Source: Verrucomicrobiales bacterium
GTDB taxonomy: Bacteria; Verrucomicrobiota; Verrucomicrobiia; Verrucomicrobiales; DEV007
Assembly (NCBI GenBank): GCA_002698785.1
Contig: PAAG01000046.1
Span: forward strand, 124,001-188,000
Reading direction: 5' to 3'
Length of the DNA: 64,000 nt
Below, piece after piece: positions 1-64,000 of the stretch; positions within the stretch are counted from its first letter, which is position 1; every line of letters begins with the position of its first letter. The translations under genes and the position numbers were made by a program. The notes beneath the pieces are model-generated. The model was given only the letters and a program-made list of their open reading frames with translations. It was not told the origin of the DNA and did not search any database.

Positions 1-362
1 CCAATCCATGGGGCCTCTTCGACATGCACGGAAACGTTATGGAATGGTGCCTCGACCAATACATCGAAGACGCCTATGCCAAATACGAAGGCAAAACTGT
101 CCAGAATCCACTCGAGATTCCCACCACTCTCTATCCACGCGTAGCCCGTGGCGGTTCCTGGTATGACCCACCAGAAGAACTCCGCTCCGCACGCCGCATT
201 TTCTCTGACGAGAACTGGAAAGTGCAGGACCCACAGCTTCCCAAGTCCATCTGGTATCACACAGACGCCCACTGGCTTGGTTTCCGCATCGTCCGCCCTC
301 TCGAGGTTCCGGAAGCCGAAACCATGAACATCCATTGGAACTTCGGTCGCGGTCAGGAGTAA
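1..362 (+). CDS. Formylglycine-generating-enzyme (SUMF1/FGE-sulfatase) family protein, C-terminal part
   Basis: The reading frame is open from the window edge, so the N-terminus is missing; about 120 residues remain. The sequence begins with [16 protein letters not shown], the hallmark of the SUMF1/FGE-sulfatase fold, followed by RGGSW and GFRIV, which close that fold in family members. Proteins with this domain include true formylglycine-generating enzymes that activate sulfatases, but also many secreted or kinase-linked proteins of other function. Two sulfatases lie 12-16 kb downstream, so a maturation role is possible but not shown. The substrate cannot be inferred from the fragment. Confidence 0.85.
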
Positions 363-368
363 TCGCCT

Positions 369-1421
369 ATGATCGAAGCTCCCGGAGCGAAAGAAAACTC
401 TGCAAAGGCGGGCCACTTGGTCCGCCTTTTTGCTGCATTGGTATGCCTTCTACCCACCTCCTGCAGGGCCGAAGAGAAATCCCTCTTCACCTTCCAGCAG
501 CCTCACATGGGGACCTTGTTTACCATTCGGATCTACGGCGAAAAGCGAGAGTCCGAAATGATAAAGGCGGCCGCCGACAAAGCATTCGAACGAGTCGCAG
601 AACTAAATCAAATCTGTTCCGACTACTTACCGGAATCTGAGCTGAACAACTTCGCCCGAGAGCCCTCAGGGAAACCGAACCAAGTCAGTCGTGACCTCTT
701 CAATGTTTTTCAAAAAGCCGTTCAACTCTCCGAAGCCACCGGTGGCGCATTCGATCCAACTGCAGGTCCTCTCATTCGCCTCTGGCGCACCACAAAAAAG
801 AACGGTCGTCTCCCCCCTCCGAAAAACCTGAATTCCGCCCTCTTTCGGACGGACTATCGACATCTCGACCTCAACCCTATCCAGAGAACGATCACCAAGA
901 GAATAGACGGCATGCTGTTCGATCTTGGCGGTATAGCCAAAGGGTACGCCGCAGACGCAGCATTTCTCATACTCAGAGAAGCCGGCTACAATCAAGTGCT
1001 GGTAGCTGCCAGCGGAGACATCGTCGTGGGCGATCCCCCACCTGGCCGTGAAGGCTGGACGATCGGAATCGAAACTCTCGACGTCTCCATCGCTCCCGAA
1101 GAAATGCAGACCGTCACATTGAAAAATCAGGCCATCTCTACCTCAGGCGACGCGCGCCAATTCATCGAACTCGACGGAGTCCGTTACTCCCACATCGTAT
1201 CCACCGAAACCGGCCTCGGCCTCACCGAGCGCATCGCCGCCACCGTCATCGCACCCGACGCCACCACCACCGACAGTTACGCTACCGCCGTCACCCTCTT
1301 GGGGGAAAAGGAGGGGCTCAAATTCATCGAAGGCCAAAAAGACATTGAATGCCGCATAGTTTCCCTTCGTGAAGGAAAAGAAGCAATCACCACCACCAGT
1401 GGCTTTCCTCTACAACAGTAA
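369..1421 (+). CDS. apbE: FAD:protein FMN transferase (ApbE family)
   Basis: A 350-residue protein that starts 6 bp after the preceding stop. A hydrophobic stretch near residues 18-34 ends in TSC, which suggests export and possibly lipidation, although the lipobox is not ideal. Family landmarks are PHMGTLFTI near the start of the mature part, GGAFDPTAGPL, DLGGIAKGYAAD, SGDIVVG, AISTSGDARQF, SHIVSTETG and a DSYATA motif near the C-terminus that matches the metal-binding region. ApbE proteins covalently attach FMN to Thr/Ser of flavoproteins such as Nqr, Rnf or fumarate-reductase-like subunits in the periplasm. No flavinylated partner is seen in this window. Confidence 0.9.
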   Translation: MIEAPGAKENSAKAGHLVRLFAALVCLLPTSCRAEEKSLFTFQQPHMGTLFTIRIYGEKRESEMIKAAADKAFERVAELNQICSDYLPESELNNFAREPSGKPNQVSRDLFNVFQKAVQLSEATGGAFDPTAGPLIRLWRTTKKNGRLPPPKNLNSALFRTDYRHLDLNPIQRTITKRIDGMLFDLGGIAKGYAADAAFLILREAGYNQVLVAASGDIVVGDPPPGREGWTIGIETLDVSIAPEEMQTVTLKNQAISTSGDARQFIELDGVRYSHIVSTETGLGLTERIAATVIAPDATTTDSYATAVTLLGEKEGLKFIEGQKDIECRIVSLREGKEAITTTSGFPLQQ

Positions 1422-1583
1422 CTTCGACTTCAGTCGAAGCGAATGCCACCGGCCATGTTGTGACCATCCATGATGGCAAACATTCAGCCCAGACATCACC
1501 CAAACCAAAAGGCACAGAACCTGCGGCAACTTTCTCCCCCTTTTCTAGAGCATATTCAAATCGCCAGTACTACACCCACCTAA

Positions 1584-1823
1584 ATGAGCGACACACTTCC
1601 CGATCCCATCCAACTCAAAGATCCCAACGGCAGCACCACCTTCAAGATCTTCCCCAGCCTGTCCTCTTTCGAAATCGTCGTCGGAGAACCCGAGGATGAG
1701 ACGACCGAAAAGACAATCCTCTGGCACACCAAGGCCGGAGAGAAAGCCATACCAAACGCAAACAATACTTGGACCATCCCCGCTTGGGCAGATGAAACCA
1801 ACTACGTCCCCGTCGAAGGTTGA
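1584..1823 (+). CDS. Small hypothetical protein (79 aa)
   Basis: Encodes an acidic soluble-looking protein beginning MSDTLPDPIQL, with no signal peptide or membrane segment. Its codons have the C-rich third positions seen in neighbouring genes. The antisense frame is also open over much of the stretch but gives a less protein-like product. I recognise no family. It sits between apbE and a convergent secreted protein gene, with no operon link evident. Confidence 0.45.
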   Translation: MSDTLPDPIQLKDPNGSTTFKIFPSLSSFEIVVGEPEDETTEKTILWHTKAGEKAIPNANNTWTIPAWADETNYVPVEG

Positions 1824-1846
1824 TCCTGCCAGTCCACCGACTCCCT

Positions 1847-2437
1847 CTATTTCTTGGCGTCGGCTATCGTCAGATCATATTTTCCGATATTGGACAGAAA
1901 AACGCCGCTGGATAGGTCCTTCTCAAACTCCAGTTTGAACTCCTGCGAGCCAAAGATCACCACATCGCGGGAACCTTTCACTTTGTACTCGTATTGCTGA
2001 GTCTTGTTTCCTGTATCCCAATCCACTCGATCTTCGCCGAAACGAAGAGTAACAGAGGACACACCTCGGAAGCGGAACTCTTTCGTCTTCAGCCACTCTT
2101 CAAATTCTTTTCGATCCAATTCCTCCATCATCCCACCCCGCAATTGATCCAGAGGAAGAGAACGCCACTCTTGAGCCAGCTTGATCTCTTCCTCAATCTT
2201 CAAAGCCTCGTCCAACTTACCGGCGCGAGTGTAGCTATCCCGAAGTCGATCGAGAGCCTCGAGGTACTTTTCCTGAATAGGTATCAGCACCCGTTCAACC
2301 TCGCGTGCATAACTCTCCTGCAGAGACACAACATCATCAGGCAAATCGTCATCAGCCAGAACGGGATCGTGCGCTGGCATGCAAAAAAACAATGCCAGAA
2401 CAGTAGCAAAACTATAAATCGAAAAATCCCGCCTCAT
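1847..2437 (-). CDS. Secreted protein with helical N-terminal half, unknown function
   Basis: A 196-residue protein with a signal peptide (hydrophobic residues about 10-22, cleavage likely after VLA near residue 28). Residues 35-95 are rich in Glu, Lys, Arg and Leu and look like an extended helix or coiled coil. The C-terminal half looks beta-rich (strands such as SVTLRFGEDRVDWD). Secreted proteins of this plan, a helical repeat about oligomeric length then a small beta domain, are common in Verrucomicrobia, but I cannot name a family. It converges on the small gene at 1584-1823. Confidence 0.75.
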   Translation of the reverse strand: MRRDFSIYSFATVLALFFCMPAHDPVLADDDLPDDVVSLQESYAREVERVLIPIQEKYLEALDRLRDSYTRAGKLDEALKIEEEIKLAQEWRSLPLDQLRGGMMEELDRKEFEEWLKTKEFRFRGVSSVTLRFGEDRVDWDTGNKTQQYEYKVKGSRDVVIFGSQEFKLEFEKDLSSGVFLSNIGKYDLTIADAKK

Positions 2438-2664
2438 AACTCAAAACGATATACACAGAAAGACGTTCATCAATTTTCATTAGAGACCTGACAGCGTACT
2501 GTCAAGAATAAGCGGTCCTCATCAATGGTCCAAAATCTGCTTCCCTCTTTGACTACCAGTTCCATCCCTGCCTATCCGCCACATCTTAATCCTAACGCAG
2601 AAAATCCCGGTGAGAATCCCTCATTTTCTCTCCCTCAAGCTTCCATCCGAAAGGGCTCAGTGAC

Positions 2665-3324
2665 ATGACAAAAAAATCATCGGTCGAAGACTTCGAAACG
2701 CTTGTTCGGCAAATGAAGCTCCTGGCTGGATTTGTCGTAGTTTTCCTCTTGGCGCTCGCCCTCTTCGCCTTTTACCTCTTCCAGCGACTCGACAGATTCG
2801 AATACACCCTGGAGCACAGCCCACCCCACGAACTCGAATCGGAGCAGTTTGTCAGAGTCGACCTCAGCCACCTCACTACTGACCCGATTGAGGGGCAAAG
2901 AGTCTACGTTCCAGCTTACTCCCACGTTTACCACAGCTCAGGCGAACCTTTTCAACTCACTGTTACCCTCAGTGTCCGCAACACCAGCACAGATAGTGAG
3001 ATCATCGTCAGCGCACTACGCTACTTCGACACACAGGGGAGAGAAGTGAAATCCTACTTGGACAAACCAGTCAGACTTCCCGCACTGGGCACCACCGAAG
3101 TTCTCGTCGAGCAGAGCGATTCTTCCGGCGGTAGCGGGGCAAACTTTCTCGTCGAATGGTATGCGAACGAACCCGTGACGGCTCCGATCATCGAATCTGT
3201 GATGATCGGCACCACATCAGGTCGAGGAATATCATTTGCCCGTCCCGGAATGGTGATTAGCGAAGTGCTGCCTTCCGACTCGGACAAAAAAGGGAAGGTT
3301 TCGCCCCCCACCCATTCCAACTGA
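2665..3324 (+). CDS. DUF3124 family membrane-anchored protein
   Basis: A 219-residue protein. Residues 16-40 form one membrane anchor, and the rest should face the periplasm. The domain carries the DUF3124 landmarks: [44 protein letters not shown] and [10 protein letters not shown]. No biochemical function is established for DUF3124. It lies just upstream of nusB but with a 70-bp gap, so a shared transcript is uncertain. Confidence 0.85.
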
Positions 3325-3394
3325 TCCTATTCCTTCTGCTTTCAGCAAGAACTTGCAAATCCTTGAGAATCGGCGAGAGATCGTGTCCGTTCCG

Positions 3395-3856
3395 ATGGAT
3401 TCTTCTGGTTCAAAAAAATCCAAGCCCAAGAAAAAAGCCCCCTCCCCGCGCCGAGATGGTCGCGAGGCAGTGGTCCAGTATCTCTATGGCAACGACATCC
3501 AGAGCGAGATCGATTTTTCGGACGAGAAGATCGCCGAATTCTGGGACATTCGCCTCGCAAAGCAGTTCGCAAAAGACTTTGCCGGCGAACTCCTCTCAGG
3601 TATTCGAACCAACCTCTCGGAGATCGACATAGCCATCCGTAACAATCTGGAGAACTACTCTTTCTATCGGCTCACTTCCATCGATCGCAGCATTCTCAGG
3701 TTGGGAGCTTACGAAATTCTCTTCACCGACTACATCCCTCCGCAGGCAGCAATCAACGAGGCTATCGAAATTGCCAAGCGATTTGGAACCGAAGAATCTC
3801 CGAAATTCGTCAATGGCATCCTCGATGCCATACTGAAAACAAAGGATACAGACTAA
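3395..3856 (+). CDS. nusB: Transcription antitermination factor NusB
   Basis: Taken from ATG 3395 (153 aa); an upstream in-frame ATG at 3353 would add 14 atypical residues. After a lysine-rich tail, the helical NusB domain follows, with RREGREA-like start (RRDGREAVVQYLY), LTSIDRSILRLGAYEILF, PPQAAINEAIEIAKRFG and ESPKFVNGILDAI. NusB binds boxA RNA with NusE and supports antitermination of rRNA operons in the cytoplasm. It lies 6 bp ahead of ftsY, so the two are almost certainly co-transcribed. Confidence 0.95.
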   Translation: MDSSGSKKSKPKKKAPSPRRDGREAVVQYLYGNDIQSEIDFSDEKIAEFWDIRLAKQFAKDFAGELLSGIRTNLSEIDIAIRNNLENYSFYRLTSIDRSILRLGAYEILFTDYIPPQAAINEAIEIAKRFGTEESPKFVNGILDAILKTKDTD

Positions 3857-3862
3857 GTAGAA

Positions 3863-4711
3863 ATGGGACTTTTCAAAAACATACTCAACAGGTTTCGCGG
3901 AAATGAAATTGATTGGGATGATCTTGAAGAGACACTGATTGGCGGCGATCTCGGTATCCGCCTGACAACGGAAATTGTCGACGAGCTTCAGGCTCGAAAA
4001 GGCAAACTCGATGCAGAGTCCGTCGTAGAGGCATGCCGCGAGGAAATACAGAACATCATCGGCACAGAGCCCGCCGAGATTCCCACGCCCGGTGAACCAG
4101 GTAAACCAACGGTTATCCTTGTCGCAGGCGTAAACGGCGTAGGAAAAACGACTTCCGTCGCAAAGCTCGCCGCTTACCTGAAAAACCAGGGGCACGGCGT
4201 CGTCCTCGCCGCCGCAGATACTTTCCGCGCTGCTGCCATCGAACAGCTCAAAATCTGGGCCGAACGCATCGATGTTCCGATTGTCACAACGCAATATCAG
4301 GGCGACCCCTCCGCCGTCTGCTTCGACGCCCACGCAAAAGCCATCTCCACCGGAGCCAATTACCTCATCTGCGATACCGCCGGCCGTCTCCACACCAGGC
4401 ACAACCTGATGGAGGAGCTCAAAAAGATCCGGCGCACCATAGCGAAGCAGGACGAATCCGCTCCTCACGAACGCTGGATCGTTGTCGACGCCACTACTGG
4501 CTCGAATGCCGTCTCTCAGACTAAGGAATTCCAATCCGCCCTCGATCTGAACGGAGTCATCGTCACTAAGCTAGACGGGTCCGGTAAAGGTGGAAGCGTA
4601 GTCGCCATCAAGCACGACCTCGGAGTTCCCACCAAATTCATCGGCACAGGCGAAACGGAGGCCGACTTCAAGTGCTTCGATCCCAACGAATTCGTCGAGA
4701 CTCTCCTCTAG
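3863..4711 (+). CDS. ftsY: Signal recognition particle receptor FtsY
   Basis: A 282-residue NG-domain GTPase lacking the long acidic A domain of enterobacterial FtsY; it begins directly with MGLFKNILNRF, a likely membrane-binding amphipathic segment. The GTPase motifs are clear: GVNGVGKTTS (G1, about residues 90-99), DTFRAAAIEQL (insertion box), DTAGR, TKLDGSGKGG and GTGE with a following D. It docks ribosome-SRP complexes at the Sec translocon. It forms an apparent operon with nusB and overlaps the last bases of the convergent downstream gene. Confidence 0.97.
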   Translation: MGLFKNILNRFRGNEIDWDDLEETLIGGDLGIRLTTEIVDELQARKGKLDAESVVEACREEIQNIIGTEPAEIPTPGEPGKPTVILVAGVNGVGKTTSVAKLAAYLKNQGHGVVLAAADTFRAAAIEQLKIWAERIDVPIVTTQYQGDPSAVCFDAHAKAISTGANYLICDTAGRLHTRHNLMEELKKIRRTIAKQDESAPHERWIVVDATTGSNAVSQTKEFQSALDLNGVIVTKLDGSGKGGSVVAIKHDLGVPTKFIGTGETEADFKCFDPNEFVETLL

Positions 4712-5238
4712 GTCCTCAAGAAAAAAGTATACCCCGGAGGAGCCTTCAGAAACGGCACTTCCACCCCGGTGGCTGGTTCCACGATCTCCACGATTAGAGA
4801 AGTTCTTCCTCGGATTCTTTGCTTCCCTCTCTTTGTCCCTGAAAGACGTCGTTTCATTCGTATCTTACCAAAAGACCAACGAAGAAACTTTGATCTGACA
4901 TCAATCACGTTGGGAGAAACAATCCTTCCACTGATATCCCTCCGGGAACTGCTGACAAAATCCACAAATACCGCGTATTTCTGGCTCATGACCCCCGGGA
5001 ATTCCTTTCCGCGCACACGAAGCTTGATCTCTACCCTCGCTTTGCTGTCACGATCTGTTCCTGTCACGTTTAGCAGGAGCTTCTGCTTTCTTCTGTTTGC
5101 CCGCATCCAACCGGAGACCCTTGCGTTGTTGAGATAAAGGTCTTCAGCACAGACATATCCATCAAAGGGCGAAGGCAGAAATCCTACAAGCCCAATAGCA
5201 AAAAGCAAACACCACCGAGATTTCGCAACCAACTCCAT
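4708..5238 (-). CDS. Secreted basic protein, unknown function
   Basis: A 176-residue protein with a signal peptide ending near CAED at about residue 32. The mature part is rich in Arg, Lys and Val and looks beta-stranded (VEIKLRVRGKEFPG, RTSLIVEIVEP). Its stop overlaps that of ftsY by four bases in a tail-to-tail arrangement. I recognise no domain. Confidence 0.7.
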   Translation of the reverse strand: MELVAKSRWCLLFAIGLVGFLPSPFDGYVCAEDLYLNNARVSGWMRANRRKQKLLLNVTGTDRDSKARVEIKLRVRGKEFPGVMSQKYAVFVDFVSSSRRDISGRIVSPNVIDVRSKFLRWSFGKIRMKRRLSGTKRGKQRIRGRTSLIVEIVEPATGVEVPFLKAPPGYTFFLRT

Positions 5239-5369
5239 ACGGCAAAGATATATTGCACCATTTGTGGTAATTCAACCAAATCGACTCAAAGGCTGCGTAA
5301 TCCGATATTGACCCATCGGCCCTTCTCTTCCAAGCTTCCGTTCTCAAAAAATCCTACTTTTTCTACAAC

Positions 5370-6242
5370 ATGGCTGACTTGGACGATATCAGAGACGGAG
5401 ACAATTTTGGTCTCAACACCCCCGCCGACACTTCTTCCTTTTACCTCAAGGGAATGAACAGCACTGACTGGGGAATTAAGAACCGCATGGCGCGCATCTT
5501 CAATCGCAAGTCCGGTAACACAGTGATGCTCGCTTTTGACCACGGTTTCCTGATGGGACCTACGTCTGGCCTTGAGCGAATCGATCTCAACATCGCACCT
5601 CTCGCTGAGTATGCGGACTGTCTCATGGGAACTCGCGGAATGATCCGTTCCAGCATTCCTGCGGAAAACACCAAGCCGGTCTGTCTCCGCACGGACACGG
5701 GCACAACCATCCTCACCGAGATGAACCACAATGTTCTCATCAGTGAAGAAGAAGCGATCAGCATGAACGCTGCCGCCATGGCTGCGATGATCTCCGTTGG
5801 TGATGCAGCAACTGAAGCCTCCACCATCGCCAACTTCTCCAAGCTCGTTGACCTCGGTAACAAATACAGCATCCCGGTAATGGGTGTGACTGCCGTCGGT
5901 AAAGACATGGCTCGCGACTCCCGCTACTTCGGTCTCGCAGCTCGCGTCTGTGCCGAGAACGGTGCAAGCATCGTGAAGACTTACTACACTGAAGGATTCG
6001 AAAACGTGGTAGCCGCTTGCCCGGTTCCTGTTGTTATTGCAGGTGGTAAGAAGCTTCCCGAGCTCGAAGCTCTGGAACTCGCTTACAACGCGATCGACTG
6101 TGGAGCATCCGGTGTCGACATGGGACGGAACGTTTTCCAGTCCGACTGCCCACTTGGAATGATCAAGGCTGTCGCAGGCGTCGTCCACGAAGGACTCAAG
6201 CCAGCTGAGGCACTCGAAATCTACAAGTCCGAGAAAGGCTGA
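5370..6242 (+). CDS. lsrF: LsrF-type 3-hydroxy-5-phosphonooxypentane-2,4-dione thiolase
   Basis: A 290-residue TIM-barrel enzyme of the class I aldolase (DhnA/LsrF) family. From memory it closely matches E. coli LsrF throughout: start MADLDDI, NTVMLAFDHGFLMGPTSGLERIDLNIAPL, VIAGGKKLPELEALE and GASGVDMGRN. The Schiff-base lysine falls in IVKTYY at residue 203, the same number as in E. coli LsrF. LsrF acts in the last step of autoinducer-2 breakdown, moving an acetyl group to CoA. No lsrACDB, lsrK, lsrR or lsrG is nearby, so a different substrate is possible. The gene ends in a strong terminator. Confidence 0.9.
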   Translation: MADLDDIRDGDNFGLNTPADTSSFYLKGMNSTDWGIKNRMARIFNRKSGNTVMLAFDHGFLMGPTSGLERIDLNIAPLAEYADCLMGTRGMIRSSIPAENTKPVCLRTDTGTTILTEMNHNVLISEEEAISMNAAAMAAMISVGDAATEASTIANFSKLVDLGNKYSIPVMGVTAVGKDMARDSRYFGLAARVCAENGASIVKTYYTEGFENVVAACPVPVVIAGGKKLPELEALELAYNAIDCGASGVDMGRNVFQSDCPLGMIKAVAGVVHEGLKPAEALEIYKSEKG

Positions 6243-6271
6243 TAAGCCGTTTCGATAGACTCGACTTTTCC

Positions 6272-6314
6272 AACCGCCCTTTCCCGCATCCCGGGTCAGG
6301 GCGGTTTTTTATTT
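6272..6314. terminator. Rho-independent terminator after lsrF
   Basis: A perfect 9-bp stem (AACCGCCCT at 6272-6280 paired with AGGGCGGTT at 6298-6306) is followed by a T-rich run. It lies between the converging lsrF and sulfotransferase genes and overlaps the stop of the latter. The A residues before the stem are too few for strong termination in the other direction. Confidence 0.9.
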
Positions 6315-6986
6315 GTCGTAGCCGAATCTTGTAATCCCCGCCCACTCGGCCCTCATCACCTTTTCCCGAAGGTCCGCATCCCACTCCAGTCGCTTCGACT
6401 CTGGGCGGCTCTGATTTGCTCTTTCGCTACCGAGAACCTTCTCCCGATCAAACGTGAAGCCACGCTCCTGCAACACCCTAACCAGATCTTCCCGCAGAGT
6501 TTCCTGTTTTCCCACGAAGTCTACCGGACGAAGCGTGTAGTATGAATAGAGAGCAGTCACATAACCGGGAAATCGATTATGGACCGCTTCTACAAACTCG
6601 TTAAACGTCTTCCCCTTCCCCAGACCGTTTAAGACAGAGTTCGGATGCCACCGGTCCGGATTTTCAAAATCGCCGTCCAGCTCCCAATCAATAGACGGCT
6701 GCGACTTGTAGGCGTAAAACGATTCATACCAGTCCAACGGGTGCCTCACGAAACAGAAGGTAAAGGGTCGAGGCGATGTTTGAAGGTGGAGGGATCGCTT
6801 CAGTAAGTATTCGCACTTTCGCCCGAGCCCCTGATTACCTGGCGCCAACAAGTGAGACCAGTTCGCATGGCGATGCCCAAGAGAGCATCGAGTCAGTCCC
6901 AGTTCCTTCAGGACACCTGTCGCCCAGGTGCCTCCCGTTTTTGGGATATGCAAAAACACTGATCCATCCTTCAATATGACTGCCAT
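6309..6986 (-). CDS. Sulfotransferase family protein
   Basis: A 225-residue cytoplasmic protein. The PAPS 5'-phosphosulfate loop is visible as FLHIPKTGGTW (residues about 11-21), and the 3'-phosphate motif as CFVRHPLDWYESFY. These mark carbohydrate-type sulfotransferases that move sulfate from PAPS to a hydroxyl or amine of a sugar or other acceptor. Length is short but complete for bacterial members. It converges on lsrF and is followed upstream by the signalling cluster in the same orientation, 48 bp away, so it may be read from the same transcript. The acceptor is unknown. Confidence 0.85.
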   Translation of the reverse strand: MAVILKDGSVFLHIPKTGGTWATGVLKELGLTRCSLGHRHANWSHLLAPGNQGLGRKCEYLLKRSLHLQTSPRPFTFCFVRHPLDWYESFYAYKSQPSIDWELDGDFENPDRWHPNSVLNGLGKGKTFNEFVEAVHNRFPGYVTALYSYYTLRPVDFVGKQETLREDLVRVLQERGFTFDREKVLGSERANQSRPESKRLEWDADLREKVMRAEWAGITRFGYDK

Positions 6987-7034
6987 TGGTAAACGCAGTC
7001 ACATACTCTTCTCGCCTTCAGAATGCGAGAAGAA

Positions 7035-8279
7035 TCAGGAAGGTAGAATCGTCTCGCAGGCCTTGGCAGAGAAATCAGACTTACTTGTCTGGCAATGCAG
7101 ACTCCGCACACCAAGCGTAGGTTGCTCGCGTGGTGGCACCACTGGGAGAACAATCTTGATGGCATTGCGGCCATCCTTCGTGTGCTCCGCCCAAATGCGT
7201 CCACCGTGGTAGAATACCGTCAAATAGCAGGCAACGAGGTTTGTTCCCAACTCCTGGGGCTTATCACTTCGAACAAAAAACGGATCGAACAGCCGGTCAT
7301 GATGGGCCGACGGGATGAGCGGTCCATTGTCGATGAACTCAATCGCAACACTCTTGTTGTCGTTCTCGGCTTCGGTAATTTTCACTTCGATTTCTCCGCC
7401 GTCGTGAAGTGATGACTTGGCTTCCTGGAAAAGAAGCCGAGCCATCTGCGAGATTTTCTGGAGGTCGCCAGAAACCTTCGGAGCATTGGCGTCAGCCTCG
7501 ATGGAGACTGAAATGGCTACATCCGATTCGATTGCGATCTCCGAAGCGGCTCTCATAACTTCCTCGATATCGATATCGTGCTCAAGATCCATTCGGCTCG
7601 CCGCCGTTCCTTCGGAAAGGTTCTTCAGCATGGATGTCACTCGTTCAATCTGGCCGCCTACCTCATTGTAATACTCGTTCCAAAAGGTGGAGCTATCCGG
7701 GCTGATACCGAGTTCCTCTTCCAACTGCATTGGAAGCATCTCATGGAAAGTCCTCATTACCGTCAAAGCGTTCCGGAGGTGGTGATTCAAGCCCGACGAA
7801 AGAATCCCGATACTGGCCGCCTTGTCCGCCATCATCAACTGGTTCACGGCAGCAGCCTTCTCAGCAATCAACTGCTCCCGCTCTTTCCGGAGGCAGAAAT
7901 GTTTCAACGCACGAATCAACCGGTGCTCCATTTCTTCAGGATCCCACGGCTTTGACAGGTATGAATACAACAACCCATCATTCAATGCATCGACAGCCAC
8001 CCCGAAGTCGGCAAACGCCGTAACGAGAAATCGAAGAGGCTCCGGATCGTAGTCCCGCACTCGCTTCAAGAAATCGATTCCCGACTCGTTCGGCATCTTT
8101 TTGTCACTTAGCACCAGACCGATTCTATGATGGTTGGCCTGGAAAATCTCCATTCCTTGTTCTGGACCTGTCGCCGTGTATATCGGAGCGATATCTTCGA
8201 AAATCGCTTCGAAATATTTGAGAGACTTCTCCTCGTCATCAACGTAGAGAATCCCGTAATCAGTGAACTGCTGTTCCAT
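7035..8279 (-). CDS. Response regulator receiver fused to a degenerate histidine-kinase module (PhcR/PhcQ-like)
   Basis: A 414-residue protein. Residues 5-125 are a receiver with acidic pair D14/D15 in YVDDEE, phosphoacceptor D59 (LSDKKMP), T87 and K110 (LSKPWDP). A coiled linker leads to a kinase-like region whose H-box reads GLNHHLRNAL: H166 is in the catalytic position, but the usual acid after it is His. The ATP-binding part has no recognisable N-box asparagine, and its G boxes are altered (DNGPLIP, ELGTNLVAC). I infer a weak kinase or pseudokinase. Receiver-plus-kinase order is the unusual layout reported for PhcR-type regulators of Ralstonia. Its start overlaps the sensor kinase gene by 20 bp, indicating translational coupling. 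Confidence 0.85.
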   Translation of the reverse strand: MEQQFTDYGILYVDDEEKSLKYFEAIFEDIAPIYTATGPEQGMEIFQANHHRIGLVLSDKKMPNESGIDFLKRVRDYDPEPLRFLVTAFADFGVAVDALNDGLLYSYLSKPWDPEEMEHRLIRALKHFCLRKEREQLIAEKAAAVNQLMMADKAASIGILSSGLNHHLRNALTVMRTFHEMLPMQLEEELGISPDSSTFWNEYYNEVGGQIERVTSMLKNLSEGTAASRMDLEHDIDIEEVMRAASEIAIESDVAISVSIEADANAPKVSGDLQKISQMARLLFQEAKSSLHDGGEIEVKITEAENDNKSVAIEFIDNGPLIPSAHHDRLFDPFFVRSDKPQELGTNLVACYLTVFYHGGRIWAEHTKDGRNAIKIVLPVVPPREQPTLGVRSLHCQTSKSDFSAKACETILPS

Positions 8280-9750
8280 TTTTTGCTCCTGTTATGGTTG
8301 GTATATGATGTTGACTTGCTTCCCTGCGGACATGTTTGGGGAAAGTGATGACAAAACTCGTAAACTCCATCAGCTCCGACTGGATACGGATCGTACCACC
8401 GTGTGCCTCGACAATTCGGAAACAAATGCTCAGGCCGAGTCCCGTTCCTTCACCAACTTCCTTCGTAGTGAAAAACGGATCAAAAATTCGATTTCTGATC
8501 TCATTGGGAATTCCAGGGCCCGAGTCACGAATCACGATTTCAATTTGATTTCCATCGTCGTAAGCACTGATATCGATAAGCTTCCGCTTGTTGCCCTCTG
8601 CCGCTTCCATGGCCTGAATCGCATTTTGAATCAGGTTAATGAAAACCTGCGTCACCTGGTTTTTGACTCCCTCAATCCGGAGCGAAGCAGGAACTTCGAT
8701 AGAAAGTGTGGTCTGACTGTCCGTGATCTCCTTACCCAGCATTCTACAGGCAACATCGATTGCTTCTCGAATGGCGAATTCTATGCGGACTTCACTACTC
8801 TTGTGAGAGAACTCGCGAAGCTCGCTGACAATATCCTTCATGCGATCGATACTGTCCTGAATGTCATCGATCGCCTCCATAACGTATGGATTCGTGTCGC
8901 CCTTCCGCACGAGCCGGCGAAGCAAAAATAGCGCCTGATTTGAATAATTGAGCGGATTCCCTATCTCGTGGATCACCCCGGCACTCAATTCACCAAGAGA
9001 GACCATCTTTTCAGATTGGATCAGTTGTCCCTCGGTCTCCTTCAGTTCTTTCAACGCCTCCTGCAGCTCAAGCCTCTGCGAACGCAACTTCATCTTCTGA
9101 AACCTGGAGCGATCTCGAAGAATGTATTCGTTCACTCGAAACCGAAAGTGAACAAAACACCCGGCAACGATCACAATCCCTTTCGCGAGAATGAAAATAC
9201 TGTTGTTAATAAACCACGCGGCAAGGCGATCATCCATCCCACTAAGCGCGTGGGGAGCGGCCGCTGCAAAAAACATCACGAAAATACAAATCGTCGAGAT
9301 CAAAGCCTCTCGATAGGTCCAGTGGAAGACGAATCCCACTGCAACGATCACCAGTGTTAGCCCTGCATAATACGGAGTCCCCGGATCACCCGAGATAAAA
9401 ACCATCAACGAGATGAAAAATGCCGGAATCAACGGCAAAGCGACCGTGAATATTCGATAATTCGTACGCCCCCATTGTGTCGTACTCGCCCAGTAAGCAA
9501 AAGCCGCGGCCAAAGTACAAATCCCCCGCAAAATAACGAAGGTCGTAAAATGATCCGGATACGCAAAATAGTCGAGAATCGCGTACGACGGCACCATGGT
9601 AACGATCAAAATCGTGACCAGGCGCTGGTTCTTGAGCGTCGCGTGACGCTCCTCCGCAAACATGAGCTTCCAGCCGAACTCTGAGAGTCCGTCAGGAGGC
9701 TTGGACCAGTTCTTCCAAAAATTCAGGAATGTCCGGATGAGCGGCATCAC
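8260..9750 (-). CDS. Six-TM sensor histidine kinase (PhcS/CqsS-like layout)
   Basis: A 496-residue kinase. Six hydrophobic segments (about residues 44-63, 70-90, 99-120, 126-143, 148-166 and 178-200) have very short loops and no periplasmic domain, a layout used by sensors of small hydrophobic signals such as CqsS, LqsS and PhcS. A coiled coil (215-250) leads to the H-box LGELSAGVIHEIGNPLNY with H261, followed by NLIQNAIQAM (N-box), DSGPGIP (G1), FDPFFTTK (F) and GTGLGLS (G2). All catalytic motifs are intact. It lies between the methyltransferase-receiver fusion (55 bp upstream) and the receiver-kinase with which it overlaps, so all three appear to be one operon. Confidence 0.9.
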   Translation of the reverse strand: MMPLIRTFLNFWKNWSKPPDGLSEFGWKLMFAEERHATLKNQRLVTILIVTMVPSYAILDYFAYPDHFTTFVILRGICTLAAAFAYWASTTQWGRTNYRIFTVALPLIPAFFISLMVFISGDPGTPYYAGLTLVIVAVGFVFHWTYREALISTICIFVMFFAAAAPHALSGMDDRLAAWFINNSIFILAKGIVIVAGCFVHFRFRVNEYILRDRSRFQKMKLRSQRLELQEALKELKETEGQLIQSEKMVSLGELSAGVIHEIGNPLNYSNQALFLLRRLVRKGDTNPYVMEAIDDIQDSIDRMKDIVSELREFSHKSSEVRIEFAIREAIDVACRMLGKEITDSQTTLSIEVPASLRIEGVKNQVTQVFINLIQNAIQAMEAAEGNKRKLIDISAYDDGNQIEIVIRDSGPGIPNEIRNRIFDPFFTTKEVGEGTGLGLSICFRIVEAHGGTIRIQSELMEFTSFVITFPKHVRREASQHHIPTITGAKNGTAVH

Positions 9751-9805
9751 GAAATGATACCATAAAATACCGGAAAATCCTAAATTTTATGAAAATTATA
9801 TTGTC

Positions 9806-11761
9806 TCAGTTTGTTACCAGAGCGTAGACCTCGACTCCACCCTCATCGGTTTCCAGTTCCACACGATGGTCTGGAAGTGCCGTTTGGATGAGATCGCCGA
9901 AGTCTTCCTCACTTCGATAGATCAACTCCCAGTCCATCACCAGGGTCATCCACGCAATGATAGGGTTATTTGTCGTGTAATTACTCAGCACCAACTTTCC
10001 ACCCGGTCGCAAAAGCCCGAAGAGATACTGCGACACCTTGGTGACCAATCGGTCAGAAAGGTAGTCGAACAAACCTGCACAATAGACCAGGTCGTATTTC
10101 GAACCAGGCCTATAGCCCTCCCCCTTAACTTGGCGCGAGGCGTTTGCCAGATCGATTACAGAACTTTGGTGAAGTTCAACATTCACCCCTTCAGGAAAAG
10201 CCCCGTAGGTTCGATATTGCCGCTGAGCTTCCTCAAGCGTTTCGGGAGAAAAGTCCACGAGAACAAAATCTACGTCCTTTCCTTGATCGGGAGATTCAAT
10301 GTACCGCTGCACTTCATAGGCAACCCCACTGGCCATGCTGAGGATCTCGGCCTTGTGTCCTTCACTACTCGCTTTCCCCACCGACGCGACAATTTCCCGA
10401 TGCAACAGATTTACGCGGTTCCGATAGGCTGCCGCCGCTCCACACCCGAGAATCCAGGAATTAAAAACACGGTCATAGACCGAATAACCTTCAAGAGGAT
10501 TTCCGAGAATCTGCCCCAGCATTCCATAGTCCCCCGGCACACCAATTGGTTTCTCAACCACTCGTGAAAGGAAAGGAGAACTTAATGCAAGGGGATACAG
10601 ATGTTTTCTCGCATACTCTTTCGCGAGACTGGAATGCTCACCACGTAGAAGTGGTTTCGCAGCCGCTTCAAATCTCTGCATCGCACTCCAGAAAAGAGGG
10701 GCATAACGCTCCGAGGTGGTCTTCACGAAATCAGCATCGTCTCGGAATTCTTGCACCGGCTCTCCATTGTCATCTTTTGACAGCTCATATGCCGTGCCAT
10801 CCTGTTCCACCACCTGCAACACACCGACCAATTCGTGAACGGCAATTCGAAAATCAGCGGGTAGCATCTGCTGTTCCTTCTCGAGCCACCCCATTCTCTC
10901 ATTGCCAGACAAATTGAAACCATCAGTATTTGCGCCTTCATCACCCCTCTCCGAGATACTCCTTTCCACGACTCCCCACAATTCGGGGACCAAGATTTCG
11001 ACTTCGCTCCGTTCGTCGGACAGACTTTCGAGATGCCTGACAATACCGTGACTGGATTCAACCTGAATTCGACCAAACCGAAACGAAATTCCGTTCAGAC
11101 TGTCACCGGCACTAATCTCTGAAGAATTCGACATCTCCACGACAGCCGATCTTGTCCCAAATCGCACGATCTCCCCTTCTACTAGCTCACCACTATCCGT
11201 AACGGCAAAAAACTGACGAGAAATGTGCGCTGACTTCGACTGCCGCACAGGGGGCGTGGTGCGTGCGGACTCCGAAGGAGCTACCTCGCTTCGAGTTCCT
11301 GCCACCAATTCCTCGATCATCGCCTTCACCGCCACCGGGCTGATCGGCTTCGCAACGAAACGATTGGCACCCAGGGCAAGAGATTTTTCAGCAAGGTCAG
11401 GATCTCCAAAACCTGTAAGAAAAAGAACCGGCACATCTTGAGAAACAGCCCTTATCTCTTGAAGGATCTCGATGCCATTTCGCACTGGCATCATGTAGTC
11501 GAGAACAATGCAATCGACATCCTGAAAGTCGTAAGCCCCATACTCCGGTATTCCAAATTCCTGCAGAACTCGGGCGCTACTACCTTCCAGCGCCTTCTCG
11601 ATCATTCGACCGACGACCGGATCGTCATCAATCACGAGAACACGTTCTGTGGTCGTATTCTTTCCAACACTCTCTATTTCACTCGGAAATTGAGAACTCG
11701 ACCGGCTGTTAGACACAAAATCTCTCCCAGCCCCACCAGTTACCTTGTGGTCTTTTTTCAT
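9806..11761 (-). CDS. Receiver / PilZ-like / PhcB-type methyltransferase fusion
   Basis: A 651-residue soluble protein with three parts. Residues 40-155 are a receiver (D46/D47 in VIDDDP, phosphoacceptor D88 in VLDYMMP, T116, K138). Residues about 180-262 resemble a PilZ beta-barrel, but the RxxxR and DxSxxG c-di-GMP motifs are not evident. Residues about 300-651 match proteins annotated as 3-hydroxypalmitate methyl ester biosynthesis (PhcB-like) methyltransferases: the linker KPIGVPGDYGML, then NRVNLLH, a SAM loop at EILSMASGVAYEV (472-484) and FVLVDFSP (499-506). PhcB makes the hydroxy-fatty-acid methyl ester signal of Ralstonia. Coupling of the enzyme to a receiver suggests that phosphorylation controls it; this is inference. 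Confidence 0.85.
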   Translation of the reverse strand: MKKDHKVTGGAGRDFVSNSRSSSQFPSEIESVGKNTTTERVLVIDDDPVVGRMIEKALEGSSARVLQEFGIPEYGAYDFQDVDCIVLDYMMPVRNGIEILQEIRAVSQDVPVLFLTGFGDPDLAEKSLALGANRFVAKPISPVAVKAMIEELVAGTRSEVAPSESARTTPPVRQSKSAHISRQFFAVTDSGELVEGEIVRFGTRSAVVEMSNSSEISAGDSLNGISFRFGRIQVESSHGIVRHLESLSDERSEVEILVPELWGVVERSISERGDEGANTDGFNLSGNERMGWLEKEQQMLPADFRIAVHELVGVLQVVEQDGTAYELSKDDNGEPVQEFRDDADFVKTTSERYAPLFWSAMQRFEAAAKPLLRGEHSSLAKEYARKHLYPLALSSPFLSRVVEKPIGVPGDYGMLGQILGNPLEGYSVYDRVFNSWILGCGAAAAYRNRVNLLHREIVASVGKASSEGHKAEILSMASGVAYEVQRYIESPDQGKDVDFVLVDFSPETLEEAQRQYRTYGAFPEGVNVELHQSSVIDLANASRQVKGEGYRPGSKYDLVYCAGLFDYLSDRLVTKVSQYLFGLLRPGGKLVLSNYTTNNPIIAWMTLVMDWELIYRSEEDFGDLIQTALPDHRVELETDEGGVEVYALVTN

Positions 11762-11780
11762 CTCTGCGGCACAAATTTTA

Positions 11781-11801
11781 GAAACGTTTCAAATTTGAAA
11801 C
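11781..11801. promoter_or_regulatory. Palindromic candidate operator upstream of the methyltransferase-receiver gene
   Basis: Twenty bases upstream of the start codon at 11761 lie two overlapping perfect palindromes: GAAACGTTTC (11781-11790) and GTTTCAAATTTGAAAC (11786-11801). Together they give three GAAAC/GTTTC half sites. A fourth GAAAC followed by AAATT occurs at 11888-11897. On the coding strand, a TAAAAT that could be a -10 element directly follows the palindromes. This position suits a repressor or autoregulator; the protein that binds is unknown. Confidence 0.5.
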
Positions 11802-12034
11802 ACCTCTCATAAACAACACGACGGACGGAAATCAATAAAATAATTCTAATAACTATAACGCATCTTAAGGATTTGTTTAAGAAATGTGAAACAAATTCCC
11901 ATTTTTTTGATTTTGCTCATTCCTGAGTAGCCCTCAATGGAATTTGCAGTCAATTCTGCGTGTATATTGAACGTGCCTCGCTACGCAAAAGTTGTAAATT
12001 ACCGAAAACTGATACCCGTAGTACGGATTCCCCC

Positions 12035-12055
12035 TATAGGTTTATAAAACCTATA
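12035..12055. promoter_or_regulatory. 21-bp perfect palindrome
   Basis: TATAGGTTT (12035-12043) and AAACCTATA (12047-12055) flank a three-base ATA centre. It lies about 270 bp upstream of the methyltransferase-receiver gene and about 100 bp downstream of the sulfatase stop. There is no T-run typical of a terminator. It could be an operator or part of a cruciform; its function is not known. Confidence 0.35.
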
Positions 12056-12154
12056 TATCATTTCACCTCTCCCTGGGCACCGCAGAACCGCCCACTTGTG
12101 GCCGAAAGGGACCTCCCTCCGGCCCATATTGCTGAGTTCCTGCTACTGTTTTAC

Positions 12155-13597
12155 TTACAACTCTGGAAATACACCTTCCAGATCCACAGGGTCCTCCATC
12201 TCCTCCTGAAGTTCTTGAAAATGCTTATACAATTCACCCACCTTTTCCGGATACTCACCTGACACATCCCTCATCTCAAGCGGATCGTTCTTCAAATCAA
12301 AAAGCAGAACCTTCGGAACATTCGGGAAAAGGATAAGTTTGAAGCCATCTTTCACGATCGTCCGCTGGCTCTCCAGATAGGCGAAATAGATCTCCTCATA
12401 GCCCACTTCGCCGCTCCCCTCCAGCGCTGGAACAAGGGATTTGAATTGCACACGCTCCGGAACATCAACACCTGCCAACTCCAGAGAAGTAGGCATAACA
12501 TCCTGAAGATAAATGGGACTATCAACTTTCTTTGAAGCCTCCACACCGGGCCCTACTACCATGAAGGGCACCCTCACACTGTGATCGAATGGATTCTGCT
12601 TCCCGATCAACCCGTGGTGCCCAACCGCGAGTCCATGGTCCGAGGTGAAGAAAATATAGGTATTTTCCCTCTTCCCGCTCTCTTCCAGAGCATCCAGAAT
12701 CCGTCCAATTTGCGTGTCGAGATGGGTGATAATGGCATAGTACTCCTGCCGATGGACTTGCACCGCGTATTTAGTGCGCGGAAACGGTGCCAGCTTCTCG
12801 TCGCGAAGTGATGGGCGGTTATCGATTTCGTTCTTGTAAGGATACTCGGGGAGGAAATTCTCAGGTACCTCGATTCTGTCCAAAGGATACTTCTCTACAT
12901 ATTCTCGTGGAGACTGCCGGGGGTCATGGGGCGCATTAAAGGCAATATACATGAAGAACGGATTCTCCTTTGCCTTGGCCATCTCCAAAAAGTCCTGCGC
13001 ATCATCCGCTACTACCTCGCTCCAGTGCTTCCCTCCCTTCCAGAACCCGTCGAAAGAAGTATCAAAAGGGCTCCATTTGTCCGGCACCCCCTGCACAGGC
13101 CGATTGTATCCCTCGTCGGTCTGATTCGGCATTCCAGGCCGAATATGGCGCGCCACATCGAAAATCTCCGCGGCATCCGCTTTCACATGCCACTTTCCGG
13201 TCATGTAAGTGTCATAGCCCGCCTCCTTCATCATCTGCGACCACATCATTCCCTCTTTCGGGTAATTGGGGATCCCGGGGTGTGCAGGCTTATCCTTTCC
13301 GATGTTCTCTGAGATCTTCTTCGCCTTCCAAAGGTAAGCACCCGTGTTCAGCATGTGTCGGCTGGCCACACAGATCGCACCATTCCAACCGCCCATATTG
13401 TAGGCATGGGTAAAAGTGGTCCCCTCTTCAACGAGTCGATCCAAATTTGGTGTCTCGATGTCCGTCATTCCCAACGCACCAATCGTTTCGAAGCATTGGT
13501 CGTCAGAAAAAATGAACAGAATATTCGGCTGCTCATCCGCAAAACACGAGCAACAAAAAGCAAAGCCCAGCGCCAAAAGGAAAAATCGTGAAACCAT
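12155..13597 (-). CDS. Secreted sulfatase (CxASR type)
   Basis: Taken from the ATG at 13597, which gives a clean signal peptide (MVSRFFLLALGFAF, cleavage near CFADE); an ATG at 13621 would add eight residues. The alkaline-phosphatase-fold sulfatase core starts with NILFIFSDDQ, which supplies the metal-binding Asp pair. The formylglycine site is CVASRHMLNTG, the less common C-x-A-x-R form of the C-x-[P/A]-x-R motif. Further landmarks are GKWHVK, FNAPHDP and FFTSDHGLAVGHHGL. Such enzymes hydrolyse sulfate esters in algal or animal polysaccharides outside the cytoplasm. Maturation of the cysteine requires a formylglycine-generating enzyme. Confidence 0.92.
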   Translation of the reverse strand: MVSRFFLLALGFAFCCSCFADEQPNILFIFSDDQCFETIGALGMTDIETPNLDRLVEEGTTFTHAYNMGGWNGAICVASRHMLNTGAYLWKAKKISENIGKDKPAHPGIPNYPKEGMMWSQMMKEAGYDTYMTGKWHVKADAAEIFDVARHIRPGMPNQTDEGYNRPVQGVPDKWSPFDTSFDGFWKGGKHWSEVVADDAQDFLEMAKAKENPFFMYIAFNAPHDPRQSPREYVEKYPLDRIEVPENFLPEYPYKNEIDNRPSLRDEKLAPFPRTKYAVQVHRQEYYAIITHLDTQIGRILDALEESGKRENTYIFFTSDHGLAVGHHGLIGKQNPFDHSVRVPFMVVGPGVEASKKVDSPIYLQDVMPTSLELAGVDVPERVQFKSLVPALEGSGEVGYEEIYFAYLESQRTIVKDGFKLILFPNVPKVLLFDLKNDPLEMRDVSGEYPEKVGELYKHFQELQEEMEDPVDLEGVFPEL

Positions 13598-13762
13598 CAT
13601 GCACCTACTCCTAGCGAGCACCTCGGCGACTGTAAAGGCAACAGAACTGCCGGATCGCGCCGTTTCAATATCACGAGAATTAAAATCTTGGCGAAAACTC
13701 CCAAATTGTGATATTTAAGACCTCGTAAATACCGATTTTTCCCTCTTCACTACCGGTGTTCA

Positions 13763-14098
13763 ATGAGCAGGCTCGACGATTTGATGGAACAATACATCTC
13801 CGACCTCACGGAGATGGGAGAGCCCGTAGACAAGAAGTTTCTCTTCGCTGTCGTGAAAGCCTGCGGCCCAGCCATTTATCGAAAAGACAGTTCTCTGGTG
13901 GCCTCCTCTGACCCCGAAGAACTTGGTCGGGTGAAAAACAATTTTCTGATCGGCAAACTCGGCCTCAAGGACACTGAAAAGGTCGACGCGGGCCTCGCGG
14001 AGGTGGCCCAGAAATACTCAAAACCAAACAAGCACCGAGTCGTTTTCTACTATTTGCTCGCTAGAAAATTCAAAAAACGAGCTGCTCTCATGAGGTAG
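13763..14098 (+). CDS. DUF2853 family protein
   Basis: A 111-residue helical cytoplasmic protein. The motifs CGPAIYRKDSSLVASSDPEEL, VKNNFLIGKLGLKD and KHRVVFYYLLARKFKK match DUF2853, a family of about this length found in many marine bacteria and without assigned function. It is divergent from the sulfatase gene upstream and ends before a strong terminator. No operon partners are seen. Confidence 0.9.
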   Translation: MSRLDDLMEQYISDLTEMGEPVDKKFLFAVVKACGPAIYRKDSSLVASSDPEELGRVKNNFLIGKLGLKDTEKVDAGLAEVAQKYSKPNKHRVVFYYLLARKFKKRAALMR

Positions 14099-14141
14099 CC
14101 CAATACAAATTTCCCGAAACCCTGTTTTCGTTTCGCCAAAG

Positions 14142-14175
14142 CGCCCCTTCTGTCACACCGCAGAAGGGGCGTTTT
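14142..14175. terminator. Rho-independent terminator between convergent genes
   Basis: An 11-bp perfect stem (CGCCCCTTCTG at 14142-14152 with CAGAAGGGGCG at 14161-14171) and an 8-base loop are followed by TTTTCCGTTT. It terminates the DUF2853 gene and may serve the convergent PhnA-like gene too. Confidence 0.88.
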
Positions 14176-14217
14176 CCGTTTACTCTTAATCTTTATCCTA
14201 CTCTTTTTCTCTCCCGC

Positions 14218-14619
14218 CTACTCAGCTTCACCTGCCCATTCCTCAACATCCTCATCCAAAAACAGCCCTTCCAAAGTCTCCCTCGCCCAATCCTCCGAAT
14301 CCGCCTGCCGTCGCAATAGCCGGACAGACAGCACCTGCACCGCAGGGATTTCGCTCCAGGCGGCCTGCTGCAGACACCGCCACTGCTCACCGGATTCAAA
14401 TCGCTTCGGATTAGAGATCTGTTCGATACACCTCTCGCAAAGCAGGACACACCGTTCGATCGTCGGAATTGATTGCTCCGGCGGAACTTCAAAAACACCG
14501 AGCTTCACCCCGGACGTCTCACACAGTTCGCACTTCGATTTGGATCGTCGTGCCAGATCCTTTCCGAACGAACTTCGGTGAGAAAGCCTCTCAGCATGTT
14601 CCTCTCGACCGGTTGCCAT
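14218..14619 (-). CDS. PhnA/YjdM-like zinc-ribbon protein
   Basis: A 133-residue protein. Two Cys pairs, CELC (about residue 30) and CERC (about residue 60), form a zinc ribbon. The C-terminal half contains WRCLQQAAWSEIPAVQVLSVRLLRR, close to the PhnA/YjdM pattern of these proteins. Despite the name, they are not shown to act in phosphonate cleavage. It begins 6 bp downstream of the second sulfatase stop in the same direction, so the two are likely co-transcribed. Confidence 0.85.
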   Translation of the reverse strand: MATGREEHAERLSHRSSFGKDLARRSKSKCELCETSGVKLGVFEVPPEQSIPTIERCVLLCERCIEQISNPKRFESGEQWRCLQQAAWSEIPAVQVLSVRLLRRQADSEDWARETLEGLFLDEDVEEWAGEAE

Positions 14620-14625
14620 ACTTTT

Positions 14626-16104
14626 CTATCTGGTGATTTCCGGGATGGGGGCTCCGTCAGGAATGTCCTCCCCCTCCCAGTTTACCTTGCCGTCCTTATA
14701 GGTTAATACGCGCGCTGCACTGTTAGGTGCCGGTGGCATGTCATTTTTTGGAAGAAACTTCCTGTGCTCGGCGATCACATCCGCATATTTCTCTTCACCG
14801 GCAAGATTAGTCCACTCATTCGGATCTTCCACCATGTCATACAGCTCTTCCGATCCGTCAGCATAAACGATATACCTCCAATTCTCAGACCGGATGCCAT
14901 GGTTCCCCGCATTGTGAGTCGTGATCGCAGGGAACTCGCGCGGAGCACTCGCATCTTTCAACTGAGGTACCAGAGAGTGCCCTTCCAGCCCCTTCGTTTC
15001 CGGCAGACCACACAGCTCAGCCAGCGTCGGATAAATATCCAGCAACTCCGCGGGCTTACCGCACACTTGTCCCGCGACCACTCCAGGACCGGCAAAAATC
15101 AGCGGCACTCGAGTTCCGTCATCCCATAGCGTATTCTTCCCGGTGATCTCCTTCTCTCCGATGTGCCATCCGTGATCGGACCAGAGGACAACAATCGTGT
15201 TCTCACCGAAGCCATTGCGATCGAGAGCATCCATCACCCGCTTCACCTGACTGTCGACAAACGAAGTGCATGCCAGATACGACCGAGTTAGATTCATCCA
15301 CTCATCTGCATCCTCCAGGAACTCCAACCGAGGCTCCGGCAGTTTCCAATGTAGATACCAGGAAAAGCGCGGCGTGTCATTCCTGTCATCCCTCTTGATG
15401 ATCGGCAACTGAGTCGACTCCTCAGGATGCATGTCGAACCACTTCTGCGTGGCATAGCAAGGCACATGAGGAAGAAAGAAGCCACACGCCATGAGGAACG
15501 GTTTGTCCTTCGGCATCTCGTCCAGTATCTCAACCGTCCACGAAGCCACCTTCCAGTCCCCTTTGTCCTGATCCTTGTGAGGAAACGACCCCCAGTCAAC
15601 GAGACGATGGGGCTGCGGAGTATCTACCAGCTTTTGCGGCGGAAAAGGTTTCCCACTCGCACCAGGGCCCACTTCATCCCATTCTTTGACTCCTTTCACA
15701 CCCACATGGCGGCCATAGCCCCCATGATAAATCTTCCCGGCCATGTAGGTCTTGTAGCCATTGCTCATTAAATACTGCGGCAGCGTCTCCAGGTCTTTCA
15801 ATTCCTCCACATCGCGAAACCACGGCTTCAGTCCATAAATCCCCGTCGAACCCGGTCTCTTCGATAGCATCAGGCTGGTCCGCGAAGGATTACAGAGAGG
15901 CGCCTGGCAGTGAGCATTGGTAAAAGCGGTGCCCGACTTGGCCAGCGCATCAATGTTCGGAGTGATCGCATTCGGATGCCCGCCCATGTAGCCGATCCAG
16001 TCATTCTGATCGTCGATAGAGATCATCAGGATATTCGGCTTCTCAGCCGCAAAGGCGAAACCGGTCGCAAGAACCGAGAGAGAAAAAAGGAAAATTCGAA
16101 TCAT
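14626..16104 (-). CDS. Secreted sulfatase (iduronate-2-sulfatase-like)
   Basis: A 492-residue protein with a signal peptide (cleavage near FAFAAE, residue 20). The core begins NILMISIDDQNDWIG, with metal ligands D31 and D32. The formylglycine motif is CNPSRTSLM with C71 and R75, the canonical C-x-P-S-R. Other landmarks are GKIYHGG, CGFFLPHVPC, LWSDHGWHIGEK and GTRVPLIFAGPG; these and the GFFLPHVP segment resemble iduronate-2-sulfatases. The true substrate is unknown. It is divergent from the DUF1028 gene. Confidence 0.93.
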   Translation of the reverse strand: MIRIFLFSLSVLATGFAFAAEKPNILMISIDDQNDWIGYMGGHPNAITPNIDALAKSGTAFTNAHCQAPLCNPSRTSLMLSKRPGSTGIYGLKPWFRDVEELKDLETLPQYLMSNGYKTYMAGKIYHGGYGRHVGVKGVKEWDEVGPGASGKPFPPQKLVDTPQPHRLVDWGSFPHKDQDKGDWKVASWTVEILDEMPKDKPFLMACGFFLPHVPCYATQKWFDMHPEESTQLPIIKRDDRNDTPRFSWYLHWKLPEPRLEFLEDADEWMNLTRSYLACTSFVDSQVKRVMDALDRNGFGENTIVVLWSDHGWHIGEKEITGKNTLWDDGTRVPLIFAGPGVVAGQVCGKPAELLDIYPTLAELCGLPETKGLEGHSLVPQLKDASAPREFPAITTHNAGNHGIRSENWRYIVYADGSEELYDMVEDPNEWTNLAGEEKYADVIAEHRKFLPKNDMPPAPNSAARVLTYKDGKVNWEGEDIPDGAPIPEITR

Positions 16105-16195
16105 GGGGAATTCAGTGGCGGGGACTCTTTGTATTTTGGTAAGGTCTCGCCCATCCTATAAGTTCCGCCGTCCGCCGCAAGAACCGTTTCACGTC

Positions 16196-16918
16196 ATGTT
16201 TTGGAGAATCGTCGCCTGCCTGTCTCTCACTTTGATATCAGACCTGAGAGCAGACGCCCCGCCTCCCGTCGCCACCTTTTCCATTGTCGCGGTCGATCCG
16301 GATACCGGTGAGATTGGAGTAGCCGTCCAGTCCAAAATCGTCGGTGTCGGCTCGATCGTCCCGTTTGCAAAAGCCGGGGTCGGTGCGGTAGCCACCCAGT
16401 CCTACGCAAACGTCGGCTACGGTCCTCTCGGCTTGCTCGCTCTCGACTCTGGTCTCACACCTGACAAAACACTCAACCTCCTCACGAGAGACGACCCTCT
16501 CCGGGAATCACGGCAGGTCGGCATCATCGCAGCCGACGGCACCTCAGCCAACTTCACAGGCAAAGAGTGCCACTCTTGGGCTGGCGGAAAAATTGGAAAG
16601 AACTACGCCGTGCAGGGCAACATCCTTGCCGGCCCCGAAGTCATCGACGCAATGGCAACTGCCTTTGAAAATACTTCCGGCGTTCTTGCCGAGAGACTCA
16701 TCGCCGCTCTTCGTGCCGGGCAAAAAGCAGGTGGCGACAAACGAGGACGACAGTCTGCAGCACTTCTCATCGTTCGCGATGGCTGGGGCTATGGAGGCCT
16801 CAACGATCGATACCGCGACATCAGAGTCGACGAACACGAAACCCCCATCAAAGAACTCGAACGAGTCTATCGGAAACACCTCGAACTCTTTCCAAGACCC
16901 GATTCCCCGGAGAATTGA
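16196..16918 (+). CDS. Secreted DUF1028 family protein (Ntn-hydrolase-like)
   Basis: Taken from the ATG at 16196 (240 aa), which gives a signal peptide ending near LRADA; the longer frame from 16103 has an implausible N-terminus. The DUF1028 pattern is clear: TFSIVAVDPDTGEIGVAVQSK, GVGAVATQSYAN, GPLGL, and later YAVQGNILAGP and GDKRGRQSAALLIV. DUF1028 proteins resemble Ntn hydrolases, although their reaction is not well defined; the family core aligns with an N-terminal Thr after cleavage. Export from the cytoplasm is notable, since many homologues lack a signal peptide. Confidence 0.85.
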   Translation: MFWRIVACLSLTLISDLRADAPPPVATFSIVAVDPDTGEIGVAVQSKIVGVGSIVPFAKAGVGAVATQSYANVGYGPLGLLALDSGLTPDKTLNLLTRDDPLRESRQVGIIAADGTSANFTGKECHSWAGGKIGKNYAVQGNILAGPEVIDAMATAFENTSGVLAERLIAALRAGQKAGGDKRGRQSAALLIVRDGWGYGGLNDRYRDIRVDEHETPIKELERVYRKHLELFPRPDSPEN

Positions 16919-16923
16919 ACTCT

Positions 16924-18159
16924 TCAAGGCTCGATCTGCAAATCCATCACATCGAAATCAATATCGTAGACCCTGTACTCATCCGATTGCTTCACGACCT
17001 CCAGCCGGGTCTTCTCTGAAAACCTCAATCGCAGCGTCGTGGCCTGATCGGCCAGCACCTCGACCCCGTCAAAAGACAACACCAGCGACGGATCGGCAAG
17101 ATTCAGTTTCAACCTCGTGAGATCGAGGGTTCTCAAATTTGACAGACTGGATAGCTCAGCGAGGGCATTCCCGTTCACCAGAGTCCTGTTCAAGCTCAAC
17201 TTCGTTATCGAAGGAAAGCGACGAACCAAGTCCCTGACATCTTCTTTTGTGAGTTCCGACGAATTCACTCGAAGAGTTTCAAGCCTCGGAATCTCCGGCC
17301 CTACAAAAGGCGAAAAATCGCTCCCTCCCAGCTTGCCTCCCACATACTGACGAATCGTAAGCTGGGTAAGCCTTGGAAAAACTGCGAGTTCCACCCCTTC
17401 CCCATCTGAACGCTTGGGCCATACCAGGGACAACCTCTCCAGATGTCTCAGAGATCCGAGAACATTTGTCGCTTCTTTCTCAATCCCCCGAATTCGCAAC
17501 TTCGTAAGATTAGGAAAAGCGCGAACAAGCTTCTCCGTATCGCTTTCTGACAATACGACCATCCCAGTCGTATCCAGATCCAGCACAGTGAGCGGAAGCC
17601 CCTCTAACATATCCAGATTTCCCGCATCGATATTCGTCCTCATCAACACGAATCGTTTCAAGTTCGGAAAAATTTCGGCGATTGCCCGGAACTCCCCCTC
17701 TCCAAGGATTCCGTTCGAGTTCAGCGTCAGTTCCCGGCACACAGGTTTCACCCCCAGCGAGTCGATCAACTCATGATCGATCTCCATTGCATGAAATGCC
17801 AGGGAAGTCACTTCACGCATCGGATACGAAGCGAGCTCCTCCTGCGGATACTCATCCGCGTATCCAGGAACGGTCACTCTCAACATCGCTGGCGCAGTCA
17901 GCGGAATCGAATCTCGCAACCCGTGATTCTGCTTCCCGGCTACCTCCGGATCGGGTTGAAAGTGGAGGATATCGTCCAGGATCTTCTGAGTTAAGAGGGA
18001 ATCCACCACCATTACAGTAGCACCTTTCCTTCGAAGATCCTGATACACCTGACGGCGCGTGCTTACCAAGCCAGCCCAATACAGGACAGCCGATAAAACC
18101 GCGAGAAAAACAACGATGATCGCGGTAACGAGAAAAGGTTTATATGAATGCGTTGCCAT
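16924..18159 (-). CDS. Membrane-anchored leucine-rich-repeat protein
   Basis: A 411-residue protein. Residues 10-32 form an N-terminal membrane anchor with the rest outside. From about residue 120 the sequence consists of imperfect leucine-rich repeats with spacing such as [60 protein letters not shown] and [11 protein letters not shown]. Such scaffolds usually bind proteins; no enzyme domain is seen. Cell-surface or periplasmic LRR proteins are frequent in Planctomycetes and Verrucomicrobia. Confidence 0.85.
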
Positions 18160-18234
18160 CGAGTGTCGAATAACCGTCCTTTATATATCTTCCATGCGAA
18201 CTCACTACCTGTTTGCACCCTTACGTCACCTTCC

Positions 18235-19914
18235 GTGAGCAATCAACCATTCCGAATCTCGGCCCTGTACGCAGACCTCACTTCCCCTCCGCTCTGGACA
18301 AAGCCCTCTTCCGCCTCTTTCATACCTTTCATGTACACCGAAACTGACGGCAGCAGAAAAGCAATCGGCGACGTCGACGTCCTCTATCACAACGGCCTGT
18401 ATCACCTCTTCCACCTCGTCCTGCCAAACCACGATTTCATCGCGCATGCCGTCAGCACCGATGGAATCCATTGGCGGCGTGTCAGGAATGCACTTTTCAT
18501 CGGTGACCCCGGCAGTTGGGACGATCTCATGCTCTGGACCATGCACGTCTCACCCGATCCCCATAAGCCCGGATCCTGGCGCATGTTCTACACCGGCCTC
18601 ACACGGAGAGACCGTGGACTCTACCAGCGGATCGGCCTCGCCCTCAGTGACGACCTCTATCACTGGGAAAAATATCCCGTCCACTGGAAAGACGAACGTG
18701 GCCCTAACGATCCCGAACTCGTGCGCCAGGCTCGCGAAGAGAGTCGCCGCACCGAAGCTACAGCTATCGCAGCCATGATCGATGAGGATAGCTGCTTTCC
18801 CCTCTCCCCTTCGCCCGACTTCTATGAGGCCGACCTCGAAGAAGGTCGCCACTGGATTAGCTTCCGCGATCCATATTTCTTCTCGGGAAAAGATGGAAAC
18901 TGGATGCTGGCCGCCGCCCGAGTGAAAAACGGCCCCACAGTGAGACGTGGCTGTGTTGCCCTCCTCAAGGAAGTCAAACCCTACTGCTTCGAGTTCCGTC
19001 CTACCATGCACCACCCGGGGCTTTACGATGATATCGAAGTTCCAAACCTCGTTTCCATAGACGGCCATCGTTACCTTATTGGAAGCATGCGAGAAGACGC
19101 AAAAATCCGCTACTGGTATGGTGACGAAATGGACGCCGAATGGCGCAGCTACCACGACAATGTCCTTATGGCCGCAGGAAACTACGCCGGTCGTATCTGC
19201 CATGACGAAAATGGTTGGCTTCTGTGGGGCTTCTTTGCCATGAACCGGCACGATCGCACCGCCGACAACATCATGCCGCCACCCAAGCGACTCGTAAGAT
19301 CTCCCTCCGGACTCCTCCGACTCAAGACCTTTGAACAGTTCGAAAACTGGAAAGCCGAAAAAGTCGACACCCTCTGCGTCAAGAGCCTAAAAAATCACGA
19401 ACACGATCACTGCCGCACCGAAGAAGCTCGTTGGGAAGTCTCCAGCGCCAGCGCTTTTCAGGCATTCGTCTTCGATCAGGAACTCGAAAACTTCTGGCTC
19501 AAGTGTCGCCTCAAACTCCAGGGCAAAGGCAAATGCGGTCTCGTCCTACGAATCGATCCCGAGACACACGACGGCTACTACCTCTCACTCGACCTCCTCA
19601 AAGGAGTCGCCCAGATACGTGCATGGGGAACAGCACCCGATGAAGATGGCGAAAGAATGATGTCGTTTGAGACACTGCAATCATCCTACTGGTTTGTCGA
19701 TACACCTGGCGAAGCCGAGATTTCCCTTCTCACATTCGGCAGCTACATCGAACTTTCTATCAACGGCTACGTCTCACTTTCCCTTGCCGACCGGCACTTC
19801 GAAAAAGGACTTGTTGGCGTCTATCTCGAAACAGCCACCCTTCTCGTCGAAGACCTGGAACTTCATCGCATGAAAAACCCCGACCAAATCGACGACCACC
19901 TCGTCGGCGGATAA
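18235..19914 (+). CDS. Glycoside hydrolase of the GH32/GH43/GH68 beta-propeller superfamily
   Basis: I prefer GTG 18235 (559 aa); an ATG at 18148 would overlap the divergent gene and add 29 atypical residues. The N-terminal half is a five-bladed propeller: [17 protein letters not shown] carries the candidate nucleophile Asp, [10 protein letters not shown] gives the RDP motif of GH32, and DDIEVPNLV could hold the acid/base Glu. The C-terminal third (from about residue 410) is a GH32-like beta-sandwich. No signal peptide is evident, so the substrate would be hydrolysed inside the cell. Divergence from invertase motifs leaves the substrate, possibly a fructoside or another glycoside, open. Confidence 0.8.
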
Positions 19915-19976
19915 ATTCGAGATTCTGTTACATGTTTCAACTATCGAAATTCACTTACGATCTCGACTTTTCTCAC

Positions 19977-20004
19977 TGATTACGGATAACTGATTACAGA
20001 TTAC
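19977..20004. repeat. Four-unit heptanucleotide repeat, copy 1
   Basis: Four consecutive 7-mers, TGATTAC, GGATAAC, TGATTAC and AGATTAC, end 7 bp before the start codon of the acyltransferase gene at 20012. The unit consensus is NGAT(T/C/A)AC. Two further four-unit copies occur at 57196-57223 and 61489-61516, also upstream of genes. Confidence 0.8.
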
Positions 20005-20011
20005 CGCCACA

Positions 20012-21259
20012 ATGCTAGAGTTCTCCGACGCACCGTATCAGTTCTTTGAACCACAGCCATCCTCGCCTGTCATCTGGCTGGGCCGGAAAGTGAACCAGCA
20101 CTTTATCGTCCCTAGAAAAAATCACCTCATCCAAGAACTCCGGGTCGAAGGTGCCTTAGACGAAATCAACGAGGCTCGAACTAACGGCGATCGTCTCGTT
20201 TTCGTCATCAACCACCCCTCGCACAGCGACCCCCAAGTCATCTCTGAAGTGCACCGACAGCTCGGAATTCCTTCCTCCTTTATGGCTGCATACGATGTCT
20301 TCCTGCGCAGCAAACTCAGTTGCTGGGTAATGCAGAAATGTGGCCACTTTTCCATCGACCGAGAAGGCAGCGACCGAAAAGCCATGTCTACCGCCATCGA
20401 CATGATCAAAGGTGGCGACTTTGCGTTGAACATCTACCCCGAAGGTAACGTCTACCTCACCAACGATCGCGTCACCCCCTTCCTCGACGGAACCGCCTTC
20501 ATCGCCCTCAAAGCGCAGAAAGACCTAAAAGACACAGCGCGGGTGAAGGTCATTCCTATCAGCCTCAAATTCACACATCTCACCGCTCCAAAGGAGACAG
20601 TAACCGAGCGGATGATTCAGCTCGCTCGCGATTGCGGATACCAATATCCCAAAGACGTAAAACCGCTCGATGCAGTCTTCGGTCTAGGCAACCACATCGT
20701 GTCGAACTACTTGAGAACCCACGGCTACAAAGAAGAGATGGCCACCGGTCCCGAAGGACTCTACGAAACGCTAACCGGGTTCACCAACGACCTTGTCGCA
20801 AAACTCGAAGGAGGCCTCAGCCTCGAAGCTTCTCCCGAGACCGATCTCGTCGACCGCATCCGCAAGATTCGATCGAAGATCCACCAACTCCGTACCGACG
20901 AGAAAGCCGAACCCCACCCCGAAATCGACGGCATCGCCGAGAAAGCCATTCTTGTCCTTCGGATCCACGGCTACCTCACCCCCTACCTTTCTGACAAACC
21001 TACCATTGATCGCTACGACGAGACTGTCGAACGAATTGCCGAGGACTACTATTCCAAGGCTATGCCCCGCACCGGCCCTCGACGCTGTTACGCCCAGATC
21101 CACAGCCCCCTCGACGTGCAGGAATACATGGACAACGCAGGAGGAAAACTTCGCGACGCCGTCGCCAGCCTCACCTGTGATTCAGAGAAGGCCGTCCAGA
21201 AAGGCATCGACGACATCAACGAAAAGAACGACACCTCCGGTGCCTGGATGGTGAACTAA
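20012..21259 (+). CDS. 1-acyl-glycerol-3-phosphate acyltransferase-like protein (PlsC family)
   Basis: A 415-residue protein. The acyltransferase core shows the H-x4-D motif as NHPSHSDPQ (H68, D73), the second block FSIDREGSDRKAM and the third as IYPEGNVY, where EGN replaces the usual EGT/EGN of the glycerol-phosphate pocket. Residues after about 260 form a helical extension not present in minimal PlsC. There is no clear membrane anchor. It may acylate lysophosphatidate or another acceptor such as an ornithine lipid. The start lies directly after a heptanucleotide repeat array rather than a Shine-Dalgarno sequence. Confidence 0.85.
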   Translation: MLEFSDAPYQFFEPQPSSPVIWLGRKVNQHFIVPRKNHLIQELRVEGALDEINEARTNGDRLVFVINHPSHSDPQVISEVHRQLGIPSSFMAAYDVFLRSKLSCWVMQKCGHFSIDREGSDRKAMSTAIDMIKGGDFALNIYPEGNVYLTNDRVTPFLDGTAFIALKAQKDLKDTARVKVIPISLKFTHLTAPKETVTERMIQLARDCGYQYPKDVKPLDAVFGLGNHIVSNYLRTHGYKEEMATGPEGLYETLTGFTNDLVAKLEGGLSLEASPETDLVDRIRKIRSKIHQLRTDEKAEPHPEIDGIAEKAILVLRIHGYLTPYLSDKPTIDRYDETVERIAEDYYSKAMPRTGPRRCYAQIHSPLDVQEYMDNAGGKLRDAVASLTCDSEKAVQKGIDDINEKNDTSGAWMVN

Positions 21260-21265
21260 GTCGTT

Positions 21266-21586
21266 CTACAAATACCGTGGTTCGAGCCCTAGGCCCTCAA
21301 GAGTCTCAAAAAAATCGGCACTGTCTTCCCTTTCCACGTCAAAATCCGAAAAGGCGCCGAAGAACCACCAAGCACTGAACATCCCCACGTCAGTCTTATG
21401 GAGAACTTCATACAGTAGTAGAAAATCGTTTACGGAAACATAATCCGTCCGAATAGCCACGCGATCTTCGGGTAGATCCCGAACCATCCCATTAGCCATG
21501 ATGCGGCTGAACACCGGAGTCCCAAACAAAATAATCAAAACGCATCCAGCGATAATAATATAACAGACACTTCTATTCCTCATCAC
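21266..21586 (-). CDS. Small membrane-anchored protein, unknown function
   Basis: A 106-residue protein with one N-terminal hydrophobic segment (residues 7-28) that could be a signal anchor. The rest is acidic and aromatic, with no recognised domain. It is convergent with the acyltransferase gene, 6 bp apart at the stops. Confidence 0.6.
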   Translation of the reverse strand: MMRNRSVCYIIIAGCVLIILFGTPVFSRIMANGMVRDLPEDRVAIRTDYVSVNDFLLLYEVLHKTDVGMFSAWWFFGAFSDFDVEREDSADFFETLEGLGLEPRYL

Positions 21587-21823
21587 TCGACAGTCACTAT
21601 TGAAAGCCTAATTTTGCTACATGGTAGCGACGTGCGGCTCGCACGTCGACGAATTAGCACAGATTCAATCCTACAAAAGAATACGTCCGCGTTCATTTTC
21701 AGAACTCGACAGCTCCCCCCCGCTATCCACTCTGCGGATTCCCCTCCCGCCCGCAAATACCATTCATCCCTTCCATCAAAATTCGTCACTTGGCCCGGCG
21801 TAGAAAAAGGACGTTCCTACCCC

Positions 21824-22717
21824 ATGCCAGCACAAACACCCGACGAACTAAACCACCACTTCGGCATCGACGAACACATCGCCTTCCATCAGGGCCCCGG
21901 CGAGTTCCCTTTCGTAAGCCTCACCACCTCGCACGGAACCGCCGAGGTCTGTCTTTACGGAGCCCACCTCACCTCGTGGATTCCCACCGGCGCAGCCGAA
22001 GTCATCTGGACCAGTCCCGATGCCATCTATCTCACCGGGAAAGCCATTCGCGGCGGCATCCCTGTTTGCTGGCCTCGATTCGCAGATCAAGACACTCCGT
22101 ACGACATCCCCGCTCACGGAGTCGCACGCACCTCCCTATGGGAAGTCACATCCACCTCCGCCGACGCCCCCGAGGCAAAGATCACCCTCAAACTTCCGTC
22201 ATGCGAAAGCCTGCCCGCCTTTGACCTCCAACTTATCATCACCGTATCGAAAAAACTGCACCTCGAACTCACCACCACCAATCTTTCAGAGCAGCCATTC
22301 ACGATCACTCAGGCCCTCCACACCTACCTCAACGTAGGCGACATCGATCAAGTCGAAATCTCCGGCCTCGACGAAGTCCGTTACCACGACAAAATGGACG
22401 ACTACCAGGAGAAAATACAAACAGGCAACATCACCTTCGACAAGGCGTTCGACAGCATCTACGAAGGCACATCCTCAGATATCCTCCTCCACGACAAGTC
22501 CCTCGATCGCACCATCAAGGTCACCAAAGCCGGTTCCGACACCACCGTCATCTGGAACCCCTGGAAAGAAGCTGCAGAGAAGATGGCCGACATGCCAGAC
22601 AACGGCTACCAAAACATGGTCTGCATCGAAGCAGCAAACGCAGGAGAAGAAACCATAACACTGCACCCGAACGAAAAGCACTCACTCGGCACCCAAATCT
22701 CACTGGAAACCGAGTGA
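21824..22717 (+). CDS. D-hexose-6-phosphate mutarotase (YeaD family)
   Basis: Taken from ATG 21824 (297 aa); the 70 codons upstream in frame look non-coding. The aldose-epimerase beta-sandwich has the YeaD signature: LYGAHLTSWIP, IRGGIPVCWPRFAD, PAHGVARTSLWEV with a catalytic His, LHTYLNVGDI and a C-terminal MVCIEAAN carrying the catalytic Glu. The enzyme interconverts alpha and beta anomers of glucose-6-phosphate or a similar hexose phosphate in the cytoplasm. No sugar operon surrounds it. Confidence 0.92.
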   Translation: MPAQTPDELNHHFGIDEHIAFHQGPGEFPFVSLTTSHGTAEVCLYGAHLTSWIPTGAAEVIWTSPDAIYLTGKAIRGGIPVCWPRFADQDTPYDIPAHGVARTSLWEVTSTSADAPEAKITLKLPSCESLPAFDLQLIITVSKKLHLELTTTNLSEQPFTITQALHTYLNVGDIDQVEISGLDEVRYHDKMDDYQEKIQTGNITFDKAFDSIYEGTSSDILLHDKSLDRTIKVTKAGSDTTVIWNPWKEAAEKMADMPDNGYQNMVCIEAANAGEETITLHPNEKHSLGTQISLETE

Positions 22718-22885
22718 CTCAATAAATCGCCAAACCTGCGCGATCACAGGAAAGCAAAATTCGGCCAGACCCCAGCTCGCTAGTCCGATAAGGACAACCA
22801 CTCCCTCCACAACAGCTGGACTAGTCTGCCAATTCATCATCCGGAGTGTAGAAAAATTTCGCTGCGCATTCCACAGAAATCGCAT
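22700..22885 (-). CDS. Small single-TM protein (61 aa)
   Basis: A short frame whose last 18 bases overlap the end of the mutarotase gene tail to tail. Residues about 24-52 are strongly hydrophobic and could span the membrane once. An internal start at residue 16 or 17 (MMNWQTS) is more likely than the first Met. No family is recognised, and the protein may not exist. Confidence 0.4.
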   Translation of the reverse strand: MRFLWNAQRNFSTLRMMNWQTSPAVVEGVVVLIGLASWGLAEFCFPVIAQVWRFIESLGFQ

Positions 22886-23137
22886 CGACTTTCCCGTGTG
22901 GTTTTGTTAGTATAAACAACATGCAGCCCCCTCGCAATCGAATCCACTCACATATCCTGAGTCCCCATTGCGAAAATGATGAAAAACGAAAACCCCATCA
23001 TTTCCCATCATCACGAAACCTACCAACACCCACTTAAACCTCTCACAGCCAACAAACAGAAAACAAAAACACTCGAATAAAATAAAAACTCAACCCATCA
23101 TTTTCATCCCTCGGGCCAAAACACTTCTGCCTTATTT
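22718..23137. other. Intergenic region with a dispersed repeat
   Basis: Apart from the small minus-strand frame at its left end, this 420-bp stretch contains no protein-like frame. It holds a 38-bp repeat (22974-23011) that recurs at 63321-63358. A related CCCATCATTTTC stretch follows at 23096-23107. The right half is very A-rich. Confidence 0.6.
22974..23011. repeat. 38-bp dispersed repeat, copy 1
   Basis: It begins AAATGATGAAAAACG and ends CATCATTTCCCATCAT. It matches 63321-63358 at 37 of 38 positions by direct comparison. Within it AAATGATG and CATCATTT are inverted copies, so it can form a small hairpin. Confidence 0.75.
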
Positions 23138-26100
23138 CTACTCCCCCACTCCCTTCATCAAATAGGCAAACAGATCACGCAGCTCCTCGTCGCTCAGCCC
23201 TGACAACAACGCCGGCGGCATCAACGAGATCGGGGACGCTTCCAGCTTCTCCACCTCTGTCCGATCCAACACCGTCACCTGCCCTGCCAGATCTCGCAAC
23301 GAAACTGTCTTCGGCGACTGCTCCTGCATCAGTCCAGTAAGCACCCTACCGTCCTTCATCGATGCGACGTAGTTCAGGTAACCCTCTCGCAGCTCCAGGC
23401 TCGGATTCACGATCGAAGGAATCCAGAAATCCAGGTTTCCCCGCTCATACGGAGTCAGGTCCGGCCCGATACTCATCCCTTCCCCAAACAACTGATGACA
23501 CGTCGCACAACGAGTCGAAAAGATCACCTTCCCCGCAGCAGCATCTCCAGCACCTGCGGACAGCACTTCCTTAATCCGCTTATCCTCTGCCGCCAGATCG
23601 ACTCCACCGGATCCAGCTGCAATCCCCGGCCAGTGATCACTGATCCGCTCGTTCAGAGCCGGATCATTGTGCTGCATCATCAACTGCACCACATCCGGCG
23701 AAACATCGCGATCCTTCACTACGGCCTCGTCGACCTTGTCCATCATCATCATCGCCCACTTTGGACGGCTTGCCAGAACCCTCTCGGCCGTCGAACGCAC
23801 ATTGTGCTCTGCAGGAAGAGTGGAACCGTAACGTCCAAGAATCGTCTTGGGGATACTCGGATCATCATACCGGGCCAGAGACTGCAGGGCGACGCGCTTC
23901 AACGCGCTCTGTTGGTCCAGTCCAAGAAGCCTCAGCAATGGCGCCACAACAATTGGGTCCTCGATCTCGCCGAAAAGTTTCGCCAGCTCCAGCCTCTCGA
24001 TCGGATTCGACGAAGAGGAGTTCACCACCGCGATCGCCTTCTTCAACGCTTCCTTGTCTCCCTGCTGAATTGCCAGCGCCATCTCGCTGCTTCCCGACTT
24101 CGCCGCATGCTCCCGCACCTGCTTGGCAAGCGCTTCCGGCAACTTCGGCATCGAAGTTCCTTCGAAAGCGAGAAACACACCAGTCATGAGCCGTTCTTTC
24201 GCATCCTTGTCAGGAGCCGCCTCAACCAGCCTGGATGCAGTCATAAAATTTTCTTCACCACCCGCCATCGCATAACGCCGACCGAGTCGCTCGGCGATGA
24301 ACTCCCGGAACAACTTCGATTTCCAAGTGTCCGGCTCCGTCGCCAGCCTTACAACATCTGCACGTCCATCTTCCGCATGAGCCTCGATCGCCCACCAAAT
24401 CAGCAAAGGAATATGGGGGTCCTCGAAATCTTCCTCAAACGGAAGCAATCGCTCAACAATAGCCAATCCCAACTCAGGTGTCATCCTTCTCGCGGTTGTA
24501 GCCAGACGAGCACGCAGAGAAGCATCGGAATCTGCTCCAGATTCCATAAAATTCATCTCCGCAAACTCCTTCGCAATATCCGATCGCCTTGCCTGCTGTT
24601 CCGGACTCAGGTTTTCACTCGCAATCGACGCAAACTCCAGAATCGCCACCTGCCAGCGCTTCGCTGCACGCTGCTCCGCTCCGCTCGGACGGTTTTCCAA
24701 ATACATCGGAAACAGAAGCTCTCCGGCCGCGAGGCTGGCCGAGTCGAGCATTGCCGAAAGCTCCTTCAACTTTCCTTCCTCTTCGTCTGGAGCCAACAGT
24801 CTAACCTTGGAAAGAGGATCACTCTCATCCCATTCCAGCTCGAGCAAAGCTCGCTTTCTCACCACCCAGTTCGGATCTTCTCGCAAAATCTCAACAAGCT
24901 CCGCGGGCGCAGCCTCGCTCAAATCCCCGTGCATCACCTTCGGCTTCGTTCCCTTCGGCTTGATTCGATATATCCGACCGCTCCCTTTGTGCCAGTCGTC
25001 AACCGGCCTCACGTGACTCAATCTCGTATCATACCAGTCCGCCATGTAGACACAGCCATCGGGACCAACTCCGGAAAAGACAGGACGAAACCACCTGTCA
25101 TCGGTTTCGACGAGTGGTTCCTCATCCACGGTGCGATAGGTAGTTCCGTCAGGGATCAGCTCACTCACCCACACAATGTTGTGGAGCGAATTTGGCGCAA
25201 TAATTTTCCCATTCCACTCCTGCGGAAAGAGCCCCCCTTCATAAATACAGAATGCCTGGGCAAACCGACGATCATCACCCTCGTGCTCCATGTGCTGGAA
25301 GTAGCCGAATGCATAGGGGTTTGTCAGGGGGCCATGTTTTCCCCACGACTTCTTCCCATAGCTTCCTTGCGGATAGTACATCCCCCGGGTCTTTCCATTA
25401 TTCGTTCCCGAAAAGACTCGACCGACAGAATCAATCTCAAGACTGAACGTATTCCCACCGCCTTCGGCAAAAATCTCAAACTTCTCCCATTCCGGATGGA
25501 ATCGCCAGACCATCTGCCCCTGCCATTCCACCGCCTTGCCAGAATAGGGATCCACCACACTCCCAGTCGTAGTCGAGCCATTCACTCCGTACAGCCAACC
25601 GTCCGGCCCCCACTTCAAGCTGTTCATCACAGAATGAGTATCCTCAATACCGAATCCCGACAGCTTCACCTCAGGATCCCCATCCGGCACCGCATCCCCA
25701 TCGGCATCAGGAAAAAAAAGGAGATAGGGTGCATTCGATACCCAGATACCGCCTGCCCCCGTCACGCACGAGGTCGCGATGTTCAATCCCGTAATGACAT
25801 CACGGTGCTGATCATAAATCCCGTCTCCATCAGTGTCTTCAAAAACGGTGATCTTGTCGGCGCCTTTCTCACCGAGCGGAGGCGGGAGCGGAACCTTGTC
25901 GAACTGCGCCCGCAAGTGGTTGTCGTATTCAACAATCTTCAACCCTGCAGGGAACTGATACTGCAGATATTGCGTGACCCACATCCTCCCCTGCGAGTCC
26001 CAACTGATATGAAGGGGCTGGCCGATTTCTGGCTCACTTGCGATAAGTTCGATTTCAAATCCCTCGCGAACCCGAAACGCCTTCAGAGCCTCTTCCGGAG

Positions 26101-26272
26101 GAGTCGGATCCGAACCGTCCGAAAGAGCACCACGGCCCTCAAAGTTCAGTATCACTTCCGCCGCCTGATCAGAGCCTGCGACGTTCGCGTCCGGATCAGC
26201 AGCAACACCAGCCCCGACGAAAAATGTAGCAGTAAAGAGGTAAACGAGATCTCTGCGCATAGAGTTGAACAT
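23138..26272 (-). CDS. Secreted PVC-type membrane-bound dehydrogenase domain / HEAT-repeat / cytochrome c protein
   Basis: A 1044-residue exported protein. After a signal peptide, residues about 60-450 form a beta-propeller of the type annotated as membrane-bound dehydrogenase domain, with FRVREGFEIELIASEP, DSQGRMWVTQ, VFEDTDGDGIYD, FSGTNNG and GVGPDGCVYMADWYD. The middle (about 480-860) is a helical HEAT-like array. The C-terminus is a cytochrome c domain of the PVC haem-binding kind, with the CATCH site near residue 923, QLFGEGMSIGPDLT and a late Met-rich segment. These proteins are a hallmark of Planctomycetes and Verrucomicrobia; the oxidised substrate, probably a sugar, is not known. Confidence 0.93.
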   Translation of the reverse strand: MFNSMRRDLVYLFTATFFVGAGVAADPDANVAGSDQAAEVILNFEGRGALSDGSDPTPPEEALKAFRVREGFEIELIASEPEIGQPLHISWDSQGRMWVTQYLQYQFPAGLKIVEYDNHLRAQFDKVPLPPPLGEKGADKITVFEDTDGDGIYDQHRDVITGLNIATSCVTGAGGIWVSNAPYLLFFPDADGDAVPDGDPEVKLSGFGIEDTHSVMNSLKWGPDGWLYGVNGSTTTGSVVDPYSGKAVEWQGQMVWRFHPEWEKFEIFAEGGGNTFSLEIDSVGRVFSGTNNGKTRGMYYPQGSYGKKSWGKHGPLTNPYAFGYFQHMEHEGDDRRFAQAFCIYEGGLFPQEWNGKIIAPNSLHNIVWVSELIPDGTTYRTVDEEPLVETDDRWFRPVFSGVGPDGCVYMADWYDTRLSHVRPVDDWHKGSGRIYRIKPKGTKPKVMHGDLSEAAPAELVEILREDPNWVVRKRALLELEWDESDPLSKVRLLAPDEEEGKLKELSAMLDSASLAAGELLFPMYLENRPSGAEQRAAKRWQVAILEFASIASENLSPEQQARRSDIAKEFAEMNFMESGADSDASLRARLATTARRMTPELGLAIVERLLPFEEDFEDPHIPLLIWWAIEAHAEDGRADVVRLATEPDTWKSKLFREFIAERLGRRYAMAGGEENFMTASRLVEAAPDKDAKERLMTGVFLAFEGTSMPKLPEALAKQVREHAAKSGSSEMALAIQQGDKEALKKAIAVVNSSSSNPIERLELAKLFGEIEDPIVVAPLLRLLGLDQQSALKRVALQSLARYDDPSIPKTILGRYGSTLPAEHNVRSTAERVLASRPKWAMMMMDKVDEAVVKDRDVSPDVVQLMMQHNDPALNERISDHWPGIAAGSGGVDLAAEDKRIKEVLSAGAGDAAAGKVIFSTRCATCHQLFGEGMSIGPDLTPYERGNLDFWIPSIVNPSLELREGYLNYVASMKDGRVLTGLMQEQSPKTVSLRDLAGQVTVLDRTEVEKLEASPISLMPPALLSGLSDEELRDLFAYLMKGVGE

Positions 26273-26369
26273 GACAGAAACCTCCTTTCCTTGAACACAA
26301 AAACCCCGGCGTGTTCATGGATTTCCCTGCGCAAAACTGCCCAAAGAGAATCCCTCTATCCTAAAGGCA

Positions 26370-26403
26370 CAAAAAACCCGGTGCATCCAAAGACGAACCG
26401 GGT
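26370..26403 (-). terminator. Rho-independent terminator of the beta-barrel gene
   Basis: Read on the minus strand, a 7-bp stem (ACCCGGT with ACCGGGT; 26376-26382 and 26397-26403) is followed by a run of six or seven T. It lies 35 bp past the stop of the beta-barrel gene and separates it from the giant cytochrome gene. Confidence 0.8.
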
Positions 26404-26437
26404 CAGCAAATTCCTGAGAATCGAAAACCGTATCCGA

Positions 26438-27001
26438 TTACCAAGGCACCCGGATACCCGCACGGATGATCGCAAAATCGGCAGGATTATCGTCTACCCA
26501 GTTGTAGGAATAATCAGCGAAAAGCCCGGTGCAGCCCCACGACTCAAATCGCAGATCAAGACCACCGCCTACATACCAAAGCATGTCAGAGCTATTCGAA
26601 CCTACGATACCAGGCCCACCGAAAACGTAAGGAGCGATTGTGCTGCAGCACTCACCGCCAAGAGGCATCCGATAATTGAAACCAAGACGCCCGACGTGCT
26701 CGATAGGAGCGCCGCCCTGCTTCATGTATTCCACTCCGATGCCGAAGTTGTGACCCAAGAAGTAAGTGAGACCAAGACCACCACCATATTCACCTTCGAT
26801 ATTCGCAACATCGGCCCAGGCGCCAGAAGCAAAAAGGCTGAACTCCCAACCGATGTCGTAGCAGTAGCTCGGGCTGGTGATTTTTTGCTCCACCATCGGC
26901 GACTTGGCGCTGTGGTAAGCTTCCTTATTCCAATTCCAACCCGCCTGGGTCAGAGAACAAGTGAGAAAAGTGATCGCGAGGACAGTAGAGAAAACCTTCA
27001 T
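26438..27001 (-). CDS. Outer-membrane beta-barrel-like protein
   Basis: A 187-residue protein with a signal peptide cleaved near TQAGW (residue 21). The mature part alternates hydrophobic and polar residues in strands such as GGGLGLTYFLGHNFGIGVEY, RLGFNYRMP and FADYSYNWV, and ends in W (VPW), typical of small eight-stranded outer-membrane barrels. Four Cys residues (YCYD, ECCS, WGC) are unusual for such barrels. It has its own terminator. The function is unknown. Confidence 0.8.
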   Translation of the reverse strand: MKVFSTVLAITFLTCSLTQAGWNWNKEAYHSAKSPMVEQKITSPSYCYDIGWEFSLFASGAWADVANIEGEYGGGLGLTYFLGHNFGIGVEYMKQGGAPIEHVGRLGFNYRMPLGGECCSTIAPYVFGGPGIVGSNSSDMLWYVGGGLDLRFESWGCTGLFADYSYNWVDDNPADFAIIRAGIRVPW

Positions 27002-27119
27002 ATCAGCGGTCTGAAAGACGTTCTAAGGCAGGATGCTACAGAGAAATTTCAATACGACAAACCTTTTTTCGCAGATTTACCGATCAGAGGTGATTACATT
27101 CCCACACCTACTCTGGGGT

Positions 27120-27977
27120 TTACTCAGTCGAATCTCCCGAGCCCCCTTCAGCGGCCGCCTGCAACCTCGATTCCATTTCCATCTCGATCAGCTCAGTCAC
27201 AGTCACGAAGCGGTATCCCTTTGCGAGCAACTGATCAAAAGTCGATGGCATCGCATCGACGGTCGTGGCGTGCAGATCATGCACGAGAAGAATTCCACCA
27301 GGGCGAGCGCCATTCACAAGACGACTCGTCACCGTTGCGACACCAGGCTTTTTCCAGTCTTCGGGATCCACTGACCAGAGAATCGTCGGGTAACCAAATT
27401 CCTTCAGCATCAGCTTTTTCTGATCATTCTTTATCGCTCCACCCGGCGGGCGCATCGATCTCGGAGCAACGCCACAAGCCTCAATAATCATATCATGAGC
27501 ATCCCTCAATTCCTTCCTCAGCGCATCGTCCGACATGCGGGACAGAGTCCCGTGAGTGACCGTATGGTTCCCAATCTCATGCCCTTCAGCAATCATGCGC
27601 TTCAGGATATCGGGATTGTATTCCACCATATTACCAACAACGTAAAAAGTAGCCTTAATCTTCCGCTTTTTCAACATGTCCAGAAGCCTCGGCGTATTCA
27701 CCCCATGAGGCCCATCGTCGAAAGTGATCGCGAGAACTTTCTCATCCGTCTTGATGCTGAAATACGTGGCATCAATGTCGTAGTCCCATCCAGGGATACT
27801 CGACTTGGGACGGACCTTGTCCCACGTAGGAGCCTCCAGGCCACCCGTAAAGCGAAGCAACTGGGAATAGGAGGAACCCTGCCCATCCTGTCCCGAAGAC
27901 TGCTTCAGAGAAGAAGGCACCTGACAGGACGTCAACAAAAGGGCGAACAGGGAGAAGAAACAAAAACCCGGTCTCAT
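27120..27977 (-). CDS. Polysaccharide deacetylase (NodB-domain) lipoprotein
   Basis: Taken from ATG 27977 (285 aa), which places a lipobox LLLTSC directly after the signal sequence; the frame extends 13 codons further upstream. The NodB domain (about residues 75-265) has all metal and catalytic motifs: TFDDGPHG, NHTVTHGTL (His pair), RPPGGA, SVDPEDW and LLVHDLHATT. It removes acetyl groups from N-acetylglucosamine-type sugars in peptidoglycan or another polysaccharide in the periplasm. It lies 31 bp downstream of the L,D-transpeptidase gene in the same direction, so both may act on the cell wall. Confidence 0.92.
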   Translation of the reverse strand: MRPGFCFFSLFALLLTSCQVPSSLKQSSGQDGQGSSYSQLLRFTGGLEAPTWDKVRPKSSIPGWDYDIDATYFSIKTDEKVLAITFDDGPHGVNTPRLLDMLKKRKIKATFYVVGNMVEYNPDILKRMIAEGHEIGNHTVTHGTLSRMSDDALRKELRDAHDMIIEACGVAPRSMRPPGGAIKNDQKKLMLKEFGYPTILWSVDPEDWKKPGVATVTSRLVNGARPGGILLVHDLHATTVDAMPSTFDQLLAKGYRFVTVTELIEMEMESRLQAAAEGGSGDSTE

Positions 27978-28047
27978 TGGGAAAAAGAAGGGAAACGTAG
28001 GAGGATATTCCGGCAAAGTATAGAACGAAATCCGCGTCGCACAAGCA

Positions 28048-28800
28048 TCACTGAACAGCCTGTTTCAGCCCTTGTGGCAGTTCCAGTCCTTCTAACTCGC
28101 TACGAGGCACCTGCACCAGAACCGGCCTCGCAGAGGCATCCAGCCATTTCAATAGTGACCTGATCTTGTCTTTCTCCATCGTCGTGCAGCCGATCGTAGG
28201 CACCCCTCGCCCCAGCCAGATATGCATAAAAATCGCACTTCCCCTTCCCGGCACAATGGGATTCATGTTGTGCTCGACTACGATAGCGTGATCATAAAGC
28301 CCGTCCCTTCGCTTGAGAATTTCAGAGGAATTCCAGTCGGGAACGATGTTCGGATCACTCTTGCGTACCCAGCGATTGTAGCTTCGAGAATCTGGATCAT
28401 CGATCCACAGGTCTCCATCATCGACTGTCCTGTAGGGAAACTGCGACAAAGACATTCCTTTTGCACCAAACCCACCTCCCAAACGGAAAACCCCGGCCGG
28501 AGCCCTGCGATCCCCTTCCCTTTTCGAGGGTTCTTCTTTCCGTTTGCGATGCAGCCCCAGTCCCCATCCCAGACCATTGCGCCCCACATTCACAGGAAAT
28601 CCTTTCCCTACTTCAACCCACTTATCCCGAGCACGCTGGAAGGTCCGCAAAGTGCCCTCAGTCGCCGACCAGTCCGAAGTTACCACCAGCACCACCTGCC
28701 TGCAATCCACCTGCCACGGCGCGGCAGTCGAAACCTCAGGAGAGAGAATACAGATCAGAACCGTAAGAATTGCCCGACCTGTGCTTTTGCTGAGCTTCAT
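28048..28800 (-). CDS. L,D-transpeptidase family protein
   Basis: A 250-residue protein with a signal peptide ending near STAAP (residue 27). The YkuD-type core has VNVGRNGLGWG, RRAPAGVFRLG and the catalytic segment FMHIWLGRGVPTIGCTTM, with H193 and nucleophile C205. In this subgroup SHGC is replaced by TIGC. Such enzymes form 3-3 peptidoglycan crosslinks or attach proteins to the wall. It is probably co-transcribed with the deacetylase. Upstream lies the tRNA-Ser gene on the same strand, 10 bp away. Confidence 0.88.
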   Translation of the reverse strand: MKLSKSTGRAILTVLICILSPEVSTAAPWQVDCRQVVLVVTSDWSATEGTLRTFQRARDKWVEVGKGFPVNVGRNGLGWGLGLHRKRKEEPSKREGDRRAPAGVFRLGGGFGAKGMSLSQFPYRTVDDGDLWIDDPDSRSYNRWVRKSDPNIVPDWNSSEILKRRDGLYDHAIVVEHNMNPIVPGRGSAIFMHIWLGRGVPTIGCTTMEKDKIRSLLKWLDASARPVLVQVPRSELEGLELPQGLKQAVQ

Positions 28801-28810
28801 CGAAAGAAAA

Positions 28811-28900
28811 TGGCGGACAGGGTGGGATTCGAACCCACGGTAGAGTTACCCCTACACACGCTTTCCAAGCGTGCTCCTTAAACCGCTCAGACACCTGTCC
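28811..28900 (-). tRNA. tRNA-Ser (GGA)
   Basis: The minus strand folds as a class II tRNA: acceptor GGACAGG with CCTGTCC, an anticodon stem CACGC/GCGTG with loop TTGGAAA (anticodon GGA), a long variable arm, and a T loop GGTTCGAATCC. The CCA end is encoded. The 90-nt length with a long variable arm fits serine. Confidence 0.97.
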
Positions 28901-29120
28901 TGAAATCGCTCGGTCGCGGCGAGCGGTTACAGTGCGTGATCCTTCATGATTCGCAAGGGAAAAACCATTCTTTCCTCCCGACTGTTGAAGATTTCCTGAT
29001 TTCTCACGGATTTCAATGACACCAATGGAACGTATTCTAATTTTCTTTATAATTATTGTAATTTAAGAAAATCTCGTGTAAAATCATTTTGGTCCCCTAC
29101 CGCATACTCCTTTTTCAAGA

Positions 29121-31283
29121 ATGGACGCCCCAACGGTTCCATATCGGCAGACCTATTTTCGCAACACTCTTTCGATCTCGGCAGGAGTGGTGGGTATTCT
29201 TGCTTGCTCAGTTCTCATTGGCTGGATAATCCGCTCAGTGGCACTCACGCAGATAATGCCGTCATTTGCTCCAATGCAGTTCAACACTGCATTGATGTTT
29301 CTCACCTCCAGCGTCAGTGCGCTTTTGGCATTTCAGGGAAAGCACCGCTTCGCACTGATCGGATGTGTCCTCGTAGTCAGTTTCTCTTCAGTTACCGCTC
29401 TGCAATATCCGCTGGGAGTTTCGTTCGGAATCGACACGCTTTTCGTCGAGCCTTTCACGACAACTCGCACGTCTCATCCCGGTAGAATGGCTCCTAATAC
29501 GGCGATTGCATTTGTATTGACCGGGTTTGCAATTGCTGGCTTTTCTTATCGGCCCCGCTGGACTACCCTACCCGTCGCAGCAGCCACGCTCGCTTTTTCC
29601 CTCGGTCTTCTTGCACTCTATGGTTATCTGGCGGCAGCGGAAAACGCATACGGCTGGGGTGATTTCACAAGAATGGCCCTGCATACCGCGACAGGGTTTA
29701 TTATCCTGAGTAGCACTTTATTGGCCGAGGGATGGCGGAGAACTCGCGACATTCCCCCACCCAGACCTCTCCCCCACTGGCTTTCCTTCGTGGCATTGAC
29801 GCTCGCCGTGACTGTCGCTTTATGCGCCTGGAACTCGATCGTAATTCTCCAGCAGAAAAGACAAGACCGCGAAATGCGAACTCTTGCGTTCGTCGTAAAT
29901 CAGAAAGTAAGCCTGGCTATCAATGGAAACTTCCACGCAATGGTGCGAATGGCAGACCGCTTTGAAGGCGGGATGCGAGGCGATGGATGGATAGATGATT
30001 CCGTGAATTACCTGACGGACATCCGTGGTCTCTTTGCGATAGCTTACTTCAAAGAGAGCACAACGAAACCGTTCATCATTGCCCTGGACCAGTCGCGCGA
30101 GCACGAAGTTGCCGGATACAGCAACATTAAAGCACTCAAAAGCATTGCCGAAAGGGCTTCGATTTTTCAAGATCAGGAATGGCGTGAAGATGCTTTTCTT
30201 ATATCCATTCGGATACGCGATCCCCACTCTCAGAAAGTCGACGGCTACCTCGTCGGTTTTTTTGATACCATTCCTTTCTTCGAACATTCGATCAAAAACA
30301 AAGATCACAGAAAACGAGTACAAATATCCATTGCTGGCATCCCTCTTTACACGGGAAGCAAGTTTGCCAGTTCGAAAAAAGCATCGGGCGGCTTCGCCAC
30401 GGAAAGCGATCCAGATCATCCATGGAGCGTCACGGCGACAGGATCACAGGACTTGTCAATCACAGAGGTTGGCGTCCGCCTCTCTACCATTATGCTTTTT
30501 GGAGGATTGCTACTTTCCGGGCTAATCGCCTGGATCGCGAAACTTGGAATTGATACCTACAACCTCCAACTCCACCAAACAGACGAGGAGATACGCGAAG
30601 CCTACGAAGAGTTGGAGACCCTACTATTCGTTGTCTCCCACGACCTGAAAGAGCCTGTGCGGTCGATCAATTCGTTCACAGCCCTTTTGGAAGACGATCT
30701 GGGTGAAACACTGAATGACGACGACCGGGAATTGCTCCATCGCATCATCGGTGGCGCGGAGAGGCTCGATTCCCTTCTGTCCGATGTAGGCACGATTTCG
30801 CGGGCGTATCGGATGGATAAGTCATCACCTTCGGGCCCTCTGAATGAAATTGTGCAGGAGCAGATAGAAGCCCTCAACGAACAACTCCAGGATACCGGAT
30901 CGAAATTGACAGTTTCTCACGATCTTCCCGCAATCGAAGTGGAGAAAGCATGGACCGGAAGAGCGTTGAACAATCTGCTCTCTAACGCGGTAAAATTCGC
31001 ACAGCCAGGAATGCCTGCGGAAATCACAATCGAACCCTACATTGGTCCGGAAGGAAAAGGGATCGTTGTGAAAGACCGTGGAATTGGCCTACCTGAGAAA
31101 GCAGACGATCGCCTCTTCGATCTTTTCCGGCGTGGAGTTGGAAAAAATGTGGAGGGAACTGGTGTGGGATTGGCAATCGTGAAAAAAGTGGCTCAACACC
31201 ACGGTGGTAAGGCGTGGTTCAAAAATCGCTCTGGCGGTGGAGCAGAATTCTACGTCACTCTATCTCCAGCGAAGAAGAGGTAG
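29121..31283 (+). CDS. Membrane sensor histidine kinase, paralogue 1
   Basis: A 720-residue kinase. The N-terminal 240 residues hold about seven hydrophobic segments, with conserved blocks PMQFNTAL, QYPLGVSFGID and TSHPGRMAPNTAIAF that recur in the next gene. Residues about 245-445 form an extracytoplasmic domain resembling CHASE-type sensors, closed by a TM segment at 451-473. The kinase has H-box VVSHDLKEPVRSI (H507), N-box NNLLSNAVKFA, DRGIGLP and GTGVGLAIV, of the type seen in phytochrome-like kinases. The tandem paralogue and Rcp1-like regulator follow in the same direction. Confidence 0.92.
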   Translation: MDAPTVPYRQTYFRNTLSISAGVVGILACSVLIGWIIRSVALTQIMPSFAPMQFNTALMFLTSSVSALLAFQGKHRFALIGCVLVVSFSSVTALQYPLGVSFGIDTLFVEPFTTTRTSHPGRMAPNTAIAFVLTGFAIAGFSYRPRWTTLPVAAATLAFSLGLLALYGYLAAAENAYGWGDFTRMALHTATGFIILSSTLLAEGWRRTRDIPPPRPLPHWLSFVALTLAVTVALCAWNSIVILQQKRQDREMRTLAFVVNQKVSLAINGNFHAMVRMADRFEGGMRGDGWIDDSVNYLTDIRGLFAIAYFKESTTKPFIIALDQSREHEVAGYSNIKALKSIAERASIFQDQEWREDAFLISIRIRDPHSQKVDGYLVGFFDTIPFFEHSIKNKDHRKRVQISIAGIPLYTGSKFASSKKASGGFATESDPDHPWSVTATGSQDLSITEVGVRLSTIMLFGGLLLSGLIAWIAKLGIDTYNLQLHQTDEEIREAYEELETLLFVVSHDLKEPVRSINSFTALLEDDLGETLNDDDRELLHRIIGGAERLDSLLSDVGTISRAYRMDKSSPSGPLNEIVQEQIEALNEQLQDTGSKLTVSHDLPAIEVEKAWTGRALNNLLSNAVKFAQPGMPAEITIEPYIGPEGKGIVVKDRGIGLPEKADDRLFDLFRRGVGKNVEGTGVGLAIVKKVAQHHGGKAWFKNRSGGGAEFYVTLSPAKKR

Positions 31284-31452
31284 AACACTCGCCGGGTGCC
31301 ACTCCTCAGTCCCCCCTTAGCTTCAGTGCAATTTGCCAGAAAATTGAGCAAAAGACCGCTAATCCCGGCAGCTCTTACAGAGTTCTTGAATATTATTTAT
31401 TGCAATTTACCATAATTTCCATACCTTTAACCTGTCGCAAAGTCACTCGACA

Positions 31453-33612
31453 ATGCCTACGGTCCCATTGAATCTTAGAAAAACGCGCCTGCTTGATCGC
31501 TTGGTCATGCCAGCAATTGCCCTTGTCGTTCTGCTAGGGGTGATTGTTATCGTCGGCTGGATCACGAAATCTCCGCTGCTGATGCAGATCGCTCCTTCGT
31601 GGGTGCCGATGCAATTCAACACTGCCCTTCTTTTCGTAGCCACCGGAAGCGCCGCAATCCTCTTGTTCTTGAGAAAATACCGGATTGCTATCCCCTTGGC
31701 CATACTGGTAGCTCTACTTGCCAGCCTCACCCTGTGCCAATACGCTTTTGGAATCTCTTTCGGCATCGATGAGGCACTATTCACCGCTCATACAACGGTG
31801 AAAACCTCTCACCCGGGCCGGATGGCTCCTAACACTGCCATTTCCTTTATTCTATGCGCGGTGATGATCATGGCATATCGCCAGTCCTCTGCAAACAGGG
31901 TTCTCGTCGTGTTCCTTTCCACATGCGTATTTTGCCTCGCGGCGCTTGCGATCTATGGCTATATCACGGGGACGGAAAGCACCTACGGTTGGGGAAACTA
32001 CACTCGCATGGCAATCCACACAGCCACGGGTTTCGTAGTGCTGGGAGGATCCTTCCTCATCGACAGTTGGTATGCAGAGCGCACAGTTTCTGAAAAGCAC
32101 AACCGTATCCCAGCATGGCTCTCGTTAGTGTCGACTTTGGTGGCTTTAACTATAGGGCTCAGCATCTGGAATACTGTTTCCTCACTCGAAAATCGAAGTG
32201 CTCTGGAAGAGACAAAGTTACGAGGCAAATCCATCCATACGCAATTACACTCTGTCTTAGATTCCGTCCGCCTTTCTTTAAAGCAAATGGTGCGCCGGTA
32301 TGAAGGAGGGATACGAGGTCCAAACTGGGTTGAGGATGCTGAAGAGCATATAAGAACTACACCGGGGTTGTTTGCGATCACATTCCTTAGAGACGATGAC
32401 TCGACCCGCCGAATCAACCTGAAGAACGAAGGGCTGCGTCATCTAGTCGAGGAATGGGAGACGGGAGAGTCTCCTTCCAAGCTAACTTTCGCCGATCTGG
32501 AAGAGTCCGGATCTTCGTTTCACTATTTCGTTATTTCATTGCGTATCGAAAACTCTGAGCCATTCAAGGACAGCGGATACCTGGAAGCGTTTTTTGATGC
32601 ACGTGAGTTCTTCTCTCATGCGCTCCACCCCATTGTCGAAGATGAGAGATACGTAATTTACGATACCAACGGGGCGACAATCATTTCGACTATAGGTAAC
32701 GAGAAAGAATCAAAGGGGCTCGAGAGCATTCATATCGAAGACACGTATCATGGCTGGTACGGTGAAGTTCTCGAGATTGAGCGGGCCAGCCTGACGGCTC
32801 TCGGTGTCACGCTCTCCAGTATGGCTTTGGTCGCTACATTTCTGATTGGAGGCCTCGTTTTCTGGAGCACTACTTTTGCCATCAATAGTTACAATCGCGA
32901 TCAAGAGAGATCCGATTCGGAACTGTTTAGGACGAACACTGAACTCGAAACCCTGCTTCACACAATCTCTCACGACCTTCGAGAACCTATCCGAACGGTA
33001 AATTCCTTTTCCAGCCTCCTCGAAGAAGAATGCAGAGACTGTTTGAACGAAGACTCTCGCCACGTTCTTGATCGATTAAAAGGAGGGGCAGCCCGACTGG
33101 AGGATCTCCTCAGTGATATCGCTACTATATCCCGCCTACACCATTTGGAGATGAGCCAGGAGAAAACCTCCTTGAAGAGCCTTGTCGAAAGTCAACTCAA
33201 GCATCTCCACAAAGAAATCGAGTCCACAGGAGCAAAAATAGAAGTCTCGGAAAAACTCCCCTCGATCTTAGTAGAGAAAAAGTCGGCACAACAAGCTGTG
33301 CACCACCTCATCGGGAATGCCCTGAAATTCTCCAAGAATGGCTCCCCTCCCGAGATTTCAATTCACCCCTACCGAGACAAGAAACGGAAAGGCATCGTCG
33401 TAAAAGATAGAGGCATCGGGATCCAGCCTCCCATGGACGAAAGACTCTTTCAGCTGTTTCGCCGTGGCGTAGGAAGAGAAATCGACGGTACTGGCCTTGG
33501 GCTCGCTATTGTGAGAAAAGTAGCGGAAAAACATGGAGGTGAAGTCTGGTTTCGCAATCGAACTGGTGGAGGAACAGCATTCTACCTTGTGTTGACTTCA
33601 CCTAAACCTTAG
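31453..33612 (+). CDS. Membrane sensor histidine kinase, paralogue 2
   Basis: A 719-residue kinase with the same domain order and near-equal length as the gene before it. Shared landmarks are PMQFNTALLF, QYAFGISFGID, TSHPGRMAPNTAISF and YGYITGTESTYGWG in the membrane part, then an extracytoplasmic sensor domain, a TM segment, the H-box TISHDLREPIRTV, HLIGNALKFS, DRGIGIQ and GTGLGLAIV. The sensor domains differ more than the membrane and kinase parts, so each may respond to a different input. It ends 13 bp before the response regulator gene and is probably co-transcribed with it. Confidence 0.92.
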   Translation: MPTVPLNLRKTRLLDRLVMPAIALVVLLGVIVIVGWITKSPLLMQIAPSWVPMQFNTALLFVATGSAAILLFLRKYRIAIPLAILVALLASLTLCQYAFGISFGIDEALFTAHTTVKTSHPGRMAPNTAISFILCAVMIMAYRQSSANRVLVVFLSTCVFCLAALAIYGYITGTESTYGWGNYTRMAIHTATGFVVLGGSFLIDSWYAERTVSEKHNRIPAWLSLVSTLVALTIGLSIWNTVSSLENRSALEETKLRGKSIHTQLHSVLDSVRLSLKQMVRRYEGGIRGPNWVEDAEEHIRTTPGLFAITFLRDDDSTRRINLKNEGLRHLVEEWETGESPSKLTFADLEESGSSFHYFVISLRIENSEPFKDSGYLEAFFDAREFFSHALHPIVEDERYVIYDTNGATIISTIGNEKESKGLESIHIEDTYHGWYGEVLEIERASLTALGVTLSSMALVATFLIGGLVFWSTTFAINSYNRDQERSDSELFRTNTELETLLHTISHDLREPIRTVNSFSSLLEEECRDCLNEDSRHVLDRLKGGAARLEDLLSDIATISRLHHLEMSQEKTSLKSLVESQLKHLHKEIESTGAKIEVSEKLPSILVEKKSAQQAVHHLIGNALKFSKNGSPPEISIHPYRDKKRKGIVVKDRGIGIQPPMDERLFQLFRRGVGREIDGTGLGLAIVRKVAEKHGGEVWFRNRTGGGTAFYLVLTSPKP

Positions 33613-33625
33613 ATATGAATCCCTG

Positions 33626-34051
33626 ATGGTTGCTGAACTTGAACTGGAAATCCTGCTTGCTGAAGATAGCGAAGACGATGTCTATCTAATTAAGAGAGCT
33701 ATTCGAGACGAAGAACTTCCGTTTCATCTCACTATTGCGACTGACGGTGTCGAGGCTATGGAAATGCTCGCAGAGAAGTCATCGAGTGGAAACTTGCCCA
33801 AGCTTATCCTACTCGACGTGAACATGCCCCGCATGAACGGTTTTGAAGTTCTGGATGCGGTCAAAGCAGATCCCCAATACAGGCAGTTGCCAGTGGTCAT
33901 GCTGACATCCAGTTCAAGAGACGAGGATATTCTACAATCCTATGCCAAAGGAGCATCCTCTTACATCTCGAAACCCTCGCGTTATCAGGAATTCCGCGAC
34001 ATGATCGCAAATTTCTCGCACTACTGGACGAATATCGTTACGCTACCCTGA
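33626..34051 (+). CDS. Single-domain response regulator (Rcp1-like)
   Basis: A 141-residue protein consisting of one receiver. The acidic cluster AEDSEDD (E13, D14), phosphoacceptor D64 in LLDVNMPRMNG, T94 in MLTSSS and K116 in ISKPS are all present. The AEDSEDD start and long insert before LDVNMP are typical of Rcp1, the partner of phytochrome kinases. It has no output domain. Placed directly after two phytochrome-type kinases, it is their likely shared phosphate acceptor. Confidence 0.93.
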   Translation: MVAELELEILLAEDSEDDVYLIKRAIRDEELPFHLTIATDGVEAMEMLAEKSSSGNLPKLILLDVNMPRMNGFEVLDAVKADPQYRQLPVVMLTSSSRDEDILQSYAKGASSYISKPSRYQEFRDMIANFSHYWTNIVTLP

Positions 34052-34197
34052 GCGGTCTCACATCCCACTACGTTCAGCTCACAGCCAGCAATTTTTTTGA
34101 GTTGGACAGACATCGCGAGGAAAAGAAGTTGTTAATGAAACAACTCATATGTTTTCCACTTGCAAATTTTATGAAAATTATTAATAATTCATAGAAT

Positions 34198-34359
34198 ATG
34201 AGAGCAAAAGTTTTCGTGGAAGATAGCGCGGAGACTCTGGAAACCGCGATAATAGACTGGTTGGAGGTCAACGACCACCATGAGGTAATCCATGTCCTCC
34301 AGAGTGAATCCAGTGACGGTAAAAAGAAGTCGATCACAGTCACAATTTTCTACCGCTAG
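34198..34359 (+). CDS. Small protein (53 aa), Cse60-like pattern
   Basis: A short frame from ATG 34198 to TAG 34357-34359 that is opposite two spurious minus-strand frames. It starts MRAKVFVEDSAETLETAI and ends ITVTIFYR: a beta strand, a helix with DWLEVN, then strands. This beta-alpha-beta-beta plan resembles small proteins such as Cse60 that start with KVF and end in IFY. The function is not known. It is convergent with the metal-regulator gene. Confidence 0.6.
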   Translation: MRAKVFVEDSAETLETAIIDWLEVNDHHEVIHVLQSESSDGKKKSITVTIFYR

Positions 34360-34414
34360 AGTTGTGTAAGCCAAATCCGCTGCCAAATAGATAGCGAACC
34401 ACCGGGCAAATAAC

Positions 34415-35077
34415 CTACCCGGCTGCCTCGACATAGACGTGCTCGGCTACATTGATACCCAATTGCACTCGCCCTCCTTCTTTCTTCACAATCTCAAGTA
34501 AACCAGCGGCACGATCTGGATGAGAAAGCTCAAACTCTTCACCAATCGTCATTCCTTTCTCGTTCAGCCAACCCAGGAGAGCGGAATTACCATCTGACAC
34601 TCGAACCACCCTATACGAACCAGCGTCGGCCTGGGCTAAAGGAGTCGCCTCAATCAGATCGTGAATCTTCCCATCCTTATCCGGGATAGGATCGCCATGG
34701 GGATCATAGGAAGGCTCACCTAACATTTTGTCGATCCGCTCGAGCAGTCGGTCGGAGATCACGTGCTCGAGAATCTCAGCTTCTTCATGAACTTCTGACC
34801 AGTCCAGGCCCATCACCTGAACAAGAAAAGTCTCGATAAGACGGTGCCGCCGCACCACCTTCATCGCAGCCGTCACTCCTTTCGGACGAAGACTAAGCCC
34901 ACGTCTCGGTTGGTAATCAATGAGCCCTTTCTCGCTCAAATGCCGCATCATCGTAGTGACAGTTCCAGGAGTAACTTCCAACTCGCGAGCGATGTCCCCC
35001 ACTGTAGCCGTTCCTTTTCCCGATTCTTGAATTCGAAGGATGGCCTTTAAGTAATTTTCTACAGTGCTGGAGGGCAT
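34415..35077 (-). CDS. mntR: DtxR/MntR-family metal-dependent transcriptional regulator with FeoA-like domain
   Basis: Taken from ATG 35077 (MPSSTVENYL, 220 aa); a start at 35116 adds 13 odd residues and would run closer to the operator. Residues 4-70 are the winged helix (NYLKAILRI, GDIARELEVTPGTVTTMMRHLSEKGLIDY). Residues 70-140 are the metal-binding dimer domain, with HRLIETFL and EEAEILEHV providing His/Glu ligands. A C-terminal FeoA/SH3-like domain follows. The metal (Mn, Fe or Zn) is not certain. It is divergent from the uptake operon across a perfect inverted repeat. Confidence 0.9.
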   Translation of the reverse strand: MPSSTVENYLKAILRIQESGKGTATVGDIARELEVTPGTVTTMMRHLSEKGLIDYQPRRGLSLRPKGVTAAMKVVRRHRLIETFLVQVMGLDWSEVHEEAEILEHVISDRLLERIDKMLGEPSYDPHGDPIPDKDGKIHDLIEATPLAQADAGSYRVVRVSDGNSALLGWLNEKGMTIGEEFELSHPDRAAGLLEIVKKEGGRVQLGINVAEHVYVEAAG

Positions 35078-35120
35078 GATTTTGAATAACCTACCACAGC
35101 ATTTTGAGCCTCCCAATTAT

Positions 35121-35144
35121 TTTATCTTGATTACTCAAGATAAA
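35121..35144. promoter_or_regulatory. Candidate DtxR/MntR operator in the divergent promoter
   Basis: Perfect 10-bp arms TTTATCTTGA (35121-35130) and TCAAGATAAA (35135-35144) flank TTAC. The site is 44 bp upstream of the regulator start and 38 bp upstream of the lipoprotein start (35183). DtxR-family repressors bind inverted repeats of this size, so the site probably controls both directions. Confidence 0.75.
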
Positions 35145-35182
35145 TAGCGATGATATTTCAAATTAACCGAAAACCACGTTTT

Positions 35183-36172
35183 ATGACTCGATCACGATTT
35201 CTATCTGCTATCGCCACACTCTCACTTTCGACTGCACTGATCTCGTGTGGCCCGGAGGAATCAGCCACCAGCACCGAAGCCTCAGGGACCTATCAGGTCA
35301 CCGCGACAGTCGGAATGATTGCGGACATTGTTCGCGAAGTGGCAGGAAATCGAGCTGAAGTGAAAGGAATCATCGGCGAAGGAGTCGATCCTCACGTCTA
35401 CAAGCCGACGAGTACGGACGTGAAGGCACTTCAGGCGGCTGACGTAGTTTTTTACAACGGCCTCCAACTCGAGGGAAAGATGGGTGATGTTCTCGTGAGG
35501 CTCGCGCGGACAGGAAAGCCCGTGTATGCCGTTACCGAAGAAATACTAAATCAGGCGGACTACATTCTCACCGACGAAGAGGAACACATGGACCCGCACG
35601 TCTGGATGGATGTGCAGGGTTGGATTCGAGCGGTGTCAGTCGTGGAGAAAGCTCTCAGCGAATACGATCCTGAGAATGCGGAGGAATACAAAGAGCGTGC
35701 TACCGCCTACCTTGAGCAATTGGAGTCCCTCGACGCATATGCCAAAAAGTCGATCAGCTCCATCCCGGAAGGGCAGCGAGTGCTGGTCACCGCCCACGAT
35801 GCATTCAGCTACATGGCTCGCGCATACGGGCTTGAGGTCAAGGGAATCCAGGGACTCAGCACCGAGTCGGAGGCCGGAATCAAGGATATCGAAGACCTTG
35901 TCACGTTCCTCGTCGACAAGAAGATCCCGGCTGTCTTTGTGGAGACATCTGTATCAGACAAAAACGTTCGAGCACTGATCGAAGGCGCCAAAGCTCGTGG
36001 CCACAGCATCGTGATAGGTGGCGAACTTTTCTCCGACGCCATGGGCCCCGCCGGCACCTATGAGGGAACCTACATCGGTATGATCGACCACAACGTCACT
36101 ACTATCACACGTGCTCTTGGGGGAGAAGCTCCCGCGAGCGGCAAAAACGACAAACTTACTCATTCTGAATAA
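35183..36172 (+). CDS. Metal ABC transporter substrate-binding lipoprotein (ZnuA/TroA/MntA type)
   Basis: Taken from ATG 35183 (329 aa), which puts lipobox ALISC after a signal sequence. Cluster A-I motifs include VTATVGMIADIV, GVDPHVYKPTSTD, ADVVFYNGLQLE, DPHVWMD, VTAHDAFSYMARAYGL and FVETSVSDKNV. The His residues in DPHVY, DPHVW and TAHDAF plus the Asp in ELFSDAMG match the metal ligands of TroA. A run with EEEHMD before the second His is short, not a long His-rich loop, so zinc-specific ZnuA features are weak. First gene of the uptake operon. Confidence 0.93.
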   Translation: MTRSRFLSAIATLSLSTALISCGPEESATSTEASGTYQVTATVGMIADIVREVAGNRAEVKGIIGEGVDPHVYKPTSTDVKALQAADVVFYNGLQLEGKMGDVLVRLARTGKPVYAVTEEILNQADYILTDEEEHMDPHVWMDVQGWIRAVSVVEKALSEYDPENAEEYKERATAYLEQLESLDAYAKKSISSIPEGQRVLVTAHDAFSYMARAYGLEVKGIQGLSTESEAGIKDIEDLVTFLVDKKIPAVFVETSVSDKNVRALIEGAKARGHSIVIGGELFSDAMGPAGTYEGTYIGMIDHNVTTITRALGGEAPASGKNDKLTHSE

Positions 36173-36198
36173 TCTCGAACCGAATCTTCCACTCTTAC

Positions 36199-37056
36199 AT
36201 GAAGACACTTTCACACCTTCTATCTGCCTCTCTGCCTGTCGCATTTCTTTCATTGTCTGCTTTCACCCTGTTGGCTGGCTCCCCTATCCAGCCGGTTCCA
36301 GACGAAACGCATAGCACCGACAAGTCCGTCTATAATCTTTTCAACCCGACACCGAGAGAGTTATGGAGGGATCTCTCGCCTGACCGCCCCGATGCAACGG
36401 AGAGCCCCCATACCGTTGATGCTGGAGCATGGGTGATCGAGGCCAGTTTCTTCGATTGGCGCCGCGATGGTGGCGATGACAGTTACACTATCATGTCGAC
36501 CAACCTGAAACTCGGTCTTACAAACTCTACCGACCTTCAGTTCGTCTTCGATACATTTACCTGGGAAGACCCGGCAACTGGAAAAGGCGCAGAAGGCTTC
36601 GGTGATATGCAACTCCGGCTGAAACAGAATCTGTGGGGAAATGATGGTGGTGACACAGCCTTCGCTATCTTTCCATTCATCAAGATTCCTACAGGCACAA
36701 ATCTCAGCAATGGCGAAGTCGAAGGTGGCCTGATTCTCCCTTTCGGTATGGACCTGGCTGACGGAATTGGTCTCGGACTAATGGCTGAAGTCGACGCCGT
36801 CTACAACGACGCGACCTTCGATCACGACGTGGAGTTTCTTCATTCCGCCGTGCTGGGATTCGACATCACGGAGAACGTTGGACTTTTCACTGAATATATC
36901 GGTATTACCGGCCCATCAGCGTATCAGTCATATTTTGCTGGCGGGTTCACCCTGAGCCTGAATGAAGACACCGTCCTCGACTGCGGAACTCAAGTCGGTT
37001 TGAATGGCCCGGCTGAAGACCTGGGAGTATTTGCTGGTTTTACGAAGCGCTTTTGA
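36199..37056 (+). CDS. Outer-membrane transporter-like beta-barrel in the metal operon
   Basis: A 285-residue protein with a signal peptide (hydrophobic residues 8-26). The mature part starts with LSPDRPDATESPHTVDAGAWVIE and continues in strands such as STNLKLGLTNSTDLQF, GFGDMQLRLKQNLW and KIPTGTN, ending in F (TKRF). This is the pattern of the phenol MetA-degradation/transporter family of barrels. It lies 26 bp after the binding-protein gene. I infer a passive outer-membrane entry route for the metal or its complex, but no direct evidence exists. Confidence 0.8.
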   Translation: MKTLSHLLSASLPVAFLSLSAFTLLAGSPIQPVPDETHSTDKSVYNLFNPTPRELWRDLSPDRPDATESPHTVDAGAWVIEASFFDWRRDGGDDSYTIMSTNLKLGLTNSTDLQFVFDTFTWEDPATGKGAEGFGDMQLRLKQNLWGNDGGDTAFAIFPFIKIPTGTNLSNGEVEGGLILPFGMDLADGIGLGLMAEVDAVYNDATFDHDVEFLHSAVLGFDITENVGLFTEYIGITGPSAYQSYFAGGFTLSLNEDTVLDCGTQVGLNGPAEDLGVFAGFTKRF

Positions 37057-37143
37057 CACAGCACACAGGGTGTCCTTTACTACAATTGTATGATTCGCAA
37101 CCGCCGCCTTAGCCAGGGCGAATCAGGCTGACACATTCCCGAG

Positions 37144-37980
37144 ATGTCCATCGACTCAGAAAATCTGAAAACCCAGTCGACCCACCCGCCAAGGTCGACG
37201 GAAACGCGTCCGGAACACCCACCCGAAATTCCCCTCGCCATCCACGACCTCACCGTCGCGTATCATCGCAAACCTGTTCTCTGGGATGTGGAACTGAATA
37301 TTCCCGAAGGAAAGCTCGTTGGCATCGTCGGGCCCAACGGAGCGGGAAAGAGCACGCTCCTGAAAGCGATTCTTGACCTTATTCCAAAAACCTCAGGATG
37401 GGCGCATATCTATGGCAAACCCTATCGTAAAATGCGCCACTTGGTCGCATACGTACCGCAGCGGGAAAGTGTGGACTGGGATTTTCCTGTCAGTGCCCTC
37501 GACGTCGTTGCGATGGGGGCTTACCGACGAGTTGGTTGGTTCCGCCGAGTCAGCAAAAAGGAGAAAGACAGAGCGATGGAGTCTCTCGACAAAGTCGGCA
37601 TTGCTCATCTCGCTCACAGGCAGATCAGCCAGTTGTCCGGCGGACAGCAGCAGAGAGTGTTCCTTGCCCGAGCACTCATGCAGGATGCCGAACTCTACCT
37701 GATGGATGAACCCTTCGCTGCAGTCGACGCCGCTACAGAGGAAGCCATCGTCAAACTTCTCCGCATGCTCAGCAGCGAGGGAAAAACCTGTCTCGTCGTA
37801 CACCACGATCTCGCCACGGTAACCACCTACTTTGACTGGCTTGTCCTCCTGAACATGCGAGTCGTGGCAGACGGCCCTGCAGAGGAAGTGTTCTCACAGG
37901 AAAACCTTCAAAAAACCTACGGAGGAAAACTCAACCTGCTCGAAAAAGCGGCCGAAGCCCTGCGGCGAGCGAGGGCCTGA
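37144..37980 (+). CDS. Metal ABC transporter ATP-binding protein
   Basis: A 278-residue ATPase with about 35 extra N-terminal residues rich in Pro and Thr. Walker A is GPNGAGKST, the signature LSGGQQQR, and Walker B LYLMDEPFAA; the Q-loop is YVPQRE and the H-loop VVHHD. The sequence is of the Mn/Zn ABC (MntB/ZnuC/TroB) group, with SVDWDFPVSALDVV. Its TGA is followed at once by the first permease start. It powers import of Mn, Zn or Fe. Confidence 0.95.
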   Translation: MSIDSENLKTQSTHPPRSTETRPEHPPEIPLAIHDLTVAYHRKPVLWDVELNIPEGKLVGIVGPNGAGKSTLLKAILDLIPKTSGWAHIYGKPYRKMRHLVAYVPQRESVDWDFPVSALDVVAMGAYRRVGWFRRVSKKEKDRAMESLDKVGIAHLAHRQISQLSGGQQQRVFLARALMQDAELYLMDEPFAAVDAATEEAIVKLLRMLSSEGKTCLVVHHDLATVTTYFDWLVLLNMRVVADGPAEEVFSQENLQKTYGGKLNLLEKAAEALRRARA

Positions 37981-39333
37981 ATGACAATGTCCGACATCCT
38001 CGAAGTGCTGTTCCTGCAGAACTACAACACGCGCCTTGTCGTGTTGAGCACTACAATGCTCGGAATCGCCGCCGGCTTGATTGGATCCTTCCTTCTTCTC
38101 CGGAAGCGATCACTGATGGGTGATGCCCTCTCCCACGCAACATTGCCCGGAATTGCCATTGCTTTCGCCGTAATGGTCAGCATGGGCGGTGACGGAAAAT
38201 CCCTCCCGGGCCTTTTGTTAGGTGCCACCCTTTCCGGCGTCGCCGGCATCCTGACAATGCTACTCATTCGAAACACCACCCGGTTGCGTGACGACGTGGC
38301 AATGGGTTTTGTACTCAGCGTTTTCTTCGGCGTCGGCGTCGCCAGCCTGCGAATGGTGCAGACACTCCCCGGTGCCAGCTCAGCTGGTCTGGAATCGTTT
38401 ATTTACGGAAAGACCGCTTCCATGGTCCAGTCCGACTTTCTTATCATCGCTTTGGTAGCGGGAGTATCATCACTCATTGTTCTCGGTTTTCTCAAAGAGT
38501 TCCTTCTTCTATGTTTTGACGACGGATATGCAGCAACACAGGGATGGCCAACACTTGCCCTGGATCTATTGCTGCTGGGAGTGGTAACTGCCGTTACTGT
38601 GATCGGGCTGCAGGCCGTTGGGCTCATTCTTGTCATCGCTTTCCTGATCACCCCCCCCACAGCTGCCCGTTTCTGGACGCACAATATGCTGCCGATGCTG
38701 TTTCTGTCCGCTGCCATTGGTGGTGCCAGCGGATGGATCGGAGCATCTGTATCAGCCCTCACTCCCCAACTGCCCGCTGGAGCAGTGATCGTTCTCGTAG
38801 CAGCCCTGCTCTTCCTTTTGAGTATGCTCTTTGCCCCGGCAAAAGGAGTCATTCCACGGTTTCTTCGCCAGTCAAGGCTCCGGCGAAAAGTTGACCGCCA
38901 ACACCTCCTGCGAGCCGCCTACGAAATCCTCGAGACCGAGGCCGGCGGAAATGAAGTTCGCAATGAGTCATTCCCTATCAAAGACCTTCTGACCAAGCGA
39001 GCATGGTCACAACGAAAGCTACGGCACGTGCTAGCGGTCGCAAAGCGAGAAGATCACATCGAGCCGGCTGCACCCGGAATGCTGCACCTCTCCGAGCCAG
39101 GTTTTGGCGAAGCGGCACGAGTCACCCGAAATCACCGACTTTGGGAAACCTATCTCATCAAATACGCAGATATCGCCCCGAGCCATGTCGATCGAGATGC
39201 CGACATGGTCGAACACATTCTCGGTGCCGATATCGTGCGCCAACTGGAAACCTACCTTGGAGAGAAACACATTTCTCTCCCGGTCCCTCCGAGCCCGCAC
39301 ATGATCGATTTAGGAAAGGAGGAGACGAAATGA
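37981..39333 (+). CDS. Metal ABC-3 permease fused to a C-terminal DtxR-like module
   Basis: A 450-residue protein. Residues 15-290 are an ABC-3 permease with about eight TM segments (RSLMGDALSHATLPGIA, GLQAVGLILVIAFLITPPTAARF). From about 305 to 445 a winged helix (AAYEILETEAGG to MLHLSEPG) precedes a metal-binding dimer domain; VTRNHRLWETYL and ADMVEHILG match the separate repressor's RRHRLIETFL and EILEHV, including H385, E389, E411 and H412. The fused part could sense cytoplasmic metal at the transporter or bind DNA; both are inference. The TGA overlaps the next ATG. Confidence 0.93.
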   Translation: MTMSDILEVLFLQNYNTRLVVLSTTMLGIAAGLIGSFLLLRKRSLMGDALSHATLPGIAIAFAVMVSMGGDGKSLPGLLLGATLSGVAGILTMLLIRNTTRLRDDVAMGFVLSVFFGVGVASLRMVQTLPGASSAGLESFIYGKTASMVQSDFLIIALVAGVSSLIVLGFLKEFLLLCFDDGYAATQGWPTLALDLLLLGVVTAVTVIGLQAVGLILVIAFLITPPTAARFWTHNMLPMLFLSAAIGGASGWIGASVSALTPQLPAGAVIVLVAALLFLLSMLFAPAKGVIPRFLRQSRLRRKVDRQHLLRAAYEILETEAGGNEVRNESFPIKDLLTKRAWSQRKLRHVLAVAKREDHIEPAAPGMLHLSEPGFGEAARVTRNHRLWETYLIKYADIAPSHVDRDADMVEHILGADIVRQLETYLGEKHISLPVPPSPHMIDLGKEETK

Positions 39334-40265
39334 ATTGGACTTCCTTCGACAACTGGATCGTCATCGTTGGTGCACTCTGTGCGATTGCCTGTGCCCTTCC
39401 TGGTTGCTTCCTCGTTCTTCGAAAAATGAGCATGATGGGTGACGCGATCAGCCATGCAGTATTACCAGGGCTCGCCATTGCATTCCTCATATCAGGCACT
39501 CGGTCCAGCGCTTCGATGTTCATTGGCGCCGCCATCGCAGGAGTTCTTACTGCCCTTTTCACACAGTGGATCAGTAGATTCGGAAATGTGGACCGAGGAG
39601 CTGCCATGGGAATCGTATTCACTACGTTATTTGCCGTCGGCCTGATCATGATTCGGCGCGCGGCAGACAATGTAGACCTCGATCCGGGATGCGTTCTTTA
39701 TGGAGCGATCGAATTGACTCCTCTCGATCTCATCCCTGTCTTTGGAGTAGAGATTCCACGAGCAGCTCTGGTCAACGGAGGAGCGCTCCTGGCGAACCTC
39801 CTCGTCATTGTGCTCCTTTACAAGGAACTAAAATTGAGTTCCTTCGATCCCGATTTAGCAGACACGTTAGGGTATTCATCACGATTTCTTCACTATCTTC
39901 TTATGACCATGGTAGCAGTCACTACCGTGGCCGCTTTCGAATCGGTCGGGAGTATCATCGTCATCGCGATGCTTATCGTTCCACCGGCGACAGCACTCTT
40001 ACTCACCCGCAGGATGATTCCCATGCTGCTCATTGCAGCTGCGGTGGCAGCATTGTCTGCCGTATTCGGTCACATATCTGCTCTCATCGTCCCCGGGTGG
40101 TTCGGCTTTGACAGCACCACCTCCTCCGGGATGATCGCCCTCGTTGCCGGTGGATTCTTCGTCGCGGCCTGGCTCTTCAGTCCAACCGAAGGCCTTGTTA
40201 CGAAGAAATTCCTTATGCATCGCGAGGCATTCGTAGAAAAGCCATCAGCAGAATCTGCATCGTGA
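39330..40265 (+). CDS. Metal ABC-3 family permease, second subunit
   Basis: Starts at ATG 39330 inside the preceding stop (ATGA overlap), with a strong AAGGAGGA ribosome site at 39315-39322; this start decides against the longer upstream frame. The 311-residue protein has about eight TM segments and the family motifs MSMMGDAISHAVLPGLAIAF, AAMGIVFTTLFAVGL, and FESVGSIIVIAMLIVPPATALL. It lacks the DtxR extension of its partner. Together they would form a hetero-dimeric channel like TroCD. Confidence 0.94.
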   Translation: MNWTSFDNWIVIVGALCAIACALPGCFLVLRKMSMMGDAISHAVLPGLAIAFLISGTRSSASMFIGAAIAGVLTALFTQWISRFGNVDRGAAMGIVFTTLFAVGLIMIRRAADNVDLDPGCVLYGAIELTPLDLIPVFGVEIPRAALVNGGALLANLLVIVLLYKELKLSSFDPDLADTLGYSSRFLHYLLMTMVAVTTVAAFESVGSIIVIAMLIVPPATALLLTRRMIPMLLIAAAVAALSAVFGHISALIVPGWFGFDSTTSSGMIALVAGGFFVAAWLFSPTEGLVTKKFLMHREAFVEKPSAESAS

Positions 40266-40276
40266 GAATTTTTTCG

Positions 40277-41665
40277 ATGACGAAGCATTCCCTCCGCGTT
40301 TTCTTTACGGCAGTCTTTCTTCTCCTTTCGAACGAGGGAATTGCGAGCGATTCAGAAGAGTTCAGCGGCGGATCGACCACCGTCTTTCAGGCCGGGCAAA
40401 ACGCTTATTCCCTCCCCCTCGCGAACATTTCTCGGGAAAACCGAAGGGCTCACGTCATTGGAAATTCCTTCTTCAACAAAAACTGGATCGTCGCCCCGGC
40501 ATCACCTACGTCACGGGACGGACTGGGACCACTATTTCATGCCCGCTCCTGCTCGGCTTGCCACCTTCGCGATGGTCGAGGTGCTCCGCTAACCGACGAT
40601 CAGCCTTCTTCTGCATTGCTTTTCCGTCTTAGTGTTCCCGGAAAATCGGAAACCGGCTCCCCCATTCCCGATCCAACATTTGGCGATCAACTCGCTATCG
40701 ATTCAATTCCAAATATCGAGCCCGAAGGAAAAGTGATCATCGAATATGAGACTATCAAAGACACATTCCAGGACGGAACCACCTACACTCTGGAACGCCC
40801 CATCTATCAGCTCGTTTTCTCCGACTCACATGGCTCGCCCGATCCTGGAATCATGTTCAGTCCTCGCATCGCGCCTCCTCTTCACGGTCTCGGTCTCCTC
40901 GAAGCAATCCCGGAGAAAACGATCCTCGATCTCTCTGATCCTGAGGACTCGGATGGAGATGGCATTTCCGGAAAACCAAATCGCGTCTGGAACCCTGAAA
41001 GTGAAAAGATTGAAGTCGGGCGTTTCGGGTGGAAAGCAAACCAGACCGATATTCGTCAGCAGACCGCTGCGGCTTTTCTATCAGACATCGGAATCACCTC
41101 CTCCGTCCACCCGAAAGAAAGCCTAACAGACCATCAGTTCAATCTCCTGAAAGCTTCTTTCACCTCCTCTCTCACACCAGATTTAGATGACAAGATTCTC
41201 GACCGTGTTGTCAGCTATACGCAGACGTTGGCACCACCTGCCCGGCGTGATTGGAAATCGCCCTTGGTGACCAAAGGGAAATCCCTCTTTCACGAAGCTC
41301 GTTGCTCAGCCTGCCACATTCCCGAACTGAAAACAGCATCGGAATATCCCGCGCTACCGGAACTCGAAAATCAGACAATTCGCCCTTACACCGACCTTCT
41401 CCTCCATGACATGGGGCCTGAATTGGCCGATCACCGCCCCGACTTTGCGGCCACTGGAACCGAGTGGCGGACACCTCCACTCTGGGGTATCGGACTCACT
41501 GAAACCGTGAATGGGCACACCCGATTCCTCCACGATGGGAGAGCACGCAATCTGGAAGAAGCAATCCTCTGGCATGGTGGTGAGGCGACATTTTCTCGCG
41601 AAGCCTACAAAGCGCTCCCAGCCAAAGAACGCCAGGCACTTCTCGCATTTTTAGAATCCCTGTAG
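40277..41665 (+). CDS. Di-haem oxidoreductase-like protein (DUF1111)
   Basis: Taken from ATG 40277 (462 aa), giving a signal peptide ending near GIASDSE; a GTG at 40262 that overlaps the permease stop is also possible. Two CSACH haem sites are visible, at residues about 90 and 345. DUF1111 landmarks include FNKNWIVAPA, GLGPLFHARSC, DGRGAP, EDSDGDGISGKPN, GRFGWKAN and LTETVNGHTRFLHDGRARNLEEAILWHGGEA. Members are exported thiol/di-haem oxidoreductases, often in iron-regulated operons with imelysin-like proteins. Its place at the end of the uptake operon suggests a redox step for the metal. Confidence 0.9.
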   Translation: MTKHSLRVFFTAVFLLLSNEGIASDSEEFSGGSTTVFQAGQNAYSLPLANISRENRRAHVIGNSFFNKNWIVAPASPTSRDGLGPLFHARSCSACHLRDGRGAPLTDDQPSSALLFRLSVPGKSETGSPIPDPTFGDQLAIDSIPNIEPEGKVIIEYETIKDTFQDGTTYTLERPIYQLVFSDSHGSPDPGIMFSPRIAPPLHGLGLLEAIPEKTILDLSDPEDSDGDGISGKPNRVWNPESEKIEVGRFGWKANQTDIRQQTAAAFLSDIGITSSVHPKESLTDHQFNLLKASFTSSLTPDLDDKILDRVVSYTQTLAPPARRDWKSPLVTKGKSLFHEARCSACHIPELKTASEYPALPELENQTIRPYTDLLLHDMGPELADHRPDFAATGTEWRTPPLWGIGLTETVNGHTRFLHDGRARNLEEAILWHGGEATFSREAYKALPAKERQALLAFLESL

Positions 41666-41733
41666 TCGGTCACGCCCAGGAATTTGGTCGGAAAGGCTTG
41701 GCATTTTTTGCCAACTTCGCTTCATTCAAAACC

Positions 41734-42969
41734 ATGGCTGCAAAACCATTTCTTATCGCCGCGCTCACTCTCGTATGGGCAGCATCGTCGCCCGCCGCCG
41801 ATTGGCCCATGTGGCGTGGTCCGAATTCAAACGGTACCGCGATTGCCGAAGAATGTCTCCCTCGGGACTTTTCCGACAAATCCGCACTGAAGTGGTCTGT
41901 CGATATTCCTGGCAGATCTCATGGTTCAGCCTGCGTTGTGGCTGAAAATGTTTTCATCGCAGTTGCCGACGAGGAAAAGCAGACTCAGTCGATCTACTGT
42001 TTTGATCGAGAGACCGGCGACAAAAAATGGAACACTGAAATCCACGAAGGTGGCTTTACCCAGCAAGGCAACAAGAAAGCATCGTGGGCATCTGGAACGC
42101 CCGCCTGTGACGGGGAAAAGGTATACATCAGTTTTCTTAACGGCGATGCCGTCTACACCACAGCCCTCGACCTCGATGGCAAACAGGTATGGCAGACCAA
42201 GATCACCGATTACGTCCTGCACCAGGGATACGGCTCCTCGCCTATGGTTTACGAAGATCTTCTTCTCGTTTCGGCTGACAACAAAGGCGGTGGTGCCATT
42301 TGTGGGCTCGACCGCAAGACCGGAGAAATCGTTTGGAGACACGAACGTGCCGAGTTTCCCAATTACCCATCGCCCGTCGTTCTCGAAGCTTCCGGTAAAA
42401 AGCAGCTCTTCATGATCGGCACAGAGAAGGTAACGAGTCTCGATCCGCTGACCGGAGAAGTGAACTGGGAGATAGATGGTTCCACCACCGAATGTGTCTC
42501 GACCACGGTAACCGACGGAAAGCATATTTACTCCAGCGGCGGCTATCCCACCAATCACATTACCGCGATAGTTGCCGACGGCTCCGGTGACATCGCCTGG
42601 GAGAAAAAAGACCGTCTTTATGTTCCCTCCCTTTTGGAAAAAGACGGCTACATCTGGGCTGCCCTCGATTCGGGAATAGCTGTCTGCTGGGACGCCGCGA
42701 CAGGAGAAGAAATGTGGAAAGATCGCCTCGGAGGAAATTTCACAGGATCACCCACGTTAGTCACAGACGCCTTCTATGTAGTGAATGAGACAGGCGAAGT
42801 TTTCATCGTAGAAACCAACCCCGAAGGCCCTGAAATTCTCGGCCCCGAAAAGATCGCTGACGAAACCTTTTCTACCCCTTCGATTTGTGGAAACGAGATT
42901 TTCCTCCGTGTTGCAGATTACGACGGCGAGCAAAGACAGGAGCGCCTGGTTTGTTATTCAGGAAAATAG
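41734..42969 (+). CDS. Secreted PQQ-like beta-propeller repeat protein
   Basis: Taken from ATG 41734 (411 aa), with a signal peptide ending near SSPAAD. The mature part begins DWPMWRGPNSNG, a start very common in secreted PQQ-repeat proteins of Planctomycetes and Verrucomicrobia. Repeats such as IYCFDRETGDKKWNTEI, TALDLDGKQVWQTKI, ICGLDRKTGEIVWRHE and VTSLDPLTGEVNWEI mark an eight-bladed BamB/quinoprotein-like propeller. Catalytic residues of PQQ dehydrogenases are not evident, so it may be a binding or scaffold protein. Confidence 0.88.
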   Translation: MAAKPFLIAALTLVWAASSPAADWPMWRGPNSNGTAIAEECLPRDFSDKSALKWSVDIPGRSHGSACVVAENVFIAVADEEKQTQSIYCFDRETGDKKWNTEIHEGGFTQQGNKKASWASGTPACDGEKVYISFLNGDAVYTTALDLDGKQVWQTKITDYVLHQGYGSSPMVYEDLLLVSADNKGGGAICGLDRKTGEIVWRHERAEFPNYPSPVVLEASGKKQLFMIGTEKVTSLDPLTGEVNWEIDGSTTECVSTTVTDGKHIYSSGGYPTNHITAIVADGSGDIAWEKKDRLYVPSLLEKDGYIWAALDSGIAVCWDAATGEEMWKDRLGGNFTGSPTLVTDAFYVVNETGEVFIVETNPEGPEILGPEKIADETFSTPSICGNEIFLRVADYDGEQRQERLVCYSGK

Positions 42970-42999
42970 AATCAATTTACATCCCCATCCTCTCACGAT

Positions 43000-43584
43000 A
43001 TGAGACAGTCCCTTCTTTTCATTCTCGTTGCCTTGTCACTTGGCACCTCACTCAGAGCAGCCGAACCACCCATCTCTGACGACTTCGCAAGTAGCGATGA
43101 TTCAATCAGGCGAGCCACCCGGGGTCCATGGAAGTTCGAAGAAAACACTGCCTTCTGCACACAGGACGACAAGCTCTACAAGAAGTTCAAGGACCACGGT
43201 CCTGCTCTCTGGTATGACGTTGATTTCACTGATGCAACCGTCGCGTTTTCCATGAAGCCCGACGAGAATGTGCAGAGCTTCATTTTCACCATCAACGGAT
43301 CCGACGGTCACATCTTCCGCTTTGTTTCTCGAGACCGAGGCACCTTTATCAAGGCATTTGCTCACGAAGGAGAGCCCGATGGATCTCTCGATCGCGAAGG
43401 CCCGCCGCTCCGACCCGGAGAGTGGACCGACGTCACGGTGACGTTCAGTGGCGATACAGCAGAGGTGAAAATCGGTGATTACGAAAAGACGGTTTCCCAT
43501 CCCGCCATCGATCACTCGAAGACAACGGTCGGTCTTGGCTTCAGCTTCGGGACGATGGCGTTTCGCAATGTTTCGGTAAAGTAA
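43000..43584 (+). CDS. Secreted jelly-roll protein, DUF1080-like
   Basis: A 194-residue protein with a signal peptide ending near SLRAAE. The remainder looks like one concanavalin-type beta-sandwich (WKFEENTAFC, VAFSMKPDENVQSFIF, GEWTDVTVTFSGDTAEVKIGDYEKTV, TVGLGFSFGTMAFRNVSVK). The last segment resembles the closing strands of DUF1080/3-keto-disaccharide hydrolase domains. It follows the PQQ-repeat gene by 30 bp and is probably co-transcribed. Function unknown. Confidence 0.75.
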   Translation: MRQSLLFILVALSLGTSLRAAEPPISDDFASSDDSIRRATRGPWKFEENTAFCTQDDKLYKKFKDHGPALWYDVDFTDATVAFSMKPDENVQSFIFTINGSDGHIFRFVSRDRGTFIKAFAHEGEPDGSLDREGPPLRPGEWTDVTVTFSGDTAEVKIGDYEKTVSHPAIDHSKTTVGLGFSFGTMAFRNVSVK

Positions 43585-43632
43585 CGTTCTTTTTGTGCGA
43601 AATTTTCCATCTCCTTCTAAGAGCTTCGTCCT

Positions 43633-44103
43633 TTGCGTCGTCCATTATGTATGGCGGCTACCACTCGACCCACTTCGGACTCACAGTTCCCGACCTTCCT
43701 CCCCATACTGCCGTCTGCCAATCATCGTCTCATCCCAGTCACTCGGGTGAGCCTTCGAATTACCTCGGCAGATATCAGAAAGATGGACTACCACCTGAAC
43801 GAGTGCCCGATCTCCAATCCGGCAGTTCAGAACGCAATCGCAGAAAAACTACGCCTGCTCGTACAGGCGAGCTACAATGTCTCGGTGACACCCGTTCGGG
43901 GCTCTGCAATCGCACGAATAGGTAACGAATCCTACGATCTAGGCACAGAAGTCGGCAAGTGGCTGGAAAGTGTCTACATGGGACTCATTCCGAATCCACA
44001 AGTGTTCGACATTGAGCTCCCGCTGAAAGTCATTAGCAAAAAAGTGCTCATGGTCAGCAATCGGGATCCTGGAGCCAGACAGAAGTTTCGCGCAGCCGGT
44101 TGA
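43633..44103 (+). CDS. Hypothetical protein
   Basis: A frame of 156 codons; the protein-like part starts at an internal Met (43783, MDYHLNECPI), giving about 106 residues. It has helix/strand character (QNAIAEKLRLLVQASYNVSVTP, DLGTEVGKWLESV), without signal peptide or membrane segment. I recognise no family. The 50 residues before the internal Met look less protein-like. Confidence 0.5.
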   Translation: MRRPLCMAATTRPTSDSQFPTFLPILPSANHRLIPVTRVSLRITSADIRKMDYHLNECPISNPAVQNAIAEKLRLLVQASYNVSVTPVRGSAIARIGNESYDLGTEVGKWLESVYMGLIPNPQVFDIELPLKVISKKVLMVSNRDPGARQKFRAAG

Positions 44104-44149
44104 AACAACCGCACTGCGATTTCGAGACAAACAAGCGAATCGGGGAAGA

Positions 44150-44821
44150 TCAGGCTTCCTCGGTGACTATCCTCGACTCATCTGCTCCCAGTTTCTTGAG
44201 AGCCTCTGTCACGTCCTCGACCATTGCAGGTGGTCCGCAAACGTAGAAGTACTGGTCGAAATCACTTATCTGTTTCTTCAGATAGTCTTCGTCCACTCTT
44301 CCCGAGAAATACCTTTCGCTCTCCTCGTCAGTGATGACAAACTTGGCGTCATCTCCGAGAAGTCGTCGCAGTTCTCCGGCAAGAATCACGTCGCTCTCTC
44401 TGTCGTTAGAAAAGATCAGGCGATTTCCTTTCAACTTCTCCTCCTTCTCAAGCTCACGAAGGATTGAAATAAATGGCGTAATGCCCGCCCCACCTGCGAT
44501 GAAGGTTCCTGTTCCCATGTACTCGATGGCACCCCAGGCGTCTCCCAGTATCAACTCATCTCCCTCCTTCAGATCCCCAAGCCGATCGGTAACGCCATCT
44601 CTCTCTGGATAAATCTTGATGGTAAACTCAAGCTTCGCGTCGTTCGGGAGCGAAGTGAACGTGAAGGGCCGTTCTTCGTCGCGCCATCCATCTTTCGCTA
44701 TAGCCACTTCGGTTGCCTGCCCAGGTCGAAACTGGTATCCATCGGGCCGGTCTGTCACGAAACGCTTTACTTCAGGGGTCACATTTTCAATTTCTAAAAT
44801 ACTTACTGTTGATTCACTCAT
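44150..44821 (-). CDS. FAD-dependent flavodoxin/ferredoxin-reductase-like oxidoreductase
   Basis: Taken from ATG 44821 (MSESTVSI, 223 aa). The FNR fold shows FRPGQATEVAI, ERPFTFTSLP (FAD-binding RxxS/T variant), IKIYPERDGVTDRLGDLKEGD, the NAD(P)H loop FIAGGAGITPFISILR and the C-terminal FYVCGPPAMVEDV. No iron-sulfur domain is attached. Such proteins pass electrons between NAD(P)H and a flavodoxin, ferredoxin or other small acceptor. It is a stand-alone gene, convergent with the preceding one. Confidence 0.9.
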   Translation of the reverse strand: MSESTVSILEIENVTPEVKRFVTDRPDGYQFRPGQATEVAIAKDGWRDEERPFTFTSLPNDAKLEFTIKIYPERDGVTDRLGDLKEGDELILGDAWGAIEYMGTGTFIAGGAGITPFISILRELEKEEKLKGNRLIFSNDRESDVILAGELRRLLGDDAKFVITDEESERYFSGRVDEDYLKKQISDFDQYFYVCGPPAMVEDVTEALKKLGADESRIVTEEA

Positions 44822-45017
44822 GGGTTGTAAAAGGCGCAAACGGTGTTCCAACCAGGGACCATCCTACAAAACATTGTATTCCAACGCCTTACACAGAACA
44901 GAACTAACACCCAGCAGGTCTAAGACAATGCGATCTGCATAGTCCACCGTTCACAATCGGTACATAGCAAACGAGATCTGCATTGCGAATCCTCGATAAT
45001 AGAAGATCAATAAATCG

Positions 45018-46349
45018 ATGAAGTGCCCCTCACCCCGGAAATACCTCGCCGCTTTTCTCACCTTGATATGCGCTGTCCAATTAACGGCTCAAGACACCTG
45101 GAACGACAAATTCAAGCGCTTCAAACATCCTGTCGTACTCGAAGCACCAAACGGTATGAAGGTGCTCGATCGCCCGGCAAACGACGCCAAACTTCTGGGC
45201 ACCACAGCCGAACCCCAAAAAGGAATTGTTTCCGGATTTGTTCCACTGGGGAATCTTCGCTTCTACGTGACGAAAGAAAGCTATGATGAGTGGATTGATA
45301 CCGGGAAAGCGCCTTCCTTTCTCTACTTCGACGGAGAAGAAGTTCTCCCTCCGCTTCCGAAATTAAAGAAGCGTGTGCAGGGAATCGATCCGGATACAGG
45401 GGAAGATGCGATCATCGAAGTCTATGAAGCGACAACTGCAGTAGAAGCCGCTTCCCAATGGCCCGTCACCGACCGAGGGAACTACGATGCCTTCTATCCC
45501 GCGACAGTGAAACTGGCTGGACCAGTCGGAGAGAACGACTGGGAAGTCCTCTTCGAACTTCATCCCAACAAGGACGCACCACTTTTCAATCTTCCGTTCA
45601 CTGATGACTCCTTTGAGGAGATGATGAGCGGCAATTCTGAGTATAAAGTCATTCGCCTTCTGTCCTCTCCCAGCGAAGACAAGCTCGTCCTTTCGGGCAC
45701 AGGAAATCGTGAAAATATTCTCGGACTCTTGCGCGCAGGCTGCGTTTTCCTTGCTGCATTCAACGAAGGAAAACTGATCAAGCTTTCTACCGGCGGCGAT
45801 GCATGGAGCTCTCCTGCTCCTACGTCACGGCTCAGCATCCCCGCCGTGCAGAAAGGGCAGTCTCTCTCCTTTCTCTTCTATGCCTCCACCAGAACTGGCA
45901 TCCCCACCCAGCTCCAGTGCACTCCCAATAGAATTGTCGGGGCAGACTACACGAAATACAGCATCATCGAAGATATGGGCGCTCCCTTCGTTCCCGATAC
46001 GGCGAACGACTTCGAGACGCAGAAAAACTGGACCGTCACCATTCACGGCGACCAGAGCATAGCACTCGCAGCCCCTCTCTGGGACGGCCGCGGAGCCCCG
46101 GGGATGATCGAACTCGAAGGAATCGATCTCGATCCCGAACCCGCCCAGAGCCAAACACCTCCCGATGCAGTGTCGAATCTGTATTCATGGATGCCCCTTG
46201 CCAAGTTTGCTGAAGAACTCCCGCCCGAAATCGAAAAACAGCAGATCCCAGCGGGCTGGCTACCTCTTACTCAGACGAAAGTGGGCACTGTCCCCGCAAC
46301 ACAAAGAGTGTTAGAAACAGATGGCCTCGGTGGTGCCGACGGACTGTAG
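45018..46349 (+). CDS. Secreted hypothetical protein
   Basis: A 443-residue protein with a signal peptide (MKCPSPRKYLAAFLTL, cleavage near LTAQD). The mature part is rich in beta strands and loops with many Pro and Asp. No haem, metal or catalytic motif is evident, and I recognise no family. One stretch, GLLRAGCVFLAAFNEGKLIKLS, may form a helix-strand. Start supported by the clean signal peptide and a 160-bp promoter-sized gap upstream. Confidence 0.7.
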   Translation: MKCPSPRKYLAAFLTLICAVQLTAQDTWNDKFKRFKHPVVLEAPNGMKVLDRPANDAKLLGTTAEPQKGIVSGFVPLGNLRFYVTKESYDEWIDTGKAPSFLYFDGEEVLPPLPKLKKRVQGIDPDTGEDAIIEVYEATTAVEAASQWPVTDRGNYDAFYPATVKLAGPVGENDWEVLFELHPNKDAPLFNLPFTDDSFEEMMSGNSEYKVIRLLSSPSEDKLVLSGTGNRENILGLLRAGCVFLAAFNEGKLIKLSTGGDAWSSPAPTSRLSIPAVQKGQSLSFLFYASTRTGIPTQLQCTPNRIVGADYTKYSIIEDMGAPFVPDTANDFETQKNWTVTIHGDQSIALAAPLWDGRGAPGMIELEGIDLDPEPAQSQTPPDAVSNLYSWMPLAKFAEELPPEIEKQQIPAGWLPLTQTKVGTVPATQRVLETDGLGGADGL

Positions 46350-46567
46350 AGTTGAGACAGTAGGGCGCTCTGCCCTGCGCGAGGCAAATCGGGCAAAATG
46401 CACTCAAATAGACGTAGGATTGCACTTCGCAATTTCGCATCCGTGCTGCTCTAGATGCTTTAACCACATCAAAGTCCCCCAACCCACTGATACAAAAGGG
46501 CTACCACTTCAGGCTTGTAATTTCTGGGGATCGGCATGATAAATGCACGCAATCGCGCCATACACGG

Positions 46568-48106
46568 ATGCGTTACTCTCACTCCTTATTTACCAGTGCA
46601 TTTGCCTGCACCTCCCTGTTTGCCACACTCACTTTTGCCGACTCATTCTCTTTTTCCAAGTTAGAGTCGATCGCTCAGGAGCGTGCAAAGGCCGACTATT
46701 CCCCTCCGCAAGAGCTACCTCAGGTTCTCAACGATCTGAACTACGATCAATACCGAGCCATCAAGACGAGTGAAGGTGGAGTCCTCTGGGAAGATCGCCA
46801 ATCGCCTTTCCGAATCGAGTTTCTCCACTCTGGGTACCTGTTCCGGAAACCGGTGAAAATGAACCTCATCAATTCAGAGAACGGAGAAGCGAATCCGCTT
46901 CCGTTTTCTAAAAAGTGGTTCAACTACGACGAGCTTGTTGTTCATGACCCAATTGAAGAAGAAAAGATCGGAGGCTTCGCTGGCTTTCGCATCCGCCACC
47001 CGTTGAATGGCGGTCCCAATGACTTCGACGAGATTGGCTCTTTTGTCGGAGCAAGCTACTTCCGGCTCATGGGAAAGGACCAGGCATATGGGCTGTCTGC
47101 CCGGGGCTTGGCCATCAACTCAGTCCATCACGAAGCTCCGGAAGAATTTCCCGACTTCGTTGAATACTGGCTCGTTGAACCCACTCCGGGAGACAATTTT
47201 CTCCACCTGTATGCCCTTCTAGATAGCCCGAGCGTCGCCGGCGCCTTCCAATTCAAAATCTACCCGGGGGAAAGCACAGACGCTGACATCGACGTATCCC
47301 TCTATTTCCGGAAGGAAAATCCATCGATCGGCCTCGCACCGCTGACATCGATGTATTGGTTCGGCGAGAACCACAAGGAACGGCCTTTCATGGACTGGCG
47401 CCCGGAAGTCCACGATTCAGATGGCCTACTCTTCACGACGTGGAACGACGAAACAGTCTGGCGTCCTCTCTACAATCACCACGCCATCCGCTTTGCCTGG
47501 TTCAACGCCCCGGATGTTCAGGGGTTTGGCCTGATGCAGAGGGATCGGAACTTCGACAACTACCAGGACCTGAGTAACCCCTACTGGCTCACGCCTACGG
47601 GATGGGTCCAGCCCAAAGACAAATGGGGAGAAGGCGCGGTTCGCCTCATCGAACTCCCCACGAACAACGAGGGAATGGACAACGTTGTTGCCTTTTTCGA
47701 ACCCCAGAATAAGCCGAAAGCCGGCGATTCCCTCTCCTACTCCTATACGCTGTCATGGAAAATGCACGACGAGGAGGTCCTCTCTCGAAACAGGGCCATT
47801 TCCACCCGCCTCGGAGAAATTGTCGCCTTCCCCGACACCCGGCGGTTTGTCATCGACTTCGACGGGCCAGAACTGAGAGCACTCGCTCCCGACGCTCCCG
47901 TTTTCGCAGAAATCAACTCCAGCTCCAACGGTTACGTGACCGAGAACCAGTGCTTCAAAAACGTCAAGACTGGCGGCTGGCGTGTCGAGTTCAAGATGGA
48001 CACCGACGACTCAAACAGCCAGCCCGTCGAACTCCGCTGTCGCCTCCTTTCAACAACAACCAAGCAACCAATATCAGAGACATGGTCATATCAGTGGAGC
48101 CCTTAA
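46568..48106 (+). CDS. opgG: Glucan biosynthesis protein OpgG
   Basis: A 512-residue periplasmic protein with a signal peptide (cleavage near TFADSF, about residue 26). OpgG/MdoG landmarks are YDQYRAIKT, SPFRIEFLHSGYLF, FAGFRIRHPLN, SFVGASYFRLMGKDQAYGLSARGLAIN, TSMYWFGEN, RPEVHDSDGLLF, and GFGLMQRDRNFDNYQDL. OpgG acts on the beta-glucan backbone of osmoregulated periplasmic glucans. Length and order match the proteobacterial family. It overlaps the next gene by 25 bp, implying coupled expression. Confidence 0.96.
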   Translation: MRYSHSLFTSAFACTSLFATLTFADSFSFSKLESIAQERAKADYSPPQELPQVLNDLNYDQYRAIKTSEGGVLWEDRQSPFRIEFLHSGYLFRKPVKMNLINSENGEANPLPFSKKWFNYDELVVHDPIEEEKIGGFAGFRIRHPLNGGPNDFDEIGSFVGASYFRLMGKDQAYGLSARGLAINSVHHEAPEEFPDFVEYWLVEPTPGDNFLHLYALLDSPSVAGAFQFKIYPGESTDADIDVSLYFRKENPSIGLAPLTSMYWFGENHKERPFMDWRPEVHDSDGLLFTTWNDETVWRPLYNHHAIRFAWFNAPDVQGFGLMQRDRNFDNYQDLSNPYWLTPTGWVQPKDKWGEGAVRLIELPTNNEGMDNVVAFFEPQNKPKAGDSLSYSYTLSWKMHDEEVLSRNRAISTRLGEIVAFPDTRRFVIDFDGPELRALAPDAPVFAEINSSSNGYVTENQCFKNVKTGGWRVEFKMDTDDSNSQPVELRCRLLSTTTKQPISETWSYQWSP

Positions 48107-48690
48107 GTCCCGCAGCAACCTCGAGCGAAAACTGGCTCGAAAACCGGGAATCCCTCGAACAATGGAACGAGGCGTATCGACGCGTCGAAGCATACTTCCT
48201 CGCTTTGCATGTAAACAATAAGCTGTTGCTCAGCTCACTCGTGCTGAAGATCCTTGGCCGTGCCAATCTCCGGCACGAACAGGAGACACATCGCCTTCCG
48301 GTGGAAATCGCGGCAGAAGAAACCGACAAACTGATCGTTTCCTGGTTCCGGGATGTATTGGGCGACGAAGCTCCGGAACCACTCGACAGAATCTCTGCTC
48401 GTGGACGCCTCGCTTTGCTCCTCGTAGAATCTCGGGTTCCGTGGCAACAACTGTTCCTCTCGGAAGAGCCCGTCCCTGAACAATTCAAAGAGGCGATACG
48501 AGAAGCCTACCTTCGAGCTGACCCGGATTTCAGCTTTGTTGAAATGCGCCCACGTCCGATCGATTTGGGAATTGTCCATGCCGCCAACAGAACTCTCGAA
48601 AGTATGGGACGTTTTCGTACAGCCGTGCAATGGGCTCTCTGGATCGCATTCGGCGCGCTACTCTCACTCATTTTCTTCCTGACCCGCTAA
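48082..48690 (+). CDS. C-terminally anchored membrane protein between opgG and opgH
   Basis: Starts at ATG 48082, inside the end of opgG (25-bp overlap); 202 residues. The N-terminal 175 residues are mostly helical and charged (RESLEQWNEAYRRVEAYFLAL, LPVEIAAEETDKLIVSWF). Residues about 180-200 form a single C-terminal TM segment with FLTR at the end, so the bulk should be cytoplasmic. opgGH operons of Proteobacteria have no such gene. I infer a role with the OpgH synthase, perhaps as a regulator or assembly partner. Confidence 0.8.
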   Translation: MVISVEPLSPAATSSENWLENRESLEQWNEAYRRVEAYFLALHVNNKLLLSSLVLKILGRANLRHEQETHRLPVEIAAEETDKLIVSWFRDVLGDEAPEPLDRISARGRLALLLVESRVPWQQLFLSEEPVPEQFKEAIREAYLRADPDFSFVEMRPRPIDLGIVHAANRTLESMGRFRTAVQWALWIAFGALLSLIFFLTR

Positions 48691-48704
48691 CCATTTTTTC
48701 CTCC

Positions 48705-50816
48705 ATGAATGCCAACGACTCTGGAACGAGGGCGAGAGCTCTCGAGACCGACTCCACCCTGCAGACATTTCTTTTCTTTTCAGTCGTCCTGGGTATTACC
48801 GGGCTCGGTTCCTACCTGATGGCTGACTATCTGTGGCACTTGGGGTGGACTTTTTCATCCGCCATCATGTGGTTCCTGTTTACGATCCTTTTCGGGTACC
48901 TGGCTTTTGGCTTTTCCCACGCCGCCTTTGGCTTCTTCCTGCGCCGGTTCTCCCCAACCGCCGCAAAGATGCCCGACTCCATTGGAGAGCCAGAAAGTGA
49001 CACTGTTCCGCGAGTCGCGATTATTATTCCGGTATACAATGAACCCGTAGAGCGTGTCTTTGCAGGACTGGGCGCGATCTTCGACTCCGTCATGCGAGAA
49101 CCGGAGCACGACGTTTTTGACTTCTTCATTCTCTCCGATTCCAACCAGCCCGAGCAGTGGGTCGAGGAAGAAGCCGCATGGATGAACTTCCTCCAAAGTC
49201 GCAATGCACAGGACCGGGTCTTTTATCGTCGACGTCCCAGCAATGTGAACAAGAAAAGCGGGAACGTCTCCGATTTCTGCCGCACATGGGGTGACCACTA
49301 TCGCTACATGATTGTCCTCGACGCGGACAGTATTGTGACGGGCAGCACCCTGACAGAACTCTATCGGCGCATGGAGTCTCACCCCCGAGTGGCACTCATC
49401 CAAACCGCTCCTGGACTCGTCGGGGGAGAATCTCTCTTCGGCCGCATGCAGCAGTTCGCAAATCGTCTCTATGGTCCTGTCTTTATGGAAGGCCTTGCTT
49501 TCTGGCAACAATGCGGAGGAAACTTCTGGGGACACAATGCCATCATTCGCCTTCGTCCGTTTATCGAACACTGCGATCTTCCGGAGTTACCGGGTCGAAA
49601 GCCTTTCGGCGGTCATATTCTCTCCCACGACTTCGTTGAGGCAGGCCTCTTACGACGGGCAGGCTGGGAAGTCTGGATTGCTCAGGATCTCGAAGGCAGC
49701 TACGAAGAAGGCCCACAGGGAATCATCGAATCTGCCCAACGGGACAGACGCTGGTGTCAGGGCAACCTCCAACATGCCATGCTTCTTTTCGCACGTGAGC
49801 TGCGCGGGAAAACACGCATCCACTTGGCTAACGGTATTCTCGGATACGTTGCATCCCCCATCTGGCTTCTCTTCATGTCTGTTGCTTTTTATCAGGCATT
49901 CGCTCATGGCGACATGTTTTACGCTTCCATTGCCACAACTGCCCAGGGGCTGTTCTTACTTGTCCTGACATTGACACTTCTTTTCATGCCGAAGTTCCTT
50001 TGTCTTGTCGACCTTGCTTTTGATAAAGAACGTCGCAAAGGATTTGGGGGAATGCTCAACGCCTTCACCAGTTCTTTGATCGAAACCTTTTTCAGTGCTC
50101 TCCTCGCTCCGGTTCTGATGCTGTTCCACACAAAGTTCGTCATCTGGAATATACTTGGGAAGACCGTAGGCTGGGCCGCACAACGCCGCGGAGCGCAGGG
50201 CACGTCATGGGACGAAGCGATCACCACGCACGGCTTTCACACTCTCCTCGGAATTGGCGCCGGTATCGTGGCATTCATGGTCAATCCGATTCTGTTCTGG
50301 TGGTTGTCTCCCGTTCTAACTGGGCTGTGGTTGTCGATTCCTATTTCGGTATGGACCAGTCGAAAAGACATCGGGATGACTGCCAAGCGTGAACAACTCT
50401 TCCTCACGCCCGAGGAACAGAATCCACCGGTAGAAGTCACACAGGCGTTGACCTTCAAGACAAAACGTCGCCACCACTTCGGCAGTATTACCGATGCGGT
50501 CCTCGACCCATACCTGAACGCTGTACATGTTTCGCTGCTGAGAAGAGCGCGCCGCCGACTGGTAACCGGGCAGAAATACTATGGTCGAGAGGTTGCCTCC
50601 TGTGTTCCGAAAACAGGCTCTTCGGACGAACGCCGTTTTCTCGCGGAACGCCTTCTTCGCGACGGCCCGGAGTCACTCAGTCAGGAGGAAACCATGGACA
50701 TCCTTTCCGACATCGACAACATGCTTTGGATGCACCGGGAGGCATGGCTGCGCCCCAATGCCGACCTGTCAACCCGCTGGCAGAAAGCGATCAGTGTCGT
50801 ATCTGCAGCGGTGTAA
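48705..50816 (+). CDS. opgH: Glucans biosynthesis glucosyltransferase OpgH
   Basis: Taken from ATG 48705 (MNANDSG, 703 aa), 14 bp after the preceding stop. Two N-terminal TM segments flank a GT2 domain with AIIIPVYNEPVERVFAG, IVLDADSIV (DxD), QQCGGNFWGHNAIIR, GHILSHDFVEAGLLRRAGWEVW and the QxxRW motif as QRDRRWCQG. Several TM segments follow (about residues 375-560). It polymerises UDP-glucose into the beta-1,2 glucan backbone and exports it. Shorter than E. coli OpgH, mainly at the N-terminus, where the long cytoplasmic extension is missing. Confidence 0.96.
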   Translation: MNANDSGTRARALETDSTLQTFLFFSVVLGITGLGSYLMADYLWHLGWTFSSAIMWFLFTILFGYLAFGFSHAAFGFFLRRFSPTAAKMPDSIGEPESDTVPRVAIIIPVYNEPVERVFAGLGAIFDSVMREPEHDVFDFFILSDSNQPEQWVEEEAAWMNFLQSRNAQDRVFYRRRPSNVNKKSGNVSDFCRTWGDHYRYMIVLDADSIVTGSTLTELYRRMESHPRVALIQTAPGLVGGESLFGRMQQFANRLYGPVFMEGLAFWQQCGGNFWGHNAIIRLRPFIEHCDLPELPGRKPFGGHILSHDFVEAGLLRRAGWEVWIAQDLEGSYEEGPQGIIESAQRDRRWCQGNLQHAMLLFARELRGKTRIHLANGILGYVASPIWLLFMSVAFYQAFAHGDMFYASIATTAQGLFLLVLTLTLLFMPKFLCLVDLAFDKERRKGFGGMLNAFTSSLIETFFSALLAPVLMLFHTKFVIWNILGKTVGWAAQRRGAQGTSWDEAITTHGFHTLLGIGAGIVAFMVNPILFWWLSPVLTGLWLSIPISVWTSRKDIGMTAKREQLFLTPEEQNPPVEVTQALTFKTKRRHHFGSITDAVLDPYLNAVHVSLLRRARRRLVTGQKYYGREVASCVPKTGSSDERRFLAERLLRDGPESLSQEETMDILSDIDNMLWMHREAWLRPNADLSTRWQKAISVVSAAV

Positions 50817-50824
50817 AGGCCAGC

Positions 50825-51352
50825 CTACTCGTCCTTCTTGAAGATCGCCGAGTAGTCGCCGGTCTTGAGGATATTGGTCGTGGAAACTCCCTCTTCCAAA
50901 GACAGGAACCTCACGTCTATACCTTTCTCCTCGATCGCCTTTTTCAGGCTCTCATCAACCGTATCTAAAACGTAGTCCCCACCTTTTGTGTAAATGTCAG
51001 GAGAAATCTCAAGAAGCAGATTCGTGACATCATCTTCGTCAAAAGAAGTCATATAATCCACCTCATCAACCTCGGCCATATAGGCGACACGCTGTCCCAG
51101 ATTTCGCACAGGTCGTCCCTCGCCTTTTCTCCGTCGAACGGACTCATCTTCGTTCAATCCCACGATCAGGACATCCGCCAACTCCTTTGACTCCCGAAGA
51201 AGCAACACGTGCCCCACATGCAGAAGGTCGAAACAGCCATTGGTAAACACGATCTTCTTTCCCTCCCTACGGAGCTGTTCCAAAAGCTCAGGCAGATTTT
51301 GACGCGGGACGAATTTCTTAATGTCAGACAAATCGGAAACGGTTTCTTCCAT
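50825..51352 (-). CDS. D-glycero-beta-D-manno-heptose 1-phosphate adenylyltransferase (RfaE2/HldE C-terminal type)
   Basis: A 175-residue nucleotidyltransferase. The CTP-transferase-like motif TNGCFDLLHVGH (residues 37-48) gives the HxGH pair; VGLNEDESVRRRKGEGRPV, ISPDIYTKGGDY and GVSTTNIL match the stand-alone RfaE2 form of HldE. It attaches AMP to heptose 1-phosphate for ADP-heptose and LPS inner-core synthesis. The kinase half of HldE is not present, so it would need a separate HldA-type enzyme. It converges with opgH. Confidence 0.92.
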   Translation of the reverse strand: MEETVSDLSDIKKFVPRQNLPELLEQLRREGKKIVFTNGCFDLLHVGHVLLLRESKELADVLIVGLNEDESVRRRKGEGRPVRNLGQRVAYMAEVDEVDYMTSFDEDDVTNLLLEISPDIYTKGGDYVLDTVDESLKKAIEEKGIDVRFLSLEEGVSTTNILKTGDYSAIFKKDE

Positions 51353-51411
51353 AAATTCAGAATTGCAACACTAGCGCCTACCTCTCGCCTGACAACCGGA
51401 CAATTCCCTTT

Positions 51412-52227
51412 CTACGGCAAGACGAACTCTACCACCACCGGTTCAGTCCGCTCCATAAAATCAGGATACTTCACGATATCAAGATTGAAAGGCCGGGCAA
51501 CACTGTTTCCCGCCACATCCTCAAGAGCGGGATCGACCTCCATCCGATATTTCCCACTCTCCCACAGTTGCCTGCTTACGAAAAGATATTCAGAATTCGA
51601 TGAGAAGAAATTAGGAACAACGACCTTTCCTGATTCGTCATAGAAAGTAATCCGTTTTTCGGCAGACACTGAATCGATGCATTCGCCGGTGAGTACCTTG
51701 ATTGCTCTCTCGCTCTCCCGTTCTACCGTCCATCCCGATGGATCTGGCTGCGCATCATCCGTCGGCCCAGCGTAAAAATCGAACCGTTCCGTGTTCCTGT
51801 CTTCCCCCGTTAACCCTTTTCCATCTTCGAAATCCCATTCAGGAGAAATTTCCAGACGATACCTTTTTCCTTCTTCGAGTATGGGGCCGATATCCACATT
51901 CAGATTTACTCCCGGTTTCTGACGGCCGGGGTGAAGCCACAGAGTCATTCGCGTAAAGGTTTCGTCCCATAATTCGACTTCACGAAAAGGTTCCGGCACT
52001 TCTGCGACCTCCTGCGCCGATTTGTCGATCTCAACGAGCCGAATATACCGAAAGACCTCTCCTCGAGCCATTGGTTCGCGGAAATGGAGATAAAACTTCA
52101 ACTGATTTGCCGGCAAAACAGGCACCTTGGGTCGAACCGAAACCCAAGGCTCATAGGAAAAGGCTCCTGCATCTACCGCAATGAGAGCCAGAACAGCGAG
52201 AACTGAATTTCCAGTCAGAGAATTCAA
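51412..52227 (-). CDS. Secreted protein with Ig-like beta domains
   Basis: A 271-residue protein with a signal peptide (MNSLTGNSVLAVLALIAVDAG). It contains LKFYLHFREPMARGEVFRYIRLV and LWLHPGRQKPGVNLNVDIGPIL in the N-terminal half, and RYRLEISPEWDFEDGKGL later, a pattern seen in conserved secreted proteins with bacterial Ig-like (SbsA-type) strands. No enzyme motif is seen. It lies 6 bp after the propeller-like protein gene on the same strand, so the two are likely co-transcribed. Confidence 0.75.
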   Translation of the reverse strand: MNSLTGNSVLAVLALIAVDAGAFSYEPWVSVRPKVPVLPANQLKFYLHFREPMARGEVFRYIRLVEIDKSAQEVAEVPEPFREVELWDETFTRMTLWLHPGRQKPGVNLNVDIGPILEEGKRYRLEISPEWDFEDGKGLTGEDRNTERFDFYAGPTDDAQPDPSGWTVERESERAIKVLTGECIDSVSAEKRITFYDESGKVVVPNFFSSNSEYLFVSRQLWESGKYRMEVDPALEDVAGNSVARPFNLDIVKYPDFMERTEPVVVEFVLP

Positions 52228-52233
52228 ACCGTC

Positions 52234-53376
52234 TTAGGGCAGTGTTATCAATTCGACGGAATGCGGTGCGTCATTCTTCCCTTCCTCAGACTCTTTCAAA
52301 ATCACAACCTCATCATTCTCCAACTGGCTCACGATAACAGCTCCAAAAAGCTCTTCGACAACCTCGATACCCTTCGCGTCTGGCCCACTCGCGGCTTTCG
52401 TATTACGACGGGGGGCATTCTCATTCGTCTCTGCAGGATCACTCGCATCCAGATATTCCAGCTTCACTCTCGCTGCCCAGTATTTACTCGGTCCGAAAAG
52501 ATTATCCTTAAAACGCTGCGTATTCGTCACCAGCCACTGCTCACCATCTTTCTCATAGGTAAACATATCCCTCGGGCGATTCCCACTCCCTAACTCAATC
52601 ACACTCGTTCCCTTGATCTTTGTCCCGCTCTCGATGTCCTTGATGGGAAACTTTGCGATCGGTGTGCAGGCAAACGCCCCAACGATATAAAAATCGCCGT
52701 CCTCCTCCCACGGGATAAAGCTCTGGATCGGAGCCTTCGTTTCCCATCTTCGATGAGCGACATGGTAGGTTTCCGCAGAGAAAAAGTTCGCGTTCTCACC
52801 GTTTTCCAAAGGAGCCGGAATTTCATAGATCTTGTTCGCAAACTCCTCCGAAGACTGCCCGGCGACAATCACCGCATCTCCACCCCAAGCCAGATCCGTC
52901 ACGTTGCGCAGCTGGGCGTTCTCAGAAGTCGGCAGACTCATCCGCACATGCTTAAGCGAAGATAGATCCAAGACTTCCACCTCGCCCGTCGACGAGAGCC
53001 GCAACACTGCAGGCTTGTTTCCTGGCTGCGCGTTTACCGAAAAATACACCTTCCCTGATTGAGGGTTCACCGCCATATCGACGATCGTCACTTTCTCAGA
53101 GCCGACCGCAGCAGATAGAGCCCCCTCAATATTATCGACCCGGTGAGACAGCTTTTCCACCGGCCCGGTATCCCCGGTTACCACAGCGACGACCGATGCA
53201 GATCTCGGATCAGAGATCAAAAACAGGCCATCCGGCCCAAAGGCAATCTTTCCGGCGGACTTCAAGGCAAGCCCTTCGGAGACGACACCTTTCAGCAAAG
53301 ATTCAGCGTCATTTGCCTGGGAAAAAGAAAAAAGTACAGCGAGTGAAAACAACAGGGAATAGACAAGGGTTCTCAT
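52234..53376 (-). CDS. Secreted propeller-like protein
   Basis: Taken from ATG 53376 (MRTLVYSLLF, 380 aa), giving a signal peptide ending near SQAND; the frame extends 18 codons upstream. The mature protein has repeated elements such as GKIAFGPDGLFLISDP, VDMAVNPQSGKVYFSVN and NVTDLAWGGDAVIVAG, typical of a NHL/SGL-like beta-propeller. No haem or quinone motif is present. Function is not known, but the adjacent co-directional gene suggests a shared export role. Confidence 0.75.
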   Translation of the reverse strand: MRTLVYSLLFSLAVLFSFSQANDAESLLKGVVSEGLALKSAGKIAFGPDGLFLISDPRSASVVAVVTGDTGPVEKLSHRVDNIEGALSAAVGSEKVTIVDMAVNPQSGKVYFSVNAQPGNKPAVLRLSSTGEVEVLDLSSLKHVRMSLPTSENAQLRNVTDLAWGGDAVIVAGQSSEEFANKIYEIPAPLENGENANFFSAETYHVAHRRWETKAPIQSFIPWEEDGDFYIVGAFACTPIAKFPIKDIESGTKIKGTSVIELGSGNRPRDMFTYEKDGEQWLVTNTQRFKDNLFGPSKYWAARVKLEYLDASDPAETNENAPRRNTKAASGPDAKGIEVVEELFGAVIVSQLENDEVVILKESEEGKNDAPHSVELITLP

Positions 53377-53498
53377 AGGGGCATTGGAAGTGGGAGTGGC
53401 AAGGTTTACATCAAGATTGCCAGACATCACTCCCCTACGACAAGAACGCAGTTGTCACGCAATCAGAGAACCTCGACCTGCCCCAAGCGCCCTGCAGT

Positions 53499-55325
53499 CT
53501 ACTTCTTCTTCACCCGCACCTTCGCCTTCACCACATCGACTTTACGCGAATCCTCCAGGGAATTTCCGCGCACTGTGATCGTCCGCGAGGAACGCTTCGC
53601 TCGGCGCTTCTGCCGGACCCAGACCTGAAATGACTCAGTATCATACGAACTCAGATCCACTGTCGCAAATCGACCAGTCACAAACGAAGCCGTGTAGTTG
53701 AAATTCGAACCACCGGACGACACGATGAAAAACGTCTTAAAATGTCGATTCGATCTCGTTCCGGAAAGCCGAATCGCATCCGCATCCGTTGGACTGTCGT
53801 TCTGGCAGGTCAGCGTAAAAATTCCGACAGGCCTTCTCCGTTTTACGCGAGCTACACCTCTCTGCCCCGCACCCGAACCATTGTGAATGTTCGATCCCTT
53901 TAAAGCCCTCTTCGCAGGCTGGATCATCAGGTCAGGCTGGAAGTTCGTCTCACCCGGAGCGAAACTCACCTCATCAATGTAGGCGGCCCGAGTGACCGAT
54001 CCTGTGTCACTGTCAGCGAGACGGAAATACCACGCTTCCAAAATCCTGTCCTCACCTTGATCCAGATTCGCCTGAACCTCAGTCCACCCATCCGTTGCAG
54101 TGCCAAAATTCACCAAAGTCTCATCATCAACAAAAACCAAAAGCCTTCCTCTATCGTCACTATTCTCGTTCATGATGTTCATCTGGAACTTGAGTAAGCC
54201 CGGATCATCAGGCAACTCAATGAACATCTTATAAACTCTCGAACTGTCAGTCGGCTGATCTGTTATGATTCCCGCAGAATCGACACCATCATGACTCACA
54301 CTCGTCTCCCGATCCCATGATCCGTCCGAGCTATACACTCCGATCGAACGCTCAATAGCAATGGCCAGCAAAGTACTGGCGCCGAATTCGGTGATTTGAA
54401 AATTATCCAGATAAACCTCGTTCGCACCGGAATATCCTCCCCCTGCTGAAACCTCCTGAGTATACTCAAAACGAACCACATGCGTCCCGGGCCCAATCTC
54501 ATGAATACGAGATGTTAGATCAAAAGTATCAGAGATAGAGTCCAAGGCCACACCATCGACCAAGAAGGTAGCCGTCGAATTCTCCGACTCGATACCCCAG
54601 TCAAATTCAATTACCGCTGGCCCCTCCACCTCCATAGTCATATAGGAAGTCTCTCCTTCGCCAACCGGTCCACTCTTCGCGACAGTTCCATTGAGAGCCC
54701 CTGCGAGAGCGAACTCTGTCCAGTCTCGAGTGTAGATATCCAAAGCGGGAGAATCCGCATCTGGACCGTCGTAATCAACCGCTGACTTTACAGTAGTATC
54801 GATAGGGACCGGATCGACCGAGATCTCATCGATCCAAGCCTCACCAAAATCGAGATTCGACACCTCGATGTCCCGCTTGAACTCCCAGTATACATCGTGG
54901 GTACCGTGATCGATAGGAATCGTGCGTTGGGTCCAGTCATGGTCAATGATTCCTTCACTAACAGACCCATCCGGAGAGTAAAAAGTCAGCGTATCAGGCC
55001 CATTCTGGGAGTCCTTTTTCCACCAGAAACTGATATCAGCAGGACCTTCCACCGTTGTCATCAAACGGCTGAAAGTATTGATACCCAGAGTCGACTTCGC
55101 AGAATCAACCCCATCATGAGACTCCGCAGTCTGTCCCATGAATTCCCCTTCTGTGTATGGGTCATCATTCTCGTTAAACCCAGCCTCCGTCGTGTATGTG
55201 CGACCTGCCCCATCTTCATCCACAGCCTCCTCAAGAGTCTGCGAATAAAGGAAGCCACTCGGAATCAAAACACCGAAGAAAAGAGAGCAAAAAAATCGCC
55301 CAAACCGTTTTGGGGGAAGAATCAT
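53499..55325 (-). CDS. Large secreted protein with three repeated jelly-roll domains
   Basis: Taken from ATG 55325 (608 aa), with a signal peptide (FGRFFCSLFFGVLIPSG). Three related domains follow, each with the order phrase SHDGVDSA or similar, a strand block such as DISFWWKK, VIEFDW or LLKFQMN, then GTHDVYWEF or GTHVVRFEY, and a closing phrase AWIDEISVDP, VYLDNFQI or AYIDEVSFAPG. They look like carbohydrate- or protein-binding beta-sandwiches. The C-terminal 110 residues are rich in Lys and Arg (KRRAKRSSR, KVRVKKK). It could be a cell-surface adhesin; no enzyme motif is seen. Confidence 0.8.
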   Translation of the reverse strand: MILPPKRFGRFFCSLFFGVLIPSGFLYSQTLEEAVDEDGAGRTYTTEAGFNENDDPYTEGEFMGQTAESHDGVDSAKSTLGINTFSRLMTTVEGPADISFWWKKDSQNGPDTLTFYSPDGSVSEGIIDHDWTQRTIPIDHGTHDVYWEFKRDIEVSNLDFGEAWIDEISVDPVPIDTTVKSAVDYDGPDADSPALDIYTRDWTEFALAGALNGTVAKSGPVGEGETSYMTMEVEGPAVIEFDWGIESENSTATFLVDGVALDSISDTFDLTSRIHEIGPGTHVVRFEYTQEVSAGGGYSGANEVYLDNFQITEFGASTLLAIAIERSIGVYSSDGSWDRETSVSHDGVDSAGIITDQPTDSSRVYKMFIELPDDPGLLKFQMNIMNENSDDRGRLLVFVDDETLVNFGTATDGWTEVQANLDQGEDRILEAWYFRLADSDTGSVTRAAYIDEVSFAPGETNFQPDLMIQPAKRALKGSNIHNGSGAGQRGVARVKRRRPVGIFTLTCQNDSPTDADAIRLSGTRSNRHFKTFFIVSSGGSNFNYTASFVTGRFATVDLSSYDTESFQVWVRQKRRAKRSSRTITVRGNSLEDSRKVDVVKAKVRVKKK

Positions 55326-55518
55326 AATAAGGGGGGTGGCAAAAGAAAGGAGAGTCAGAGGCAAGACACCAAAAGGCAGAGCCTCGTTACAGTATCTTTT
55401 CATAAATCCCCCACCTGTGACAACGGAAATCCCGAGATGTTGGACAAGAAACGCACAGAATTTCCCAATTGGCGCTATTTACGAAAAGACGAAATCTGAT
55501 ACGATTTCCTTAATAATT

Positions 55519-55941
55519 ATGAAACATCTCGTGTTTGCCCTCATCGCAGTCACAAGCCTCCATCTCACCCTGCAGGCAGAAGACCCCGTTCACCAGAAGA
55601 CAATCGTTCCTCAAGGGAAAGCAGGCCTCGGCAAAAAGATCTTTGTCGAGAAAGGCTGTTACAAATGCCACACCGTCAAAGACACCGAACTTCCCAAGAT
55701 TGAAGTCGACCCAACCTACGCAATTCCCCTCGGCGAACAGGACCACGCGGGCTGGACCCGCGACCAATATGGTGCCGCCATCATGAATCCCAACCACACA
55801 GTCGCCGAGGAATACCGCATCCTCATGATGACACTCGGCGACCACTTCAAAGCCGAGAACTCCCCCATGCCCAGCTTCAACGAATTCCTCACCATCTCCG
55901 ACCTCATCAATCTCGCCACCTTCCTCAGCGAATTGCCGTAA
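55519..55941 (+). CDS. Secreted mono-haem cytochrome c
   Basis: Taken from ATG 55519 (140 aa), giving a signal peptide (MKHLVFALIAVTSLHL). The haem site is CYKCH at about residue 50, preceded by FVEKG. The C-terminal SEYRILMMTLGDHF and MPSFNEFLTISDLINLATFLSEL carry Met residues, with MPSF the likely axial ligand as in class I cytochromes. It lies upstream of the DUF3500 gene, 140 bp away. Electron partner is unknown. Confidence 0.9.
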   Translation: MKHLVFALIAVTSLHLTLQAEDPVHQKTIVPQGKAGLGKKIFVEKGCYKCHTVKDTELPKIEVDPTYAIPLGEQDHAGWTRDQYGAAIMNPNHTVAEEYRILMMTLGDHFKAENSPMPSFNEFLTISDLINLATFLSELP

Positions 55942-56082
55942 GATTGCGCTGTATACGCACGAGGTCAGAAACCGCTTCTGCCTCCCTTTGTGCCTGTGTG
56001 CCTTATCCCTCTGTGCCTCATATAGGCCATACCCACGGAGTTACATTTTGGTAGTATCGACTCAACCTCACCCCATCATCCT

Positions 56083-57054
56083 ATGACTGATCGTCGTTCA
56101 TTCTTGCGCAACTCCGCTTTCACCACGGCGGCATTGGCAACACCAGCCGCCCTCCGAGCTGAGGCAACCACAGTAGAAGCCGAGACCGTGGTCAAATCCC
56201 TCTATAATTCCCTAACCGAGCCACAACGAGCAGCGCTCGCTTTCGGCTTTGACGATCCCCTTCGTAGCAAAGTGTCGAACAACTGGCACATTACCGAACA
56301 GCGCATCGGCAACTTTCTCGACAAAGACCAGAACGCCATGGTCCGCGAGATCTTCCTCAAAGCCCATAGCGAAGAATACGCCGACAAAGTCATCGATCAG
56401 GTTATCCACGACAGCGGCCGGAAAGGCTTCGGCGACTGCTCCATAGCCCTATTCGGCGAGCCTGGCACCGGCGACTTCGAATTCGTCCTCACCGGCCGTC
56501 ACTGCACCCGCCGTATCGACGGCGACTCCGTAAAAGGCAAAGCCTTCGGCGGCCCAATCTTCTACGGCCACGCTGCCGACACCTTCTATGAAGGACCAGA
56601 ACACAAAGGCAACGCCTATTGGTTTCAGGCGAAAAGCGCCAACAAGGTCTTCGAAATGCTCGATGGCAAACAGCGCGACGCAGCCCTCCTCGACGAATCC
56701 CCCGGCGACAACACCTCCACCATTCGCCATCGACGCTCCACCGAAGGACTCCCCGGCCTCTCCGCCACCGACATGACCGCCGACCAGAAGACCGCCCTCC
56801 GTGGCGTCCTCGACGATCTACTCATGCCCTTCCGCGAAGCCGATCGCAAAGAGTCCATGGCTCTTATAGAAAAAGCCGGCTTCGACGACCTGCACCTCTC
56901 TTTCTACAAAGACGCAGACATTGGCGACGACAAAGTCTGGGACAACTGGCGGATCGAAGGTCCCCACATGACTTGGTATTTCCGCGGCGATCCCCACGTC
57001 CACACCTGGGTCCACATCTCAGACCCCGACGCTCCCCGCCCACCACGCGGGTAA
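56083..57054 (+). CDS. Tat-exported DUF3500 family protein
   Basis: A 323-residue protein with a twin-arginine signal (DRRSFLRNSAF) and cleavage near LRAEA. The DUF3500 pattern is visible: LTEPQRAALAFGFDDPLR, NWHITEQRIGNFL, FEFVLTGRHCTRR, FGGPIFYGH, GLSATDMTADQKTALRGVLDDLL, and the C-terminal IEGPHMTWYFRGDPHVHTWVHI. The last motif, with clustered His, may bind a metal, which would fit folded export via Tat. No reaction is known for the family. Confidence 0.88.
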   Translation: MTDRRSFLRNSAFTTAALATPAALRAEATTVEAETVVKSLYNSLTEPQRAALAFGFDDPLRSKVSNNWHITEQRIGNFLDKDQNAMVREIFLKAHSEEYADKVIDQVIHDSGRKGFGDCSIALFGEPGTGDFEFVLTGRHCTRRIDGDSVKGKAFGGPIFYGHAADTFYEGPEHKGNAYWFQAKSANKVFEMLDGKQRDAALLDESPGDNTSTIRHRRSTEGLPGLSATDMTADQKTALRGVLDDLLMPFREADRKESMALIEKAGFDDLHLSFYKDADIGDDKVWDNWRIEGPHMTWYFRGDPHVHTWVHISDPDAPRPPRG

Positions 57055-57077
57055 AAAACTACCACGACTGTTCCCCA

Positions 57078-57171
57078 GTAGGTGCGAGTGCGAGCGAGCA
57101 CAGCAGAAGCAGAGCGCCGCTCAGGGTCTCCGAGCATTCCCATTCCCGGAAAAAGCCAGATCTGCACCTAC
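57078..57171. repeat. 94-bp element bounded by GTAGGTGC inverted repeats
   Basis: GTAGGTGC at 57078-57085 is mirrored by GCACCTAC at 57164-57171. The interior starts GAGTGCGAGCGAGCAC, which is the same theme as the repeat copies at 58922 and 60706. No frame is present. It may be a REP-like or MITE-like element in the gap between the DUF3500 and fumarase genes. Confidence 0.6.
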
Positions 57172-57195
57172 ACGCCCCGAAGCCTACCAGCAATC

Positions 57196-57223
57196 TGATT
57201 ACAGATCACAGATTACTGAATAC
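57196..57223. repeat. Four-unit heptanucleotide repeat, copy 2
   Basis: Consecutive 7-mers TGATTAC, AGATCAC, AGATTAC and TGAATAC end 59 bp before the fumarase start codon at 57283. The unit matches those at 19977-20004 and 61489-61516. Confidence 0.8.
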
Positions 57224-57282
57224 TTGGCCCCTCCATCCCCTTGACCCCAGAACCACCCGGTGACATCGTGGCATAATTCGCC

Positions 57283-58908
57283 ATGACCGACTTCACCTAC
57301 CACAAACCGTTCCCACTCGGCCCCGACAAAACCGAATACCGCCACATCACCGACGAAGGCGTAGAACTCGTAGAATTCGAAGGAAACCAGATCCTCAAAG
57401 TCGCTCCCGAGGCCCTCACACGTCTCGCCAACGAAGCCGTGCATGATATTTCCTTCATGCTCCGGCCCTCACACCTCAAACAAGTCGCCGCAATTCTCGA
57501 CGACGAAGACGCCACCGACAACGACCGCCTCGTCGCCCTCACTCTTCTCCGAAATGCCGAGATCGCCGCCCGCGGCATCCTCCCCATGTGCCAGGACACC
57601 GGCACCGCCATCGTCATGGGAAAAAAAGGCCAGCAGGTCTGGACCGGAGCCAACGACGAAGCCGCCCTCGCTGAAGGCGTCTGGAAAACCTACCAGGAAG
57701 AAAACCTGCGCTACTCCCAGATGGCGCCCATCACCTTCTTCGAAGAGAAAAACACCCGCTCCAACCTTCCCGCCCAGATTGAACTCTACGCCACCGAAGG
57801 CGACGAATACCATTTCCAGTTCATCACCAAAGGAGGCGGCTCCGCAAATAAGACCTACCTCTACCAGGAGACCAAAGCCCTCCTCACCCCGAACAAATTC
57901 GTCAACTGGGCCGTCGAGAAAATGAAAACCCTCGGCACATCCGCCTGCCCGCCCTACCACATGGCCTTTGTCGTCGGCGGCACCAGCGCCGAGATGAACC
58001 TCAAGACCGTCAAGCTCGCCTCCACCCGCTACTACGACGAGCTCCCCACCGAAGGCAGCGAAAACGCCCAGGCCTTCCGCGACGTCGAGATGGAAAAGAT
58101 CCTCCTCGAAAAAGCCCGCAACGTCGGCATCGGAGCCCAGTTCGGCGGCAAATACTTCGCCCTCGACGTTCGCGTCATTCGCCTGCCCCGTCACGGAGCC
58201 AGCTGCCCCGTCGGCCTCGGCGTCTCCTGCTCCGCCGACCGCCAGGCCAAAGCCAAGATCACCAAAGACGGCCTCTTCGTCGAACAGCTCGAGACAAACC
58301 CTGGCCAGTATATCCCCGAAAAGTGGAGAGACCACCAGTTCCATGGCGTCCCTGTCGACCTCAACGAAGGCATGACCAAGACCCTCGAGACCCTCTCCAA
58401 ATACCCCGTCACCACCGCCCTTGAGCTCAGCGGCACCATCATCGTCGCCCGCGACATCGCCCACGCCAAGCTCCGCGAGATGATCGAAAACGGACAGGAC
58501 CTTCCCGACTACTTCAAACAATACCCCGTCTACTACGCCGGCCCTGCCAAAACACCCGAAGGCATGCCCAGCGGCTCCTTCGGCCCCACGACCGCCGGAC
58601 GCATGGACCCCTACGTAGAGCAGTTCCAGTCCCACGGAGCCTCCATGGTCATGATTGCCAAAGGCAACCGCAGCCAGCAAGTCACCGACTCCTGCAAACA
58701 ACACGGCGGTTTTTATCTAGGCTCCATCGGAGGCCCTGCCGCCATCCTCGCCCAGAACCACATCAAAAAAGTGGAAGTGTTAGACTTCCCTGAACTCGGC
58801 ATGGAAGCCGTCTGGAAAATCGAAGTCGAAAACTTCCCCGCCTTCATATTAGTGGATAACAAAGGCAACGACTTCTTCAAAGCCATCAACGAGTGCCCTG
58901 TGGCATAG
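57283..58908 (+). CDS. Class I (iron-sulfur) fumarate hydratase
   Basis: A 541-residue enzyme of the dimeric FumA/FumB type. The N-terminal tartrate/fumarase alpha domain shows [15 protein letters not shown] with the first cluster Cys, [28 protein letters not shown] with the second, and [17 protein letters not shown] with the third. The C-terminal beta domain has [47 protein letters not shown] and [17 protein letters not shown]. It converts fumarate and malate in the TCA cycle in the cytoplasm. Antisense long frames are composition shadows. Confidence 0.96.
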
Positions 58909-58921
58909 GCCGGGGCAATCT

Positions 58922-58938
58922 GTAGGTGCGAGCGTAAG
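58922..58938. repeat. Left part of a GTAGGTGC repeat split by the insertion sequence
   Basis: The sequence GTAGGTGCGAGCG then TAAG ends where the insertion element begins. Joined to the sequence from 60635 (CGAGCACACCCGG), it restores the repeat as in the copy at 60706, so the element entered this repeat. Confidence 0.7.
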
Positions 58939-60630
58939 AGATTGTGTGATAATTCATGCGGTGATTTCTTGAGGGAGCGATACAATCAAAAATGAGCGAT
59001 CCATCGTTGAAGCGGCGTCAGGAAGTGATGCTTCTACCCGAATGCCTCGACGACTACGTCAGAGCAGATAACCCGGTGCGAGTATTGGATGCGTACGTCG
59101 ATTCGCTGGATCTGGGATCGCTTGGTTTCGATGTGAAAACGGGAGGCGCACCCGGTCGTCCGTCTACCTACTCCGCCGAAGCACTCTTGAAATAATTGAT
59201 CTATGGTTATCTCAACCAGATTCGATCGTCACGAAAGTTGGAAGCCGAAACGCATCGCAACCTGGAAGTCATTTGGTTGATTGAGCGAGCCCACCCCGAC
59301 CATTGGACGATCAATCATTTTCGCAAGAAGAATGCAGATGCGTTCAAAAAAGTGCTGCGCAACTTCCATAACATTGCCGATTTCCTTCATCTCTTCGGAC
59401 GAGAGATCGAAGCGATAGACGGGAGCTTTTTCAAAGCCCTTAACAACAAATCAAAGAACTTCACTAGAGCAAAATTGAACCGGCTGGAGGAGAAGATCGA
59501 CAAAGCCATCTCCGAATACACCGAGGCACTGGCCGATGGAGACGACGAATCGGAGGACACCGGGAAAGGCACCGAGAAGACTACCGAAGAAGATGCCAGG
59601 GAGGTGGAGAATCTCGGTCCGAAAGGCAACCTCAAAGAACTCCGGGCAAAAAAACATCGGATCGAACAGCTGCGTTCGGACTGTGAGACAAACACCAGCG
59701 GGCAAGTAAGCCTGAACGATCCCGATAGTAGGCTCCTTCAGAAAGGAGGCCGGAGCGTGGTTGGGCACAACGTGCAATGCGTGGTCGATGCCCGGCATCA
59801 TCTCATCGCACATGTAGAGATCGTTGATGCAGGCAACGATGCCGGGCAGCTTCGCCCCATGGCGAAGGCGGGATGCGAAGCGTTGGGAATCGAACTGGAT
59901 CCGGAACATCCCCTCAAAGTTTTAGCCGACGCTGGTTACAGCAACAGTGTGCAAATGGCGGAATGCGAAAACAGCGGAATCGAAGTACATCTGCCGGTGA
60001 AAGAAACCACAGCCATCAAGACAGTCGGCTTTCGAATAGAGGATTTTCGATATGACGAGGATAAAGACGAATATATCTGCCCCGCACACAAGCGGCTAAC
60101 TCGCCACTCTGACAAACGCATCAAAGAGACGAACTATCGCGTATACTACAACTGTGCTGCGTGCAAAGGATGTCCCCAACTGGCGAAATGTACCCGAGGT
60201 AAATATCGCAAAGTGACGGTAAGTGAGTATCGCGAGATTGAAGACCGAGTGAAGCAACGTGTCACGGATAATCCTGAGATATACGCCCAGCGAAAACAAA
60301 TCGTCGAACATCCGTTTGGAACACTGAAATCGATCTGGGGATACGGACAGTTTTCGGTGACCGGGAAACGAGGTTGCGAGGGAGAGCTCAATTTGATGGC
60401 GCTCTGTTACAACTGGAAGCGAGTGCTCAAAGAAAAAGGCTTCGAATGTGTCATGAAAGCCATCACGTCGCCAAAACTCGCAAAAGAGGCAGTCATGAAC
60501 CGGTTTAGGAATCGAAACAAAGCCGTAGGCGGCCTCCTGACTTCCCAACTGAAGAATTGGTCTCAAATCCAATTCAGTCGCTGACGATTACAAAAACCTC
60601 CGAATCTAATTTCAATTTAACACAGTCTGG
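58939..60630 (+). mobile_element. IS1182-family insertion sequence
   Basis: A 1692-bp element. Its ends are imperfect inverted repeats: AGATTGTGTGATAATT at the left, and on the complementary strand of the right end AGACTGTGTTAAATT, with two extra bases outside. TAAG flanks both sides (58935-58938 and 60631-60634) and is best read as a 4-bp target duplication, since removing the element restores a repeat consensus. It carries one transposase gene interrupted by a stop codon. Ends and target duplication were placed by eye. Confidence 0.75.
58992..60584 (+). pseudogene. IS1182-family transposase interrupted by an in-frame TAA
   Basis: Two frames in the same phase (58992-59195 and 59196-60584) are separated only by TAA at 59193-59195. 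Together they encode about 530 residues of a DDE transposase: the N-terminal start with GRPSTYSAEALLK, then IYGYLNQIRSSRKLE, WTINHFRKKN, AIDGSFFKALN (first Asp), ADAGYSN (second Asp), a Cys cluster CPAHKRL...CAACKGCPQLAKC, and IVEHPFGTLKSIWG (Glu). Relatives read through LLK-L-xIYGYLN, so TAA probably arose from TTA. Restart at the TTG directly after the stop is conceivable, but the element is probably disabled. Confidence 0.85.
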
Positions 60631-60634
60631 TAAG

Positions 60635-60806
60635 CGAGCACACCCGGAGCCCATACCCTCCGCGCAAATTCGCATCTCTCTCCGTCTGATTAAAAACCAG
60701 GCAGGGTAGGTGCGAGCGTGAACGAGTACATTCATAGCCCATCCGCCCCCCGGCGTAAACCCGCATCCCTTTCCGCCCGTTCAAAGATCGGGCAGAGCGA
60801 GCACAC
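60635..60806. repeat. Imperfect tandem GTAGGTGC-family repeats after the insertion sequence
   Basis: The stretch completes the split unit (CGAGCACACCCGGAGCCCAT...) and continues into a second unit that starts GTAGGTGCGAGCGTG at 60706; units are about 88-92 bp and share the phrases AGCCCAT and CGCATC at the same offsets. A partial third unit starts with CGAGCACAC at 60798. The units look related but diverged. No convincing coding frame is present between 60628 and 60852. Confidence 0.6.
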
Positions 60807-60852
60807 GCGCCTTGCTGGCAGCTATTAAAAACCCACTCACCTCGTCCAGCGT

Positions 60853-61275
60853 TCAAGGCCCCCTACCATTCCTCTTTCCCAAAATCAGGCTCAGCCCAAA
60901 AACAAACGGAATCAAAACCGCCAACAGAAACAGAACCGCAACAATTAGAAATCCCGTCATCTGCCCTATCTCCGGCCCGATCCCATAGTCCCGATCCAGA
61001 ATCCACCACGCGTACACTAAGAGCGAAAACCCAACATACGGAATCGGAGACACAAGGCACCCCACAACAAAACGCCGGAACAGCCTCGGACAAAATAGCG
61101 TAGCAACGGCACAAACTCCCGAGCAGACCGCAAACAATCCCGAACTCAACTTTCGGATATCGCCGTTCAACCACTCGTCAGTGCAAAAGAGCACCGCCGT
61201 CCCCAGCAAAGGGAGCCCAATCACAAATACATTCCGGGACCAATCGCCTCTTTCCTCGCTTTCCAACCTCATCAC
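60853..61275 (-). CDS. Hypothetical membrane protein (4 TM)
   Basis: A 140-residue hydrophobic protein with about four TM segments (residues 16-32, 44-62, 70-88 and 105-130). Charged residues lie at the N- and C-termini (MMRLESEERGDWSR, LGKRNGRGP). No family is recognised. It lies between the GTAGGTGC repeats and the alcohol dehydrogenase gene and is transcribed away from the latter. Confidence 0.65.
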   Translation of the reverse strand: MMRLESEERGDWSRNVFVIGLPLLGTAVLFCTDEWLNGDIRKLSSGLFAVCSGVCAVATLFCPRLFRRFVVGCLVSPIPYVGFSLLVYAWWILDRDYGIGPEIGQMTGFLIVAVLFLLAVLIPFVFGLSLILGKRNGRGP

Positions 61276-61488
61276 CTCCCACGTTCCCGCCCAAAGATGA
61301 TTGAAGTGTGAAAACTATGCGAACTCTCGAAGAAAAAGCAGCCCCCCCAAAGCCAAACCGTTTTGTGTAAATTCATCCCATTCGTGCAAATTCGTGTTCC
61401 ATTCCCCCACTCCGCCGATCTATCGTGGAAGGGCAAGCCTACGCGCTTATGCAGCCACCTTGCCCGTGGACAGAAGCCCAACCGAAAC

Positions 61489-61516
61489 TGATTACCGATC
61501 ACTGATCACCGATTAC
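61489..61516. repeat. Four-unit heptanucleotide repeat, copy 3
   Basis: Consecutive 7-mers TGATTAC, CGATCAC, TGATCAC and CGATTAC end 4 bp before ATG 61521. They occupy the place where a ribosome-binding site would be expected. Confidence 0.8.
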
Positions 61517-61520
61517 TAAA

Positions 61521-62597
61521 ATGCGTCAGCAGGCCATCGCCCTAACCGAACCAGGACGCCTCACCGCCATCCCTGACACCGTTCCCTCACCCAACGAGGG
61601 CGAAGCCCGCGTCCGCATCCGCACCATCGGCGTCTGCGGCACCGACATCCACGCCTTCCACGGACGCCAACCATTCTTCGAGTACCCCCGCATCCTCGGC
61701 CACGAACTCGCCGCCGAGATCGTCGAACTCAACGGCCCCTCCGAACTCAAACCCGGCCAACTCGTCGCCGTCGAGCCCTACCTCAACGATCCCACTTCTC
61801 CCGCGTCCCAAAAAGGCAAAACCAACTGCTGCGAAAACCTCCAGGTCCTTGGCGTCCATTGCGACGGCGGCATGCGCCCCCAGATCAACGTCCCCACCCA
61901 CAAACTCCACCCCGCAAAAACCGCCACCCCCGACCAGCTCGCCCTCGTCGAGATGCTCAGCATCGGATGCCACGCCACCCACCGCAGCCGCGCGCAAGAG
62001 AGCGACACCGCCCTCATTCTCGGCGCCGGCCCCATCGGACTCAGCGTCCTCTCCTTCCTCCGCAACATCACCAAAAACATCATCGTCGCCGACCTCAGTG
62101 AAGACCGCCTCGCCTTCACCCGCGAAGCCTTCGGCGTCGAGCGCACCCTCATCGTAAACCCAGAAGCCAAAAGTTGGAGTGAGGCCTTCAAGCCTTCCCA
62201 GAGCAAAAAGCCTTCCCAAGCCAAGGGCAACTCCCCCCTCCTCGACTCCTGCGGAGGCAACCTCCCCGACCTCGTTTTCGACGCTACCGGCCACACCGGC
62301 TCCATGCACACCACCTTCGATCTTGTCGCTCACGGAGGCACCATCATCTTCGTCGGTCTCTTTCAAGGCGAAGTCACCTTCCACGACCCAACCTTCCATC
62401 GGAAAGAGATCACTTTGATGTCGAGTCGCAATGCAACGTCAGCGGAGATGCGGGAAGTCATCGAAGCCGTCGAAAGTGGTGCGGTGGATACACAGCCATG
62501 GATCACGCATCGTTTGGCGTTGGATGAAGTGCCCGACCTTTTCGAAGGAACGATCACCGACCCTGAACTACGGAAAGCAGTGATTGAGGTCGGGTGA
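61521..62597 (+). CDS. Zinc-dependent alcohol dehydrogenase (MDR superfamily)
   Basis: A 358-residue enzyme. The catalytic-zinc region is GVCGTDIHAFHG and PRILGHELAAEIVE (Cys, His, Glu); the NAD fold carries LILGAGPIGLSVL; a structural-zinc lobe is reduced to KTNCCENL. The layout is that of polyol or sugar-acid dehydrogenases such as galactitol-1-phosphate or L-idonate 5-dehydrogenases. A low-complexity insertion near 229-245 (SKKPSQAKGNS, then LLDSCGG) is unusual. The substrate is not deduced. It stands alone. Confidence 0.9.
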   Translation: MRQQAIALTEPGRLTAIPDTVPSPNEGEARVRIRTIGVCGTDIHAFHGRQPFFEYPRILGHELAAEIVELNGPSELKPGQLVAVEPYLNDPTSPASQKGKTNCCENLQVLGVHCDGGMRPQINVPTHKLHPAKTATPDQLALVEMLSIGCHATHRSRAQESDTALILGAGPIGLSVLSFLRNITKNIIVADLSEDRLAFTREAFGVERTLIVNPEAKSWSEAFKPSQSKKPSQAKGNSPLLDSCGGNLPDLVFDATGHTGSMHTTFDLVAHGGTIIFVGLFQGEVTFHDPTFHRKEITLMSSRNATSAEMREVIEAVESGAVDTQPWITHRLALDEVPDLFEGTITDPELRKAVIEVG

Positions 62598-62676
62598 AAT
62601 CGCAAAGCTCTTCCCACCGCACCTTTCGATCCATTTCATGCCGAATGGAACCAGACAGAGAGTCGTATTGATCGAT

Positions 62677-63027
62677 CTAGCTAGCCTTCGCAATCCGCCA
62701 CTCCCTGATACATCCCAAGACGCCAAATCCAAAGGCAACCAACAAGCAGAGTATCCACCTCTCATTTCTCCGATAGCTCGGAATTCCTGCCTGCTCAAAG
62801 AATCCCAGCAAGTTCCGTTTCAGATCCTGCTCGCTCTTAGCAGGATGAAAAAGATCGTCGTTCACGACCACAATATGCCAGCTATCTGGTGCACGGCTCA
62901 TCCGCATCGCCGTGACCTCCTCAACGGTAGTCGCAATCGTCACCGTATTTAAGAAAACCAGAACCAGCAGCAAGCCTACTGTAACGGCAAGATAGAAAAC
63001 CTTCATCATCTGCCAGAAGGCTATCAA
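62677..63027 (-). CDS. Small membrane protein, two TM segments
   Basis: A 116-residue protein with TM segments near residues 9-33 and 90-105 and a polar loop of about 55 residues between them, probably periplasmic. An internal ATG at 63006 gives MKVFYLAV, which may be the true start. No family is recognised. It is convergent with the dehydrogenase gene. Confidence 0.6.
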   Translation of the reverse strand: MIAFWQMMKVFYLAVTVGLLLVLVFLNTVTIATTVEEVTAMRMSRAPDSWHIVVVNDDLFHPAKSEQDLKRNLLGFFEQAGIPSYRRNERWILCLLVAFGFGVLGCIREWRIAKAS

Positions 63028-63455
63028 CCAGCCCCATCCAAATCAATCCAGATACTCTCGACAGATCGTTGTGCATTTGTTAGAATGACACACTAAGGCA
63101 GAGGTCTTTCTCCACATATCCCAGCATCCAACCGCACCGTTCAGAGAGCCTGCCAGAATCGAGAAAACAGCCTATCCTAAATATCACCCCGCCAATGCCC
63201 AAAACGCACAGAAGCACCCGAAATGCATGTAAATGTCCGAAAGATGCACCGCAGACAAACCGAGAGTAAACAACTCACATCCAGCACCTTACAACCGCAA
63301 AAACCCTCCCCAAAAAGCCGAAATGACGAAAAACGAAAACCCCATCATTTCCCATCATTTTCGTCCCGACGAAAATTCTCCCATCGCCAAATCGCCGAGA
63401 AATCCCCTCAGCCCTTGAGAGTCGCCAGCACCTCCCAGCTTCTACCTCCTAGCTC
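63028..63455. other. Intergenic region with the second 38-bp repeat copy
   Basis: No protein-like frame is seen in this 428-bp stretch. It carries the 38-bp repeat at 63321-63358. GACGAAAA at 63325 and TTTTCGTC at 63358 are inverted copies and could form a hairpin around the repeat. Confidence 0.6.
63321..63358. repeat. 38-bp dispersed repeat, copy 2
   Basis: Matches 22974-23011 except for one base (AAATGACG here, AAATGATG there). GACGAAAA at 63325-63332 pairs with TTTTCGTC at 63358-63365, just past the repeat end. Confidence 0.75.
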
Positions 63456-63941
63456 CTATTCATAAAACACATGCACCGGAGTCCCGGAATCACACCAGGC
63501 AAAGAACCGCTTGGCAGCATTCCGACCGTCTACAGGCACACGGATACAACCGTGCGAGGCCGGATAATTCGGCACGTCGTAGGAGCCGTGAATGAAAATA
63601 TTGCCATTGATCTGCACGGCCCAAGGCATCGGTGCATTATCGTAAATGCTTGAGTAGTGATCGGCATTTTTCCAGGCAGCACGATAGCGACCAGTTGGAG
63701 TGCACCCGCCCTTACCTGAACTGATATTGGTCTTTAAAACGAGGCGGTTCCCTTCGTAGGCCCGTAGAACCTGCTGGGTTAGATTCACTTCCACATGTTT
63801 GCCGGGCTTTGGATTCACCGCTCGATTCGCATTTCCGCCGAACAAAGCACTGAAAAGACCGCCTCCCTGAGCCTGCACCGAAGGAGTGCAGTAAAACCCA
63901 AGACCAAGCACCAGGACCACAAGAGAAAAGAAATGCCTCAT
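63456..63941 (-). CDS. L,D-transpeptidase (YkuD family)
   Basis: Taken from ATG 63941 (MRHFFSLVVL, 161 aa), which gives a signal peptide ending near VQAQG. The YkuD domain shows VEVNLTQQVLRAYEGNRLVLKTNISSGK, CTPTGRY, and the active-site segment FIHGSYDVPNYPASHGCIRVP with His and catalytic Cys. It crosslinks peptidoglycan stem peptides or anchors proteins to the wall. Unlike the enzyme at 28048-28800, it has the canonical SHGC. Upstream, only 59 bases of non-coding sequence remain before the window edge. Confidence 0.93.
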   Translation of the reverse strand: MRHFFSLVVLVLGLGFYCTPSVQAQGGGLFSALFGGNANRAVNPKPGKHVEVNLTQQVLRAYEGNRLVLKTNISSGKGGCTPTGRYRAAWKNADHYSSIYDNAPMPWAVQINGNIFIHGSYDVPNYPASHGCIRVPVDGRNAAKRFFAWCDSGTPVHVFYE

Positions 63942-64000
63942 GGTAGAACATACTGCTACCGCTTCATACAAACGCAAGCCCGAGTTTGTGTGATCGATCA

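Follow-up and report, generated by a model that had tools for sequence, protein, structure and literature searches.

A candidate Phc-type signalling locus with a receiver domain fused to its PhcB-like methyltransferase

Results

Three co-directional genes encode a receiver-methyltransferase, a membrane sensor kinase and a receiver-pseudokinase

The window, which is the entire stretch of 64,000 nucleotides analysed here, contains three co-directional minus-strand open reading frames at 9806-11761, 8260-9750 and 7035-8279 (matching the positions of the first-pass annotation), referred to as P0003, P0002 and P0001 and starting with ATG, GTG and ATG, respectively. P0003 and P0002 are separated by 55 bp (9751-9805), while P0002 and P0001 overlap by 20 bp (8260-8279); the gene arrangement, overlap and gap described in that annotation are thus all present. 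NCBIfam and Pfam assigned generic domains only, and no family name, to the three proteins. The features of the locus are as follows.

9806-11761, minus strand: P0003, receiver plus nearly full-length PhcB-like methyltransferase, 651 aa (ORF, Pfam, BLAST, PhcB profile, AF2)
11315-11641, minus strand: P0003 receiver domain, residues 41-149, with D88, T116 and K138 intact (Pfam, alignment)
10964-11221, minus strand: P0003 PhcB-type N-terminal beta domain, residues 181-266 (AF2 secondary structure, PhcB profile)
9809-10864, minus strand: P0003 helical and class I SAM methyltransferase part, residues 300-651 (Pfam, profile, structure match)
10061-10084, minus strand: P0003 PhcB-type signature YCAGLFDY, residues 560-567 (alignment)
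8260-9750, minus strand: P0002, PhcS-like membrane sensor histidine kinase, 496 aa (ORF, BLAST, PhcS profile, AF2)
9136-9639, minus strand: P0002 six-helix membrane sensor domain, approximately residues 38-205 (AF2, PhcS membrane profile)
8332-9030, minus strand: P0002 HisKA and HATPase, residues 241-473, with H261 and ATP boxes intact (Pfam, alignment)
7035-8279, minus strand: P0001, PhcQ-type receiver plus degenerate histidine-kinase domain, 414 aa (ORF, Pfam, profile, hhalign, alignment)
7917-8252, minus strand: P0001 receiver, residues 10-121, with D59, T87 and K110 intact (Pfam, alignment)
7140-7844, minus strand: P0001 pseudokinase-like part, residues 146-380 (alignment)
11787-11800, no strand: palindrome TTTCAAATTTGAAA upstream of P0003, not conserved (comparison with other loci)

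Among 16 receiver-synthase loci in the genus, the sensor gene adjoins the synthase gene in 13 (the exceptions being L025, L034 and L036) and the third gene is present in 14. The palindrome had been read as a promoter that supports one transcription unit. Although TTTCAAATTTGAAA exists, none of the 16 other loci (L022-L037) holds an exact copy, and in the stretch of up to 350 bases preceding 15 of their synthase genes the closest partial match had two mismatches (L026), followed by three in L022 and L032 and at least four in the rest, the upstream region of L029 being mostly N. Since the palindrome is not kept in the other loci, the promoter reading lacks conservation support and was dropped. 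Inspection of the neighbouring genes of the compared loci revealed no conserved output gene; aldolase, FtsY and sulfatase genes, each common to 7-8 loci, were considered as outputs and rejected, as they look positional and not functional. In 6 of the 35 loci compared, a sulfotransferase gene comes after the third gene.

P0003 is homologous to PhcB over nearly its full length

Pfam recognised a receiver (residues 41-149) and generic methyltransferase families in P0003. When the 7.0 Mb genome was searched with a profile of 17 betaproteobacterial PhcB proteins, P0003 was the single match at E<=10 (E 6.3e-54), aligned in this search to profile positions 177-460 only. In a search of the locus ORFs, residues 190-649 matched profile positions 17-460 of 463 with ~189-190 bits, and BLAST aligned residues 191-647 with residues 18-458 of Paraburkholderia PhcB, allowing for an ORF offset of 36. 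Conversely, a profile in which 16 of the 17 rows came from the window's phylum returned phcB as best hit in 5/5 betaproteobacterial genomes. In these comparisons Cupriavidus, Paraburkholderia, Oxalobacteraceae and a few others provided the betaproteobacterial references and acted as stand-ins for Ralstonia solanacearum.

The possibility that an unrelated family of SAM enzymes would fit better turned out unfavourably, with PhcB profile scores of ~190 bits for P0003 against 62-100 bits for seven outgroup methyltransferases; in BLAST, related short methyltransferases scored 76-94 bits against P0003. The YC.GL.DY columns are invariant in all 33 PhcB-like rows aligned and the signature is carried by none of the seven outgroup proteins; SAM and signature residues are intact in 33/33 rows. 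In a second synthase tree, from which the four outgroups on plasmids and five rows of the genus were omitted, L164-L166 separate from the PhcB-like rows with 100/100 support; with the long plasmid rows included, the support is only 88/31. The N-terminal domain of PhcB matched no Pfam family, and the PhcB profile found no convincing relative in the PDB by sequence (best E 0.14). The top solved fold for P0003, matched within residues 177-651 and thus with the receiver outside, was PDB 3ocj, a protein of unknown function from Bordetella parapertussis (Z 20.1, 267 residues, rmsd 3.7, 18% identity).

Taken with the phylum-wide co-occurrence described below, the near full-length homology, which takes in most of the N-terminal domain of PhcB, and the profile tests in both directions bear out the PhcB-type methyltransferase proposed in the first-pass annotation. 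PhcB homology had been assigned there to residues 300-651; it does cover this part but begins earlier, near residue 190. Because identity to PhcB (~29%) is too low, the substrate cannot be read from the sequence, and it is by analogy with PhcB that the product is most likely a hydroxy-fatty-acid methyl ester. The equivalent of PhcB R22 is Glu195, in a column that varies within the genus. In the accessible text of PMC6989110, the R22C exchange in Ralstonia PhcB lowers signal output, and the conservation stated for R22 is limited to Ralstonia, Cupriavidus and Paraburkholderia.

The receiver on the synthase is conserved and its phosphorylation site is intact

The receiver-synthase fusion is found in 15 of the 33 genus genomes and in one relative. 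In a residue check that took in 15 of the 17 receiver-synthase genes, D88 is present in 14/14 rows that reach it and T116 and K138 in 15/15, and hence the receiver noted at first pass is a real and conserved part of the synthase with an intact phosphorylation site. In a tree with 13 of the 17 receiver-synthases, the synthase-borne receivers group together as a single clade (support 90/81), and the fusion probably had a single origin. A derivation from the receiver of hybrid sensors, to some of which the P0003 receiver is ~30% identical, was dropped because the receiver tree separates them.

P0002 resembles PhcS including its membrane domain

Pfam identified HisKA and HATPase domains in P0002, and its AF2 model contains six membrane-type helices (assigned to the membrane by visual inspection of the sequence) followed by a long coiled coil. 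A profile of the PhcS membrane domain matched P0002 alone in the 7.0 Mb genome at E<=10 (E 3.4e-15), and when applied to 430 ORFs of 37 loci (the window and 36 others chosen for holding PhcB) it gave 33 hits, every one of them the kinase adjoining the PhcB gene. H261, the counterpart of the phospho-histidine H230 in Ralstonia PhcS, is intact together with the N and G boxes, and, as judged from sequence, the kinase boxes are intact in 25/25 PhcS-type rows. The best 50 matches listed in a structure search with P0002 concerned kinase parts, and PDB 8vc9 (LvrB) was among the structural matches listed for the kinase of P0002. The idea of a PhcS-like kinase with six transmembrane helices was therefore well founded.

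P0001 combines a PhcQ-type receiver with a degenerate kinase domain

P0001 comprises a receiver (residues 10-121), a HATPase domain and a sub-threshold HisKA match according to Pfam. It was the best match to a PhcQ profile in the genome (5.7e-32; next match 2.1e-14), and hhalign aligned it with the PhcQ receiver and following helix over 162 columns (33% identity, E 1e-35). Just 75 columns align with the C-terminal part of PhcQ (E 3e-7), while 243 columns align with PhcQ-like proteins of the same phylum (E 1.5e-19). D59, T87 and K110 are invariant in 19/19 receiver rows. In the kinase domain, ATP/Mg motifs are lost in all 16 same-phylum relatives aligned, and the N-box Asn is replaced by Glu or Asp in 16/16 of these rows, whereas it is kept in 3/3 PhcR rows. 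The initial equation of this protein with PhcR is right for the architecture, but the PhcQ-type receiver and the consistently degenerate kinase domain mean that P0001 is not a plain PhcR. The view that the C-terminus of PhcQ may be a decayed kinase gained no more than partial support from the alignments.

Synthase and sensor co-occur across the phylum, and sensor pairs persist where phcB is absent

In a survey of 387 sampled genomes of the phylum, PhcB was found in 22, and the betaproteobacterial PhcB profile recovered the same 22. A mixed sensor profile detected the sensor in 22/22 PhcB genomes and in 1/365 others (Fisher p 6e-35, not corrected for relatedness). This profile contained rows from 13 of the 22 genomes and was thus circular, so the survey was repeated with betaproteobacterial PhcS rows only, which gave 21/22 (G363 missed) and the same 1/365 (G356). 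The betaproteobacterial PhcB profile, applied to 29 genomes, was positive in the 22 and negative in G356 and six others. Together with the profile matches, this co-occurrence indicates that the pair is genuinely Phc-like. PhcB-PhcS modules without the fusion also occur across the phylum; of the proposed new version of the system outside the Proteobacteria, the Phc-like pair and the fused receiver therefore stand, but the step outside Proteobacteria is broader than the window locus.

Within the genus (n=33), the sensor occurs in 15/15 genomes with PhcB and the sensor/P0001 pair in 14/18 without, an association that is not significant (p 0.11). Since the pair is kept in so many PhcB-less genomes, the ligand of the sensor need not derive from PhcB. 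Two sister-family genomes carry the sensor/pseudokinase pair next to a different methyltransferase of 319 aa. The flanking genes of the window's site are found with phcB in nine loci (the window, L022, L023, L024, L026-L029 and L033) and without it in seven (L178, L180, L182, L186, L187, L191 and L192), and L193, with a weaker aldolase match, is a further phcB-less locus at the site. In L180, L186, L191 and L192, a phcB-less sensor pair is bordered at either end by the genes that flank the locus in the window; the L186 genome carries PhcB at another place. In the sensor tree, L191 and L192 nest with the PhcB-holding L028, L029 and L033 (100/100), and 14 other phcB-less loci constitute a second clade (100/99).

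Trees that sampled the window's phylum and Pseudomonadota place betaproteobacterial (Ralstonia-type) PhcB and PhcS inside a wider diversity. Within these two phyla, this topology suggests that the Phc system of plant pathogens may be a late borrowing.

Discussion

The locus shares with the phcBSRQ system of Ralstonia, Cupriavidus and Paraburkholderia the succession of synthase, sensor and receiver gene, the homology of PhcB and PhcS over nearly full length, and a last gene with a PhcQ-type receiver and a PhcR-like receiver-kinase architecture. It differs in the receiver at the N-terminus of PhcB, in the single gene that replaces separate PhcR and PhcQ, in the degenerate kinase domain of the last protein, in the low identity (~29-30%) and in the host, which, judging by trees and kinship labels, lies outside the Proteobacteria. 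The order phcB-phcS-phcR-phcQ is accordingly not matched, the window having B-S-(Q/R-like) with a receiver on B. Hybrid-sensor modules of the same phylum (phcB, TM-HK1-REC-HK2, PhcQ-like; e.g. L041 and L152) likewise have PhcB, the sensor domain and a PhcQ-type receiver at the end, but their PhcB is without a receiver (except in L037) and their sensor is a fused double kinase, of which P0002 corresponds to the membrane part and the second kinase. Like P0001, the Leptospira hybrid response regulator LvrB (PDB 8vc9) joins a receiver to a histidine kinase; the kinase domain of P0001, unlike that of LvrB, is degenerate. The RpfF/RpfC system for DSF in Xanthomonas involves a synthase of another enzyme class and contact between separate proteins. 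There too a receiver domain controls the signal synthase, as cited in the accessible text of PMC6989110.

What we observe is homology, the order of the genes, the conservation of residues for catalysis and phosphorylation, co-occurrence in the phylum and a single receiver clade on the synthase. From this we favour, with a probability of roughly 0.55, a Phc-type signalling module in which the enzyme that makes the signal doubles as a response regulator within a feedback loop. Product, ligand, phosphotransfer, feedback sign and output are what we infer. The methyltransferase of P0003 would make a lipophilic small molecule whose level rises as cells become dense or confined. Within the membrane, this molecule would be sensed by the six-helix domain of P0002, and P0002 would autophosphorylate at H261. 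Phosphate passed to D88 of P0003 would alter the rate of signal synthesis, resulting in a hard-wired feedback loop, and phosphate passed to D59 of P0001 would engage a protein that, given its degenerate kinase domain, is probably an allosteric partner or phosphate sink relaying the signal. Several observations weigh against this module: identity to PhcB is low, Glu stands in place of R22, related short methyltransferases also score against P0003 in BLAST, three receiver-synthase loci have no adjoining sensor, the sensor/P0001 pair persists in 14/18 genus genomes without PhcB, and the neighbourhood revealed no conserved output gene. The more specific proposal that the synthase is phosphorylated by its own cognate receptor, and that sister species lost the synthase out of the same operon and keep the receptor pair as listeners, so that the genus holds talkers and eavesdroppers, we put at somewhat below even odds.

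An ordinary two-component system with enzymatic output would account for some of the same observations. P0002 would then sense some membrane or environmental cue, phosphorylation of P0003 would control the methylation of some lipid or metabolite other than the ligand of P0002, and kinship with PhcB would reflect ancestry and not function. The fusion does resemble a classical response regulator, and the low identity to PhcB, the 14 PhcB-less genus genomes with the sensor/P0001 pair and the two sister-family genomes with a different methyltransferase beside it fit such an arrangement. However, a PhcS-type sensor accompanies PhcB in 22/22 genomes of the phylum and 15/15 of the genus, the conserved partner is the membrane domain itself and not the kinase alone, and some PhcB proteins cannot be a two-component output because they have no receiver and yet the sensor is present; we consider this explanation less likely. 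Still less probable in our view is a degenerating quorum system whose synthase is optional or in the course of being lost; the sensor pair would let many of the genus's species eavesdrop on signals from their neighbours, and the fused receiver may shut down synthesis. While the phcB-less pairs between the window's flanking genes and the position of L191 and L192 inside a PhcB-holding group, apart from the clade of 14, point in this direction, all checked catalytic, SAM and phosphorylation residues are intact in the window, and with nine loci at the site keeping phcB against seven (and L193) without it, the gene is far from lost. A chance adjacency of functionally unlinked methyltransferase and two-component genes, for which we found no evidence, is contradicted by synteny, the gene order being conserved across the genus and beyond, and by the co-occurrence in the phylum, and can practically be set aside.

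The preferred module, with its receiver-bearing synthase, bears on a question from Ralstonia. As far as the accessible part of PMC6989110 goes, phcQ mutants produce less signal, the authors, with reference to RpfC, propose a possible interaction of the PhcQ receiver with PhcB, and how PhcQ influences signal synthesis is left open. The fused receiver fits the published idea that the receiver of PhcQ modulates PhcB. A route other than via PhcB is reported in the accessible text of PMC13320629, where PhcQ binds PhcA and keeps it stable. Here PhcB itself bears a receiver whose phosphorylation site is intact, so that one purified protein is enough to test the question.

In the accessible text of a 2023 survey of PhcX-holding Proteobacteria, the phc cluster is largely confined to Betaproteobacteria (PMC10653808). 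We found no report in the open-access literature on 3-OH PAME homologues in Verrucomicrobi, on a receiver domain fused to a methyltransferase autoinducer synthase or on the distribution of PhcS/PhcB orthologs across phyla; PMC12503165, which matches both Verrucomicrobi and PhcB, has PhcB merely as one item in a list in its accessible part. Phc-type synthase-sensor pairs are now placed well beyond Betaproteobacteria. Some close relatives have the sensor together with the enzyme and others have it alone, which suits them to studies of eavesdropping, and the locus could reveal how signals are exchanged or overheard among bacteria beyond the Proteobacteria.

Likeness of the operon to the Ralstonia phc genes

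The three genes were described in the first-pass annotation as a co-directional, overlapping unit, and their coordinates agree with this: they are arranged head to tail, with one 55-bp gap and one 20-bp overlap.

9806-11761, minus strand: P0003, receiver (residues 41-149) and generic methyltransferase families (Pfam)
8260-9750, minus strand: P0002, HisKA and HATPase (Pfam)
7035-8279, minus strand: P0001, receiver, HATPase and sub-threshold HisKA (Pfam)

Among the 25 best NCBIfam entries per protein, no family scored over its cut-offs for P0001-P0003. AlphaFold modelled P0003 (mean pLDDT 82, pTM 0.78) as a receiver, a beta domain (181-266), a helical part and a methyltransferase fold, and structure search returned 3ocj, a protein of unknown function, as the best solved fold (Z 20.1), with the likeness lying within residues 177-651. 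The model of P0002 (mean pLDDT 82, pTM 0.53) consists of a coiled coil and kinase preceded by six membrane-type helices. Beyond P0001 lies a sulfotransferase-family gene (6309-6986); of the 35 genus loci compared (window counted), 6 have a relative of it after their third gene, with PhcB present or absent. The window also encodes a tandem histidine kinase pair (29121-33612; 720 and 719 aa) matching largely identical NCBIfam kinases, and an MdoH-type glucan glucosyltransferase (48630-50816; 808 bits vs a 419-bit cut-off).

The first relative, obtained from a plasmid search, was a Paraburkholderia operon with a PhcB-like, a PhcS-like and two receiver genes. A scan of named genomes, from which the best 80 of at least 581 relatives were kept, yielded only Betaproteobacteria, going by titles. 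Within these best 80, PhcB-like, PhcS-like and PhcQ-like genes stood in a row in all 21 loci examined for gene order; a full PhcR-like gene lay between the latter two in 18, a short receiver gene in L051 and none in L067 and L111. The Ralstonia phcBSRQ operon is described in PMC8578825 and PMC10653808. We took the betaproteobacterial loci as its putative orthologs, because R22, invariant in their PhcB rows, matches a position published for PhcB (PMC6989110) and the invariant PhcS histidine (position 233 in Cupriavidus) fits H230 of Ralstonia PhcS (PMC11960443).

P0003 (191-647) aligned with PhcB (18-458) of the Paraburkholderia operon at 29% by BLAST; for other loci the best piece was sometimes 303-649 only. 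A profile built from 17 betaproteobacterial PhcBs had exactly one match at E<=10 in the 7.0 Mb window genome, namely P0003 (6.3e-54), and a reverse profile, 16 of whose 17 rows came from the window's phylum, returned phcB as best match in 5/5 betaproteobacterial genomes. The proposed PhcB-like identity was weighed against other SAM enzymes: P0003 scored 190 bits against the PhcB profile vs 62-100 for seven related methyltransferases picked among search hits, and the signature YC.GL.DY was found in 33/33 PhcB-like rows and 0/7 of these relatives.

The anticipated match of the sensor to PhcS also held, membrane domain included. P0002 aligned to PhcS across 39-472 at about 30%, and a profile limited to the PhcS membrane domain had P0002 as its single window-genome match at E<=10 (3.4e-15). 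Across 37 loci (the window and 36 fetched for their PhcB) this profile matched 33 of 430 ORFs of at least 250 aa, every one a kinase adjoining a PhcB-like gene; kinase boxes were intact in 25/25 sensors aligned. L025, L034, L036 and L040 gave no match and have no sensor kinase beside the PhcB-like gene. L025 (6074-8095) and L034 (8498-10507) hold receiver-synthases, and a sensor is encoded elsewhere in both genomes. We assign a probability of about 95% to the window operon being a Phc-like synthase-sensor module. That P0002 senses a lipophilic methyl-ester signal is a reading we favour with some reserve.

A putative receiver-pseudokinase as third gene

P0001 had been proposed as a PhcR-like receiver joined to a kinase-like domain. 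The architecture stood, with an alignment to PhcR over 347 columns (22%), while the receiver proved PhcQ-like: it falls inside the PhcQ/PhcR receiver clade (97/91), aligns with PhcQ over 162 columns (33%), and P0001 is the best of six matches to a PhcQ profile in the window genome. The N-box Asn is replaced by Glu or Asp in 16/16 same-phylum rows, Glu follows the phospho-His in 0/16, and the phospho-His is lost in 3/16, a pattern by which the kinase domain is consistently degenerate. C-terminal parts of PhcQ-like proteins of other species align with P0001 across 243 columns (E 1.5e-19), that of betaproteobacterial PhcQ across 75 columns only. We read P0001 as a putative receiver-pseudokinase akin to both PhcQ and PhcR.

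Fusion of a receiver to the synthase

The receiver noted on the synthase recurs across the genus, where PhcB occurs in 15 of 33 genomes (16 loci) and the N-terminal receiver was read through in every locus except L033, which is broken by a contig end. Outside the genus, the remaining 21 PhcB genomes of the phylum sample yielded one match to it, in G050 (L037); in the N-terminal extension of G053 (L040), BLAST found no receiver. In a tree that took in 13 of 17 receiver-synthase genes, the synthase receivers formed one clade (90/81), separate from hybrid-sensor and PhcQ/PhcR receivers. In the synthase tree, receiver-synthases form one clade together with L037 and receiver-less L040 (96/98), for which one fusion followed by receiver loss in L040 would be the simplest history, two separate fusions being the alternative. 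In L031 (G024:C39:3069-4922), the receiver-synthase frame holds two in-frame TAA stops, the first open stretch spanning P0003 29-617; frameshift or decay is possible.

The phospho-Asp is kept in 14/14 rows reaching it, and Thr and Lys in 15/15; the L036 receiver has lost one acidic residue. Judged by these residues, the domain looks like a working receiver, and we lean slightly towards its being phosphorylated by P0002 and controlling synthesis. The fusion fits a suggestion, made in PMC6989110 by analogy with RpfC, that the PhcQ receiver and PhcB may interact; a report of PhcA being bound and stabilised by PhcQ (PMC13320629, 2026) counts against that suggestion.

Sensor pairs without a synthase

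Within the 33 genus genomes, the sensor is present in 29, including every PhcB genome and 14 of 18 PhcB-free ones, nine of these 14 having completeness of 90% or more and contamination of 5% or less. We retrieved 19 sensor loci not next to PhcB: 14 from PhcB-free genomes and five (L183, L185, L186, L194, L195) from genomes with PhcB elsewhere. None of the 19 contained a PhcB-like ORF; in 16 a P0001-like gene follows the sensor, and the remaining three are cut off after the sensor by the end of the contig or stretch. In four loci the sensor's neighbour is the sulfatase found next to PhcB in the window:

L180:5625-10300, L186:5930-10356, L191:6055-10341 and L192:254-4541: sensor and P0001-like gene, no phcB; flanked by the sulfatase and, at the opposite end, by aldolase or FtsY

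These are the window's own chromosomal site with phcB missing; the genome of L186 has PhcB elsewhere. In the sensor tree L191 and L192 nest with PhcB-holding L028, L029 and L033 (100/100), and a further 14 loci lacking phcB make up a second clade (100/99). Two such separate placements indicate that the synthase was either lost or gained more than once while the sensor pair was retained. In a sister family, two genomes (L224, L225) have the pair next to a 319-aa methyltransferase, and in two (L223, L227) no methyltransferase adjoins it. The rows at L224:3360-7224 and L225:4506-8347 comprise this methyltransferase, a non-hybrid PhcS-type sensor and a receiver-pseudokinase, and both genomes additionally hold a hybrid-sensor PhcB module. 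Without a synthase the pair might serve for eavesdropping, or might respond to a ligand other than the PhcB product.

Co-occurrence across the phylum and relation to the Ralstonia system

Among 387 genomes drawn evenly from the window's phylum, 22 had PhcB (E<=1e-40); a betaproteobacteria-only PhcB profile, given 29 genomes, found the same 22 positive and G356 and six others negative. A mixed sensor profile detected the membrane domain in 23, namely all 22 PhcB genomes and G356 (Fisher p 6e-35, genomes treated as independent of kinship). Because 13 of the 22 PhcB genomes had supplied rows to this profile, we repeated the survey with betaproteobacterial rows only, which detected 21/22 PhcB genomes (G363 missed) vs 1/365 others (G356). 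Of all genomes sampled, only G356 (L228:7067-10686) has receiver genes and a PhcS-type hybrid sensor while lacking PhcB. In Pseudomonadota, PhcB occurred in 7/398 genomes (centre genome counted), all seven grouping with the betaproteobacterial rows as a single clade (100/100).

A double-kinase sensor (membrane part, HK1, receiver, HK2) is present in many of the phylum's other modules; such hybrids follow PhcB in L037, L039, L041, L144, L145, L147, L150, L152, L153 and L155-L158, and L151 encodes the two halves as separate genes. In the kinase tree HK2 is joined by P0002 and the betaproteobacterial PhcS kinases (96/95), and HK1 and the L151 sensor kinase form one clade (100/98). One branch (100/99) of the sensor tree (membrane part and last kinase) separates betaproteobacterial PhcS, six hybrids and L151 from a set containing the window's sensor, and in PhcB trees the betaproteobacterial rows nest with six PhcBs of the window's phylum (98/96; second tree 97/95). 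This nesting in both sensor and PhcB trees, rooted by midpoint and distant outgroups and sampled from the window's phylum and Pseudomonadota, suggests a wider family of which the Ralstonia system forms one branch.
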